DNA of 64,000 nucleotides, taken from Branchiostoma floridae. Lineage: Eukaryota; Chordata; Leptocardii; Amphioxiformes; Branchiostomatidae. The stretch covers positions 14,696,213 through 14,760,212 of the forward strand of contig NC_049997.1 in the NCBI RefSeq assembly GCF_000003815.2, in the 5' to 3' direction. Shown here one piece after another: positions 1 through 64,000 of this stretch (the first letter of the stretch is position 1; each line of letters begins with the position of its first letter). Position numbers and translations under genes: made by a program. The notes under the pieces are model-generated. The model ran no database searches. It was given only the letters and a program-made list of their open reading frames with translations, and was not told the origin of the DNA.

Positions 1-3000
1 TTGTCACGAAAACGTCAATCATAGGGAGCCATTCAGAAGGTTGCGTTTCGAACGTGCTCAGTGCTGTTCCATTCCAATCGTACTGCACTACACACACAGT
101 ATGAGTATTATCATCGTATAAACCTATTTTTTCGCTTAAAGTCACCCACAAATTGCCATCTCCGTCGATGGCAACATCAGAAGGGTTCATCGTTTTTTTC
201 CCACTGTCACCTGGAACTACCGTTGGGAAAAGACGAAGGAAGGCCCCGTCCATATTGAAGACTTGTACTCGTTTGTTGCCTGAATCGGTCACAAATATCT
301 CGTTGTCAGGAGATACAGCCACCCCGTAGATGAACATAAATTTTCCCCGGTCCTGTCCTATACCACCGAAAATGATCTTCTCCCATTTCCGTGTGTAGGC
401 ACCTGCATGAAGTGATACATTCATTGGAACTCTTTGAAACAGATATCAGATCGGTGAGCACCCTTGTACACAGGTTTACCTCACATCATATTATTCAGCG
501 ATTAAAAATTTGCGAAGGTTACAATCATGTAACCCGTAACCTTGAGTGGCCTTCAGGTCTTGTTACGCGGTGACCATTAAGTAAAAAAAAGGTCCAAGAA
601 TGGAATGTGCATTTGTAATGCGTCGTAGCTTGTGCTGCATTGGAATTATGGATGCGTTTAGAGCTGTCCTAGTAATCAATTAAAAACTTTTAAACTTTAA
701 TTGATTTCTGACATCAGTGATAGAAAGCGCCTCTCTCTCTAACCAATCAAAAGACGTTACCTTGTGAGCTGTGAAACGTCACAGTCTGCGTGGTTTCCCA
801 TTTCATGTTCCCATCGTAGGTCTCTGCATGAAAGTTATTGCAATTGTACATGAATTCACTCTTTGAAACCGTCCGGAAAATGCACAAGTTTAGCTCTTCA
901 CAGCCGGTGTTCAAATATCCATCTCCGTTTCGGTATACGTAGCCCTGGTTCACACATGTTTGTGCAAATACTACAGCAGTGGGCGAGTCCACAGGTTGTG
1001 TGAGTTAAAATGATGGTAGCAGGTCACAAATCATAAAGGCAGCATAATCAGTGATAGAAAGCAGGGATTCATTTATTCTGCGCCTCTCTCTCTAAACAAT
1101 CAAAAGACGTTACCTTGTGAGCTGTGAAACGTCACCGACTGCGTGGTCTTCCTTGTGGTTTCCCATTTCATGTTTCCATTGTAGATCTCTGCAGAAAAAT
1201 GTACAAGTTTAGCTCTTCACAGTCGGTGTTCAAATATGTGTAAAAGTAATATATGTTCATATGCAAGGTCAGAATGAATATGCGTCGAAGCAGTGAAAAA
1301 TCAACCATTTACCTAGAAAACCAACCAAGCAACCAAGCATGTAAAACAATGAACTTAATAATTAAGTTACCTTTTGAGCTAATCGAAATCGACGGCTGTG
1401 TTGTTGTCCAGAAAGATTCGTTGGCAAATGGTTTCTGTAAGAGAAGACCGATTTAATGCTGTTAGTTTGTTATTTCTCGTGTAATGAAGGGAAAGGCATT
1501 GAACACAGTCACGTGTTTCTGTAGAGATAAAAAAACCTCAATAGAACGATGGTAGAAGCTTACCGTTTGAATGTCCTGGGAACTGTATAATATCCCAAAG
1601 ACCATGCCACTGATTAACACTGACGACAAGACGATAGTTGTGATCAAGACCGCCGCTAAGCGAACATATCTGCATCCTGAAAAAAGTATACGTTACGGTA
1701 AACGTTAGGACAGACTTCCATTTCAATGTTATTTCTATGGGAAATAAAGGGGAAATTGTTAGAAAACAAAGAAAATCGGTAAACAATGTGATGAAACTAA
1801 ATCAGAATTGAACTGCTGTCTTCAAAGCTTCTTTGTCAGTGCCATTTTTCATTAATTTGAGTTTCATAAATTAGTTGTTGATAAAGTAGGTCATTCAGGA
1901 AAGGCTGAAGAAGCGAAAATACTCCATATGTTGTAACAGACATATCTTACCGCATGCTGTTTGTTGTTGAACGTTTGCCATCGGATTGGGGTTCAGTGCA
2001 TGTTGCCCGTACATCGGATTCATAACCAAGGCATGGCGTTTCTTAAGTGACCTTAAAGCTCCAGTAGTATCCTTGGAGATCCCAGGTCCTGCAACGTTAT
2101 TTGGGATGTCATTGCTGCTTTTTGAAAACGTTTCCACTTTCTGAAATGGCTGCTTTGTTTGCGTCACGTCTGAACTTGACACAACAACCGAAACGTCCTC
2201 CTGGCACATGTATGCAACAGCGTATGGTTGAATATCGACATGGAGAGCTGCAGGACCTGGTTTTGGGTGTTTTTTGCTGTCATCATTATCTTCCTGGTAT
2301 CTGACAGCATATGGCTGGAAACAGGGGTTGTAATCATGTTTTGGGTGTTTGTTGCCATCATCATCATTTTCTCCCTGGTATCCAACAGCATATGGCTGGA
2401 TGCAAGGGTTTTCATGATCACGTTTTGGTTGCTTGTTGCCATCATCATCTTCTTCCTGGTATCCAACAGCATATGGCTGGATGCAGGGGTTGTCATCACA
2501 GTCAGCTGTCCTGGTGAGTTTAGGGGCAGTGTTTGAGTCGTCCGTCAGATTAGAGTTCCCGATGTTTTGCTGGTAGATCGAACTGCTTTGCTCAGTATTT
2601 TGCGGGTAAATCGGATTGGGCTTCCCAACGATTAGCGGAAAGATCGGATTAGTTGTCACGTCATATTGTTGGTTGATGGAACTGTTGTTCTCAGCATCCT
2701 GCGAGTAGATGGGACTACGGGTATCGATATCAATATGCATTGGCAGTGAAGCTTGTTCATTGACAGCTGCAGCATCAGATTTTTTGGACTTTTCAACGCA
2801 CTCACCATCATCATAATCTTGATATCCGGTAGCATACGGCTGGATGCAGGGGTTGTCTTCCCGTTTTGTAGGTTTGTCAAAGTAAAAAGTATCATCATCT
2901 TGATATCCGACAGCGTACGGCTGGATACAGGGGTTGTCTCCACGTTTTTCTTTGTAACCAGAATCATCTTTGTAACCAATAGCATATGGCTGGATGCAGG

Positions 3001-3595
3001 GGTCCTCTGTATCAAGTTCTGGAGGTTTCTCTTCGTAATCATCATCATCATCATCATCTTGATATCCGACAGCATACGGCTGGATGTAGAGGTTGTCTCC
3101 ACGTTTTTCTTTGTGTCCAGGGTTGTCATCACGTCTTGTAGGTTTCTCATCGTTATTATCAACGTCTTTATAGCCAATAGCATATTGCTGGATGCAGGGG
3201 TTGTCATTACGTTTTGTAGGTTTGTCATCAAACCAGTCTTTGTCATCATCATCATCATCATCATCTTGATATTCGACAGCATACGCCTGAACACAAGGGT
3301 TGTCTCCACGTTTTTCTTTGTAACAAGAATCATCTTCATAATCTAGATATCCGACAGCATACGGCTGAATGCAGGGGTTGACACCACCGTCAGATGATGG
3401 CCTGCAAATGCTTTTCATGTTACCCACATTTTGACTAGCTCGAAACATGTTAACGTTACATATTGTTGAATCGCCTGCGGCGGCAGAGGCAGAGAGTACG
3501 GCGTTAGATGCGAGGTCGTCTGCCATGAATCCGACAGCTGTGGACGATACCCCAGCTAGAGGTGGTTCTGAGGTAGAAATGAGATCTCCTGGCAT
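1..3595 (-). CDS. Putative type II membrane protein with tyrosine/acidic tail repeats and NHL repeats (3' end beyond window)
   Basis: Exons by phase-consistent splice sites: 3595-1951, 1676-1564, 1434-1371, 1188-1114, 823-761, 402-1 (continues left). The first exon encodes 548 residues: a short leader, then eleven copies of a motif like NPCIQPYAVGY followed by acidic runs, plus NPIYPQ and NPMYGQ motifs. Exon 2 encodes one hydrophobic helix (about residues 555-579, LAAVLITTIVLSSVL...) preceded by Arg-rich CRYVR, so the repeat tail is predicted cytoplasmic and the C-terminus extracellular (type II). Exons 3-5 form a Thr/Ser-rich stalk. Exon 6 has NHL signatures (GVAVSPDNEIFVTD, KRVQVFNMDG, DVAIDGDGNLWV), as in TRIM/NHL beta-propellers, but no RING or B-box is seen. 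NPxY motifs are known PTB/clathrin-adaptor ligands; use here is inferred. Exon 5 could extend upstream, because its frame stays open. Ligand and function are unknown. Confidence 0.75.
712..1240 (-). repeat. Tandem duplication that doubled an exon of the NHL membrane gene
   Basis: About 200 bp at 712-925 recurs at about 1047-1240, including the flanking intron text (gtgatagaaagc, cgcctctctctctaa, agctcttcacag) and the donor site. Both copies hold a phase 1-1 exon (823-761 and 1188-1114) encoding NGNMKWETT and VTFHSSQ, so both can be spliced in tandem without breaking the frame. Copy 2 has a small insertion near 1062-1081 and lacks about 50 bp before its acceptor. Confidence 0.8.
2211..3381 (-). 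repeat. Degenerate coding tandem repeat (YAVGY/acidic units)
   Basis: Eleven spaced copies of a codon block for QPYAVGY, each usually preceded by NPCI and followed by runs of GAT (Asp) codons, which read as (atc)n on the plus strand. Unit spacing varies from about 60 to 120 bp, and one long non-repeat linker (about 2505-2815) separates the groups. Two copies deviate (QAYAVEY, QQYAIGY) and the membrane-proximal copy reads QPYAVAYMCQ. Confidence 0.85.
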
Positions 3596-4237
3596 TTTAT
3601 GCCTCTTACATCAAACAGGTTGTCGCTGACCCCCTGATCTGTTTGAAGTTTTTCTGATGTTGTTGATGTCTTCCATTCACTTGTCTTTGCCTTTTCTGAA
3701 GAAGGTAATGCAAGATCTAAGAAGAATCGTGGTCAAAGTGTATCGTAGGCGTAGGATCACATCGGATGAGGATTCGTAATCCTTCTGTCTGCTTTCTTAA
3801 TACATGTACCTTTGCAACATAATATTTGATTGACACACCCAAGCCTATATCCCTCTGGTTTGATCCGAACAGTTCAGAGGAAAATGGCGAAAACACTTAC
3901 TCTTAGACGCCCACGTGCAATTAACGTTACCCGATGATTGTTTACTCTGATTTTGTCTTTTTTTCCTTCAGACTATCGGATTTACCAGTGGCTTGAGTGC
4001 TGCAACGTTAACTTTTTTTGTTCCATTTGCTAGAAAATGCCACCGTTGATAATCTGGTCCCTCATTCTTTGCAGTAATATTTGTGACGCTTTAGATTTTT
4101 GTCTTGAAAGAACCGCTACTGAAGAAATCTGTAGTGTCATGGAATTACATCACTATGCTAAACAATTACTTGGCCGTATGGTATATATACAGTATAGTGT
4201 GACACATTCTCGGTGATACTGTAACTATTCGTTAGAT
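3596..4237. other. 5' flank of the NHL membrane gene
   Basis: AT-rich sequence upstream of the initiator ATG (3593-3595). I see no convincing ORF, TATA box or repeat. The promoter of the minus-strand gene is expected here, but no specific element can be named. Confidence 0.4.
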
Positions 4238-4379
4238 TCACATCGACTTAAAGCCAACGACGGAGATGGTGGTTGCCTTTGCCACAAGTGTATTCATCGC
4301 AGCGCCTCCTGACACAACTTGCACTTTGAAAGCTGTTTTGTTTCCTATTTCAAACGCATCAAATGCACATACCTCAAAG
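4238..4379 (-). other. Orphan minus-strand reading frame ending in a stop, next to the minisatellite
   Basis: A minus-strand frame reads about 45 residues (including CAFDAFEIGNKTAFKV and ATTISVVGFKSM) to a stop at about 4238. It has coding-like composition and may be the terminal exon of an unrecognised or decayed gene. Its upstream side runs into the 26-bp repeat, whose unit (DDCLHGFSF in this frame) may have been amplified from it. Family not recognised; could be chance. Confidence 0.25.
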
Positions 4380-4741
4380 GAAAATCCATGTAGACAATCA
4401 TCGATGAAAATCCATGTAGACAATCATCGATGAAAATCCATGTAGACAATCATCGATGAAAATCCATGTAGACAATCATCGATGAAAATCCATGTAGACA
4501 ATCATCGATGAAAATCCATGTAGACAATCATCGATGAAAATCCATGTAGACAATCATCGATGAAAATCCATGTAGACAATCATCGATGAAAATCCATGTA
4601 GACAATCATCGATGAAAATCCATGTAGACAATCATCGATGAAAATCCATGTAGACAATCATCGATGAAAATCCATGTAGACAATCATCGATGAAAATCCA
4701 TGTAGACAATCATCGATGAAAATCCATGTAGACAATCATCG
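4380..4741. repeat. 26-bp minisatellite, about 14 copies
   Basis: Head-to-tail copies of a 26-bp unit (gaaaatccatgtagac + aatcatcgat), near-identical throughout, with no spacers. The period is not a multiple of three, so it is not coding across copies. Each unit contains the palindrome ATCGAT. Such homogeneity suggests recent expansion or an under- or over-counted assembly. Confidence 0.95.
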
Positions 4742-4950
4742 CCAAGGGGTTATCTCTCGTGGGTGTGAAGAGGTATTAGAACTTACAACGTTATTCTTAC
4801 AACTACTCAGATCAAAGCAGGGAGATTGACACACGTGTATTCAACGAGTGTTTGATTGAAAACGCAGAAAAGGATTAGGAAACCTCATGCCATGTAATCC
4901 TGGGATTTCCTTGGACTACCTCAGCTTAGAAATACACGAGTACATGTGAA

Positions 4951-5259
4951 GTGAAGGGATCACCAATATCAGTAAAACAAACAGATCCGTACATCAGCGG
5001 CAGCCTGTTTGGTGTAAAGGGCATAGCCACGCCTGCAATCGCGTTTTTACCACAGAACTACCAACCTCCAGCTGGTGTATTGTCCACTACCGTTGGAATC
5101 ATGGCAGGCAGCCTCGCAACCAACACTGTTCCTTCCGTTACGACAGACGATTCGCAAATAGGTACCGCTAACATGATTCAAGCAAGTAAAAATGTGGGTA
5201 CTATGAAAAGCAACTGTAAGCATCATCATAACAAACAACACATACAAGGTCTCCAGTGA
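4951..5259 (+). pseudogene. Inverted partial copy of the N-terminus of the NHL membrane gene
   Basis: The plus-strand frame aligns with the first 60 residues of the gene at 3595-1: PPAGVLSTTVGIMAG versus PPLAGVSSTAVGFMAD, and NVGTMKSNC versus NVGNMKSIC. There is no ATG in frame at the expected place; the frame is open from about 4951 (GTG). The match ends just where the YAVGY repeats would start, at a good donor (AACT|gtaagc, about 5214), so this could instead be a first exon of a head-to-head paralogue whose other exons are gone or unrecognised. No repeat units, membrane helix or NHL follow on this strand. Confidence 0.55.
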
Positions 5260-6294
5260 TATAACCAAAACCTCCACAAAAAACGGAAACATTTTCGGCA
5301 CTTTTCACTTTTTTGGCAAGCTACCTGCATAAGTAATACTGGTGCTCAATCCATAATCATATATGTACGATAATCGGAAATTTGATGCTAGTATCATCGT
5401 AGAAGGCAACAAATACGTTTACCATGATACATCGTGATGGCCCTGAACACTGACCAAACCACACACAGACAAATACAAAAAGTAAGAGTCTCTTTATTCT
5501 TACTGCAAAGTTACAATTTTACGAAGCCAAGCTTGACCATTACTCTCTAGGGTTAGTTCACTGTACAAGGCTTCAGTTCTGGGTCATCATTGCATAGTGT
5601 GGCACTTACTGCTTTAACAAACGGCCACAGCTGTACAAAAATTGCTCTGAGACAAGGGTGCTACCGCAACTTTTTGGTCCTCCTATGACCAAACTTAATT
5701 ATCACTGCTAGGCATGTTAATTGTTGGATACCCCGATAGTTAAATCAAATTTGCTACTCATAATTTAACAAGGGGTCTCTTTAAGTTCCATCGATAAAAC
5801 AAAACAAAACATTACATTGAATGGTGTTACTAGAAGTTAGGATAGCTGATAAACCAGTGCAAAGGTGAAGGGTCAAAGGTGAAGACCTTGTAAACAGTTT
5901 TTGTCCAGACCATGCTTGATACATGTCCAGACTTCTTTTCATTTCTCAAAGGTCTTCAACTTAGCGGTTTAAACTCGAGTGACCCAGCCTACAAAACAAA
6001 CTACAATAAACCACTTCTTCAAAACAGTTACTACAAAGAAAATGGGTCTGTGAAGATAGGTTTGTGAAAACAAAAGTACAGTGATATCTAGTGTGCAGCC
6101 AATACCTATTACAACTGAAAAAATATAAAAAATCAGTTTGATTACGTTCAAAGATACAACTGCAACATATGCTACTTTTTCAGGGAACATTGTAGTAGTT
6201 GCCTTGCAAGAATTTACAAGAGAAAATAGCAATGTATGTAGGACATAGCATTGCTAGACATAACATAAAAACAATGATTTTTAATACATGCAAA

Positions 6295-6401
6295 ATCTCC
6301 AAGCAGATGTTAAGGTGGAAAATGTTTGGAGTGGTGGATTGCCAGTAAGTTGCCCGGGCAGAAAATGTTCAGACTTTCCATCCTTGCATCTGCTTGGAGA
6401 T
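6295..6401. mobile_element. MITE, TCTCCAAGCAGAT-TIR family, copy A
   Basis: A 107-bp element with terminal inverted repeats ATCTCCAAGCAGATG ... CATCTGCTTGGAGAT. It shares its ends with 35018-35191 and, less well, 61561-61706. The interior differs, as expected for a non-autonomous element. No transposase is present in the window. Confidence 0.75.
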
Positions 6402-9319
6402 ATATACTGGGAAGTTCTGGATATCAACTTCCTATCAGGATTACACAGTTCAACCAATCACAACATAGCAATTAGAGATTTGACCAATGAGAGAGTGGCT
6501 GTATGTCCATCAAATAGCTTTACATTTCTACCTGTTGATGGAAATGGCTCAATTGGATTCTTGCAATACATTCTACTTCTTCTCTTTCAAAAGTCTTCTT
6601 AGGCAAAGCATAATCAGCCATCATAAAAATACAAGCACTATGTTGCAATCATCTTTGAACATACAAACTCTACAAACTTCAGTAAGTACAGTATGTGTGT
6701 CATCAGTTCATTATTAAATAAACAGAATGGGAGCTGATATCTAAAATCAACATGATTGGGTTAGAACATGGGCTAGATAAACAAATTATATCTTTATGGC
6801 AATAGGAAACGGTTTGTACAAAGAAAATTTCCAGTTGTTCACTACAAGTAGTCTGTAGAGCACATTGTGTCAACTCATTTAATAAGCTGGTTCATAGTTT
6901 GAAATGGGCATGTGCAGTGTGGTGAATTGTGGGTAACTAATGTTAAAGGCAATACATACGGAACTGCCTGGGACTCTGAAAAACTTCCCACAATGCATTA
7001 CAATCACATGTGTATTCTAAAGAATGAACTAGCTTATTGTATTGTAGTTGCAGTGAATGTCCTAAAAGTCAGAGACAATATTATCTTTCTGTAAAATGCT
7101 CCACGTAAAATGCTCAAGAGTTGCCAAAACTCTGGCCACACAACAGTAGCTATATTGCAGCTGGGGCATTTACGCAGGGTTTCCACCAATCATAAGTATA
7201 CAGTCGTGATTTTAAATCAAGTATCTTATACCAGATTACGGCAAGATTAAATTTTTAATAATTATGGCAGTTGTTGGTCTGTTGTAGCATTCAATAACAT
7301 ATTGACACACGTTACATGCTTTTTCCTCTATACATGGCTTGAACACATCCTATCTTAATTGAAAGCTGTGGGCATAAATGGATCAAGTAGTTGGTAAAGA
7401 CGTCTATGCATCTATACATACAACATATACTTTGTAACAAGTTTGCTGTTCGGGTCTTGCATATTACAACCAAAACACTGTAAAATTATCATTGATTTAC
7501 ATAATACAAAGGTGATATTTTGTCTGAATTGAGTGGCACACTTTGAAAATACAGGTCGAAACAGACCTCAAGTTGTCAGAATGAACAATTTCCACATACC
7601 CATTATAGTGCACACAGTGATTTCTTAACACAAGGGAAGTAAGCCACGTCTGAAAGCTTCTAGCTTGCTCCAACATCACATAATGAAGAAAACACAAATC
7701 ACTAAATGTTCTTTCTTTTCTTACTTATGGAATAAGCCAGGACACTGCTGGAAGTGCACATGCACAGAATGCTGCACCATGGGTAATATGTTGTAAGCCA
7801 CGGCCCTAGCCAGGGGCCTTCAACACTTACACCACACTGTGCATGGACGTTTCTAACTCTGAACTAGCCTATTGTGTTGAGTGCATATCTGAGTGCCACT
7901 GCAATATCACACAACATTAACTGCTGGTCACCAAGAAAAGAAAACATGACTAAGACTATTGGCTATTCTGACAAAAAATGATTCCAAAATACATGTACAG
8001 TATATAGTACCAGCTTTTGCACATTTAGTGTTGACACTTTTGGCAGAATTTTTTTCATACCATTTTGCAGAATCTCAAGTATTACAATCTTTGCGCATGG
8101 GTGTAAGGCTGAGAATAACTTGCCATGAACAAAATTTTCCAAAAACAGCAAAATCTACCTCTAAGTGTACACAACTGGTAGAAACAATGTTTTGCTTGCA
8201 TCTTGTTTGTTGGAAATAAGCCAAAATACAGTCTCATTCTTTTACAACTGCTTTCATCCTCTAAAAAAATCACAGTTTCACTGAGTCTGAAAACATCTAC
8301 AAACTTGCTATAATGATATTATACCAACATTGCAATAAAATGGTATGAAAATGTCAAATTTTCACATGATTTGAAAGGACAACCTTCTCTCAAATCTGCA
8401 TATTTTTACTTTCATAAGGTAGAGATATTTGGCTTTCACACAGATGCCTACAGGACTTTAGAAGTAGGACTGTTTAAACTAGCCCGAAACATTACTAGTG
8501 TGTAGGACCCTTACTCTGTTTGTTAAAATGAGTTGCTGGCCCTTGTTTTGTGTGTAACCTTCAATCACATTTCAACATCATGAAACACTGTAGAATTTGA
8601 AGGCCTTAGTTAAAAGTGAGATTGTTCCCAACCTTCTGTAAATTTGTTTACTTTCGCTGTGGTTTTATTTTGCAGTGGGATATTAAAGGAAGTTTTTTTT
8701 TACAATTTGCTGTAGAAACAATTCTGTTGTGCCGAGTAGTTGAAATGCCCTGAAAATGCAGTGCAACGAATTTAACGAGAAAAATTTAACCAAAATAAAA
8801 CCAGCAGAAAAGTTTCATCATTTACGGTATGTACATGCCAACTGATAATGTATATAAACTGATTTTTCCATCCCAATATTGAGTAGCAATGAGCAAAACC
8901 TTTGTGTAAAAGATATTGTCATATTGGGGTAAACACGTAAAATCAGTCATGTGTGTATGGTGATCAAAAAACTTTTGAATGCAAAAGTTGAGGACTTGAG
9001 AGTACTTATTAATCTGAAAGCTACATGCATACCTAAACAGAAACATAATACATGTACATAGAACTTTACAAATTAGACGTTAAACCATTGCGTAGGTTTA
9101 CACTAGTTTTTTGCCAGACAAATTTGAATGGCAACATAGTTTAGGTAATTAAGAGGCTGCTTTGCTTTCTAATAACTTTTTAAAAATCTAAAAGATATTC
9201 ATTAAAATGGCTATAACTGTCTACTGTCCCTAGCTATTCTCTTACGATTAGTTAAAAGTCTTCTTCCTGATGTTAGCGTCATAATATCTGCATATTTAAA
9301 AAAAGTCAGATTTTTTTCT

Positions 9320-9325
9320 TTTATT
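9320..9325 (-). terminator. Poly(A) signal AATAAA, RRAS2-like gene (proximal candidate)
   Basis: AATAAA on the minus strand about 56 nt beyond the stop codon. This is the closest canonical signal to the CDS end; 5493-5498 is a distal alternative. Confidence 0.4.
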
Positions 9326-9380
9326 GATACACTATGTACTTGTAGGTTGTGAACGCGGCGGGTTGCCCGTTCACTGCGTC

Positions 9381-17111
<7,731 letters not shown>

Positions 17112-17400
17112 ATTCCTTCTGGAAATCTGACTATTTTGTCGAGAATTTGCTTCCAACTTGCATGAATTGGTTAACTCCCGCAGACTTTTTGAGCCAGTCT
17201 GGCAGGCTAGACCACGGCGGTGCTGGATGGCACTTTGCTGCAGCCTTTATGAGGAATTTAAAATGTCTACAACTGCTTGCTGCTGTTAGTGGTTAAACTC
17301 AGCGTGCATGGGAATCCAACATGGCCGCCGCCCTTATTAGACATGCAAATATGGCGTGACGTCATCAGAAAGGCTAGTAGTGCATTTCAGCAGTTGGATA
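17112..17400 (-). promoter_or_regulatory. Probable promoter/5' UTR of the RRAS2-like gene
   Basis: Sequence just upstream of the initiator ATG (17109-17111) is locally richer in C/G (gccgccgccc, 17326-17335; accacggcggtgctgg, about 17210) than its AT-rich surroundings. No TATA box is obvious. Extent is inferred. Confidence 0.35.
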
Positions 17401-17924
17401 TTTTTCTGTTGGAGGATGAGAGACAAGCTGACTTGAATGTGTTTTGTTGGAAGATACCCATAAGAAACAACAGTAATGTTTATGAAGACTTTCACGTTAA
17501 CAAATAAGGTTTAAACAAACAAAAGGACTTCATAGAAGTTATGTTTGTAGCAATTCATTAATTGGCAAACTGCTAATTGTCATGCATGTTATAAGATAAG
17601 AAATCAAGCACAATGGAAACAAAATACAATCAACTTTGAGAAATATTATAATATCTATAAACAGACATGACTGACCATCAATATTTGAGATAAATAATCC
17701 TAAAATACAAAATCAATGTAACATTATAATGTTAACATTATTCATTTACCTTAATGTTATATTGCAGCCCCTCTTTACGTAATGACTGTCAAGTGTCAAC
17801 CTAAATTAATTCACCTTGGTGCATTACTGCAGCCATTAGGTACCCAATCTGAGTAATGAGGCTGTTTTACATCCTCGAGGCACCTCCTCAACAACCATTT
17901 TATGTCCCTTCCGAAGGATGAATG

Positions 17925-18050
17925 CAATCCCTTACAACATGTCCTGGCTGAGCCGACCCTGGGATCGAACTCTGGCTTACGGATCTATGGAATCGGATCC
18001 AGATGGCCAAGCAGTGAGGTTGCATTACCGCTTGGCCACAGAGACATGTC
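17925..18050 (-). mobile_element. tRNA-derived SINE
   Basis: On the minus strand, gtggccaagcggtaatgc starts a tRNA-like head, and agttcgatccc is an intact B-box about 70 nt later. The A-to-B spacing exceeds a real tRNA and there is no closed acceptor stem, so it is read as a SINE. Confidence 0.65.
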
Positions 18051-18193
18051 AAATCAATTACCAAGATTTCTGTTTCAAGTGTGGGGACATCATACATATG
18101 TAACATTACAGACTTACTAGTAACAGTAGTAAAGACTTCTTTCAACAATGTAACGATTTTATAGGTTTTTGACAGTTCAAAATTTTAAACTTT

Positions 18194-18372
18194 GCATGCA
18201 GTGCAAGATCCATCGTGGGCAATATGTCAAAGTTGAAGGCCCCCCATACATACAAACATTCATGAACGGATGAAGTATGTCAACCATGGTATTAGACAAG
18301 AACTGTTAGGTAACAACTTAGTGCCTTCAACTTTGACATATTATACCTACAGTGGATCTCACTGCACATGCA
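18194..18372. mobile_element. MITE with about 45-bp TIRs (CAAAGTTGAAGGC family)
   Basis: The left arm (tgcatgcagtgcaagatcca ... tatgtcaaagttgaaggc) is repeated inverted on the right (gccttcaactttgacatatta ... tggatctcactgcacatgca). Partial relatives lie at about 22845-22985, 7755-7860 and 63540-63650. Confidence 0.75.
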
Positions 18373-18971
18373 CAACTAAACCTGAGAAACAGCTTATTAT
18401 GCATTACACATTGCTGGCCACAGCAAATGGCGCCATATAATTACATGAATAAAACCCAACATTCTCCTAATGATTGCTAGCACATGATTGGACCAGACGT
18501 TGATTAAGGTTACCACATACATATCAAAGTGGCCGACCTCAAAGTACATTTGCATCATTTTCTCCTGTATAAAAAGGACAGGGGAGATAAAAGGAGCTTT
18601 CAACAATCAAAAAGGATTGACATGCAACATGAAATCCTGAGGATGATAATCTCTGCAATCATGATAAATTGCTTTCTCCTGCAATAGGAAATTTTACAAC
18701 ATTCTCAGTTCATTCTCAGCTCAGTTGAGTTTAGGGTACCAGTAGGCAATTCCCTGTATGACCTGATTGTATATACTAGTAATACATGTACCACCATTTG
18801 GCAGAATGTCATTAGTAATGACAGACACAAATTATGGCCATTCTGTCATCTTTACAGACATAATTGTCATATAATTGAAATATAAAGATGATTGAATTAT
18901 GCCTGGATGAGATCATTGGTTACCTGATGAGGTGACCAAATGAAAATCTAGGGCTTGACATTTCATTTCAT

Positions 18972-18981
18972 TTTATTTATT
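18972..18981 (-). terminator. Tandem AATAAA poly(A) signals, ECHDC3
   Basis: Two overlapping AATAAA hexamers on the minus strand, about 410 nt beyond the ECHDC3 stop codon. A good candidate for the 3' end. Confidence 0.5.
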
Positions 18982-19392
18982 TCACCAGGGGAAATCACAC
19001 TCAGGCTACTACCTGCTTGAGAAAGTGTGGGCAGTGCTGCATCCATCTTTAATTTTCTTTCTGTCCCACTATTATTGTTGATTTTCCTCGTAAGATATGT
19101 TATTTTAAGCTTATGAAAATACATTTTGAACAGTTTCAGGTCATAAAATTATCATTTTAGACATACAACAGCACATGTGACCCCCGTCCGATGATCCAAG
19201 TGGATATAGAGACAACAACAACAACAACAACATCATTTTTGGGACAGACTGGGTAAAAACTATTTCCATCCCAACAAGAAATTTTCCATTCTGGGATGGA
19301 TGGAGGGACGGGTCCCGGAGACAGCCCTGAGTCAGAGCATGATGCTTGGGTTGATGACCACTTGTTGGGATGATGAGTGACCACAGACGACC

Positions 19393-22300
19393 TCATTGGT
19401 GTGTCCAGGTGGGTTTTCTCTTCTCCAGGAAGGCGTTGATGCCCTCCCGCCCGTCCGCTGTCTGGAGGTTGTCCACCATCACTTCTCCTGCTTCCCTAAT
19501 GAAGAGATCAGACAGACATGGAACAGTGGGGTAAATGTTGAACAAAATCAGAAATAGGGTTGGGTACCGGTACACAACATTCAGGTACAGGTACAGACTA
19601 GTCCAGGTCCAGGGGATCAGGTCCAGGTCCGGACCTGAACCTTGACCTACATGTAATTGTCTGTGAAAACTTGTAAATGGGTGATACACAAAAAACATTG
19701 GTCCATTTTGCTACAAATGCTTCCGTTCTATCTTCATATAAACAACGCTAACTGCCTCTGTTAACTTAGACAAAGTTTGACTGTAGGAACTTGATAAAAA
19801 TGGCTATCAATTCTCCTCTACTTCACTCTTGTTATGTTTATGAACTAGGAAAATTTGGAAATCTAGACCCTCTTATAGGCTATTTCCTTTATTTTAAGGG
19901 GCAAATTTTGCTGGTAGATTCAGCTTGGTTCAACTAATATCATACACATGCGGATTTTTGTCCATCATAGAGGATAGAATGGGCAAAATTTTAGTCTGTC
20001 CTCAGCGGCAAAATTCTGTCAAAGGACAGAGGGACGGACACCTGCTAGAACCCTGCCCCTACCTGTAAGCTTCGTCCCTGGACTTGGTTATTTGGCTGTA
20101 GAAGCAGGCTTTTCCAATTGCTGTCACTGACCTACTGGTGGTACAGATTTGCTTGGCCAGTCTATGAGTCTGAAGAAAAAGAACACAATTAGTCTATTGC
20201 ATTTTAGCAACAACTATATGGATATCTTAAGGCAAAGAATATCAACAAGTATCTTAGCACACAGTTGGACTATTAAAGCTGTGAGCATGCGTCCAAATGT
20301 ACATGTAGTAGTCATCCTATAGAATGTAATTCGAAATATTGGCAGTTGTTTTATGTTCACAGTTTTAGGAGTGAACGATTCACTATGAATTAAAACTACT
20401 GGTGTTTCCTTTACAGTAACTGTGCAGTATGTGACTGTAGCACCATTGTGAACTCAAAACCTACATGCACACTCCATACTGCAAAATTAAATCACCATGA
20501 ACTAAAATGCATGAAGACTTTCAATGTCAACTTTAATTTTATGCATAATAGATACATTTATAAGACAAGCAGTGTTTTCACTTCAATAGCAAGCATGAGG
20601 AATAAATATTCTAACTGGAAGCTTTGTGACTCCACTGCCCACCCGAAAAAGAAGTCTAGATCGGACAGGTTTTCTAGGGTAGGCAGGGAAACAGAAAAAC
20701 AACATTTTGTCCCTAGGCCTTAGGTAGCAGTGAATTTGGATGGGTCAAAATATCATGACCTCACCTCTTCATCCAACTTTGGCTCTGGGACAACCTTACT
20801 CACAAGGCCGTGTAGTAGCGCATCTGTGGACACAAAGATAATAGCATGACGTTACATATTACATGTATCAAGATCAACAAAAACCCCAACAATGCCCTCC
20901 ACTAAAAGAGCCAATCACAGACTGGAACTCGAGCCAACCTGGCACTTCGAGATCCAATGGGGTTTCAGCGTTCATGATAAAGTTGGCAACTCATAGTGAT
21001 TGACGGATGTTAACAGCTTACCCTGTGCTGTGATTGGTTGTCCTGTAAAGAGCATCTCCATAGCAACCTTCCTGGGCACCGCCCGTCCCAAAGCTACAGC
21101 AGGGGTGCTACAGAACAGTCCAACTTTCACCCTAAACAAACAGAAAAATCATCATTAGTTGTACAGCAATAATCACAAGAAAATGTCATTAATATGAGAC
21201 AAAATGTGAAGATTTGAAGTGGCTGTAGCATGCCCGCAGCTAGGATTTTGGTTGGGGGGGTTCTTTTTAGTACTTTTAGTGGGACCATCGAGCGCCGCAG
21301 GCGTGAGCTGTCTAGGGGGTCCAGGGGAATTTTAAAAAATTAAATATTGACCCTCTGAAACGCCATTTCCGGCATTTTGACAGGCAAAATTCGCTGGCTA
21401 AGTTTAATGGAATTTCTATTGAAATACACAAGACTTTTGGCATAAGTCTTTGAGGCCGACTCCCCCCACATATTTTCACCATGTCCGATATCAAAGGCGC
21501 GAGGCTTTGCAATGGAGGTCCGGGGGAATTTTGAAATCTGGACCATCTGAAAAGCCATTTCCTGCACTTTCCGTGGCAGATTTTGCTAATAGACTCACTA
21601 AGATTGAATGAAATGTCTATCAGTGAAAAATGCAAATCAGTCATGGCTTTGGAAATAAATCTTGACATGAAAAAGTGGACCTTCAAGCGTGAAAAAGTGG
21701 ACCTTTGATCGTGTGGCTACGGGCATGTCAGTAGCATGAGCCATACTTCGAGTACGTTGAAGATCATATCACACTTGTCTAATAAAGAAGATGTCTCATT
21801 CCGTATGGAACAAACCTTACAGTCTGCTCTTCTGCAGCTTGTACCAATGGTACAAAACTGAAGCATGCTACATACATGTAAATGCAGTTTTCCAGTCATG
21901 CAAAACAAACAAATAAACATGTATGTGAAAATAGGCAATTGTGTTTACCCAGGTGTTGCAAATTGCGCTGTGTCTGAAGCAACCACGATGTCGCAGCTGG
22001 CCACCAGCTGGCATCCTGCAGCTGTAGCCAGACCTGCGGGCATGGTCATGAATTCAAAGTAGATGGTTATTTACCCTTAGTACGACAGGAGAGAATTCTT
22101 GTCTTCCAAAATATTACATGAATGTAATGATCATTCTTAATGTTAAAATATAAGACTCTCATAAGTACCTCGAACTTTTGCAATGACAGGGACCGGCAAG
22201 TCCTGTAAAAAGGAACATAGGGATGTCAGAATGTGTCTACAAAATACATACATTTGATAGTACTTAGTCTAGTACTCTGTAACTCTGTAACTCTGTAACT

Positions 22301-24381
22301 CTGCAACTCATATATAATGATGAGACCAGCAGCCTAAGAGTTTTGAAATACTAAAATAGCCTCAGCCACACCTTAATCGTCAAGCAGATGTTTGGAGGCT
22401 AAATCAATACATTTTCCTATACATTGTAGCTATTCCTATTTTCCTGTTACATACTTTCCCCATACAGAGATACATCCACTGTCTTTTAAGGTGGGAGAAA
22501 AACAATGCTGAGGACCGTTTGGGATCTTCTAAAACTACATGTTACCACAAAAAAGCTTTTGCCATAAAGTATTGTGTTGCAAGACGATAATTTATACCTC
22601 ACCTGTACAAGTGTCATGACTTTGGTGCAGGCATCAAAGATCTCAGTGTGTTTGTCTCTGCCATGTGCTGGGGACTACACAGAGAAAACAATGTCAGCTG
22701 CACATGTGTGATACTAGATTTTGTCAACATTCAAAAGACAGTCAACAAATGAACCAGTGGAAAAGCTTGTTTGAAGTTTCCAATATACAAGTCTGGCTAC
22801 TCTAATTACATTTGAGGTTACAATAATAAGCTAGTTTATGGGGTGAAGTGCACATGAGTACTATGATGCACCATGGATCATATGACAGAGTTGAAGACCC
22901 AGGGCCATGCTTCATGTACCACCAAGGGTATTCAACTTTGACCTATTACTTATGACTCATCATACTGCACATGCACACTTCAAACTATGAAGTGGCTTTT
23001 CAGTTGATGCAGGACAGTCTATGATTGTGTTTGGGAACTTGCTGTGTGGTCTTGCTGTAACAATTTGGGTTTATTGAAAAAGCCGGTCCAACAGGCCAGG
23101 TTTCTGGACAAGGCTAGCATGCCTGGATACTAGGCTATTTTTTTGGACCCAAAGAGAATGCAACAATTCACTACAGTGCATACTTGGATTTTTGTTCAAA
23201 GTTAGCTTTTCTCCTAGTGTTGGTTTGACTGTTTGTTCCCAAAGCACTAATCATCACAAATGAAACCTACTAGTTCATTGAGGTCATGGCCTGCAGAAAA
23301 CACAGGTCCTTCTGCAGCGATGATGATGACCTGCAGGTCGTCCTGACTTCCTCCTCCTAACAAGTCTCTCCTCAGGCTCTCCAGCATGGCCAGGGATAGG
23401 GCATTCCTGCAAGAGATATGATACATAATGTTCCATATTGATAAGAGTGTTCTGGACCTACCTTTACATGTATACAGTTCTAACTTGTATCCCACAGGCT
23501 TCCAAAGAAATAATCAGAAAGCCCTTTGCATACTGTAAATGCATTTAAGTTCACAGGGATTTGATTTTGCAGTAGCAGGAAAAAGAACTGTTGGCGGTGG
23601 GTGTAAGTTCACGGTAGCATCATGCACTGTAGTCTCTTACTGCCATGGAAAAATTTGATGCCAGATTTGGATGTTGGAATTGACATTAGTTTTTGTTAAA
23701 TTACTGTAAGGACAACTTCTGGCGCACTTCACTTTGCAATGTGTGTTTGCTTCGGAGAGCATGACTAAAGAAAGAGATGACACAAATCATACATATTTCA
23801 CATCACCCTCAGTCCCAGCAAGTCAAACTTGCCTTTTCTTAGGATTGTTGAGTGTGATAGTTCTGATTCCATCATGCTGGGAGGACACAGTCGGTGCAGG
23901 GTCTACTGAACCTGTGCTAGAGGATGACAGATGTCGACTCAACAAGGGAAGGACTCTCAGATTACTGTAGTCTTGCAGACCTCTCCTTAACACTGATGTG
24001 CAAACCTGGAATTTAAACACATACAACTGTTAGAATCCACATTATGGTCAAGAATCTTCAACAACGTTATAAGTCATCAAAAATTCTATGAACCTATGAA
24101 CTTATGAAACCTATGCCAGGGGTTTAGAGCTAATCAACCTGAATAGTTTAACAATAATTATACTTGATCACATTTGTCAGCAACTACTGAACGTGACAGC
24201 TTTACTTTACGTAGCACAGATCGAAATAAACAAACAAGCTTGCAACAAAGTTTTCCTTGGTACCGCCCCCCTCCCCCTACGACACGCGCTGGACTTCCAA
24301 CGTCATAACACGTAAACTTCACGTTAACTTTGGTATCTTTTACCGCCGATAGATCTAAAAACACCAACTTACCTTCCACAT
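19393..24381 (-). CDS. ECHDC3: Enoyl-CoA hydratase domain-containing protein 3, mitochondrial
   Basis: Exons 24381-24373, 24005-23833, 23406-23271, 22674-22603, 22202-22169, 22033-21949, 21131-21022, 20823-20765, 20169-20063, 19495-19393; phases join to about 295 aa (human about 300). The first exon encodes only MWK; exon 2 continues an Arg/Ser/Leu-rich presequence ([26 protein letters not shown]) typical of mitochondrial import. Crotonase motifs: [27 protein letters not shown] (oxyanion-hole segment), [30 protein letters not shown], and C-terminal [23 protein letters not shown], all matching ECHDC3. The family is a mitochondrial crotonase-fold protein linked to lipid and insulin biology; its enzymatic substrate is not settled. 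The intron after exon 2 uses a GC donor. Confidence 0.93.
19556..19850. mobile_element. Fragment of the GGTACCGGTAC element family
   Basis: Begins agggttgggtaccggtacac and continues with ggtacag/ggtccag repeats, then a block (tagacaaagtttgactgtag ... gataaaaatggc) shared with 57580-57660. It is the same family as the element with a clear target duplication at 57308-57764. Confidence 0.55.
19850..20055. mobile_element. MITE, CAGGGTTCTAGC family (inverted relative)
   Basis: Ends ggacacctgctagaaccctg, the reverse complement of the left end at 12413. The interior (ggacagaatttt / ggcaaattttgct) matches 12413-12682 in reverse. The left boundary is unclear. Confidence 0.55.
21229..21727. mobile_element. 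About 500-bp TIR element in an ECHDC3 intron
   Basis: Ends CATGCCCGCAGCTAGG and (reverse) CATGCCCGTAGCCACA. The interior carries a diverged duplication of about 190 bp (aattttaaaaaatt..gaccctctgaaacgccatttcc versus aattttgaaatctggaccatctg..gccatttcc). The open minus-strand frame inside is not recognised as protein-coding. Confidence 0.55.
22275..22308. repeat. Short 8-bp tandem repeat
   Basis: About four copies of ctctgtaa, the last with one substitution, in an ECHDC3 intron. Confidence 0.9.
22845..22985. mobile_element. Diverged MITE copy (CAAAGTTGAAGGC family)
   Basis: gtgcacatgagtactatgatgcacc at the left pairs with catactgcacatgcacac at the right, and agttgaag / ttcaact lie inside, as in 18194-18372. 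Confidence 0.45.
23531..23690. mobile_element. MITE, TACTGTAAATGCA family, right end missing
   Basis: Starts TACTGTAAATGCATTTAAGTT and continues like 38104-38293 (gatttgattttgcagtagc, aaaaagaactgtt, gtagcatcatgcactgtag). I find no right TIR. Confidence 0.6.
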
Positions 24382-24560
24382 AATGTTATTACTGGCCGTA
24401 AGAGTTTAAAAATCCCGTTTCTAGGTCTGTGATCGTGGCTACAATTCTGCAAACTTCTCATCAGCTGACACTCCGCACTCGTCCTCAGGGGGAAAACTTC
24501 AAAGATGACTTTTCACTCTCGTTCCCAGGACCAAATCGTCAAGCAGATGTAAGGTCGTTA
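24382..24560 (-). promoter_or_regulatory. Probable ECHDC3 promoter region
   Basis: The region lies upstream of the 9-nt first coding exon. It has scattered CpG and no TATA box. The transcription start cannot be placed. Confidence 0.3.
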
Positions 24561-24930
24561 CTCACCCATTGTGAAGTACAGGAAAATGCGTGACGTTAGA
24601 AAGATCAGAACTAATCACAATGTCATTTGAATATCTTTCTTCTATTTAGATTTGAGGCACATGTAATTTTGCTAACCATAACCGTAACCCTGATACAGGT
24701 GTCAGGGTGATTGCACAAGCCTTCTCAAATGCGCCCCCTGGTGGCACGAAGTTGAAGTACACATGAAACTCCACATTTTTAAGTAGAATTACCTTCATGT
24801 TTTGGGCAACGTTTGTTGGTATGTGTGTAATCATTGCAGTTAATTGAGATGTCATGCCTATTGCCATTAAGGAAAACGAATCCAAATTGAGGTGCTGTGA
24901 TACCACCATACGTGCGATACCGTCTTTACT

Positions 24931-25161
24931 TACCCTGGGGGCCAAGACAGGATCGGGTAGCCAGCAAGTTTTGTTCGGGGATCCAAGACCAATCTCACAT
25001 AAGCTCTCCGGGGAGTTTAAGCCCGAAGGAGTTATCGCTACCCTTTGGACCTTCTCGGGCTTAAACTCCCCGGAGCACTAATAGGAGATTGGCGGGCCTG
25101 GCTGTCTTGGGCCACCTAATAAACTGTCCTAGCTGCCCGATCCTAGCTGGCCCCCAGGGTA
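24931..25161. mobile_element. hAT-like MITE with nested hairpin
   Basis: TIRs of about 30 bp: TACCCTGGGGGCCAAGACAG against the inverted right end (TACCCTGGGGGCCAGC...). Flanks tctttact / gctttact match at 7 of 8, as for an 8-bp target duplication. Inside, a 21-bp perfect inverted repeat (CTCCGGGGAGTTTAAGCCC + GA) surrounds a 28-nt centre. It lies just beyond the predicted INCENP 3' end. Confidence 0.8.
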
Positions 25162-25291
25162 GCTTTACTAAACTCCTTGTATTTAAAACAGTAGAGTTGT
25201 GTATATATATACAAATTTAAGTGGTTCATGCTACGTGACACAATGAAATAAGCCAACAAATCATAGACAACACCAAATTAGTTTTTCCAAG

Positions 25292-25297
25292 TTTATT
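25292..25297 (-). terminator. Candidate INCENP poly(A) signal AATAAA
   Basis: AATAAA on the minus strand about 1.1 kb beyond the stop. Another hexamer near 25974-25979 is an alternative. The roughly 1.1 kb of 3' flank (25300-26426) is free of recognisable repeats, consistent with a 3' UTR. Confidence 0.4.
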
Positions 25298-26426
25298 ACT
25301 AACTAGAAATGATAAAAATGGCAAATTTTTCTATCAAAGTGCTTTGTCATTCAAATGATTTAAAATTGAAAAGTATTCCCAGCATACTATGCTAACCCAA
25401 GTCTCCCATATTTCCCATTGAAAACTAAAACACAAAATCGACTTGGCATATGTACATCATCTACATTGTAAATATATCAATGTTGTCCTGTTAAACTATG
25501 AATGGAATAAATTTGCACAACATGAGAGGATTTTTATGCTTATATTGAATCTTAAAAGCAGCATAAAATCTATGAAAACTGAGAGAAAACTATACAGAAT
25601 TCGATGTCAATGTATCTTATGTAGTGTTTTTCTCTAAGGGTTTAGTGCTAGACTAAATGTGCTCTATAGTGCCTTCAAATATACATATACATGAAGTTCT
25701 GCAATATGCAAACTCTTTGCCTAGTTTTGTTCTAATTTAATTGCAAAAAAGAACATAAAACAAAATGTATATCGAAATAATCAAAGACATGAACAAAGAA
25801 CAGATCAGCCATGCTTCTGACATTCTCACACTGATTAAAATGAATAGTTCTAAAAGAAATTGAAATCTAGCAAAGATATGTTCCAGCTAATTTCTATAAC
25901 CAAGAATGTGACATGCAACCTCACACTTTCAAATTTGCACAAAATCTAGAATCCTTCCCGACTTTTACCCATTTATTTACAGACAATACCAATCCTGCTG
26001 CTGACTTGAAAAGCACCAGCAATGTCATTGCTCATTAAAAGAGCAAGAAAGCAACCTTCTTAGACTAAAAGAAATTTGTCATATTCTGGTACATTTCCTC
26101 CACTTTAGTCCGTATCACAATTGCAGGAGGATAGCTCACCTAACAAGTCTGCAATCTCAAAAAACATCCTTGGCCTTAAAACGACCAGTGATGTCTCAAT
26201 CACTTCAAGTGATTGCCTGATGTTCACCCTGTAATAGCAGATCCTCAAGCAAAAAGCATACTCAATGCTTTTGAAATGCAGTCGCTTTCTGGCTATCAAC
26301 AAGTTTGGCCTATGCCTGTTGACAGTCAGAATGACACTGGCTTAAAGCATGAAGGACTGCGTGTACTGTTACCGCTTGCAATGATATCAATCAAACAACT
26401 CAAGATATATGTCTAAAAGTGATGAT

Positions 26427-29400
26427 CTATGTCTTGAGCAGAGGAGAGTTCCACACAGCGGAGCTGGTACGCTTGTTGAAGCGAGACTTCTTCACGCCGA
26501 ACACCTGGGTGAGATCCGGAGTGTCGATGATGTCTCCAAAGATCTTACTGAGGTCGGGAGGATAGTAGCACTGGTTGATGAGCTGAGCTTTCAGAGGTGC
26601 TCCTGTGAGGGAAGATGTTGAGAATTTTGTCAAACAATAAAATTGTATATTTATAGAATTATAAAACAAGACCAGAAGTTTTACCTTTTCTGACAGGAAA
26701 TAAAGACAAATTCATAATTCAAAGTTGACAAAAATAGTTGATTTACTTTTTTTAGCTACAAATACTTTTAGCAGTGGCTCTATTCTGTGATAGGAGGCTT
26801 TTTTTCAGTCTTTGTCAAAATGACAAGATTGTACATTGTTTGTTTAAAGGTCAACTGAGGTCATGTTATGTGCCAGTCCTAGAGCAGACTGCACTAACTT
26901 GCTGTACTGTGATTGGTTAAGCCACCTAGGGCACCTTGCACTTGGTCAGTTCACTATGCACTTGGCCTATAAAAGCGAGGACATGCTGTACTATGCTCAT
27001 TCGAGCCCATAACACTGAGGAAGCCACACGGCGATACATGTTTGTTGTGTGTCAGTTCGAATAAAGTTCCTAAACGGGGAACATGCGGCTCCAGCGTCTT
27101 TTCTGAAGATGTGGCGTAAGTGTGAACGGTTGGCTGAGGTCTCCTTCTCCACATATATCGACAAGATTGTACATTGTAACAAGAATTATACAATGTCTTA
27201 CTTTTCTTACAGATAATAAAGACATCAAATCAAAAGTTGGAAAAACAGTAGACTTTCTTTAAAAGCTACTATAAATTCAGATACTTAAGCAGTGGTTCCA
27301 TTTTGTGATAGGAGGGAAAGGGGTCTTTTTTCTTCAGTATTGAAATTAGCAGTTGAATCAAATTCCATGATATTGTTATGAAAATAGATTAGAAGCTCTT
27401 ATTTGCAGTGATTTGTGCAAAAAAATTAAGTTACTGTGAAGTTTTCCAAAATTCACTGTATTTCAAAATGTCACAATACCAAGGCATGTGCTAAACCTAC
27501 CCTGTGCCCATCTTGGGATCTTCTTACGCGGCTGGTCTTCGTCATCTGTGGAATCATCGCTGTGCAGGTCCTCGATGTGGTAGTTCTCCTCGGTCGCAGC
27601 CTTGTACGTACGCTTCTGCTGTGGAGTCATGTCGTAAGAGTTGGGGTTCCCCTGAAAGGCAAGGTCAAAGAATATAAATACATCAGATCTCCTGGTTACG
27701 TGTGGACAATGGTAGAAACAGAATGTCAAATACATTGTATATCTCCCATATATATAAATACACATGTTTTCAGTGTCAAACTTTAGTCTTGCAGATTTTT
27801 GGTTTCTCCTGTCGATTGGACAGATGAGGAGGCAGACAGGCTATTTGCCTGTTTGCCTGACCTGCACATGACTTTTTATGGTGAAGGAGGGGTGTGCAAT
27901 TCTTTCTCCACCCTCTCGTCTACTGGAGCACTAAGTCTCACAGGGGCAACTGTATGGGAACGTGTGAGGCGGCTCCAGCAGATGCAGCTTTGTTGTTCGG
28001 AGTATCCGTCTCCTAGGACTTCCGACCAAGGTTGTAAGGGGTTCCTCCTACCCCCGACTCGGGTGCCATGGCGGGTGCCGCTCATACCCGAACATGCCCC
28101 TAAGGCCTGTCTCGGCCACATAGCCCCACCAAGCCACACAAGATACTCATTTACACCTGAGTTAAGTGAGCAAAGTCGTGTAAAGTGCCTTTCCCAAGGG
28201 CACAAGATCGGTGACACAGCAGCTGGATTCGAACACGCAACCTCTCGGTCTCGAGCCGCAAATGCTGCCACTGCGCCACGCGGTCCCACATTGCAGTCTT
28301 GCAGATAATGGTTACAGATCAGTGGATAATATTACATTTATCCTTCATTAGATATAGGACAAGCAGTTTTGAAAAAATTCAATATAGGCAGCAGGCTGAA
28401 TAAAAAGTCTAACTGGAAGCTATGTGACTCCACTGCCCACCCCCCAAGTTTAGGGTCAGCAGGTTCATCTGAGATATACCCACCTCCTTGTTGAAAGTGT
28501 TGTTGAGGTTGGGTTTATGCAGACTGCTGTTCATACTGGTGTTGGCTGCAGAGGCGCTGCTGGTGTTCAGAGAGGAGTTCATGATGGCCGCGCGCTTCTT
28601 GGCCTCGGCCTCCTGAACCTCGCGGCGTTCACGTTCCTGTCGCTCGCGCTCCTTCTGCATGATCTCTGCAAGCCGCTGGCGATCCTAAAAACATTCGACA
28701 GAAGAACTAAGATTATAGCTAGATGTTTAACTTCAGAAGAACTCTATTTTTATTACAAACAAGATGTTCAAACACAATTCAATCTGTACAGCTGGATAAA
28801 AAACGGAAATTCTTCTAGACGTTTAGAGTGACATCCATCACTCTTCTTCAGAGTCAATAGAATGAACTGGCAGAACCATTCAATACAAATAACTAGAAAA
28901 ATTGGTTGGATTGGACAATTGTCAATTCACCAACTCCTAAGAATCACATGCAAATGTTACTCAAATGTAAATCATGTTTGCATAGTAAGCATCCTATGGT
29001 AAAATAATACACACTATGGTAAAAGATGCTAAAAGATGTGTAACAATAACTGACCCTTTCTTTCTGCTTCTCATATTCTTCTTTCTTCTTGCGTTCAGCC
29101 TCCTCCCGTGCTCTCCTTTCAGCCTCCTCGCGAGCTTTCCTCTCTGCTTCACGCTGTAGTTCCTTTTCCCGTTCACGTTCCTTACGCTCACGTTCCCTAT
29201 AACAGAAGAAAACAAAGTTTAAAGATATCGTACCTCTGTGTCTGAAAAATATCTAGTGTTTCAGTTGTGTCTTCTTCAACTGCAGTTCATAATGATTATG
29301 CAAAAAAGCTTTTGATAACCGTTACCGTATGATCCACCAATCACTTTCTCTCACTCAATGGTGACTGACATTTAGAACATGTATAAACACAGGCAGTCCA

Positions 29401-32400
29401 AAAACAATTCTGTACTTCCCTGTGATCGTAGTAGGCTCTTCTATTGACCCATGACCTGGAATGTCTGTCAGTCTACACGCAAAGTTAAAAAATTTACAGA
29501 TTCTGGCAACTCTGGCCATCAACATCCTGTCACTCAGACCTTTTTTCCTGTCACTCTTCATTGACTATGACTAGCATATGGGAAATACAAAATGCAGAAA
29601 CGGACAACAACGGTTTTATGGGGCATACACGAAAATCTCACCTCTCCTCTGCAATACGCTGCCTCTCTCTTTCCTTCTCCTCCTCCTGTTGTTTTCTGAG
29701 TTCGATCTCCCGTTGTCGTTCCCTCTCCAGTTCTAGCCGCCGTTCCTCGGCCTGTCTGCGCAGCTCCTCTGCCCGTGCCGCCCTCTCCGCCTCCTCGTGT
29801 TCCCTCTTACGTAGGATCAGCTCGCGGTGGCGCCGCTGTTCTTCCTCCTGTAGAACATGTTAAAAGTCCATTAGAATACAAATGAGTGCAAGGGGGACAC
29901 TTTTTCATGGGGGTCCGACATTTCTGCATTGGGGGACACATTTTCATGGGGGACATTCCTATTACAGGTACTTCTGCATGGTGGAAAACTTTTCATGAGG
30001 GTCCCATATTTTCATGGGGATATTTTTGGAATAAGGGAAACTTTTCACAGGGAACATTTCTGCATTGTGGAAACTTTTTCATGGAGGACACACTTTTCCA
30101 TGGGGATATTTTTGAATAAGGGAAACTTTTCACGGGGAACATTTCTGCATGGTGGAAACTTTTTCATGGAGGACACAGTTTTTCATGGGGACATTTTTGC
30201 ATAAGGGAAACTTTTCATGGGGAACATTTCGGACTATCCAAATAATGTATGAGCTTTTTTTGGCTACACCACAGGGGCTGAGTCTTCAGAAGATGCTAGT
30301 TCCAGTGACTAACCTGTTCCTTCAGTTTCATAAGCCTGGCCTCTTCTTCCTGTTTCCTCCTCGCCTCAGCTTCAGCCCTCTTCTGTAGCTTCAGCTTCTT
30401 CTTTGCGGCATCTTCTGCCAGACGTTCCTCCTTAATTTTCTCCGTCTCGGCCACGCGGTGGCTGTACTCCTTCTCCAGACGTAGTTTCTTCTCCTTGTCC
30501 GCCTTCTCTCTCTGTTCTCGCAGTTTGGCAGCCCGCTTGGTTCTCTCTTCTCGTTTTCTGTGGGGAAATATCACACAAATCACATCAGTCAGTGTTTGAA
30601 CAACAAAGATTGTAACTTGCCTTACACATAAACACATGATTGTTTTTCAGTTGCTACTTTCTCTTGTCTAGTTTTAAAAATTAACCTTACTGTCAACCAA
30701 CTATGCTAGAATCTTTGTTGTAAGAAGAATGTGTACGAACCGTTTTTGCTCTTCCATTTTCTGTTTCTTCTCCTCCTCTCTCTTCTTGATGATCTCTGCC
30801 TCCTTTGCCTTCTTGGCAGCCAGCTTCATTTTCATCTGTCTGGCTCTCTCCTGTTGACAAAAAGTACAATGTGATACATATCTGCATGCATGGTATCAAT
30901 GGTTATGAACCAGATAATTGTAGCCCACTATACCTACTGTTTGCACAGTGATCTCCAATAGTGTTTTTACTTCCATGTATTGCTCTCCGTGCGTTTGCTT
31001 GTCTGTCTCTGTGTCTTTGCATTATGTACTTCAGTCACATTACGTATGAATATGAAATTATGATGTAAGTTACCAGTCCAAACTAGTGACTCTTAAAAAG
31101 TCACAGTTGCTAGAATAACAGAAAGTGAAGTTCAAAGTTTGCAGAATTATTCATTCATCAACCCTGTTAGACATCTGACAGACAGGTCATGGGGTCAATC
31201 GAAGGGCCTACTAGTACTTGTGCATGGGGATGTCTGCTCTACTATCAGTTACTGTCACTGAGTATTCCTTACCTCTGAAGACATCTGTTTGACAGGAGTG
31301 TTCCTCTTGATGAAGGAGGTGACAGTGGCGTTCAGGTTGCCTGGCGTCATGAGGGAACTCCTGCTGCTGGTCAGGAACGAGAACTGTTTCGGACGAGGAC
31401 GAATGACCTGGTGGAAAAACACAATCATGGTGACTCACTAAGATCTAAAAAACCTAATCCAATTAAAAATTCAACCAATGATAAAGCGGCAGTTAGCAGT
31501 TCAACCAATGACAGAGTGGCTGCATGTTCAACAAATATTTGCGCATCAATGTCTTTATTTAGCAATTCTAATGTTCTATATTTTGACGGAGGTGGGTAGG
31601 TTGGTCAATTAGTATTAGTAAGAACTTTAGAATTGTAAGAATTTGAAAATAGTCACAGAGATTGGTTTGTCTAATTTCTAAGAGGTGAAACTATAGCACA
31701 CCAGTTAGGGCACACAAGAAAGTCATTTTATTTTTTAAAAAGCTCACCCGTTGTTGTGATCTCAGAAGAGGTCTTGTGAATATAGCCTGTAGAGTAGGAG
31801 TTTTTATATATCTTTACTGTAGTCATGCAATAGACAAACTCTTTTAACACCAAGACAGAGTTACCACATAGAAACAGGATTAGAAACACACAATCAACAG
31901 ATGAGTAGAAGAAACAACATCTTGAAGACAAAGATCATGGTTCGAGTTGTTTTTCTCACCTTGCTCCGAGGGCACTTGGGAGAGGGTGTCTTGTCAACGA
32001 TGTCTTCTTCTTCGTCTTCCGTGGAGTTATCTTCAGATTTAGCCAAGCTTGGACTGGAGGATGAATGTTTAACAATTAAACTAAAGGATACACCAACAAC
32101 AGAAAAAATATCACAACAAAGACATCTGTGCCGATGATAATGTACAAAACTTAATAGGAAATTCATACAGCCTAGATCTACAGTAGTGGTAGGATGCCTT
32201 TAGACTTGCTTCCAAAAGATTGATGCAAGTTAACACTGACCTTGTTGCTTTGAGGCTGGCCTTAGAGCCCTGGCTGTTTTCTAGGCTATCCCTGGACAGG
32301 TCAACGACCTCTGGTTCACCAGACTGGGACAGCTTGGATCGCTTCTTGGCTGGGGCGGTCTTTCCTCCATCCGAGCTCTGATGATAAGGTACAAGAAATT

Positions 32401-35400
32401 TAGCGTTTTTAAGTTAAAAGGAACACAAAAAGGAAGAAAGGTAAGGAAAAAGCTTGGCATGATTTTGCCCATATAAGGGGTGATAGTATTCAATAAATAA
32501 TTATTTGATGTACAGTTTAAGTTTTTACTCACGTCATCACTTCTAGAGGTCCTTTTCCTACTAGGAGGTCTCATTATCTCCTCCATGGTTGAATCTTTTC
32601 CGTCTTCCGATGCTGATGACATATGCGAGGCGCGGGAGCGTGAAGCTCGTGTGGACATCCGTCCTACCGTCTCCGCAACCTCGACTTTTTGCCGCGGGAG
32701 AACGGAAGATTTCCGCTTCATGGTGGCGACTTTGCAGGACAGGCGGACCGACTGGCGTTTGGAGCTCCGTCGGCTAGACCGTGTTGACCGTGTCGATCTG
32801 TTGCTCGTGTTTGAGATGTCAGACTTGGCTGTCTCCTCTTCCAAGCTGTCTTGTTCAACAGATTCTTGCATCATCTCCTCTTCTTCAACAGGAGCATCAG
32901 TTTTGGTAGCGCTGTCGGTTTCTGCGGCGTCCTTGCCTCCCATCCATTCTACGATCTTACTCGCTGCGGCTGACACAAACTGTCTTGCTTTTGAGCGTGT
33001 GCTTCTCATTGGCTGTTGCTGGGGGGCGGGGCTTGCCGCTAGCTGTGTCTTGGACTTCTGCTGTAGTTTGCCTGCTATTGGCTTCTTTAGCTGTTTCTGT
33101 GGCGTGTCGTCATCGGAAGAACTTACTATCATCTCTTCGTGTTTCTTGATAAGATCCTTGACAAAGCCGGTACCGGGGGTGGCTGGCTTCACTGGAGACG
33201 TTCGGACTTCTGGGAAGAAGCGCGTCTTGACACTTTCTGTCTCCATCTCTTCCACGTCCTCACTTTCACTTGTAGGCTTGTCGTCTCCCTCTGACATCTC
33301 GCTTTCTGTGGTCTCCTCAGATGGTTTGTCTGCGATCTTGATTTTGTTGGCTTGTCTCTTCTTTGCCGGAGACTTCTGAGTGTCTGATTCTGACTCCGAT
33401 CCTTTCTGCAGTCTAGTTTTGGTGCGGGTGGATCTGGCTGTCGTGGTTTCTTCGCCTTCCGTGTCGGTTTCCGATGAGGCCATTGCTGTGTCGGATTCGG
33501 ACTTCTTTTGTAGTCTAGTTTTGGTGCGAGTGGACCTGGTTGTTGTACCTACTTCTTCGCCTTCGGTGTCGGTACCACTTTTGCCAGATGCCATTGCCTT
33601 GTCAGACTCATCTTCTGATTTCTTTTGCAATCTGGTTTTAGTGCGTGTCAAACGGGTTGCTGTAGCAGTTACTTCGCTTTCGGTGTCAGTCCCGCTTTTG
33701 CCAGGTGCCATTTCTGCGCCAGCCTCTGATTCCGTTTGCAGTCTAGATTTGGTACGCGTAGACCTGTTTGTTGCAACAGATTCCTCGCTTTCTGTGTCGG
33801 TCCCACTTTTGCCAGATGCCTTTGCATTATCCAACTCGGGTTCAGACCCCTTCTTGACTCTTTTAGATGGTGGTATATGCTCTGTTGTTTCTTCACCCTC
33901 TGTATCAGTACCAGTGCTACTTTGCGTGAGGTTTCTCTGCCTTGATGCACGAGTTGCTCTGGTTGGTCGGATGACCGTCACCTCTGCTTCGGAATCGGAC
34001 TCTGTGGTATTTCCGCCCCGTGTGCGAGTAGAGCGTGTGGTCTTGGGGGGAGGCGGCTGGGCAAAGCTCACTGATTGGCTGGCGTGCGTAGGGGGAGGAG
34101 TCTTGCAGTCTTCCACCTTCTGTGTGGGGATGTTCAGGGTTGCCTTGAGCAGTTCTGTCTCAGAGATGGCCTTGAGTTCGTGGGCGTTTGATCTCCGCAT
34201 GGCTCTACTCCGTCTAGAAGCAGAGCTCCTGGACAAGGAAACAAACATTTCATGGCACTTAGTATATTCAAGTGCTTGTGTTCCGACCTATCAGCCCAAG
34301 GTTTCTAAAGCAAACTTTATGCAAGGCATGTTTTAGGATGGACCGAAGCCACAAGGCATAACTCTAGATCTGTGCTGTTCATTGGACTTTCATTGACATA
34401 TATGTGTATATGCACAAGTCTAATACATGTATTGAGAAACTACTTTAACCTTCAATTTAAAGTTAGCTGTTTGGCACTTATTTTGTATTGGTTACTGTGT
34501 CTTTCAGGAGGGAGAATGTTGAGAACAAAGAAGAGAACCCTGTTTTATGTGCCAAGAAGATACCTGTACTACTAGTATTTCTGTACTAGTAATTCAAGGT
34601 TAAATTGATTTTTTTTATATTACCTCCTTTTAGCTGCAGGCTCCACATTTTCTTCCTCCTCCTCTACTTCTGGTAGTTTCCGGATGCGTCTCCGGCGGTT
34701 CTTGGCTGATGGCGTCTTGGGCAGCAACTCTGGTTCTTTCCTGTACATGTTAAATGAAAAATTATTTGCATGGACTGGAGTTGAGACATTCAAGTTTAAA
34801 AACTAAAAAAGTGCAAAAAGACAAAAGATGGTGGATGCCATTTGAAACATCTGACCATTTTCAAAATCATATCCAGTTGCTTGAGTAACTGCTTTTTTGG
34901 CGTAAAAAATTGCATATTTTCCAAAACAAATTTTATCCAGAATTCGGCACACAAAGATCACTAAAGGTAATCTGCAGTATAGCAATTCTACCTACTTAGT
35001 GTCTTACTGTAGTTTTATAATCTCCAAGCAGATCCTACGGTAGCATAAGATAGTATCAAAGGCTGGCAGAGGAGTGAAGCCGGCCTAGGAGTGTGTTTGG
35101 CTACCGGGGCAAATGGACACCTCTTGGCAGACTACACTCCTTGGCCAGTTTGGTACTATTTCATGCCATTGTAGGATCTGCTTGGAGATTAGTAGTTTTA
35201 GACAATTTAGATTGAGTTCACACGTCTCCAGACAACAAACTACGACATTAACTGATTAACTCATCATTAAGCAATTAGCATTTGAATGGCCATTCTCACA
35301 GATTTGCTTTGTGCCATAAGCCCCACATTCTAATTAATGCATCTGGCATGTTAGGGCATGTTCTACTGTGGACAGAAATGGGATAATCCTCCATTGTGAA

Positions 35401-36188
35401 CTGTCTTTTCTGTATTTTCATTTATTTTTGTTGAAGAAGGGTAAGGACGGTTTTCAGTTGAAATTATGTTCAGCATTATTTGCTGTGTAGTCACCATGAA
35501 CATTTAAAATTTGCTCACCTGGCAAAGGACTTCTTGGCCACCTCCAGGACTTCGTTCAGCCATGTCATGTGCTCCTCCTCAAACGTCTTGTTGAAGTCCG
35601 CCAGTTGTGATGTCATGAACTTGTGCAGACGCAGTCCAACTGGAAACAAAGAAAGCAACTTCTAATCAAAGACAAAGACTTCATATGTCAGCTTTAGATG
35701 TTTTGTGTCAAACTACAACAGTCAAATCTACATGCACTGTATGGATTTAGTTCATAACATTACATGGGCTGCTTTTTATTGTTATACCGATACTGCCAAG
35801 TGTACAGCAAAAATTGTACTAAGTTAGTGAACTGGACATTTACGTATAAATTTATTTCAAGTAGAGTACATGGACCAGTGCAGGTTAGGTGCAGGTAGAC
35901 ACTAGAAATACCTGCACAGCTCAAATTTTACCTGCACTAACCTGCATATGCAGTGGTATATTTTGAGCCCTGACTATGTTTGTAAGTTATTTTGTAAAAT
36001 TGTCTTACACACACTGTACAGTTTCACACACAAAACGTAAACTGAAGTTCCTACCTGTGCCTGAAGAACTCTAGTAGTATCTACTCTAAAGGGCTGAGAA
36101 AATCATTAATAAAAATTTGACGATCAGACTTCAGAGTGTACTTACGTGTGTGTGTCAGCACTGTGCTGTTGCTTGGTTCTCTCGGCAT
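26427..36188 (-). CDS. INCENP: Inner centromere protein, chromosomal passenger complex scaffold
   Basis: Coding exons 36188-36146, 35639-35519, 34740-34624, 34228-32533, 32377-32241, 32053-31960, 31786-31748, 31407-31273, 30850-30741, 30557-30314, 29847-29642, 29196-29055, 28684-28484, 27651-27501, 26602-26427; phases join to about 1203 aa (human about 918). The N-terminal CEN box (TWLNEVLEVAKKSFARKEPE, then KTPSAKNRRRR) would bind survivin/borealin. The 565-codon exon 4 is a Ser/Thr/Asp/Glu-rich disordered region with four tandem repeats. SFIKRNTPVK matches the conserved central motif. Residues about 795-1060 are a long charged helix (EEEAERRAREE style), the single alpha-helix region. The C-terminal IN-box has HSDDSTDDEDQPRKKIPRWA, then KRTSSAVWNSP with the TSS motif that Aurora B phosphorylates (family knowledge). 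The donor of exon 9 (gttcgt) is weak. Confidence 0.95.
27876..28290 (-). mobile_element. Full-length tRNA-derived SINE in an INCENP intron
   Basis: On the minus strand the head reads accgcgtggcgcagtggcag (A-box) and gtgttcgaatccagc (B-box), followed by cttgtgcccttgggaaaggc, the signature text shared with copies at 42288, 49680 and 59195. At about 415 bp it is the longest copy here. It creates open frames on both strands that are not genes. Confidence 0.85.
29885..30232. repeat. 85-bp tandem repeat, about four copies, in an INCENP intron
   Basis: The word aagggaaacttttcac/t recurs at 30033, 30118 and 30203, exactly 85 bp apart; a more diverged first copy starts near 29885. Each unit is built from sub-blocks resembling ttttcatggggacatttttgc, suggesting an older period of about 25-30 bp. 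It fills most of the 466-bp intron 29848-30313. Confidence 0.9.
30955..31190 (-). repeat. Dispersed intronic repeat (CCTGTCAC / CATGACCTG family)
   Basis: Related text is found at 29345-29575 and 48690-48830 (same orientation as each other) and at 41560-41960: gacctggaatrtctg, caactctg, cctgtcact, agcatatgg. No TIR or tRNA box was identified, so the class is unknown. Confidence 0.5.
33370..33870 (-). repeat. In-frame tandem repeat within INCENP exon 4
   Basis: Four units of about 35-39 residues, each with GTDTE(S/G)E, a Thr-rich spacer and RSTRTKTRLQKKSE. The nucleotide anchor (on the plus strand tgcagtctagttttggtgcg and variants) recurs near 33405, 33510, 33627 and 33738. A more diverged unit precedes it. 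Confidence 0.85.
35018..35191. mobile_element. MITE, TCTCCAAGCAGAT-TIR family, copy B
   Basis: A 174-bp element with 21-bp perfect TIRs (TAATCTCCAAGCAGATCCTAC). Interior motifs gatagtatcaaaggctggc and ctccttggccagtttggtac are shared with 61561-61706. Confidence 0.85.
35845..35972. mobile_element. CAGGGCTCGAAAT-family fragment, TGCAGGT version
   Basis: Right end tattttgagccctg with subterminal gtgcaggttaggtgcagg / acctgcactaacctgcatat. It is nearly the same as the right half of 62203-62874, from gacattta(c/t)gtataaa onward. The left end is not found. Confidence 0.7.
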
Positions 36189-36231
36189 GATGATGATTAT
36201 ACTTCTCCTCTTCTTCACTCCAATATAAAAT
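36189..36231 (-). other. INCENP 5' UTR part of first coding exon
   Basis: A strong acceptor (ttttgtctttccag, minus strand) precedes 36231, so the ATG-containing exon starts there and a non-coding exon should lie upstream. A candidate donor (CTAG|gtaggt) ends that exon at 36390. Confidence 0.5.
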
Positions 36232-36389
36232 CTGGAAAGACAAAAATGAACAGTTAGATTTTTCAAAACAGTTTCTGGTTGACAAGGCACATGCACGAGC
36301 TTGACAAAAACCGAAACAAAGTACGCTCGTTTAACTATGTTTTCTTGACTTCTGTAATATTCTCGTGCAAATATATAAGTTTTACCTAC

Positions 36390-36860
36390 CTAGCTCATAT
36401 AGATTTGTCCTAATACCGATGCCTTGGGGCCGGCAAAGGTAAAAATTACTCCTGTTCCTCCGTCGGCAACAACCTTCTTCTGTTGGAACTCGAGAAAATG
36501 GTGTCTTCCGTTAGTTCCCGGATTTCAAATTTCGTGTCACCCAGCTAACCAATCACAGCTCAGTATTTCTGACGTGACCTTTCCGTGAACTCTCAAACAA
36601 CCAAAAATATTTGAATACGTTTAATATTCTCCATAGTTTTATATATTGTTTATATGTAGATGAATAATTATCTTTAAAGATACCAATTTGAGAATTTCTA
36701 TGGAAAATTTCAGATTTAGTAAAGTCTCACCGACTCTCGTAGTCACGTGGTATAATTGAGCGTTTTGTGCGAGAGTTGGCCACGTCTACTGTCCGGACCG
36801 GGAAAGACTCAGAAGAGTCGGTGGTTTCGGGATTTTCTTAAATATTTAACACATTGACAG
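36390..36860. promoter_or_regulatory. Bidirectional INCENP/COPB1 promoter with first non-coding exons
   Basis: INCENP (minus) and COPB1 (plus) diverge here. An inverted-or-direct CCAAT box (taaccaatcac, 36547-36557) and an E-box CACGTG (36744-36749) are visible; no TATA box is seen. On the plus strand an exon ends at 36860 (attgacag|gtaagt), the non-coding first exon of COPB1, spliced to 38361. NF-Y sites are common in head-to-head housekeeping promoters (general knowledge); activity is inferred. Confidence 0.55.
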
Positions 36861-37247
36861 GTAAGTTACACTTGTTTTGAGGTATTAAGGATTCATTTAA
36901 ACAGCATCACTAGGTGTTCATTGTTGTTTTAGGCCTTGTGACCCAATTTGCTAAAGTAGAAGACAGGCCAAACCGGCATGCCCCCCTCCCCCTTTGAAAC
37001 CGACGTGTCCGTCTTCCCAAGTCTGGATAACTTCACGTTCTGAATAATTTTGGAAGGAATGAAACTATTTCGGACCTCCAAAGACGAAAAGAAACATACA
37101 TATCTCATCAAGAATAAGAATAATTATATACCACAGCCGTTGCTTCGAATATTCAAGGAAATATAAATGTTGTAGGATAATTCTACAGTAGGATTCTAGG
37201 AAGGTATTTTGAACTCTACACACCTTCAAAGTGACACAAAACTTACC

Positions 37248-38034
37248 CAGGGCTCGAATTAACCACTTGCCCACCCCTGCCGTGCAAGTAGTTTTCTCTG
37301 TGCGCAAGTTGTTCAGAAAGTCAGGTTGCGCACGGCGCAACTTTATTTTTGGGTAAACAAAACAATCCTTAAGTTACAGGCCCTTTACTAAAAAGATATC
37401 AGAAAATGTACACCCTGTTTTGGGGATGAACGCCTTTGGTAAGCCCTAATTTTCAAAGTTCCAAATTTGCGGATTTCAGCCGCTATAGAGCCGCCATTTT
37501 AAATCTACCTTCAAGTCTCGCGCAAAATCTCGCACTAACTCACATCTCGCGAATTGTGAGAGTCGCACCCCATTGGCCAATTCGGCGTGACGTAGAGCGC
37601 CTGGGCGCTGCTATAGGTGGAATATCTGATGACCCAACGCTGTGTTCACAGGAAAAATCACGCAGCAAGGCATGAAAAATCATTGACTGCCTAACGTCCT
37701 TGCCGATAAGTACAATGAGATAATTGATAAGTACAGTCAAACCTGTCTATAGCGGCCACTCAAGGGACCGGACAAATTTGGCCACTATAGACAGGTGGCC
37801 TCTGTATAGAGGTGGCAACTTGTAGATAAAATACCCAAGGGACCGACAAAAAGTGGCCACTATGGACAGGTGGTCCCTCTGTAGAGGTGGCCCCTAATAC
37901 AGGTTTGACTGTAGCTAATTTGGAGAGAGTAACAACTTGGAAGTGGCGCAACCTGAAATGCTGATGGCGCAAGTTAGTTTTTGATTCAGGTTGCCGCCTG
38001 CGCAACCTGGCTAAAAAAAGTATTTCGAGGCCTG
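37248..38034. mobile_element. CAGGGCTCGAAAT-family element, GCGCAACC version, COPB1 intron 1
   Basis: Left end CAGGGCTCGAATTAACC, right end TATTTCGAGGCCTG, flanked by a 5-bp direct repeat TTACC. Subterminal zones carry gcgcaagttg/gcgcaacctg words in both orientations. A second MITE (37732-37913) is inserted inside. Confidence 0.85.
37732..37913. mobile_element. TA-flanked MITE (TACAGTCAAACCTG ends), nested
   Basis: A 182-bp element with ends TACAGTCAAACCTG ... CAGGTTTGACTGTA. It contains a twofold block around gtggccactatagacaggtgg and gtggccactatggacaggtgg. TA at both ends suits a Tc1/mariner-type target. Confidence 0.8.
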
Positions 38035-38103
38035 TTACCTTACGTCTACTTTGACATACACTAATATTTTGCATGTAGCGTCCATGCACTAAGTGTACGT
38101 ACA

Positions 38104-38293
38104 TACTTTGTAAATGCAGTTAAGTTGGTGGGGCTTTGATTTCGCGGTAGCGGGAAAAAGGACTGTTCGTGGTAGCACCAAGAACTGTAAATTTATCTCT
38201 TAGTCTTACTGCCATAGAATAATGTTCGCAGTAAATTTGCAACACGAAAACCGCGAACATAAAACCACAGCGCAAATTTCTGCATTTACAGTA
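38104..38293. mobile_element. MITE, TACTGTAAATGCA family
   Basis: TACTTTGTAAATGCAG at the left and TGCATTTACAGTA at the right, with cgcggtagcgggaaaaagg and accgcgaacataaaacc inside. It ends only about 70 bp before the second COPB1 exon (38361). Confidence 0.75.
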
Positions 38294-38374
38294 CATGTAC
38301 TTGTGTCTGGAATTATAGCAAACACTCTTAGTTAATTTCGACCTGTATGTGATTTTCAGGATCAGAAGTCAAGA

Positions 38375-41300
38375 TGACGACCGCTGCAGAACAGCCATGT
38401 TACACTCTCATCAACATCCCTTCTGATGCAGAGCCTCCCACAGAACTGCAGCTCAAGACTGATCTGGGTATGGTTTGTTACTTTGTATTACATATAACCA
38501 GTAACCTGCCTTATGGCGTAACACACCAGGTTTGTAGTACTTGGTACTGAGGGGTACAAGCAGCATATCTGAGGAGATTTGATTGATCCACTTGCACGAT
38601 AAGTGTAGTGGGTTCTTCTGCATGCTCGAAGTGTGGCTCTCCTCAAACTACCAGTAGGACCTTTATTAAAAACTTAAACGTCACATCAGACTGATGTCGC
38701 AGTAGCTAGATTATAAGGTACTTATTGTCACGTTAGTGAAGTGAGCATATATATGTTAAGTACTTTTCCTAAGGTGAATGTCAGAGCATATTACTGATGT
38801 GATGAGGGGATTCTTACCCTAGTCCCAGAATCTATTATGAACTTCGAGTCAAGCAACCTACTGTTATGCTACTCAATACCCAATTACGGTATAGGTTAGG
38901 GTAAATTCTCTACTCTAAATTTTTTGTTGTACAGTGTTGTTTGGGGACTTAATAGGTATTTGGCATTTTCCTGTATTGCATTTTCACTTTCACTTTTTCC
39001 AGTACATTTCCTTGTCGGGGTAGACATTTCCCTGTATTGACATGTAAGACTTTTTTTCACAAATGTTCCATGTGTTCCTACCAACAGAGAAGGGAGATGT
39101 TCGTACCAAGACAGAAGCCCTGAAGAAGGTTATCCACATGATCCTGAATGGAGAGAAGATGCCTTCTCTACTCATGACTATCATCAGGTATGTAAACTGG
39201 AAAGGCCCCATTTTTAAAGAAAATGCAGAATGTTTCCTGGATAAGAAAAGTTGTAAGAAAAGAAATGAAGAAAGCTGATAGTCAAACATCATTGGTGATT
39301 TTTAGTGTTATTAACTGTTTAAGCCTACTCAAAGTAATCACTCTGAGTTTTGATAGATGATGGAAGAAACAAAAAAAACAAGCCAGTAAAAACAATATGT
39401 TTTCCTTCGGAAACATCATAAGGATGCTAGAAAAGACATGCAGCAATGAATGTTACTACGTGGGTTTCTGTCCTGAAGATATATGCTCAGTTGTGTTTAT
39501 TTTGTTTGTTTGTTTTATCTATTTGCACAGCAAAATATTAAATAAAACATTGTTAGATTGTACAAACACAATGAATTGATCAGGTGCAGGAAGAGGGGAA
39601 AAGCATATGGAGCCATGAATATCTGTTTGGTACAAGTTTTACCTAATAATGAAAATAGCTACGTGTATTACTATAATACCAAAAAGACAAAGTATACTTA
39701 ACCATTACTACTAGTTTGAGCTTTAGAGATTTTTATCTCTACCATAAGGTTTGTGATGCCACTACAAGACCACACCATTAAGAAACTGCTGCTGATTTTC
39801 TGGGAAATTGTGCCCAAGACTGGACCAGACGGCAAGATGCTCCACGAGTTCATCCTTGTCTGTGACGCCTACAGAAAGGTAAGCCACTTAAAACATCTTA
39901 AAAGTTTGTGGAAACAACCTTTTTTATGTCAAGAGCAGTTAGATTGTTTGTTCTGTATAACTTATATATCTTTGGCATGATGTAGTTCCAGCTCCAACCC
40001 ATGTTTAAAATGTCTGTATACATCATTTGATTCTGGTCTTCATATTTTGTTTTTTCATAGCATCATCAAGTTTTATAGCTCAACTGTACATCTTGAAATA
40101 TTCATGGCCTTTTTATTTGTGGTTTTCATGTTGCCCTATCTATCGCAAATTTTTCAATTTGTTACTAATGTTGAACATAATTGTTTTGATTGCAAATGTA
40201 ATACACAGCAAAAACCTCTTATCCTTCTCTACCAGAGAGAAATTGGGAAAAAGTGGGAAAATAATAAATTATTGAATTCACAGTACCTCTATTAGGATAT
40301 CTTTGCTGTCTAGAATATCTCATTCTGTCAATCATATGATGTAAATAATGATGTGTCATTTTTGTTCAGGACCTTCAACATCCCAACGAGTTCATACGCG
40401 GTTCCACGCTGCGTTTCCTGTGCAAGCTGAAGGAGTCGGAGTTATTGGAGCCCCTCATGCCGTCCATCCGCACCTGTCTGGAACATCGACACTCCTATGT
40501 GCGCAGGAATGCCGTCCTGGCCATCTTCACCATTTACAAGTCAGTCTTTTTTGGCAACACCTTGTGGGTGGAGCCTCTTATTTCATCGTTGAATCGCCAC
40601 AGATGATTTTTTTATAAACATGTAAGCAGGGCTGGAAATATCACCTGCGTATGCAGGTTAATGCAGGTAAAGGTTGGGCTGTGCAGGTATTTCTGTCTGC
40701 ACCTAACCTGCACCAGGCTTTTGAGACTTGTCCCATACATGAGAAATGACACAGCTGATCACAATGAGGACAGTAATGGTGATCACTGATAGTAAAGTAA
40801 TTATTGTGAGTACATCAACATGTAACTTTTTATTCAGTTTCTATGCAAGGCAGTTTTCTCTTATATTTGTTGTTAGTAAACAGGTGTACAAAATATGTTC
40901 AAAAGGCTGTTTTATCCACTTTTGGGGTGTATTTGAGTGGTGCAGGTAACATTTCTCTAATGTGCAGGTAATTTCAAAAGTTAGTCGGAATTGTTGCAGG
41001 TAGACAGTATTTCGAGCTCTGTATTAAGCCTTATTAGATAGAAGAAAGTCTTTCTTGTTCATACCTTGTGGGTGTAGCCTTCTATGTAATGAATGGTGAA
41101 CAGACAATTTGATTAAAGATAAAATCACAACAACCAATAAGCATTCAATTTGTTTGATTGTATTTTTGTAGGAACTTTGACACCTTGATTCCTGATGGCC
41201 CAGAGCTGATCCACAACTTCTTGGAACAAGAACAGGACGCCTCCTGCAAGAGGAACGCCTTCATGATGCTCATCCATGCTGATCAGGTAAGACAGAAAAC

Positions 41301-44300
41301 TGTGGTGAGATACCAGAAAACTCTGATAAGAGACCACATTTGGTTAAAATCATGGTACTGCATTCTACAGTTCAAAGGATGGCATAGTGGGTGATTGTGG
41401 TCCTTTTTTTTTTTTACACAGGAACGAGCGCTGGACTACCTGAGCACCTGCATTGACCAGCTGCATACCTTTGGCGACATTCTACAGTTGGTGATTGTAG
41501 AGCTGGTGTACAAGGTAGGCAGTACTAGGCACTGTACAACACAGTGATTATTTCTTTCTGTACACAGCTAGGTTTGTCCTGGTTATAGATTCTGCTCTGT
41601 TTTATCTGTAACATGGATGATGGAATGCGTTGTTTTCGGTGTGTCCGTGTTCCACATTATGTATTTTCCATATGATTATGAATGCAATGTGATAGGAAGT
41701 GTCAGGAAACTATTTGTCAGAATGACAGCAAGTGTAGATCAGAGTTGGCAGAATTTTTGTGAAGGAACAGACATTCAAATCAATGAGAATGCGTAGTTTA
41801 TGGGGGTAAATGTTTTCGATGTGTTGCTTTGTGTTTCTGCATTATGTATTTTCTAGTCACATTGACCTTAGAGTAAAGGAGGAAAGGTTAGGGTTTCCAA
41901 ACACGCCAGAGTGACAGGAAGCGAAGTTCAGAGTTGGCAGAATTAGTGAATTATCGGTTGAGACATATTTCTTATCATTGGGTCAATAAAAAAAGCCTCC
42001 TGGTTATTTCTGCAGTAGTTTCCCACGGGTGATCAGTTTCAGTTCAGTTCAGTTCAGTGATGAAGGCAGCCAAACTTGCTGACTCGTGTGTAAAATGACA
42101 CCTGTCCATCATGTGTTCCGCAGGTGTGCCACGCTAACCCAAACGAGCGCGCTCGCTTCATCCGCTGTATCTACAACCTGCTGAACTCGTCTAGCCCGGC
42201 CGTGCGCTACGAGGCGGCGGGAACACTGGTCACCCTGTCCAGTGCACCCACTGCCATCAAGGTACAGAACTTTATTATTTACAGTTCTAGGATCGAATCT
42301 GATGATGTGCCACCGATCTTGTGCCCTTGTGAAAGGCACTTTACATGGCTTTTTTCACTTAACTGAAAATGAGTACCTAGCTTTAGCTAGGGCCGTCCTT
42401 CGGATAGGACATTAAATGGAGGTCATGTAATTGAGGAGAGCCACACCTCAAGCATATTAAAAACTGTACTTAAAAAAAAAAGAGTAGGGGACCTTCCCAG
42501 AGTGCGTGGATCAAATAATTCTGTACAGATATGCAGCTTGTACTCTTCAGTGTGTTACCAGTTATGCAAAACAAACAAGCAAACAAAAAAATATAATGTT
42601 TCATGTCATTTGCTATTTTCCAGGCTGCAGCAAGCTGCTACATTGAGCTGATTGTGAAGGAGAGCGACAACAACGTCAAGCTCATCGTTCTGGACAGGCT
42701 CATCGCCCTGAAGGACAACCCGCAACACGAGAGGGTACTGCAGGTATGCAACCACTCCGATTCAACAATCGGTTTGTGTTTTTGAGAGTTTTAAGTTAAA
42801 ATGGATCATTCTAAGGTATCACGAGGGGCAAAATTACTGTCAGAGAGCTCACAGTAGAAGACTGTAACCAAAGATCACCTAGTGGCATCCCTGGTCAATC
42901 AGAATTTCATGCTTGTCAAAGGATCTGCTCCCTAGTGTAAAGGCGTCTAGTGCGTCCAATTTCTTGTTATTTTAAGAAAAGTGCGTCCAAATGACGCCAT
43001 GACGCATGCCTGGCTAAAAGCCTGATCAAAACATAACACAGATTTACTAAACTGTATACCTTTGCATGTTCTTCTCTAATGCAAAAACTACTCAGTACAT
43101 TATGATTGGATGGTGAATGTTTCAGTAGTATATAATACATTCTGGTTAACCAGCCTCTCTATCTGTGTTGCATGCATCCTTTGTTCACCTCAGGAACAAG
43201 TAAGTCCTTCCCCTTGTCTCGCTGTAAATGCAGCTGTAGACATCTAACCCCTTGAAGCCCCTGTCACACATTTGGGACCTTTCCACCACTTTGCTTGGTA
43301 CTGACCATTGAACTTTAAACTTCTAGACCACTCTGCAGGCAGAAAGCCTGAATGGAGCTGGCGGTTGCACATGAAAGTCATTGCAAAACATAAAAAATTT
43401 GATGATTAAAATAGACATAATAATTACACATAATTCAAAATTAGAAGCATCTACATGTTGATACTGTGTTTGGAATAGCCTGGAATACATCCTACTTTAG
43501 CTCCATTTCCAAAATCTGACTTTCCCGAATTTGATTTGAAAGAAAAGAAGATTTTTGGCGGATTCAGATGCTTTTTAACTATAAGAAGAAGAAGGCAACC
43601 TTGTTCACTAACTCCAAACCACAAATGACCTTGTTGATGTCTAAGCCTAACTCCCAACGTTAACCATGCTCTGGAGAAGGTTGGGAGACCATGGTTGACT
43701 ATGTGTGACAGGGACTTTATTCTAAACTAAAGAATAAAAAGAACTGTAACTTTTGCTGCAGGCTTCTAAGCATTGGTGGAGGCAGCCGAAGTTACCGACT
43801 CACTGTAAAATTACGAGTCAATCATGTGTTTTGGTTGTTGTCTCCAGGACCTTGTGATGGACATCTTACGTGTGCTGTCCACACCGGACTTGGAGGTCCG
43901 GAAGAAGACACTGAACTTGGCTCTTGACCTGGTGTCTTCAAGGAATGTTGAGGAGGTAGGCCAAGTTGTCATCTGTCTACCAGGAAAATCATACACAAAT
44001 ATTCCAGCATATAATATGTGTATATTTGAAGTAACAGCTGTTGTTATCTTTTATGAAAGCTGTAGATAAGTGGTTTGGATACTGTCATTCCTGAAATTTT
44101 CGTGATGTTTTTTGTTTTTGCAGTGAGCTTCACCGCAAAGACAAATCCATAAAAGCGCTGGTCTGTAATGCACAGTATTTGACTATATGTCTATAGTGCT
44201 ATCATGAACATAAAACCACTGGGAACACTATCATCTCATTCACAGTGTATTAGTTGGAAGATAATAATAGATAATCGAAATAACCTAAACCACATAAATT

Positions 44301-47300
44301 ACAAATCTTACACAACCATATTGATCCCAGGTGTACCCTTTCATATTCCTTTTATATATTAATTGTCTTAAAGTTTAAATGATTAATTTCTTTTATTTAG
44401 AATGAAACATTGATAATATCCTATTTTTGCAGATGGTGCTGGTGTTGAAGAAAGGAGTGATCAAGACTAATGACATTACTGAACACGAGGACACAGACAA
44501 GTATCGTCAGTCCTGGTGCGGACTCTACACTCCTGCAGTATCAAGTTCCCTGACATGGCTGGCGCTGTCATCCCCGTGGTGAGGAAACCAACATTGTCCT
44601 TTAGTTTGTCAAATTGTCAGGCAGACTAATGATTGTAGGTGTATCTGAGCCTGACCACCCCCATGTAGCCTCCATTTGGTCGCTCCCAAAGTTGAAAAGT
44701 CATCAGTCACCCACAATTCCTTTCGACGCATACACATCAGTCTGATTTTTTTAGTATTACACCCCTGGTGCTTTCCAGCTCTTTTGATGGGATTTGTAAT
44801 TTTTTCTGGTCCCTTTCTTATAACACTTCACTTAGAGTGTTTAGTTTAAGTATAGTCTGAAAAAACTATTGGGCCCCAAAAGCATGTTTTTAAAATTTTA
44901 GGTCAATGAGAATTTCCCTTTTATTGATCACACATGGTGTAAGAAGTATTTGAGATGAAATAGTATTCAGTACTTAGATAACATGGACTTGTTAAGAAAT
45001 TGCAATTATATCCAAGTGATAGGTTGGACTTTTGCAAGAGAGCCTCTTGTGGATAGTTGTGTAGTGCAGTTAAAGATACCATGACAAGTGGATTTGGGAT
45101 AGAACTTGTTTATGAAATGGGAAACATGTGCTTCACAGAGTGCATAATGTAGCCAGATATACTTAACTTATTGAAAAATATTGTAGAGCTTTGAGACATC
45201 AAAATATGTTGCAAAAGTTGGAAACAAAACACGTCCTTTTTTTTCTCAGAAAGATTGACTTACATGTACCTGCAATTTTTTCATCTCTGTACCAGTTGAT
45301 GGAGTTCCTGAGTGACCAGAATGAGCTGGCTGCTGCTGACGTGTTGGTGTTTGTACGGGAGGCCATCCAGCGATTCGACCAGCTCAAACATGTCATCCTG
45401 GAGAAACTGTTGGAGGTCTTCCCCTCCATCAAGTCTGTCAAGTAAGTCATCTTGTGTTTGAGAAAAAATTGTACATTATTTTGATCAGCCAGGCATAGGT
45501 CCAGGCGTCTTTTGGGAGCCCTGTTCTAAAAATAATCAGAAATTGGACGCACAAGACACCCATACACTTGAGAGCAGATCCTCTGACAAGCACAAAATTT
45601 TAATTTACAGGGGATGCTACTAGGTCACTTGTGACCTCTCTGACAGTAATTTTGCCCCTCGTGATACCTTAGAATGCTCCATTTTGATTTGAAATTCACC
45701 AAAACGCTGCACCATTGAAGGTGCACATGGATGCACGTGCCTAAATTTGGACCCCCTACAATAAAATCGTAGCTAAAAGCCTGAAACTTGTTAATGTATT
45801 ATCCTCTATTCTAAAGATGATGAGGGATCCTTATTAGCCCAAAATATGATTGTTCCTAATTTAGAATGGTCACAATTGTCTTTGCCAATACTGGGTTTGT
45901 TCATTAAAGGACATTGTAAAGTAGTGTTCTATTTTTTAATCAAGCTGAAGAAAGATCTATTATTTTTGCTTTATGTCTAGTGTTTGAATTGAAAACTATA
46001 GGAGCTTGAATGAGTTTTTACTTGGATTGCACTTCCTGCAGGATCCACCGGGCGGCGCTGTGGATCCTTGGCGAGTACTGTACAACAGCAGAGGACATCC
46101 AGGCACTCATGCACGAGATCAGACATTCTCTGGGAGATGTAAGTCTTTTCAGTTACAATGTATCAATACTCACTATTTCATTTGGTTTATCGTCAGTAGC
46201 TCCCTGTCAGGCGAAGGTTAGACGTCCTTATACTGTTGTACATAGATGTGGATTTGTGGTGGTAGCTCGCCAGCAGACTCTATTGTGGGTTGGCACTCTG
46301 TAGATTTAGGAGGTGGAGGTGTTCCCTTATGTAGGAAAAAAATCTTAGATAAGTATACAAATGTGTGTTTTTGTTGTCTGTTCATCTTGCTGTTTCAGTG
46401 GCAGGGTTTATTTTTACAGGATGGGGTTGCTAGCCTTTAACATGCCTGAAGCACTTCCTTGAACACCAGACCCGCATTTTACTCCCTTCCTAAAAAGACG
46501 AGTGCAGCTCCCATGAAAATTCTCCACCCAGGACTGAACCGGGGTCTTCCATTTACCAGGAACTAGGAGCCTAACTGTGAAGCTTCTGCCAGTCAAGCTC
46601 CCCAATCCCCAAGACATTCCTAATGTGTGTTTTTGAATCAATTAAAAGTTAAGATAACTGACATTCTGCCCAAGACAAGACAATCACCAGTTTTTATAAA
46701 CCTACCTATTTTTCTCTCATAGATCCCCATAGTTGAGTCGGAGATGAAGAAGGCTGCAGGGGAGATAAAGGATGAAGATGAGTTCACGCCGACTCAGCAG
46801 AAACTCCTGACGGCAGAGGGAACCTATGCCACACAGAGCGCTCTCACGTCCACAGTCAAGAAGTCTAGTGAGGAAAAGAGGTACTGCACACCTTAAAAGA
46901 TGTTTAATTTTGCAACCTCTCTAGTGCCTTTCTACAAGCATTGTTTTGACTTCATGCACAAAATGCCATCATGATAACCTTTCTGCCAAATTGAATTAAT
47001 CCATATGAAAATAAATTAATTTACAGAATGTTTTTAGACAAACACTTACAAAATGATGATTAGTGAGTGTGCGTGAATGTGGTACTATCCCTATATCCCA
47101 CCCACCTCTGTCAATACCTTTGAATACAAAACAAAACCTAGAAATGCAAAACAGAAAAGTACAAATGTAAAAAATTTCACAAACATGCATCTACTCTCAT
47201 TTTGGTCCAATTTCAAATTTTAATCGACAGGTTTGGTATGTCGAATGCTGTATCCACATAGAAAGTAATGCCTTCATAGATTGTTAATGTATCCACTCAT

Positions 47301-50300
47301 TGTCCTCTGATTCCGTAATGTTTTTGACAACACCTTAAGTTTGGATCCGTATTGGACTAAGGATTTCAACAGGAAATTAGAATTGATTGTAAACTACATG
47401 TATTTTTTTTTACACCAGGCCTCCGCTGCGAGGTTTCCTGATGGACGGAGACTTCTTTGTGGGCGCGTCTCTGGCCACTACGCTGACCAAGCTAGCCATC
47501 CGGTATGGGGAAATTGTCCCTGACCCCAAGAAACACAACGTAAGGTCATCTTTATGTACAGATGCAACTACTCAAATATGCGGACATGCGATTCCTCATG
47601 CGTCGCTATCTTTGTACGCGTATGGTTACTCAGGCGGCACTAATTCCGCATGCTTGCAAAGATAGTGATGCTTGAGGAATCGCATGTTCGTGTTGATCCA
47701 AGTGTTTTGAGCAACTTCACGTCGTGCTTATCCTCTTTTCAGGTACCCAAATATAGCTCAACTACTGCCATGCATCATTTGTTTGATTGATTGATTGATT
47801 GACAGATGCCCATAGCATAGTTCATTTTGTCGGAGGTATCAAGTTTTGTCATTCCATGAAATTGCTTTCGCTATAACAGGTCTGTTTCTTTGTTTGTATC
47901 AAAAGATGGCTCATAGATTATTTCCCCTCCAGTCGTTCAACGCAGAGTGTATGCTGATCATGGCAACTATTATACATCTTGGAAAGTCTGGTCTAGCAAC
48001 CAAGGTAAGGTGTTTTGAGAAACTGTGGTACATACCATATTTCCTTGATTTAAGTTTGCACCCCAATTAAAATATGCACCCCAGATTTGTTGCAAGTTCC
48101 AGACAAATTTGCCCCACTGAAACGTAAAAACCTGAATAAAGTATGCACCCCTTCTCCGCCGATCCTGAATGATTTTGTACTGCAAAAAAACAAAAATCCA
48201 TGGTGTTTTTTCTCTTTTCCTGGGGTGATTTTCCCAAATCAGCCTAAATTTATTTTTAAAATGCAATTGTTATTGCCTCCGGTAGCAGTAATTGGTCTCT
48301 GCAATTTTATGTATTGCCTACTGTCATGTACTCAAGAAGGCCATACGAGCAAGTGTTGGACAGCAATTGGTCTTTTACCTCTGGCCACATTCTTATATCT
48401 ATTCTGACTAAAACCTCTGTGATAATTTGTTTATTCCCATCCAGCCAATCACAGATGATGACCTGGACAGAATCGCCCTCTGCCTGAAGGTCCTGTCTGA
48501 CCACACCCCCGCGGTCAACGACATCTTCAGTCGGGAGTGTCGCCACTCCCTGTCCACCATGCTGGCTGCTTTACATGAGGAGGAGAAGGAGAACCAAAAG
48601 GTCAGTGAACTAAAAATGTTTTACCAGCACCTAGATATTCCTTAAAATGTAAATATGTTATATTTTCTTTAGATTTGTAAACACCAGTTCAAAATGATTA
48701 TGACCTGGAATATCTGGGTAGTAGGGCATTAGCCATCACCTCAAGATTGATACATTACTAATTCCAGCAACTCTGAACTCCACTTCCTGTCACTGCAGTA
48801 AAGGGACAAGCATATGGAAAAATGGATAATCCAAAAATGCAGACGATCAAACAGAAATACTGGCAACAATACCTCTGTTCACAGAAGCACTAGAGTTGAG
48901 GTTGGCAAGACCAGTTTGACAATCTCCTCCAAATGTTGTGTACTATTCTTAATAGTATTTAGACCTGTACTGATATTGGTTGTTATGTTGTGTACTATGT
49001 TATGATGGCAATACTGTTATGATGATGGTCTTGTTTTTGATTAGTTGTCCTAGTTTTTGGCAATGCCTTTGGGGTGAAGCTTTTTGACTCTAACTGATCC
49101 TAAGGCATACATATTATCATAGTGTTAGACTTGATTATGTGACTGTTGAACCTTCCTTTCAGACTGTGATAGAGAAGAAGACAGTGAGTGTCCAGCCTGA
49201 TGACCCCATCAGCTTCATGCAGCTGGTCAACAAGGCAGAACATGGAACTACAGAGGTACGCGTCTAAAAATGTACAATCCAGTGTTTAATTCACTTTGAC
49301 CTGGTCTCTAGATGCAGCATCCAGTAAGGTTAGAAAATGATGGCATTTATGACTATTGATAATTCTGCCACTCTAGTAAATCCACTGTTGGAAATATCTG
49401 TATATATTTGTGTGCATGAAAACTCTGAGCTGAGAATTCCCTGCGTGTCTATTGAAAGTATGTCCGTAACTACACTTGTAAGTTTTGATTGAAAGATGTT
49501 CTTTTTTCTGTACCGTAGGACTTGTTTGAGTTAAGCCTGCTCCAAGCAGTGGGGACACCACAGAAGAAGGATGCAGCTGATCCACAGGCCTCCAAACTAC
49601 AGAAGGTGGGACATGAAACCAGTGGAGCCAAATTTCCTATGACACCATTTTATGATATACTGAACATAATGTCAATATGTGAGATCGCGTGGTGTAATTG
49701 ACAGCCCTTTGGTCTCAAGCCCAAGACGTCCCGGTTCAAACCCTGCCGTGTCACCAATCTTGTGCCCTTGGGAATGGCACTTTACACAACTTCCTCAGTT
49801 CACTCAATTCAAAATGAGTACCTAGCTTTGGCTAGGCACGTCCCTCTGATAGGACATTAAATTAAGACTGTGCCATAATGATCAACATAATGATCGTGGG
49901 CACTATTGTAAGAAAAAGAGATAATGTTAGCAATAGATGGACTCACCTCTGTCAAAATGTAGAAAAGCAAAATAAAGACAAAGAAGAATGTAACTACTTG
50001 ATAAACATGTAGCCCTTGGTCAGGTTTCTTATTGCCATTCTCTCATTGGTTTACCTAATAATTGGTGTTCTTGTTCCCAGGTGAACCAGCTGACAGGGTT
50101 CTCTGACCCGGTGTACGCTGAGGCGTACGTCCATGTGAACCAGTACGACATCGTGTTGGACGTCCTGATTGTGAACCAGACCAGCGACACCTTACAGAGC
50201 GTCACACTGGAACTGGCTACTTTAGGTCAGTGTACTGTAATTTGTGTAAATTAATCTATTTTCATGTGGAAATTTATTTCACCATAGAATGGGAACACTA

Positions 50301-53300
50301 TTTCAAGATAGAAGGGGAAAAATTAAGTTTTATGGTTTCTGAAATTTGAAGTAGTAATACTGTCACAAAGAAGAAGAAAAAGCACATTTAACATAAACCA
50401 GATTTGTCATTTCAGGGCTCGAAATTCATTTTTGGGATTAGGTGCACCACATAAAATTAAGTAGAATGTCAGGAGAAAATTAATCACAAAACTTACTCAC
50501 AAGCTATTAAATTCTTAAACAAGTACCACGACTTATTTTTATCATCTTTCTAACACTTGATGTTAAGAATATGATGTATACTATACATACTTTGATATCT
50601 TTACATCCATAAACCCATGAAAATATTTGGGTGCATCCTGTGCACCCACAGAAAAAAATTGGGTGCACCTGCACCCAGTATTTTGAGCCGTGCATTTACT
50701 GCAAGTCTGCAAGTTTTTTTGGCAATGCCTCTTGGGTGGAGCCTTTATCAAGTTGACTACAGTTCTTTTCCCTTTGCACCTTCAAAAATCAGTGAGCTGA
50801 ACTTCATAGCAATCTGATGGTACATAGAGCAGCACATTTCCAGTAGCATGGTGCATTAGAGAGGGGTTTGCTAGACCCTCCCCTATGATATGGCACCACC
50901 CACAGGACCCCAATTTTACATCCCTTCCAAAAGACAGGACTGGTCTAGCCCCAACCAAAATGCTGTTCCCAGTATTGAAACCAGTTACCAACTATGTAAT
51001 TGGGACTAGCAGGTCAACTGTAAGGCTGCTACCAGTTGAGCTACAGTGACATACCCTCTTCTATTTGTAGGAAAGTTTAAATGTATAACAAATAAAACAA
51101 TGCAAGATATAATTTAAAACCATGATCTGTTAGACTGACGTGATATTGATATTATGTTTTAATGTTTATTTCCAGGTGATCTGAAGTTGGTTGAGAAGCC
51201 CTCCCCCATCATCCTGGCTCCACATGACTTTGCTAACATCAAGGCCAATGTCAAGGTGGCCTCCACTGAGAACGGCATCATATTTGGCAACATCGGTGAG
51301 TACTTTCCTTACAGTTTAAACACCCTTCCCTGTTACAATATAAGAGCTGTGACATCTTGCTTTTGCCTCAAATACTCTATGCTAGTTCTGAAGCAAAGTT
51401 GAACAGTAATTTCCAACACAAAAATTGGACTGCACTAAATTTGACTTTTCAACTCATCTTTGTTGAGGTACAAGCTTTAATTTAATAAGCAATACACTGC
51501 TTTTGTGACGTCACATTATGTAGATAGGACACGTGACGCGGTGAGCAGTGGATCATAGATTATGCTCCCCCCCACCTCAAGGGATAGTTGTAATGCCCTC
51601 TTTTGCTCCTCTTTTAGAAAAGTTTGTCTCTGTCCCAAAATTTGGTTGTAAATTACAGCTCAACTTTGCTTCACAATGATATATACCAACATAGAGGAAT
51701 TTTAAAGCTCTGTTTGGTTGTGTTGTAACCAGGGCTGTCTCCAGCTTTAAATTCTTTTCCGTCCCTCTCATTGTTAATCTTTCCTGTAAAATCTGTCATC
51801 GTAAGCTTATGAAAACACATTTTCATCAATTTTAGGTGCTGATTATTTTTGGGATAGATAGGGTGAAATTTCTGTCCGTACCAACAAGCAAATTTCCCTG
51901 CCAGACCAGTGGGACGGGTCCTGGAGACAGCCCTGCTTGTATAGCTGAACGTGCAATCATCAGAAGTGTATATTGAGTGCTGAAGTTGTAACCATCCATT
52001 TCTCATGTCTCATTCTATCAGTGTATGATGTAAGTGGAGCGGCCAGCGACCGTAACTGTGTTGTTCTGAATGACATCCACATCGACATCATGGACTACAT
52101 CGTGCCAGCCCAGTGCTCTGACAACGAGTTCCGACAGATGTGGGCAGAGTTTGAGTGGGAAAACAAGGTCGGTCTCGCTGAAAACTTTGTCTAATGGTTT
52201 AACAGGAACCCATCAATGACACTGCAAGATTATCTTGTGGTTTGGGATATCAAACATGGCAAGGTTAGGGTTGTTGACGTAGAACTGTGAAGTTGAAAGG
52301 TTCTAGATTCGAATGCCCATAGGTCTCAACTGTACCAAGCTTTGGCCAGGGATATCCTCTCATGTAGGAGGCCCTGTGTTTGAGGACCAACACAATTTTA
52401 GCATGGTCCACCACACTTGCTGAAAAGAAAAGGGGTCCATCCCAGTGTTAATGGATCAAACTACAGAATACTGTACAAATTGGTGTGTTGTGGTCAGTGG
52501 TTTAATAAAAACTATAGCCAACACATCTACAGGACATATAGGTTTGAGGACTGAGTCAACTCACAATTCACATTTAATTCTGGAGTAGCAAAGGAGTAAT
52601 GAAGTTGAAAACTGAATTTGAATACAATGGAATATTTTCCCATTCTTTACTCTAGGTTACAGTTAACACGTCCATAACAGACCTGGGGATCTACATGGGA
52701 CACCTGCTCAAGTCTACCAACATGAAGAGTCTCACTCCTGAGAAGGTCAGTGGTAAAAACTCAAGGCATTGCTTCAACTGAAAGATACATTGTATTTAAA
52801 GGATAGTATACTGCAGTGTATAGTAGATTCATCCCTCAAGCTACCGACATCTTGCACACTGCAGTCGTCCCTCAGGAAGACATCTGGAGCCGCATAGTTC
52901 AAGTTTTGAACTTTTATTCAACCTGTAGGCCAGATGCTTTACTGCAGTGTTTTTGCTGGATAAAAGTAAAGGTCTAGGACTTTTTGTAAAATCCTCTATA
53001 ACTAGAAAAATGTAAACACCATTAAGCTTTTGTGCAAAGATAAAGGGGTAGTAGTTATCATTTGTAAGTCCAAATTTCTCAACTCTTCCTCTTAGAGCTG
53101 TTTGATAGAAGGATTATAACTCATTGTACAATACATGTGAAATGATTGGTTCTCACAGGCACTGTCTGGAGAATGTGGCTTCATGGCAGCCAACCTGTAT
53201 GCCCGTTCCATCTTTGGTGAGGACGTCCTGGCTAACCTGAGTATTGAGAAGATGATCCACCTGGGAGAGGACGCCCCTGTACAGGGTCACATCCGCATCA

Positions 53301-53892
53301 GGGCAAAGAGTCAGGTATGTACCATGTGCCTACTGTAGATTCATTTATTTTTGCCAGGACTTAATTTCATAGAAGACAAAATGAGGTTCTCGTCTTATGT
53401 TTGCGTTTGAAACAATTCTGTACCACTGACAGTAGTAATCTATTAGGAACATTTGGATAATTACCTTGAAAAAGATACATTGTATATTTTAAGATTTACA
53501 GTAAGTCCAGATGCATAGCTGTGTGGAGCAATTTTTGATCATTGGTGCTCAATGTGATATATGACTGGTATCAATTAAAAAGTTCTCAAGTATTAGTAAA
53601 ATTTGAATAATATTGTGTTTCTTAAAACATTGCTTTACACTGGAAGGGGGATTAGAAAAAAAGTAATTTTGTAGCAAGTACATGTACATATACTACCCAA
53701 GACTACCATGATGTTATAGTGACATTTACATGTACATGTAGTTCTGAGGAGTACAAATGTATGTTGTCAAGAAACATGTTGATGTTCCCTTGGATGAAAT
53801 TGAATGACTCTGTTTTTTCCTCTGTTTTCCAGGGGATGGCCTTAAGCATGGGAGACAAAGTCAACATGTGTCAGAAGAACCCACCAAAATGA
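38375..53892 (+). CDS. COPB1: Coatomer subunit beta (beta-COP), with a 1-nt deletion in exon 10
   Basis: Coding exons 38375-38468, 39088-39187, 39749-39878, 40370-40539, 41172-41286, 41422-41514, 42124-42261, 42624-42743, 43848-43955, 44433-44578, 45296-45441, 46042-46138, 46723-46880, 47419-47539, 47933-48004, 48445-48600, 49163-49255, 49519-49605, 50081-50225, 51176-51295, 52022-52167, 52656-52745, 53159-53314, 53833-53892. Total is 953 aa once one missing base is allowed, equal to my recollection of human beta-COP. Residues 1 to about 540 form the adaptin-like helical solenoid ([41 protein letters not shown]); the C-terminal third is the beta-COP appendage ([37 protein letters not shown]). 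It coats COPI vesicles in Golgi-to-ER traffic. Exon 10 is 146 nt although both neighbours are phase 0. Confidence 0.95.
40627..41021. mobile_element. CAGGGCTCGAAAT-family element, TGCAGGT version, COPB1 intron 4
   Basis: Left CAGGGCTGGAAATATCACC, right TATTTCGAGCTCTG, with cctgcgtatgcaggttaatgcaggt and tgcaggtatttctgtctgcacc near the left and gtgcaggtaa near the right. Target duplication not recognisable. Confidence 0.75.
42031..42058. repeat. (TTCAG)n microsatellite
   Basis: About five units of ttcag in COPB1 intron 6. The same motif forms a longer array at 61795-61845. Confidence 0.85.
42288..42530 (+). mobile_element. SINE body (head truncated), COPB1 intron 7
   Basis: Begins within the tRNA-unrelated part: cttgtgcccttgtgaaaggc, then aaaatgagtacctagcttt and ggataggacattaaat, as in 49680-49910. 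The tRNA-like head is largely missing. Confidence 0.7.
42797..43016 (+). repeat. Inverted repeat partner 1, COPB1 intron 8
   Basis: About 220 bp whose reverse complement is found at 45486-45690: aaaatgg(a)tcattctaaggtatcacgagg, gtcaaaggatctgctc, gtgcgtccaatttct, atgcctggct. Identity by eye is high across the whole length. Confidence 0.85.
45486..45690 (-). repeat. Inverted repeat partner 2, COPB1 intron 11
   Basis: Reverse-complement partner of 42797-43016. The two copies flank exons 9, 10 and 11. Class unknown; likely the same transposon family inserted in opposite orientations. Confidence 0.85.
46420..46640 (-). mobile_element. tRNA-derived SINE, second family
   Basis: On the minus strand the head includes gagcttgactggcagaagc and ccggttcagtcctggg (B-box like), then cgtctttttaggaagggagtaaaatgcggg. 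That tail text is shared with 50850-51055. Confidence 0.65.
47583..47686. mobile_element. Short palindromic element, COPB1 intron 14
   Basis: Two arms of about 31 bp (gacatgcgattcctcatgcg...ctatctttg and its inverse) separated by about 40 bp. Weaker pairing extends to about 47560 and 47715. A small MITE or foldback element. Confidence 0.65.
49680..49910 (+). mobile_element. tRNA-derived SINE, COPB1 intron 18
   Basis: Head gatcgcgtggtgtaattgac (A-box) ... cccggttcaaaccctgcc (B-box), then the shared cttgtgcccttgggaatggcac and gtacctagctttggctagg text. Confidence 0.8.
50413..50691. mobile_element. CAGGGCTCGAAAT-family element, GGTGCACC version, COPB1 intron 19
   Basis: Left CAGGGCTCGAAATTCATTTT, right TATTTTGAGCCGTG, flanked by the 5-bp direct repeat CATTT. 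Subterminal words ggtgcaccac and gtgcacctgcaccc. It is close kin to 62306-62627. Confidence 0.85.
50850..51055 (-). mobile_element. tRNA-derived SINE, second family, COPB1 intron 19
   Basis: Minus-strand head tgtagctcaactggtagcag (good A-box) and actggtttcaatactggg (B-box like), then gtcctgtcttttggaaggga. Same family as 46420-46640. Confidence 0.7.
52255..52500 (+). mobile_element. tRNA-derived SINE, COPB1 intron 21
   Basis: A-box-like ggttagggttgttgacg, B-box gattcgaatgccc, then tttggccagggatatcctc and caccacacttgctgaaaag ... ggggtccatccc, matching 9862-10165. Confidence 0.75.
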
Positions 53893-54213
53893 ATGGACTA
53901 AAGTAGAACAAAAACACTATGATAACAGTTTGGTTTCTCTTCCTAAGGATTGAAAACCAGTCTATAACTAGATAATTTCACTTCTAAACTATCTTGTATG
54001 CCAAAATATACTACGAAAGACTTACTATACTCAATAGTCAGTTCTCTTTAACAAGTGTTACACTGAATTGTGTAGCTGTAAGATGAATTTGGGTTAGGGT
54101 GATGACTTAATTTTCACGTGGTCTTAACCAACACAGTGTATTATCCTGGACATGTGTATGGTAACAGTCTCAAGAAACCTTTCATGTAATGATGTAACTT
54201 TATTTAATTGAAA

Positions 54214-54219
54214 AATAAA
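54214..54219 (+). terminator. COPB1 poly(A) signal AATAAA
   Basis: AATAAA 322 nt after the COPB1 stop, followed within 25 nt by a T/G-rich stretch (cagttctgtttatttctg) fitting a downstream element. Confidence 0.65.
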
Positions 54220-54243
54220 GAAGACTTTTCTTGCACAGTTCTG

Positions 54244-54249
54244 TTTATT
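54244..54249 (-). terminator. Possible SND1 distal poly(A) signal AATAAA
   Basis: AATAAA on the minus strand only 25 bp beyond the COPB1 signal. If used, the two transcripts meet almost end to end. Confidence 0.35.
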
Positions 54250-55068
54250 TCTGAAGTCCCCCTTGTACAACTTTTCCCTACAGTTCATTCTTAAGGTCAT
54301 TCTTTCATAGAAACCTTTATTGTATTTGCTACTATATTGGAATGGAAAATGAAAACATAATTATACTGTATAGTCAACAAATTCATATTGTCTCACTCTC
54401 TTTATACTTTCTATTACATTCAAGTATCAAGTATCCTACTTTGCTAATTTTCAGTTTTGCTTTATCTTATTCTTAATACTTGTCAAGAATAATAATTGAA
54501 GCTTATATTTCTTTGGCAAAGACTTTATCAAAATATTACAGAAAAAGAGATTTGGCCATACGGTCAACATCATAGGCAAAATTGTACCATAAATGTTAGC
54601 CACTGTTTCTTAATATATTGTTACTTGCCGGTGTATTATGCCAGATATAGATCAAGTCATAAGTTAGCGTCTTGAGTAGCAATAATTTAAATACTGCTTA
54701 ATAAAATTCCATTAAAAGTGATCTCAGATTCAGAAACATTTATTTCAAGTGAAAATAGCCTTAATAAGTGTGTCATTCCTATAAAGCATTATGACTTTCA
54801 TTTGCAGCTTTAAGCGGTAATTATTTGTCAAATCATACAAAACGTAAACAGTTGTTATTGCGACTTTTTGTTATTTTATCAATTTTTTGTCTTATTACAT
54901 TGTAGTTATAGAATAGTGACTACAAATTTCATTTTTACTGTGTAAACTAAACTAGTAGACTATAGGATTTTCTCTGGAAAAGTGTACTCTCTCTCGGGCA
55001 GAACTGTTTATCAATTGGAAGACCCTATGTTCCATCTTGTGCTGCTGTGCTTGGTTGCGGAGTGCCAC

Positions 55069-57280
55069 TCAGCGCTTGTAGCCGAACTCCACGGCATCAT
55101 CGGCGGTGAAGTCACCATACTGCCACAGGTTCAGCTGGGAAAGGCAAAAACATGCATTAAATCTTGTGGTTGAAAGTCTATCTTTATTGACAGAACAACT
55201 GTTACAGGATACAGTAAGTAACAGCACAAAAGAAGAAATTGAAGTTTGCTTGCCTCTAGAATATTTATAGCTTTTGTATTCACAAAATATACATGTAACA
55301 CAACCCCATTACATACTCTATTCTCACAAGCCATCTTCGAGTTCATGACTTCAACAGAAACATGAATTTCCCTGTGTGTCTGTAGAACAAAGTTGGACAC
55401 GTGCCAGCAATGAACACACCAGCTCAAACAAACTGAAGACAATACCTGTGTTTTCACATACAGTACTATGTACTAAGTTACGCTAGCAATGCAATACATG
55501 AATTAAACAACTCTCCTTTAAAATCTACAGTGTACAAGTCTTACAGTGTACAAATGTTCATTTGTATAACGACAGTTTATTTGGACAAATGTATAATTTG
55601 GCTCTCTTGAACCTTATTCAAGATTTTCGACAACCTAGACATAAAGCAAGAAAATTCTTACCCGGGCATTCTTGGCTGCTTCTTGGGCCTTCTTGTAGTC
55701 ATTGACCTGTTGAAAAATCACAATTAATAAGTAAACTCAGATATAAAAAAAATATTTTATAGTCACTATATTGTTCTCATCATGCAACCCTTTGAATATT
55801 TGTAATTTAAATATATAACAAAGATCACAGAGTTTTTACTTAAAAGAATGTACATGTTGTACCTGAATGCTACATGACGATGGGGGCTTGATATTTGTAT
55901 GTTTATCTTTAATCAGACAATACAGTTACTGTATGTATGACATCTTTAGCAGTACTGATAACATTTATTTCAGACGACTAACGAAAACCCACCAGTTTCT
56001 GCAGCCTTTTCTCGCGGCGTGTCTCCACCATGACCAGCCCGTCCTTGACCAGCCCCAGCCCGATGTCCGTGTTCTTGTCGGAGGTGAGAATGATGACCAT
56101 GTCCTGACCCTGGTTCTTGTACTCCACGTTCAGCGCCAGCTGTTGGTTCAGCACGTCCTTCAGGAAGGCTTCCTGGGCATCTTTCTTAGCTTCAGGCTGG
56201 GGGAGGGGGGCATTGGGAAGTGAAGGAAATATGTTCCAAAGGTGAATTTCAAAAAAAGTCAAACAACTTGCAAGAATGGACATTTCCACTTGAAAAATGG
56301 ACTTCGCATATAATCATCCTGGTCGAAAATTGAACTCTACAAAAAACTAACACAGTAAGAACTCTTCCAGTGGTACCAACATCTATAAGATCAGTCTAAA
56401 AACACTTCTTATAAAAAAATGGAATTTTGAATGATTATGACTGTTGTTGTTGTATATTGAAACCCTCAAAGCTCTTTCGGTTAATTGAATCAATGAAAAA
56501 TCCCACTCCCATCAACATGTAATCTGGAGCAGTCCAAAAACAATCATTGAAAAAATGACTTCTGAAAATCACCATATGGTCCATAAATCAATTTGGTAAG
56601 GTAACATTTTCTGTGACATAATTATGGTTTATGTAGGTTGTGTTGTTTTCAGTGGTATGGTGATACCACATACACTGAGCAAGTGCAGTTCACACTGTGA
56701 CCCTGCTTATTGCTAGCCTGGGTACCATCTGGAAAGTACATGTAGTTCGCTCCGGAGTTCATTATATACTAATACAGTCGCTTCTAGCTCTGACATTCAT
56801 TATACACTATATACAGTCGCTTCTCTGTGTTTCCGTCTGGGAACGCGGACCATCTAAACGTCTGGAATCATCCAAATTTTNNNNNNNNNNNNNNNNNNNN
56901 NNNNNNNNNNNNNNNNNNNNNNNNNNNNNNNNNNNNNNNNNNNNNNNNNNNNNNNNNNNNNNNNNNNNNNNNNNNNNNNNNNNNNNNNNNGGGCCTGTTG
57001 TCATCGAACAAACACTCCAGAAACCATTCCTACATTCACTTATTAACTGACGTCACCACCAAACGGTTTGAATGCGCAAGTCTCCAGACAGATAGCAGAA
57101 GCGAACTACTATCCGAATGGTACCCAGGCTAGCTTATTGCATGACCGGTAGAATAGAAGTGTGGTGACTCACATCCTCTGGCACGGTGATGAAGGCCAGC
57201 TGGTACTCATGGGCCTGGATGGGGAGGCTGTGGAATGAGGAGGGCAGGGCGGCGAGTCTGGCTGCTGGGATCACCTCTCT
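55069..57280 (-). CDS. SND1: Staphylococcal nuclease domain-containing protein 1, C-terminal exons
   Basis: Exons 57280-57173, 56196-55993, 55706-55662, 55134-55069, all phase 0, encode the last 140 residues. REVIPAARLAALPSSFH (after the expected DYGN of the Tudor domain), LNVEYKNQGQD, DIGLGLVKDGLVMVETRREK, NDYKKAQEAAKNAR and LNLWQYGDFTADDAVEFGYK line up with human SND1's C-terminus (GLGLVKEGLVMVEVRKEK, ARLNLWRYGDF, DEFGYSR as remembered). This covers the end of the Tudor region and the partial fifth SN-like domain. SND1 is a nuclease/RNA-binding component of RISC, stress granules and transcription co-activation (family knowledge). The exon encoding VFYIDYGN is not seen up to 64000, so the next intron exceeds 6.7 kb. 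Confidence 0.92.
56713..57132. mobile_element. TIR element containing an assembly gap, SND1 intron
   Basis: Ends CTAGCCTGGGTACCAT and ATGGTACCCAGGCTAG, with agttcgct/agcgaact inside each end, flanked by the direct repeat CTTATTG. The middle is lost in the 110-N gap, so its size is unknown. It ends 40 bp from exon 57280-57173. Confidence 0.75.
56881..56990. other. Assembly gap (110 N)
   Basis: N run inside the TIR element 56713-57132, so a repetitive or foldback interior probably broke the assembly. Confidence 0.95.
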
Positions 57281-57307
57281 CTGTAACACAGACGTATGGT
57301 TGAGTAC

Positions 57308-57764
57308 AAGGGTGGGTACCGGTACAGAAACTTCACGTACAGGTTCAGACCTAAACCTGGACTTCTAGCCTCCTTCACTGGCCTCTCCGGGGGCATTGGC
57401 GTAAGTTGTTGGGAGGGGGGTGGTAGGTGCGATTTTTGACTGAGAATACGCCGGGAAGGAAAATATGCCGCGAAAAGAAAAATGCCCGGGAAAGGAATAT
57501 ATGCCGGGAGCTTGTACCCCCCCTCCCAACAACTTACGCCAATGCCCCCAGAGAGGCCGGTGAAGGAGGCTACTGGACTTCATTGTGAATACTCAGAACA
57601 ATATTCTATGCCTCTGTTTTAGACCAAGTTTGACTGTAGAAGCTTGGTAAAAATGACCACCAACTCTCCTTTTCTTCCCCCTTTGTCATTTTCTTGGTTC
57701 GGTTAGCACTAACGCCTGTTGGTATAATCTGTCCATTTTCGGTTTTCCATTAACCAACCCCTAG
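57308..57764. mobile_element. GGTACCGGTAC-family element (host of a nested MITE)
   Basis: Left end AAGGGTGGGTACCGGTAC, right end ...AACCAACCCCTAG, flanked by an 8-bp direct repeat TTGAGTAC (57300-57307 and 57765-57772), as for hAT-type insertion. Without the nested 207-bp element and its duplication it is about 240 bp. Relatives: 19556-19850, 9600-9760 and 11990-12065. Confidence 0.8.
57366..57572. mobile_element. Young MITE with 55-bp TIRs and 9-bp target duplication
   Basis: The arms (TAGCCTCCTTCACTGGCC...TTGTTGGGAGGGGGG) are about 55 bp with only about two mismatches. A perfect 9-bp direct repeat CTGGACTTC flanks it. Long TIRs plus a 9-bp duplication are the hallmark of Mutator-like elements. 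The centre has three atgccgggaa-like words. Confidence 0.88.
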
Positions 57765-59194
57765 TTGAGTACAAGCATTACACCACTACAACTACATGCA
57801 TGTACATACATATATGTATACAGTTTGTGATCCTACAATTTCATTTTAATAGGCATCAAAAGGCATCAACCCTGAGGTGTTGCCAAAAATTGGTATCCTG
57901 AAAACCAACTGTAGGATCATTGAGATTGAAGAGGCAGTGGTAAATAAATCAACAGGACTGTGGTTATGAGCATTTCTAGATTGCTTTCTTTCCATTTACT
58001 GATGATTTAGATTGCATGTTCATACACATTTTATATTGAAAATTATATATTTATCAGTTTACATGATGTACAATGCACATTATGTACATTTTTGTACATC
58101 ATAGAGTCTGCTTAGTCCTGCCACCTAACAAAAGTCTTGCTAACTGCAGGAGGTGAACTTTTTCAGTCATAAGGAGCTGATCTAATTCCAATTCCAACAG
58201 ACAATGCCATATACATTGTAACTGAGCCACATTGACTACAACATACCATACCTCCCTGCAAAATCTAAATCTGCTTTTCATTGATTATTATAATCTAGAG
58301 ATGGAAGGAATTGAATTCAGTGGCCAGAAAGAATACAGACATACACACGCATACAGAAATACATGTAATGCCATTAACCACAGTTAACCACAAGATAGGC
58401 TAGCACTGGGGTGTTTTACAGGTCCCAGTGCTATATGAAGGCAGTTCTATTGATCCTAAGAAGGTTCTATAGAATCCTATCCTTGGTCCTACAGACCTAC
58501 AGACTCCTCCTAAACATGTAAACCTTTTTCTGACCGCCTATCCTTTCTGCCAGCACTTTTAAATCAGTACCATTTTGGGAATATAGTTATTGTTGAAAGC
58601 AACATAATAACAAGAGATGGACATGCTGGCATCACTCCTTGGACTGTAGAAGTCCTTTAAAAAGTTGGATTTTTTAGACATTTCCATAATTTACAGCTGT
58701 TTGATGTATTTGGAAGTTGGGATGGAATAATCAATGATCCTATTTCTGCACATAGACTCTCATTGAAGCCATTACCACCGACCTGAATTGTGTCAACACC
58801 TGTACAAAGAGGTCAATCTATTTAAGCTGAGGCTAATTATTCTGATATCAGTGAAAGCTGTGCAATAAGATTATGGGACTTGATACCAATTCTGCTGGGC
58901 TGGCAATACACTAGTACCGTCAGTGACCTAAAAAATTGTTGATTGCCAATAGGTTTCCATATTACAAAATCCACAAGAAAGTTGAGTTCGTCTGGAAACC
59001 CACCCTATTCCAAAGTTCAGGACTTCATGACCCGTGAACATCGGACAATCTCTACGTTTCGCTATGATGATGAATTAGAGGATGCCGGACATATTGCTGC
59101 CATTTAATGTCGTTTAGAGGTCACAGATTCCTCGGTCAAGCTATTTTCTTAACCAGGATTCTTTGGTCTTTGAAGTTTGTGGTTTTTTTGGGGG

Positions 59195-59440
59195 GTGGGG
59201 CATGGGTTCAAATCCTTGCATTCCTGGATATACCTTGTGTCCTTGGGAAAGGTACTTTACACAACTTTCCTCACTTCCACTAGGTGTAAAAATGGGTACC
59301 TGACTTTGGCTGGGGTAGGAAAATGTAGCAGAAGGAGAGAGAGAGGGGGGGGGGGGTGCTCTTCCAAAATTTGCCAAAGATATAATGGATTAACAACCCA
59401 CTGCCCCTACAGCCGCAAGAAGGGTACAGGACCTTAACCA
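59195..59440 (+). mobile_element. tRNA-derived SINE
   Basis: B-box-like gggttcaaatcct, then ccttgtgtccttgggaaagg, tactttacacaactttcctc and gtacctgactttggctgggg, the common SINE body. Confidence 0.75.
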
Positions 59441-59888
59441 TGTTTACGTCAGAACTTTAACGTCTAGTGTAAAGTCATTAGTCGACTCCGCACTCCCACC
59501 AGTCTAAGCTTTTGCCTGAGGAAAAGATTAGTGAAAATCCCAGCTTAATGTTGAGATAAATCCTCCTTAAATCCTCCCTCCACCAAGATGTAAGACTCGT
59601 CTTTAAAACATCCCTTAGCAGGCGAAGGAGTCTCTGAATCATTTACACGTGGCCGCATGACTTATTGGGGATTTCTAATTGAAAATTAAAAATTCATGTT
59701 TTCTTATAGGATCTTAGCCTGGAGCTATAAAGTAACAGGGTTTGTTTTTCCGTTGGTTCTGATACGCTGTTGCAGCAATCAGTGCCGTCCAACTGGGGGA
59801 GGATGATACAACTGCTGTTTTCAGTGCTCCATGTATATGTATAAGGGATAGTGTTAGCCTCCTTTGCAGACTTTGATCAGAGGTGGCT

Positions 59889-60075
59889 TTTATTTTTTGG
59901 AGGGGGGGGGGGCTGGTTCGCGATTTTCAACATTGGCTAGGTTCTCTTATGCTAGGAAAGGGAGATTGCTGAGGAAGGGAGTTTGCCGTGGAAGGTAGTT
60001 TTGCCCCTTGAGGCATAGAAGGACCTAGCCAACGTTGAAAGTCGCGAACCAGTGCAACCCATAAAAAATAATAAT
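59889..60075. mobile_element. MITE with GGTTCGCGA TIRs
   Basis: The left arm (ctggttcgcgattttcaaca...ggctaggt) pairs with the right arm (acctagcc...gttgaaagtcgcgaaccag). Pairing may extend outward through ttattttttgg / ataaaaaataa. Confidence 0.75.
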
Positions 60076-61560
60076 GACTCCTGCTCCAATACAGAATTTG
60101 TTTTCAAGTACGTTGTTGTATGTATGTATATACTTCACAAAAACAACCCTTGTACACTTTTCAGTAGACCTGTCTAGCCATTTCATCCCTACTTGCCGGA
60201 CCATAATCATACAATAATCAATGACTGGAATGAAAGTTCAATAAAAGATAATCATGATGGCATCACATTTGTGTGTGATGGTGGGTGGACAAATCAAATC
60301 TATGCTAATATTACTGCTTCATCCCATATGGATCTGAGGCCTACCTGACATTATCCATAATTATCATGATTTTTACATTACATGTAAGTCAATAAGTCAG
60401 ACAATTTGTTCCCACTATTTTTCCCTCACGTCGTTTCTCAAATATTTTCAACACTTAACGTACCATGTAGGCTGCTAAGATCCTTTAAAAATTCAATCAA
60501 TCTATTAATAGCTAATGTTGGTCTTGAAAGCTTGAAATATGCTTCTGTCACAGATTTTGTTACTGCCTGCCAACATCATTCAAGCCCAAATGGCATACGG
60601 TCCACCTTTACATGCATCAATAGAAACATACGCTAAGCCTTGTATTTTGTATTTTTTTCATGCAGAAAGCTTCCAATACCTGTAACATCATTGAATGGAA
60701 TTGACCATTTTTATACAAAGTGCTGCATGACAGCCTGTTCCTGGTCGATGGAAAATATTGCTGTCACAAAAAGTCTGTACAAAAGATTAGTCACGATCAT
60801 GTCTGTCACTTTCTTTCTTCAAACTTCTCGGTAAATTGAAATATGTGTACATTGTCTACATGACAGCATTCAATTTGAATTTCTTGGGGAATGAGAACAA
60901 GACAGAGAATGCCATGACCACTGAAGATGCAGCTATAAATAAAATGTCCTCACAGCATGCAACGTGGTCTCTCATATAAGGAAAACGTCAGAATGGTGTC
61001 AGAAGGTAAAGACAAGGAAATGTATAGCTCATTTTTACTGGCTCATATTGATTCTGCATTGGAAATGATCTTCACATTTTGTGTTCATTACTTGTCTAAG
61101 TCTCTAAAACCAAGTTCTACTGACAGCTTATTCCTGGTAAATGATTAAAATATGTTAATTTTCAATTGAAAAAGGATCAAGGTACACTTTTTTAAAAGTT
61201 CTGATGACATATGGATGAGATCCTTGGGGAAAACCAGAATTTATATGAGCATGCAACTAAAATAAAGTTTTGGCAAAAAAAAACTTGCCTGCTTTACAAG
61301 ATCTAAGTGGTCAGGAGGTTGAACAAATGCCTACACATAGTAAACACACAGAGTATGGTACACCAAAGAATAGATTCTTTATCTTCGTTCTTTGAAATCT
61401 TCTTTGACTTTGGTACTGATTTTGGCATTCTATGACTGTCACACATTAGTTGCTGCTATTAGATCTTTCTTTTTTGCAATTTACATGTATGGGATATAAA
61501 TCTACAAGACATATGTATGTGCTCATGTTGCAGCTGCTTTGTACCATTTCATCCATATAT

Positions 61561-61706
61561 AGTCTCCAAGCAGACCCTACTGTGCCTTAGAGATAATACC
61601 AAAGCCGGCCAAGGAGTATAGCCTTAAGCAGGCTATCTTCCTTTGGCTGGCAATACACGGCCAGCTTTGATACTATCTTTAAGGCACCATAGGGTCTCCT
61701 TGGTCC
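61561..61706. mobile_element. MITE, TCTCCAAGCAGAT-TIR family, copy C (diverged)
   Basis: agtctccaagcagaccctac at the left and tagggtctccttggtccc at the right. Interior gataataccaaagccggcc and ctttgatactatctt match copy B. Confidence 0.7.
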
Positions 61707-61794
61707 CATATAATCAAACCAACATGGTCTTAGGCTAAGTTTTACTTAACAGCTCATCCCTGGTTGGTCAGAATAAAATATACAGCTGTTAGGT

Positions 61795-61845
61795 TCAGTT
61801 CAGTTCAGTTCTGAATCAGTCCAGTTCAGTTCAGTTCAGTTCAGG
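61795..61845. repeat. (TTCAG)n microsatellite, interrupted
   Basis: About ten ttcag units with a short interruption (tctgaatcagtcc). Confidence 0.9.
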
Positions 61846-62202
61846 TCATCTGTGCCACTTTCCTTTTTAAAGCAAATCTGTCAAAATATGCATAATGGCA
61901 CTTGATTTAAATCTTGTTCTGAATAAGATTTAGGGGGGGTGACAGAAGGGGTCACTAGACGATGCTTAAATAGACCGGCACATCCTCTCAGGAGGAAAAC
62001 TTCAGAGTGGCGTCGCAAGCTTCAACATCTCATCATCTTCTGGCCATCTCTTGGGAGAGACTGAGTCTGTCATTATTTTGGCTTCATGTGCAACAGTGGA
62101 GAGATCAATCAGAAGTAAGTCCTTAACCTTTACACCTTAAAGACCTCTGGTGTACAGCGAGGTAATATATCGCTTCAAGCAACCTTAACCTTCCTTGGGA
62201 TT

Positions 62203-62874
62203 CAGCGCCCGAAATACTTTTCTGCATACCTGCACTGGGGCAGGCAACATAGAAGATTACTTGCACCAGACAAATTTTACCTGCACCACTCTGAATTTAT
62301 TATAGCAGGGCTTGAAATTCATTTTGGGGAATAGGTGCACTGGTGCACCCAACCTAGAAAATTGTAGAATATCAGAATAACCTAATTGCAAACCTACTAA
62401 ATAAGTAATTTGAACGGAGCTCGTCAGAAATCGGAAGTACTACGACAATCATTTTATTATCTTTACAACACATAGATGTCAAAAATATGGTGTTTACTCA
62501 CTGAGCTAGTATACTGACATCTTAACATACATAAGCCTATGAAAATACACCCACAGAAAACAATTGAGTGCACAACTCCAATTTTGGGTGCACCTGGGTG
62601 CACAAAACCCCAGTATTTCGAGCCCTGTATAGGAAGTAGGATCATACTAAAATTGTTCAGGAACCATTGCTATTTTTTCTGTTATACTTTATAGGTGGCA
62701 ACATTCAACACAGCTAATAACAATCCAGATACTCCTACATCATATGACATTTATGTATAAAACCCGGTACATGGACCAGTGCATGTTAGGTGCAGGTTGA
62801 CAAGTTAGAAATACCTGCACAGCTCCAATTTTACCTGCACTAACCTGCATATGCAGGTGGTATTTCGAGCCCTG
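62203..62874. mobile_element. CAGGGCTCGAAAT-family element, TGCAGGT version (outer of a nested pair)
   Basis: Left CAGCGCCCGAAATACTTTTC, right GGTATTTCGAGCCCTG, flanked by the 5-bp direct repeat GGATT (62198-62202 and 62875-62879). Subterminal tgcaggt/acctgca words. The left TIR has two changes from the family form. It is interrupted by 62306-62627. Confidence 0.88.
62306..62627. mobile_element. CAGGGCTCGAAAT-family element, GGTGCACC version (inner of a nested pair)
   Basis: Left CAGGGCTTGAAATTCATTTT, right CAGTATTTCGAGCCCTG, flanked by the 5-bp direct repeat TATAG. Subterminal ggtgcactggtgcaccc and gggtgcacctgggtgcac. Its sister copy is 50413-50691. Confidence 0.9.
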
Positions 62875-63844
62875 GGATTGTTAACTTGAGATAGCTACAA
62901 TTGGAGTTCTGTTGCTGGTTTTCATCACAAAAGCTCTGAGACAAAAACAATAAAATGATTCTGGATTCTTATTAGATCTGAAAGGCAACAAATTTGATGA
63001 GAACCTTTTTTATAATTAGAAGACGGTTGCTCCCGTAAGGCTTAATATTAATGTCACATTTCCAAATAGGGGCCCAGCCAGGTTGTTTGTGAAAACGAAA
63101 AATTAAAATGTATAGTAAAGATAATACACATTTCAAATAATGCCTACGACCATTTTCTTTACATCTTGTGTTTGGGTCTTTTATATCATATGTTTCATTC
63201 CCAAAAGCTGCCCCACTGGACCCCAGTTTGGAAATATGATATAGGCCTTAGAAGTCATGAAAGGTCAAGAACTTTTAAGGTTGCTCTTGGGTTTGAAATT
63301 AACAATGGACAGATGCAGTTGGCACAAAAGCTATGCAAGGAAAACATTATGTCAGTTGAGATCTGCATAAGAAATGCTAATCTCTGCAATACATGTAGCA
63401 GAGCCAAGGTCCAAACAGACCATTTTTCGGGAGAGGATCATTTTTACAAACCACCTGGGACAAATGTCAGTGCTTGTCAACTACCAAATTGAAGTAGGCA
63501 GTACAAGTACATATAATAAGCCACTTCACAGATAAAACTGGCATGTGTATAGCCTGATGTATTGTGGGTGATATGTCAAAGGTGAAGGTACCTAACTTGT
63601 AAACAGTTCTTCTCTATACCACACTTAATCCCTTGTCCAGGCGTGTTTTGATTATGTTTGTTTTGTTTGTTTAATGTCTATTGTCGGGCACTATGGCCCA
63701 TAAGGACGAACAATTTGACTGTACATTTAAAAACAACAACAATAGTCTATAGCTAGTACTACTTAAAATCAAAATACAGGGTTCACACTGCATCTCGTAC
63801 ACGCGGTCTGCGTATGATGTGACAATAGTTATTCCAGAACTTAC

Positions 63845-63980
63845 TTGTGGAAGCAACATCAGAGTACGATAGCACTCTAATAATGTCATTCTCAGACACC
63901 AGGAGGCGAGTCGCAAATGAGTGCGTCAGCTTACGCCTCCTGGCATCAAAGGTGTCCACAGTGCAAAAAGCCAACTGTTG
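63845..63980 (-). other. Possible exon of unknown gene
   Basis: On the minus strand, a cttgcag acceptor before 63980 and a strong donor (ACAA|gtaagt) after 63845 bracket an open frame including DTFDARRRKLTHSFATRLLV and SENDIIRVLSYSDV. It does not match the SND1 sequence I remember and may belong to another gene or a mobile element. A short inverted repeat (caggaggcg / cgcctcctg) lies inside. Confidence 0.3.
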
Positions 63981-64000
63981 CTGCAAGATCTTGGTTGCAA

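Follow-up and report, generated by a model that had tools for sequence, protein, structure and literature searches.

A tyrosine-repeat tail and membrane helix in Branchiostoma floridae: one member of a family that looks like undescribed NHL signalling receptors

In the 64-kb stretch of Branchiostoma floridae DNA analysed here (the window), a long exon of repeated tyrosine motifs lies beside a predicted membrane helix and part of an NHL propeller, which raises the question whether these pieces belong to one gene and what kind of protein it would encode. The first-pass annotation had placed a repeat-rich tail, one membrane helix and an NHL propeller in the interval 1564-3595. That interval equals exons 1 plus 2 exactly, and the NHL exon falls outside it. 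The features of the locus are:

3393..3684, minus strand: start of exon 1 together with the sequence before it, repeated in inverted orientation at 4942-5227 (297 aligned bases, 72% identity)
1951..3595, minus strand: exon 1, probable cytoplasmic tail, ATG at 3595 and open frame to the GT donor after 1951 (GCG before the junction, GTAAGATA after it); 548 complete codons with 11 YA[VIT]xY units, Asp runs and 2 NPxY
1564..1676, minus strand: exon 2, single predicted transmembrane helix (LAAVLITTIVLSSVLISGMVFGIL) with two basic residues directly before it on the tail side
1371..1434, minus strand: exon 3, juxtamembrane part of the stalk, containing an NES sequon and ending in phase 1
1114..1188, minus strand: exon 4, Ser/Thr-rich stalk repeat, phase 1-1, resembling exon 5
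761..823, minus strand: exon 5, Ser/Thr-rich stalk repeat, phase 1-1
1..402, minus strand: exon 6, first portion of the NHL propeller, probably extracellular, running left off the window
5062..5220, plus strand: relic of the N-terminal coding part of exon 1 (matching residues 10-65 with 54% identity at the protein level; dN/dS about 0.32)

The YA[VIT]xY units start at residues 79, 105, 138, 174, 204, 227, 254, 375, 402, 429 and 458 of exon 1, and composition shuffles of the tail gave a mean of 0.02 and a maximum of 2 in 20,000 trials. All 11 units share Q(-2), Y(0), A(+1) and Y(+4). In the tail family the unit takes the form I-Q-P-Y-A-V-x-Y-Q-(E/D)-x-D-D, and the number of NPxY motifs differs between genes. 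The window tail holds 73 Asp and 35 Tyr in its 548 residues, with Asp runs up to 8 long behind the second Tyr in some units. The pattern QPYAVxYQ(E/D) was matched 57 times in the genome vs 0 times for the reversed control; this control, the shuffles and the selection on the core rule out chance or low complexity as the source of the repeat. Pfam gave no family at E<=1 on exons 1-3, the profile of the tail found a single match in the PDB (E=3.8, regarded as chance), and of 18 pattern matches in viral contigs 0 were confirmed.

The tail had also been credited with several NPxY, NPIY and NPMY motifs, which is overstated for the window gene: only two are strict, NPIY at residue 327 and NPMY at residue 526 (shuffle P=0.02), and its NP pairs mostly fall within NPC[IVF]Q.Y, a motif distinct from NPxY. 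The description of an NPxY-rich tail fits two of the three C16 relatives, which carry 5 and 8 NPxY, most of them in an 18-residue period. Unlike the classical FxNPxY consensus with its hydrophobic residue at -5, the NPxY sites of the window tail lack such a residue. One YxxPhi and one ITIM-like match fall at the same tyrosine, PPxY was absent in the motif scan, and none of the well-known docking motifs scanned (YxxPhi, ITIM, PPxY) is repeated in the tail; neither the paired YxxPhi nor the repeated [SIVL]xYxx[IVL] of ITAM/ITIM receptors was found.

The core of the YAVxY unit is under purifying selection. When the units of the window tail are compared with one another, the core has pS 0.47 and pN 0.10 vs 0.49 and 0.42 in the linker, a contrast reached in 0/500 column permutations. 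The ungapped unit flanks give pS 0.30 and pN 0.35, and since this pS is lower than that of the core, silent divergence differs between measures. The Tyr codons vary silently across the 11 units (TAT/TAC 9/2 and 6/5 at the two positions). The last three tandem units alone give pS 0.28 and pN 0.05 in the core, and pS 0 and pN 0.17 in the three following codons, a sample too small to weigh. Comparison of two C16 relatives yielded a pN of 0.035 (pS 0.18) for the motif vs 0.151 (pS 0.22) for the rest (Fisher P=0.0002). The eleven YAV(x)Y-type units and the Asp runs of the earlier description are thus borne out, as is its multivalent tail, in that the repeat is real and its motif is under purifying selection.

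In the 607-residue model of exons 1-3, the best mean hydropathy (2.32) lies in exon 2 and all other 19-residue windows reach at most 1.2; a second strongly hydrophobic segment, including an N-terminal one, was not found in this model. The one membrane helix claimed before is therefore confirmed as its sole strongly hydrophobic stretch, at 1676-1564. The positive-inside bias is weak (2 vs 1 K/R within 20 residues of the helix). The hydropathy fits a single-pass protein without a strongly hydrophobic N-terminus, and the gene probably encodes a single-pass type II membrane protein, the tail of which we infer to be cytoplasmic. The GT-AG junctions keep the frame from exon 1 through helix and stalk to the NHL exon, and the transmembrane exon follows the tail donor in phase 1. 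A gene of tail, helix and NHL is favoured by these junctions, by the lack of strong hydrophobicity at the N-terminus and most strongly by recurrence of tail plus NHL, and of tail plus candidate transmembrane exon, at other loci, with the correction that three stalk exons intervene. Pfam gave no match on the stalk or on a 668-residue neighbouring frame, and tblastn found no further copy of tail or helix in the 64-kb window beside the relic.

The window gene's NHL exon can be read in part only because the window is bordered on its left by 1,800 Ns. The partial exon (402..1) nevertheless matches the Pfam NHL family (PF01436) with 44.4 bits against a cut-off of 20 (E=1.2e-11), which upholds the propeller claimed earlier, though as a partial exon outside 1564-3595. 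The AlphaFold model of this part from a single sequence was uninformative (pLDDT 33). Against the PDB, the NHL domain of PknD (1rwi) is a weak match (E=1.7e-5), and the WD-40 chain 2ymu ranks above the TRIM-NHL structures when scores are summed, without any one stretch passing. The C19 neighbour has a complete NHL (PF01436, 75.2 bits, E=2.2e-21), whose closest solved structures by sequence are Thin, TRIM71, TRIM3 and TRIM2; Ns interrupt its tail and also the stretch between its helix and NHL. In four relatives (the C19 neighbour and three from C16) the NHL spans 277-282 residues and is followed by a stop. Sequons in these propellers number 5 in the C19 neighbour, 4 in L014 and 1 each in L012 and L013, so that only one is present in 2/4.

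Tail searches of the animal's own genome gave at least 64 merged loci (matches within 3 kb merged; the number counts the window gene as well as the relic, here spanning 5062-5223 of the window), and a protein search gave at least 54 tail matches, with 79/171 candidates scored. Among the matches listed, 37/64 tail loci have a same-strand NHL no more than 12 kb downstream (34 within 6 kb), vs 2/64 within 12 kb and 0 within 6 kb in the strand-flipped control; a rough random placement, which assumes equal lengths for 19 contigs, gives a mean of 0.05 co-locations. Direct reading of the flanks added 8 loci, for a total of 45/64 (the window gene and 44 others), and where the 3' flanks of 18 tail loci were read, 14 contained an NHL. 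None was seen at 19/64 loci among the matches listed, nor was one found within 7 kb of the C9 tail, where the flank is partly N, or of the C3 tail. Three NHL partners lie 8-11 kb from the tail and may belong to another gene. An upstream NHL on the same strand within 12 kb was present at 13/64 loci among the matches listed, as expected in tandem clusters, and nearness alone is therefore no proof of one gene. The whole genome holds at least 65 listed NHL matches on the C17 region and at least 74 off it. A candidate transmembrane exon in the expected phase was present at 16 of the 23 distinct tail loci with about 1.5 kb of 3' flank; with this short flank and the criteria used, none was seen at the other 7. 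At the C16 loci such an exon was present in 3/3. Because tail and downstream NHL recur across the genome, a one-off or mis-joined model is disfavoured.

The frames of 31 family tails were picked by motif content, so that shuffle values concern preselected homologues and the Y/A/Y invariance arises by construction; per tail, the number of YAxxY ranges from one to eleven and that of NPxY from zero to eight, with at least one NPxY in 27/31, NPxY above shuffles (P<0.01) in 13/31 and a membrane-side NPMY-type motif in 17/31. In one relative the tail frame is broken. One tail locus lies ahead of coiled-coil and LDLR-class-B exons, so the tail module has been reused. The architecture of repeat tail, helix and NHL is well supported by these comparisons for the window gene and its relatives, and the window feature probably represents tail and helix of a protein from a multigene family, whose members are probably single-pass type II membrane proteins.

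The family looks like an undescribed signalling receptor family. The reading we favour, at a probability of roughly 0.55, is that of type II receptors whose phosphorylated tails would dock SH2/PTB adaptors multivalently, where we infer phosphorylation, adaptors, ligand and topology from sequence. The propeller would bind a ligand outside the cell, and clustering of the receptor would let a tyrosine kinase phosphorylate the paired tyrosines of the units, where acidic residues come after the second tyrosine. Many copies of SH2/PTB or endocytic adaptors could then assemble on the phosphotyrosines and NPxY sites; the unit number, which varies between genes, would tune docking strength, and the diverging propellers may vary specificity, as in a repertoire of innate recognition or adhesion receptors. 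Quite tentatively, the family may be a repertoire of several dozen type II receptors that expanded in lancelets. One reusable signalling cassette, made of repeat tail and membrane exon with a fixed splice phase between them, would then be combined with beta-propellers that diversify (NHL, and LDLR class B in at least one case), giving a phosphotyrosine system for recognition or adhesion that is not known from vertebrates, in which motif copy number, differing between genes, would act as gain control.

The same tails could instead belong to endocytic or scavenger receptors, in which NPxY and tyrosine motifs serve mainly clathrin adaptors and NHL ligands are internalised with little phosphotyrosine signalling. 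The periodic NPxY motifs of the two C16 relatives, the membrane-side NPMY-type motif in 17/31 tails and the LDLR-class-B repeats at one related locus, a type known from uptake receptors, point in this direction. However, the best conserved motif is YAVxYQ(E/D) rather than NPxY or YxxPhi, the window tail has one YxxPhi and two NPxY, and NPxY exceeds shuffles in only 13/31 tails, and we consider mainly endocytic receptors unlikely. Evenly spaced tyrosines with acidic spacers might also cluster the protein under the membrane as a structural or condensate module without phospho-docking; the aromatic and acidic repeats, with the Asp and Tyr content given above, agree with this, but the selection seen concerns a specific core to which Q and P belong, beyond the spacing of Tyr, which makes such a module improbable.

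A cytosolic or membrane-anchored TRIM-NHL relative, with a cytoplasmic propeller that binds RNA or ubiquitin substrates, is suggested by the closest solved relatives of the complete C19 neighbour NHL. Against it, RING and B-box are absent from exons 1-3, which gave no Pfam family at E<=1, a transmembrane segment and Ser/Thr-rich stalk separate tail and propeller, and sequons occur within the propeller; we hold it very improbable. It is hardly credible, lastly, that the repeat and NHL exons come from separate, merely close genes. The gene model does rest on sequence, lancelet gene predictions are said to be error-prone in the available part of PMC4967905, and some tail loci have an NHL upstream as well, but the same order and strand at 45/64 tail loci vs 2/64 strand-flipped, among the matches listed, and the same-phase candidate transmembrane exon beside many tails make accidental neighbours unlikely.

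If the multivalent receptor reading is right, an invertebrate chordate has a large propeller-receptor family with unusually multivalent tyrosine tails, which would enlarge the chordate repertoire by one receptor class, and the 31 tails would form a natural series (1-11 YAxxY, 0-8 NPxY) for relating multivalence to signalling strength. Since the NHL part resembles TRIM proteins in sequence, annotation may list genes of this kind as TRIM-like E3 ligases, although RING and B-box were not found in exons 1-3 of the window gene.

Among known systems, p130Cas is a cytosolic scaffold. Its substrate domain has 15 YxxP that become SH2/PTB docking sites once phosphorylated (PMC3983058, available part), and it shares with the window tail many repeated tyrosine motifs, YxxP there and (I)QPYAVxYQ(E/D) here; homology is not claimed. 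The TRIM-NHL proteins (TRIM2/3/71, Thin, Brat) share the NHL domain, and TRIM2/3/71 and Thin are closest in sequence to the C19 neighbour NHL among solved structures; they differ in that exons 1-3 of the window gene lack RING and B-box, a transmembrane helix is present and the NHL would be extracellular, and membership was rejected because no RING, B-box or coiled coil precedes the NHL (exons 1-3 matched no Pfam family at E<=1). To our knowledge, an NHL ectodomain and a YAVxY repeat are not part of the LDLR/LRP, CED-1/MEGF10 or CD200R families. NPxY takes part in CD200R signalling, according to the available part of PMC8007030. The likeness to these receptors lies in NPxY in the tail, at least one being their mark and two being found in the window tail, and in the LDLR-class-B repeats at one tail relative.

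In PknD, a bacterial receptor kinase, the kinase lies inside and the NHL outside the membrane. The NHL serves there as sensor domain (PMC6107167, available part), which together with the weak 1rwi match is the likeness to the window gene, whereas the latter is an animal gene whose tail has tyrosine repeats and no kinase domain in Pfam. Teneurins cross the membrane once in type II orientation, with the N-terminal part inside the cell and, outside it, an NHL that determines binding specificity (PMC5851990, available part), a layout also proposed for the window gene; the latter differs by its tyrosine-repeat tail, and no EGF domain was noticed in the loci read. The YD shell was tested on the C19 neighbour and on three relatives from C16 and is absent there, because the NHL exon stops after about 280 residues; teneurin membership was rejected on this ground. 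Repeat tail, helix and NHL as a receptor family were not found among the literature matches listed, and the tail motif strings had no match in the literature searched; the available parts of the Branchiostoma and NHL papers, including PMC3503706, PMC3160408 and PMC5851990, contain no such receptors, and PMC4284660 does not mention NHL or TRIM. The earlier statement that no described receptor has this layout thus holds for the full combination as a family in the literature searched, but not for its parts, as teneurins share the type II layout with extracellular NHL and PknD the NHL sensor, in the available parts of PMC5851990 and PMC6107167.

On sequence grounds, we demonstrate that paired-tyrosine repeat units under selection lie on a tail that, at many loci of the lancelet genome, has a transmembrane (TM) exon and a propeller exon next to it. 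The searches covered the window's own assembly (513 Mb, 431 contigs), and the window gene was modelled in six exons as follows.

G000:C19:14696213-14760212: the window, 64,000 bases
ATG at 3595 to donor after 1951, minus strand: exon 1 (tail), open frame, donor GCG followed by GTAAGATA
1676-1564, minus strand: exon 2
1434-1371, minus strand: exon 3
1188-1114, minus strand: exon 4, phase 1-1
823-761, minus strand: exon 5, phase 1-1
402 leftward, minus strand: exon 6 (NHL), starting in phase 1

Each of the five introns is bounded by GT-AG, and a single reading frame passes through the six exons, giving 787 residues up to the window edge, where the NHL domain runs directly into 1,800 Ns, possibly a gap. 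Beyond these Ns, at the right end of the locus L009, a frame resembles a retroelement fragment as judged by eye. Exons 4 and 5 resemble each other, and exon shuffling in lancelets favours 1-1 phase exons according to PMC4284660. Part of the reported domain novelty of lancelets may be gene-prediction error, as stated in PMC4967905, and for this reason the recurrence of tail and NHL at other loci matters.

The 548-residue window tail contains 11 YA[VIT]xY units, as compared to a mean of 0.02 and a maximum of 2 in 20,000 shuffles. The common unit is NPCIQPYAVGYQDDDD, and Q(-2), Y(0), A(+1) and Y(+4) are invariant in all 11. Strict NPxY occurs only twice (P(>=2)=0.02 by shuffling), and pattern counts in the same tail gave one YxxPhi, one ITIM-like motif and no PPxY. 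Among ten aligned units of this tail, the core had pS 0.47 and pN 0.10 and the linker pS 0.49 and pN 0.42, a difference in pN that no random draw of 11 columns matched in 500 trials. Because the linker alignment needs gaps, the test was redone on the ungapped flanks of the units (pS 0.30, pN 0.35); here the core exceeds the flanks in silent divergence but still falls below them in amino-acid change. Ala(+1) is encoded by GCT in every one of the 11 units and is therefore uninformative on selection; the codons of the two tyrosines vary silently (9 TAT and 2 TAC, 6 TAT and 5 TAC). The comparison of two relatives on contig C16 matches this picture and indicates a constrained motif, with pN 0.035 in the motif versus 0.151 elsewhere at similar pS (0.18 and 0.22; Fisher P=0.0002). 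The unit is thus kept by selection and not by recent copying alone.

The unit pattern was found at 9 places in the genome versus 0 for the reversed control, the exon 1 protein gave at least 54 matches (79 of 171 candidates scored), and a second pattern, QPYAVxYQ(E/D), gave 57 matches versus 0 for its control. Merging the protein search with the second pattern yielded at least 64 tail loci. The neighbour on C19 lies on the same strand, 17-21 kb to the left of the window. It comprises a tail, a TM exon and an NHL exon that is complete and closes with a stop, and is interrupted by Ns inside the tail and between TM and NHL. The three C16 tails combine 18-residue NPMY repeats (strict NPxY 3, 5 and 8) with YAxxY units, and each locus has a same-phase TM exon candidate and a complete NHL. 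In one of them (L001/L012) the tail frame diverges from its siblings near its end. In 31 tail loci, whose frames were selected by their motif content, two or more YAxxY occur in 29 and at least one NPxY in 27, with NPxY exceeding shuffles at P<0.01 in 13; a membrane-side NPMY-type motif is present in 17. The 106 units of these loci give the consensus I-Q-P-Y-A-V-x-Y-Q-(E/D)-x-D-D. Acidic residues make up 43% of the seven positions that follow the second tyrosine, as compared to 18% of the six that precede the first. TM exon candidates were found at 16 of the 23 distinct tail loci with about 1.5 kb of 3' flank covered.

The complete NHL of the C19 neighbour matched at least 139 places (139 of 739 candidates scored). 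Among these listed matches, 74 are spread over many contigs and 65 lie on C17 at 17.25-18.97 Mb; 53 of the 65 are in open frames of 500-660 residues, and 72 of the 74 in frames of 230-360 residues. The C17 group possibly consists of TRIM-like genes, and its clustering and frame lengths suggest a second, tail-less NHL expansion. Within the matches listed, a same-strand NHL lies downstream of the tail at 37 of 64 loci within 12 kb (34 within 6 kb) and upstream at 13 (11 within 6 kb), the latter as would be expected of tandem clusters. The strand-flipped control on the same matches gave 2 of 64 within 12 kb and none within 6 kb, and random placement a mean of 0.05, with contig sizes approximated. 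Direct reading added 8 of the other 27 loci (the window gene, L012-L014, L048, L054, L055 and L058), so that at least 45 of the 64 tail loci have an NHL. The tail and TM cassette is mostly but not only joined to NHL, since an NHL was present in 14 of the 18 tail loci whose 3' flank was read (not a random sample), and other flanks differ. At C11:15.91 Mb (L049), a TM exon, a coiled coil and LDLR-class-B exons lie 3' of the tail (PF00058 E=2.5e-5, above cut-off; second match E=0.025, below). C15:1.43 Mb (L059) has a coiled coil and a TM exon resembling that of L049, and the 5 kb examined there showed no propeller; these two loci form a tail subfamily with MEPYAV(K/R)YQEEDDDDD units, a VDALKRDQDDM coiled-coil repeat and a different TM exon. 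No NHL was seen within 7 kb of the partly N tail locus on C9, nor within 7 kb at L053 (C3:340001-347000), where a tail-like frame carries a different long repeat, IQPYAVSYMDVSCKGENGRLPPYATTTLAHD. The NHL domains of the three C16 relatives evolve fast, with dN/dS of 0.64-0.66, not above one.

Exons 1-3 of the model encode only one strongly hydrophobic stretch (mean 2.32 over 19 residues), and hydropathy in the first 60 residues peaks at 0.96. The 20 residues before the helix have two K/R and no acids, those after it one K/R and two acids, which is a weak predicted positive-inside signal. Sequons on the NHL side are NES and NGT in the window model, and the NHL domains of the four complete relatives have 5, 1, 1 and 4. 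The best prediction is a type II protein whose tail would lie inside.

The segment 4942-5227 is an inverted duplicate (72%) of 3393-3684, i.e., the 5' end of the window gene and upstream sequence. This relic may derive from a once-functional copy because its coding part has a dN/dS of about 0.32. A perfect 26-base tandem satellite (4380-4741, 13.9 copies, 100% match) sits between the 5' end of exon 1 and the relic. Other features of the window are as follows.

17016-17111, minus strand: likely exon 1 of a small GTPase gene of the Ras family (Pfam Ras E=0.0002; score of 21.4 bits, narrowly missing the cut-off of 21.6)
27466-27840, minus strand: INCENP Aurora-binding region (PF03941 E=1.9e-7)
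32284-34287, minus strand: 668-residue charged low-complexity frame without Pfam match, possibly one gene with the INCENP region on the same strand

We propose that the propeller would bind a ligand, that clustered tails would become phosphorylated, and that adaptors could then occupy many tail sites at once. Family members are probably already annotated as uncharacterised or TRIM-like proteins. No description of a family with tail, TM and propeller was found among the openly accessible papers listed in the literature searches. Receptors with multi-tyrosine docking sites exist and are as such already known, but we did not find this combination and family described in that literature. The PknD sensor has the inside-outside order across the membrane. 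In layout, teneurins (PMC5851990) and PknD (PMC6107167) are the closest analogies. For the tail, the substrate domain of p130Cas offers the nearest working analogy: its 15 YxxP motifs, once phosphorylated, dock SH2 and PTB proteins, as described in PMC3983058.
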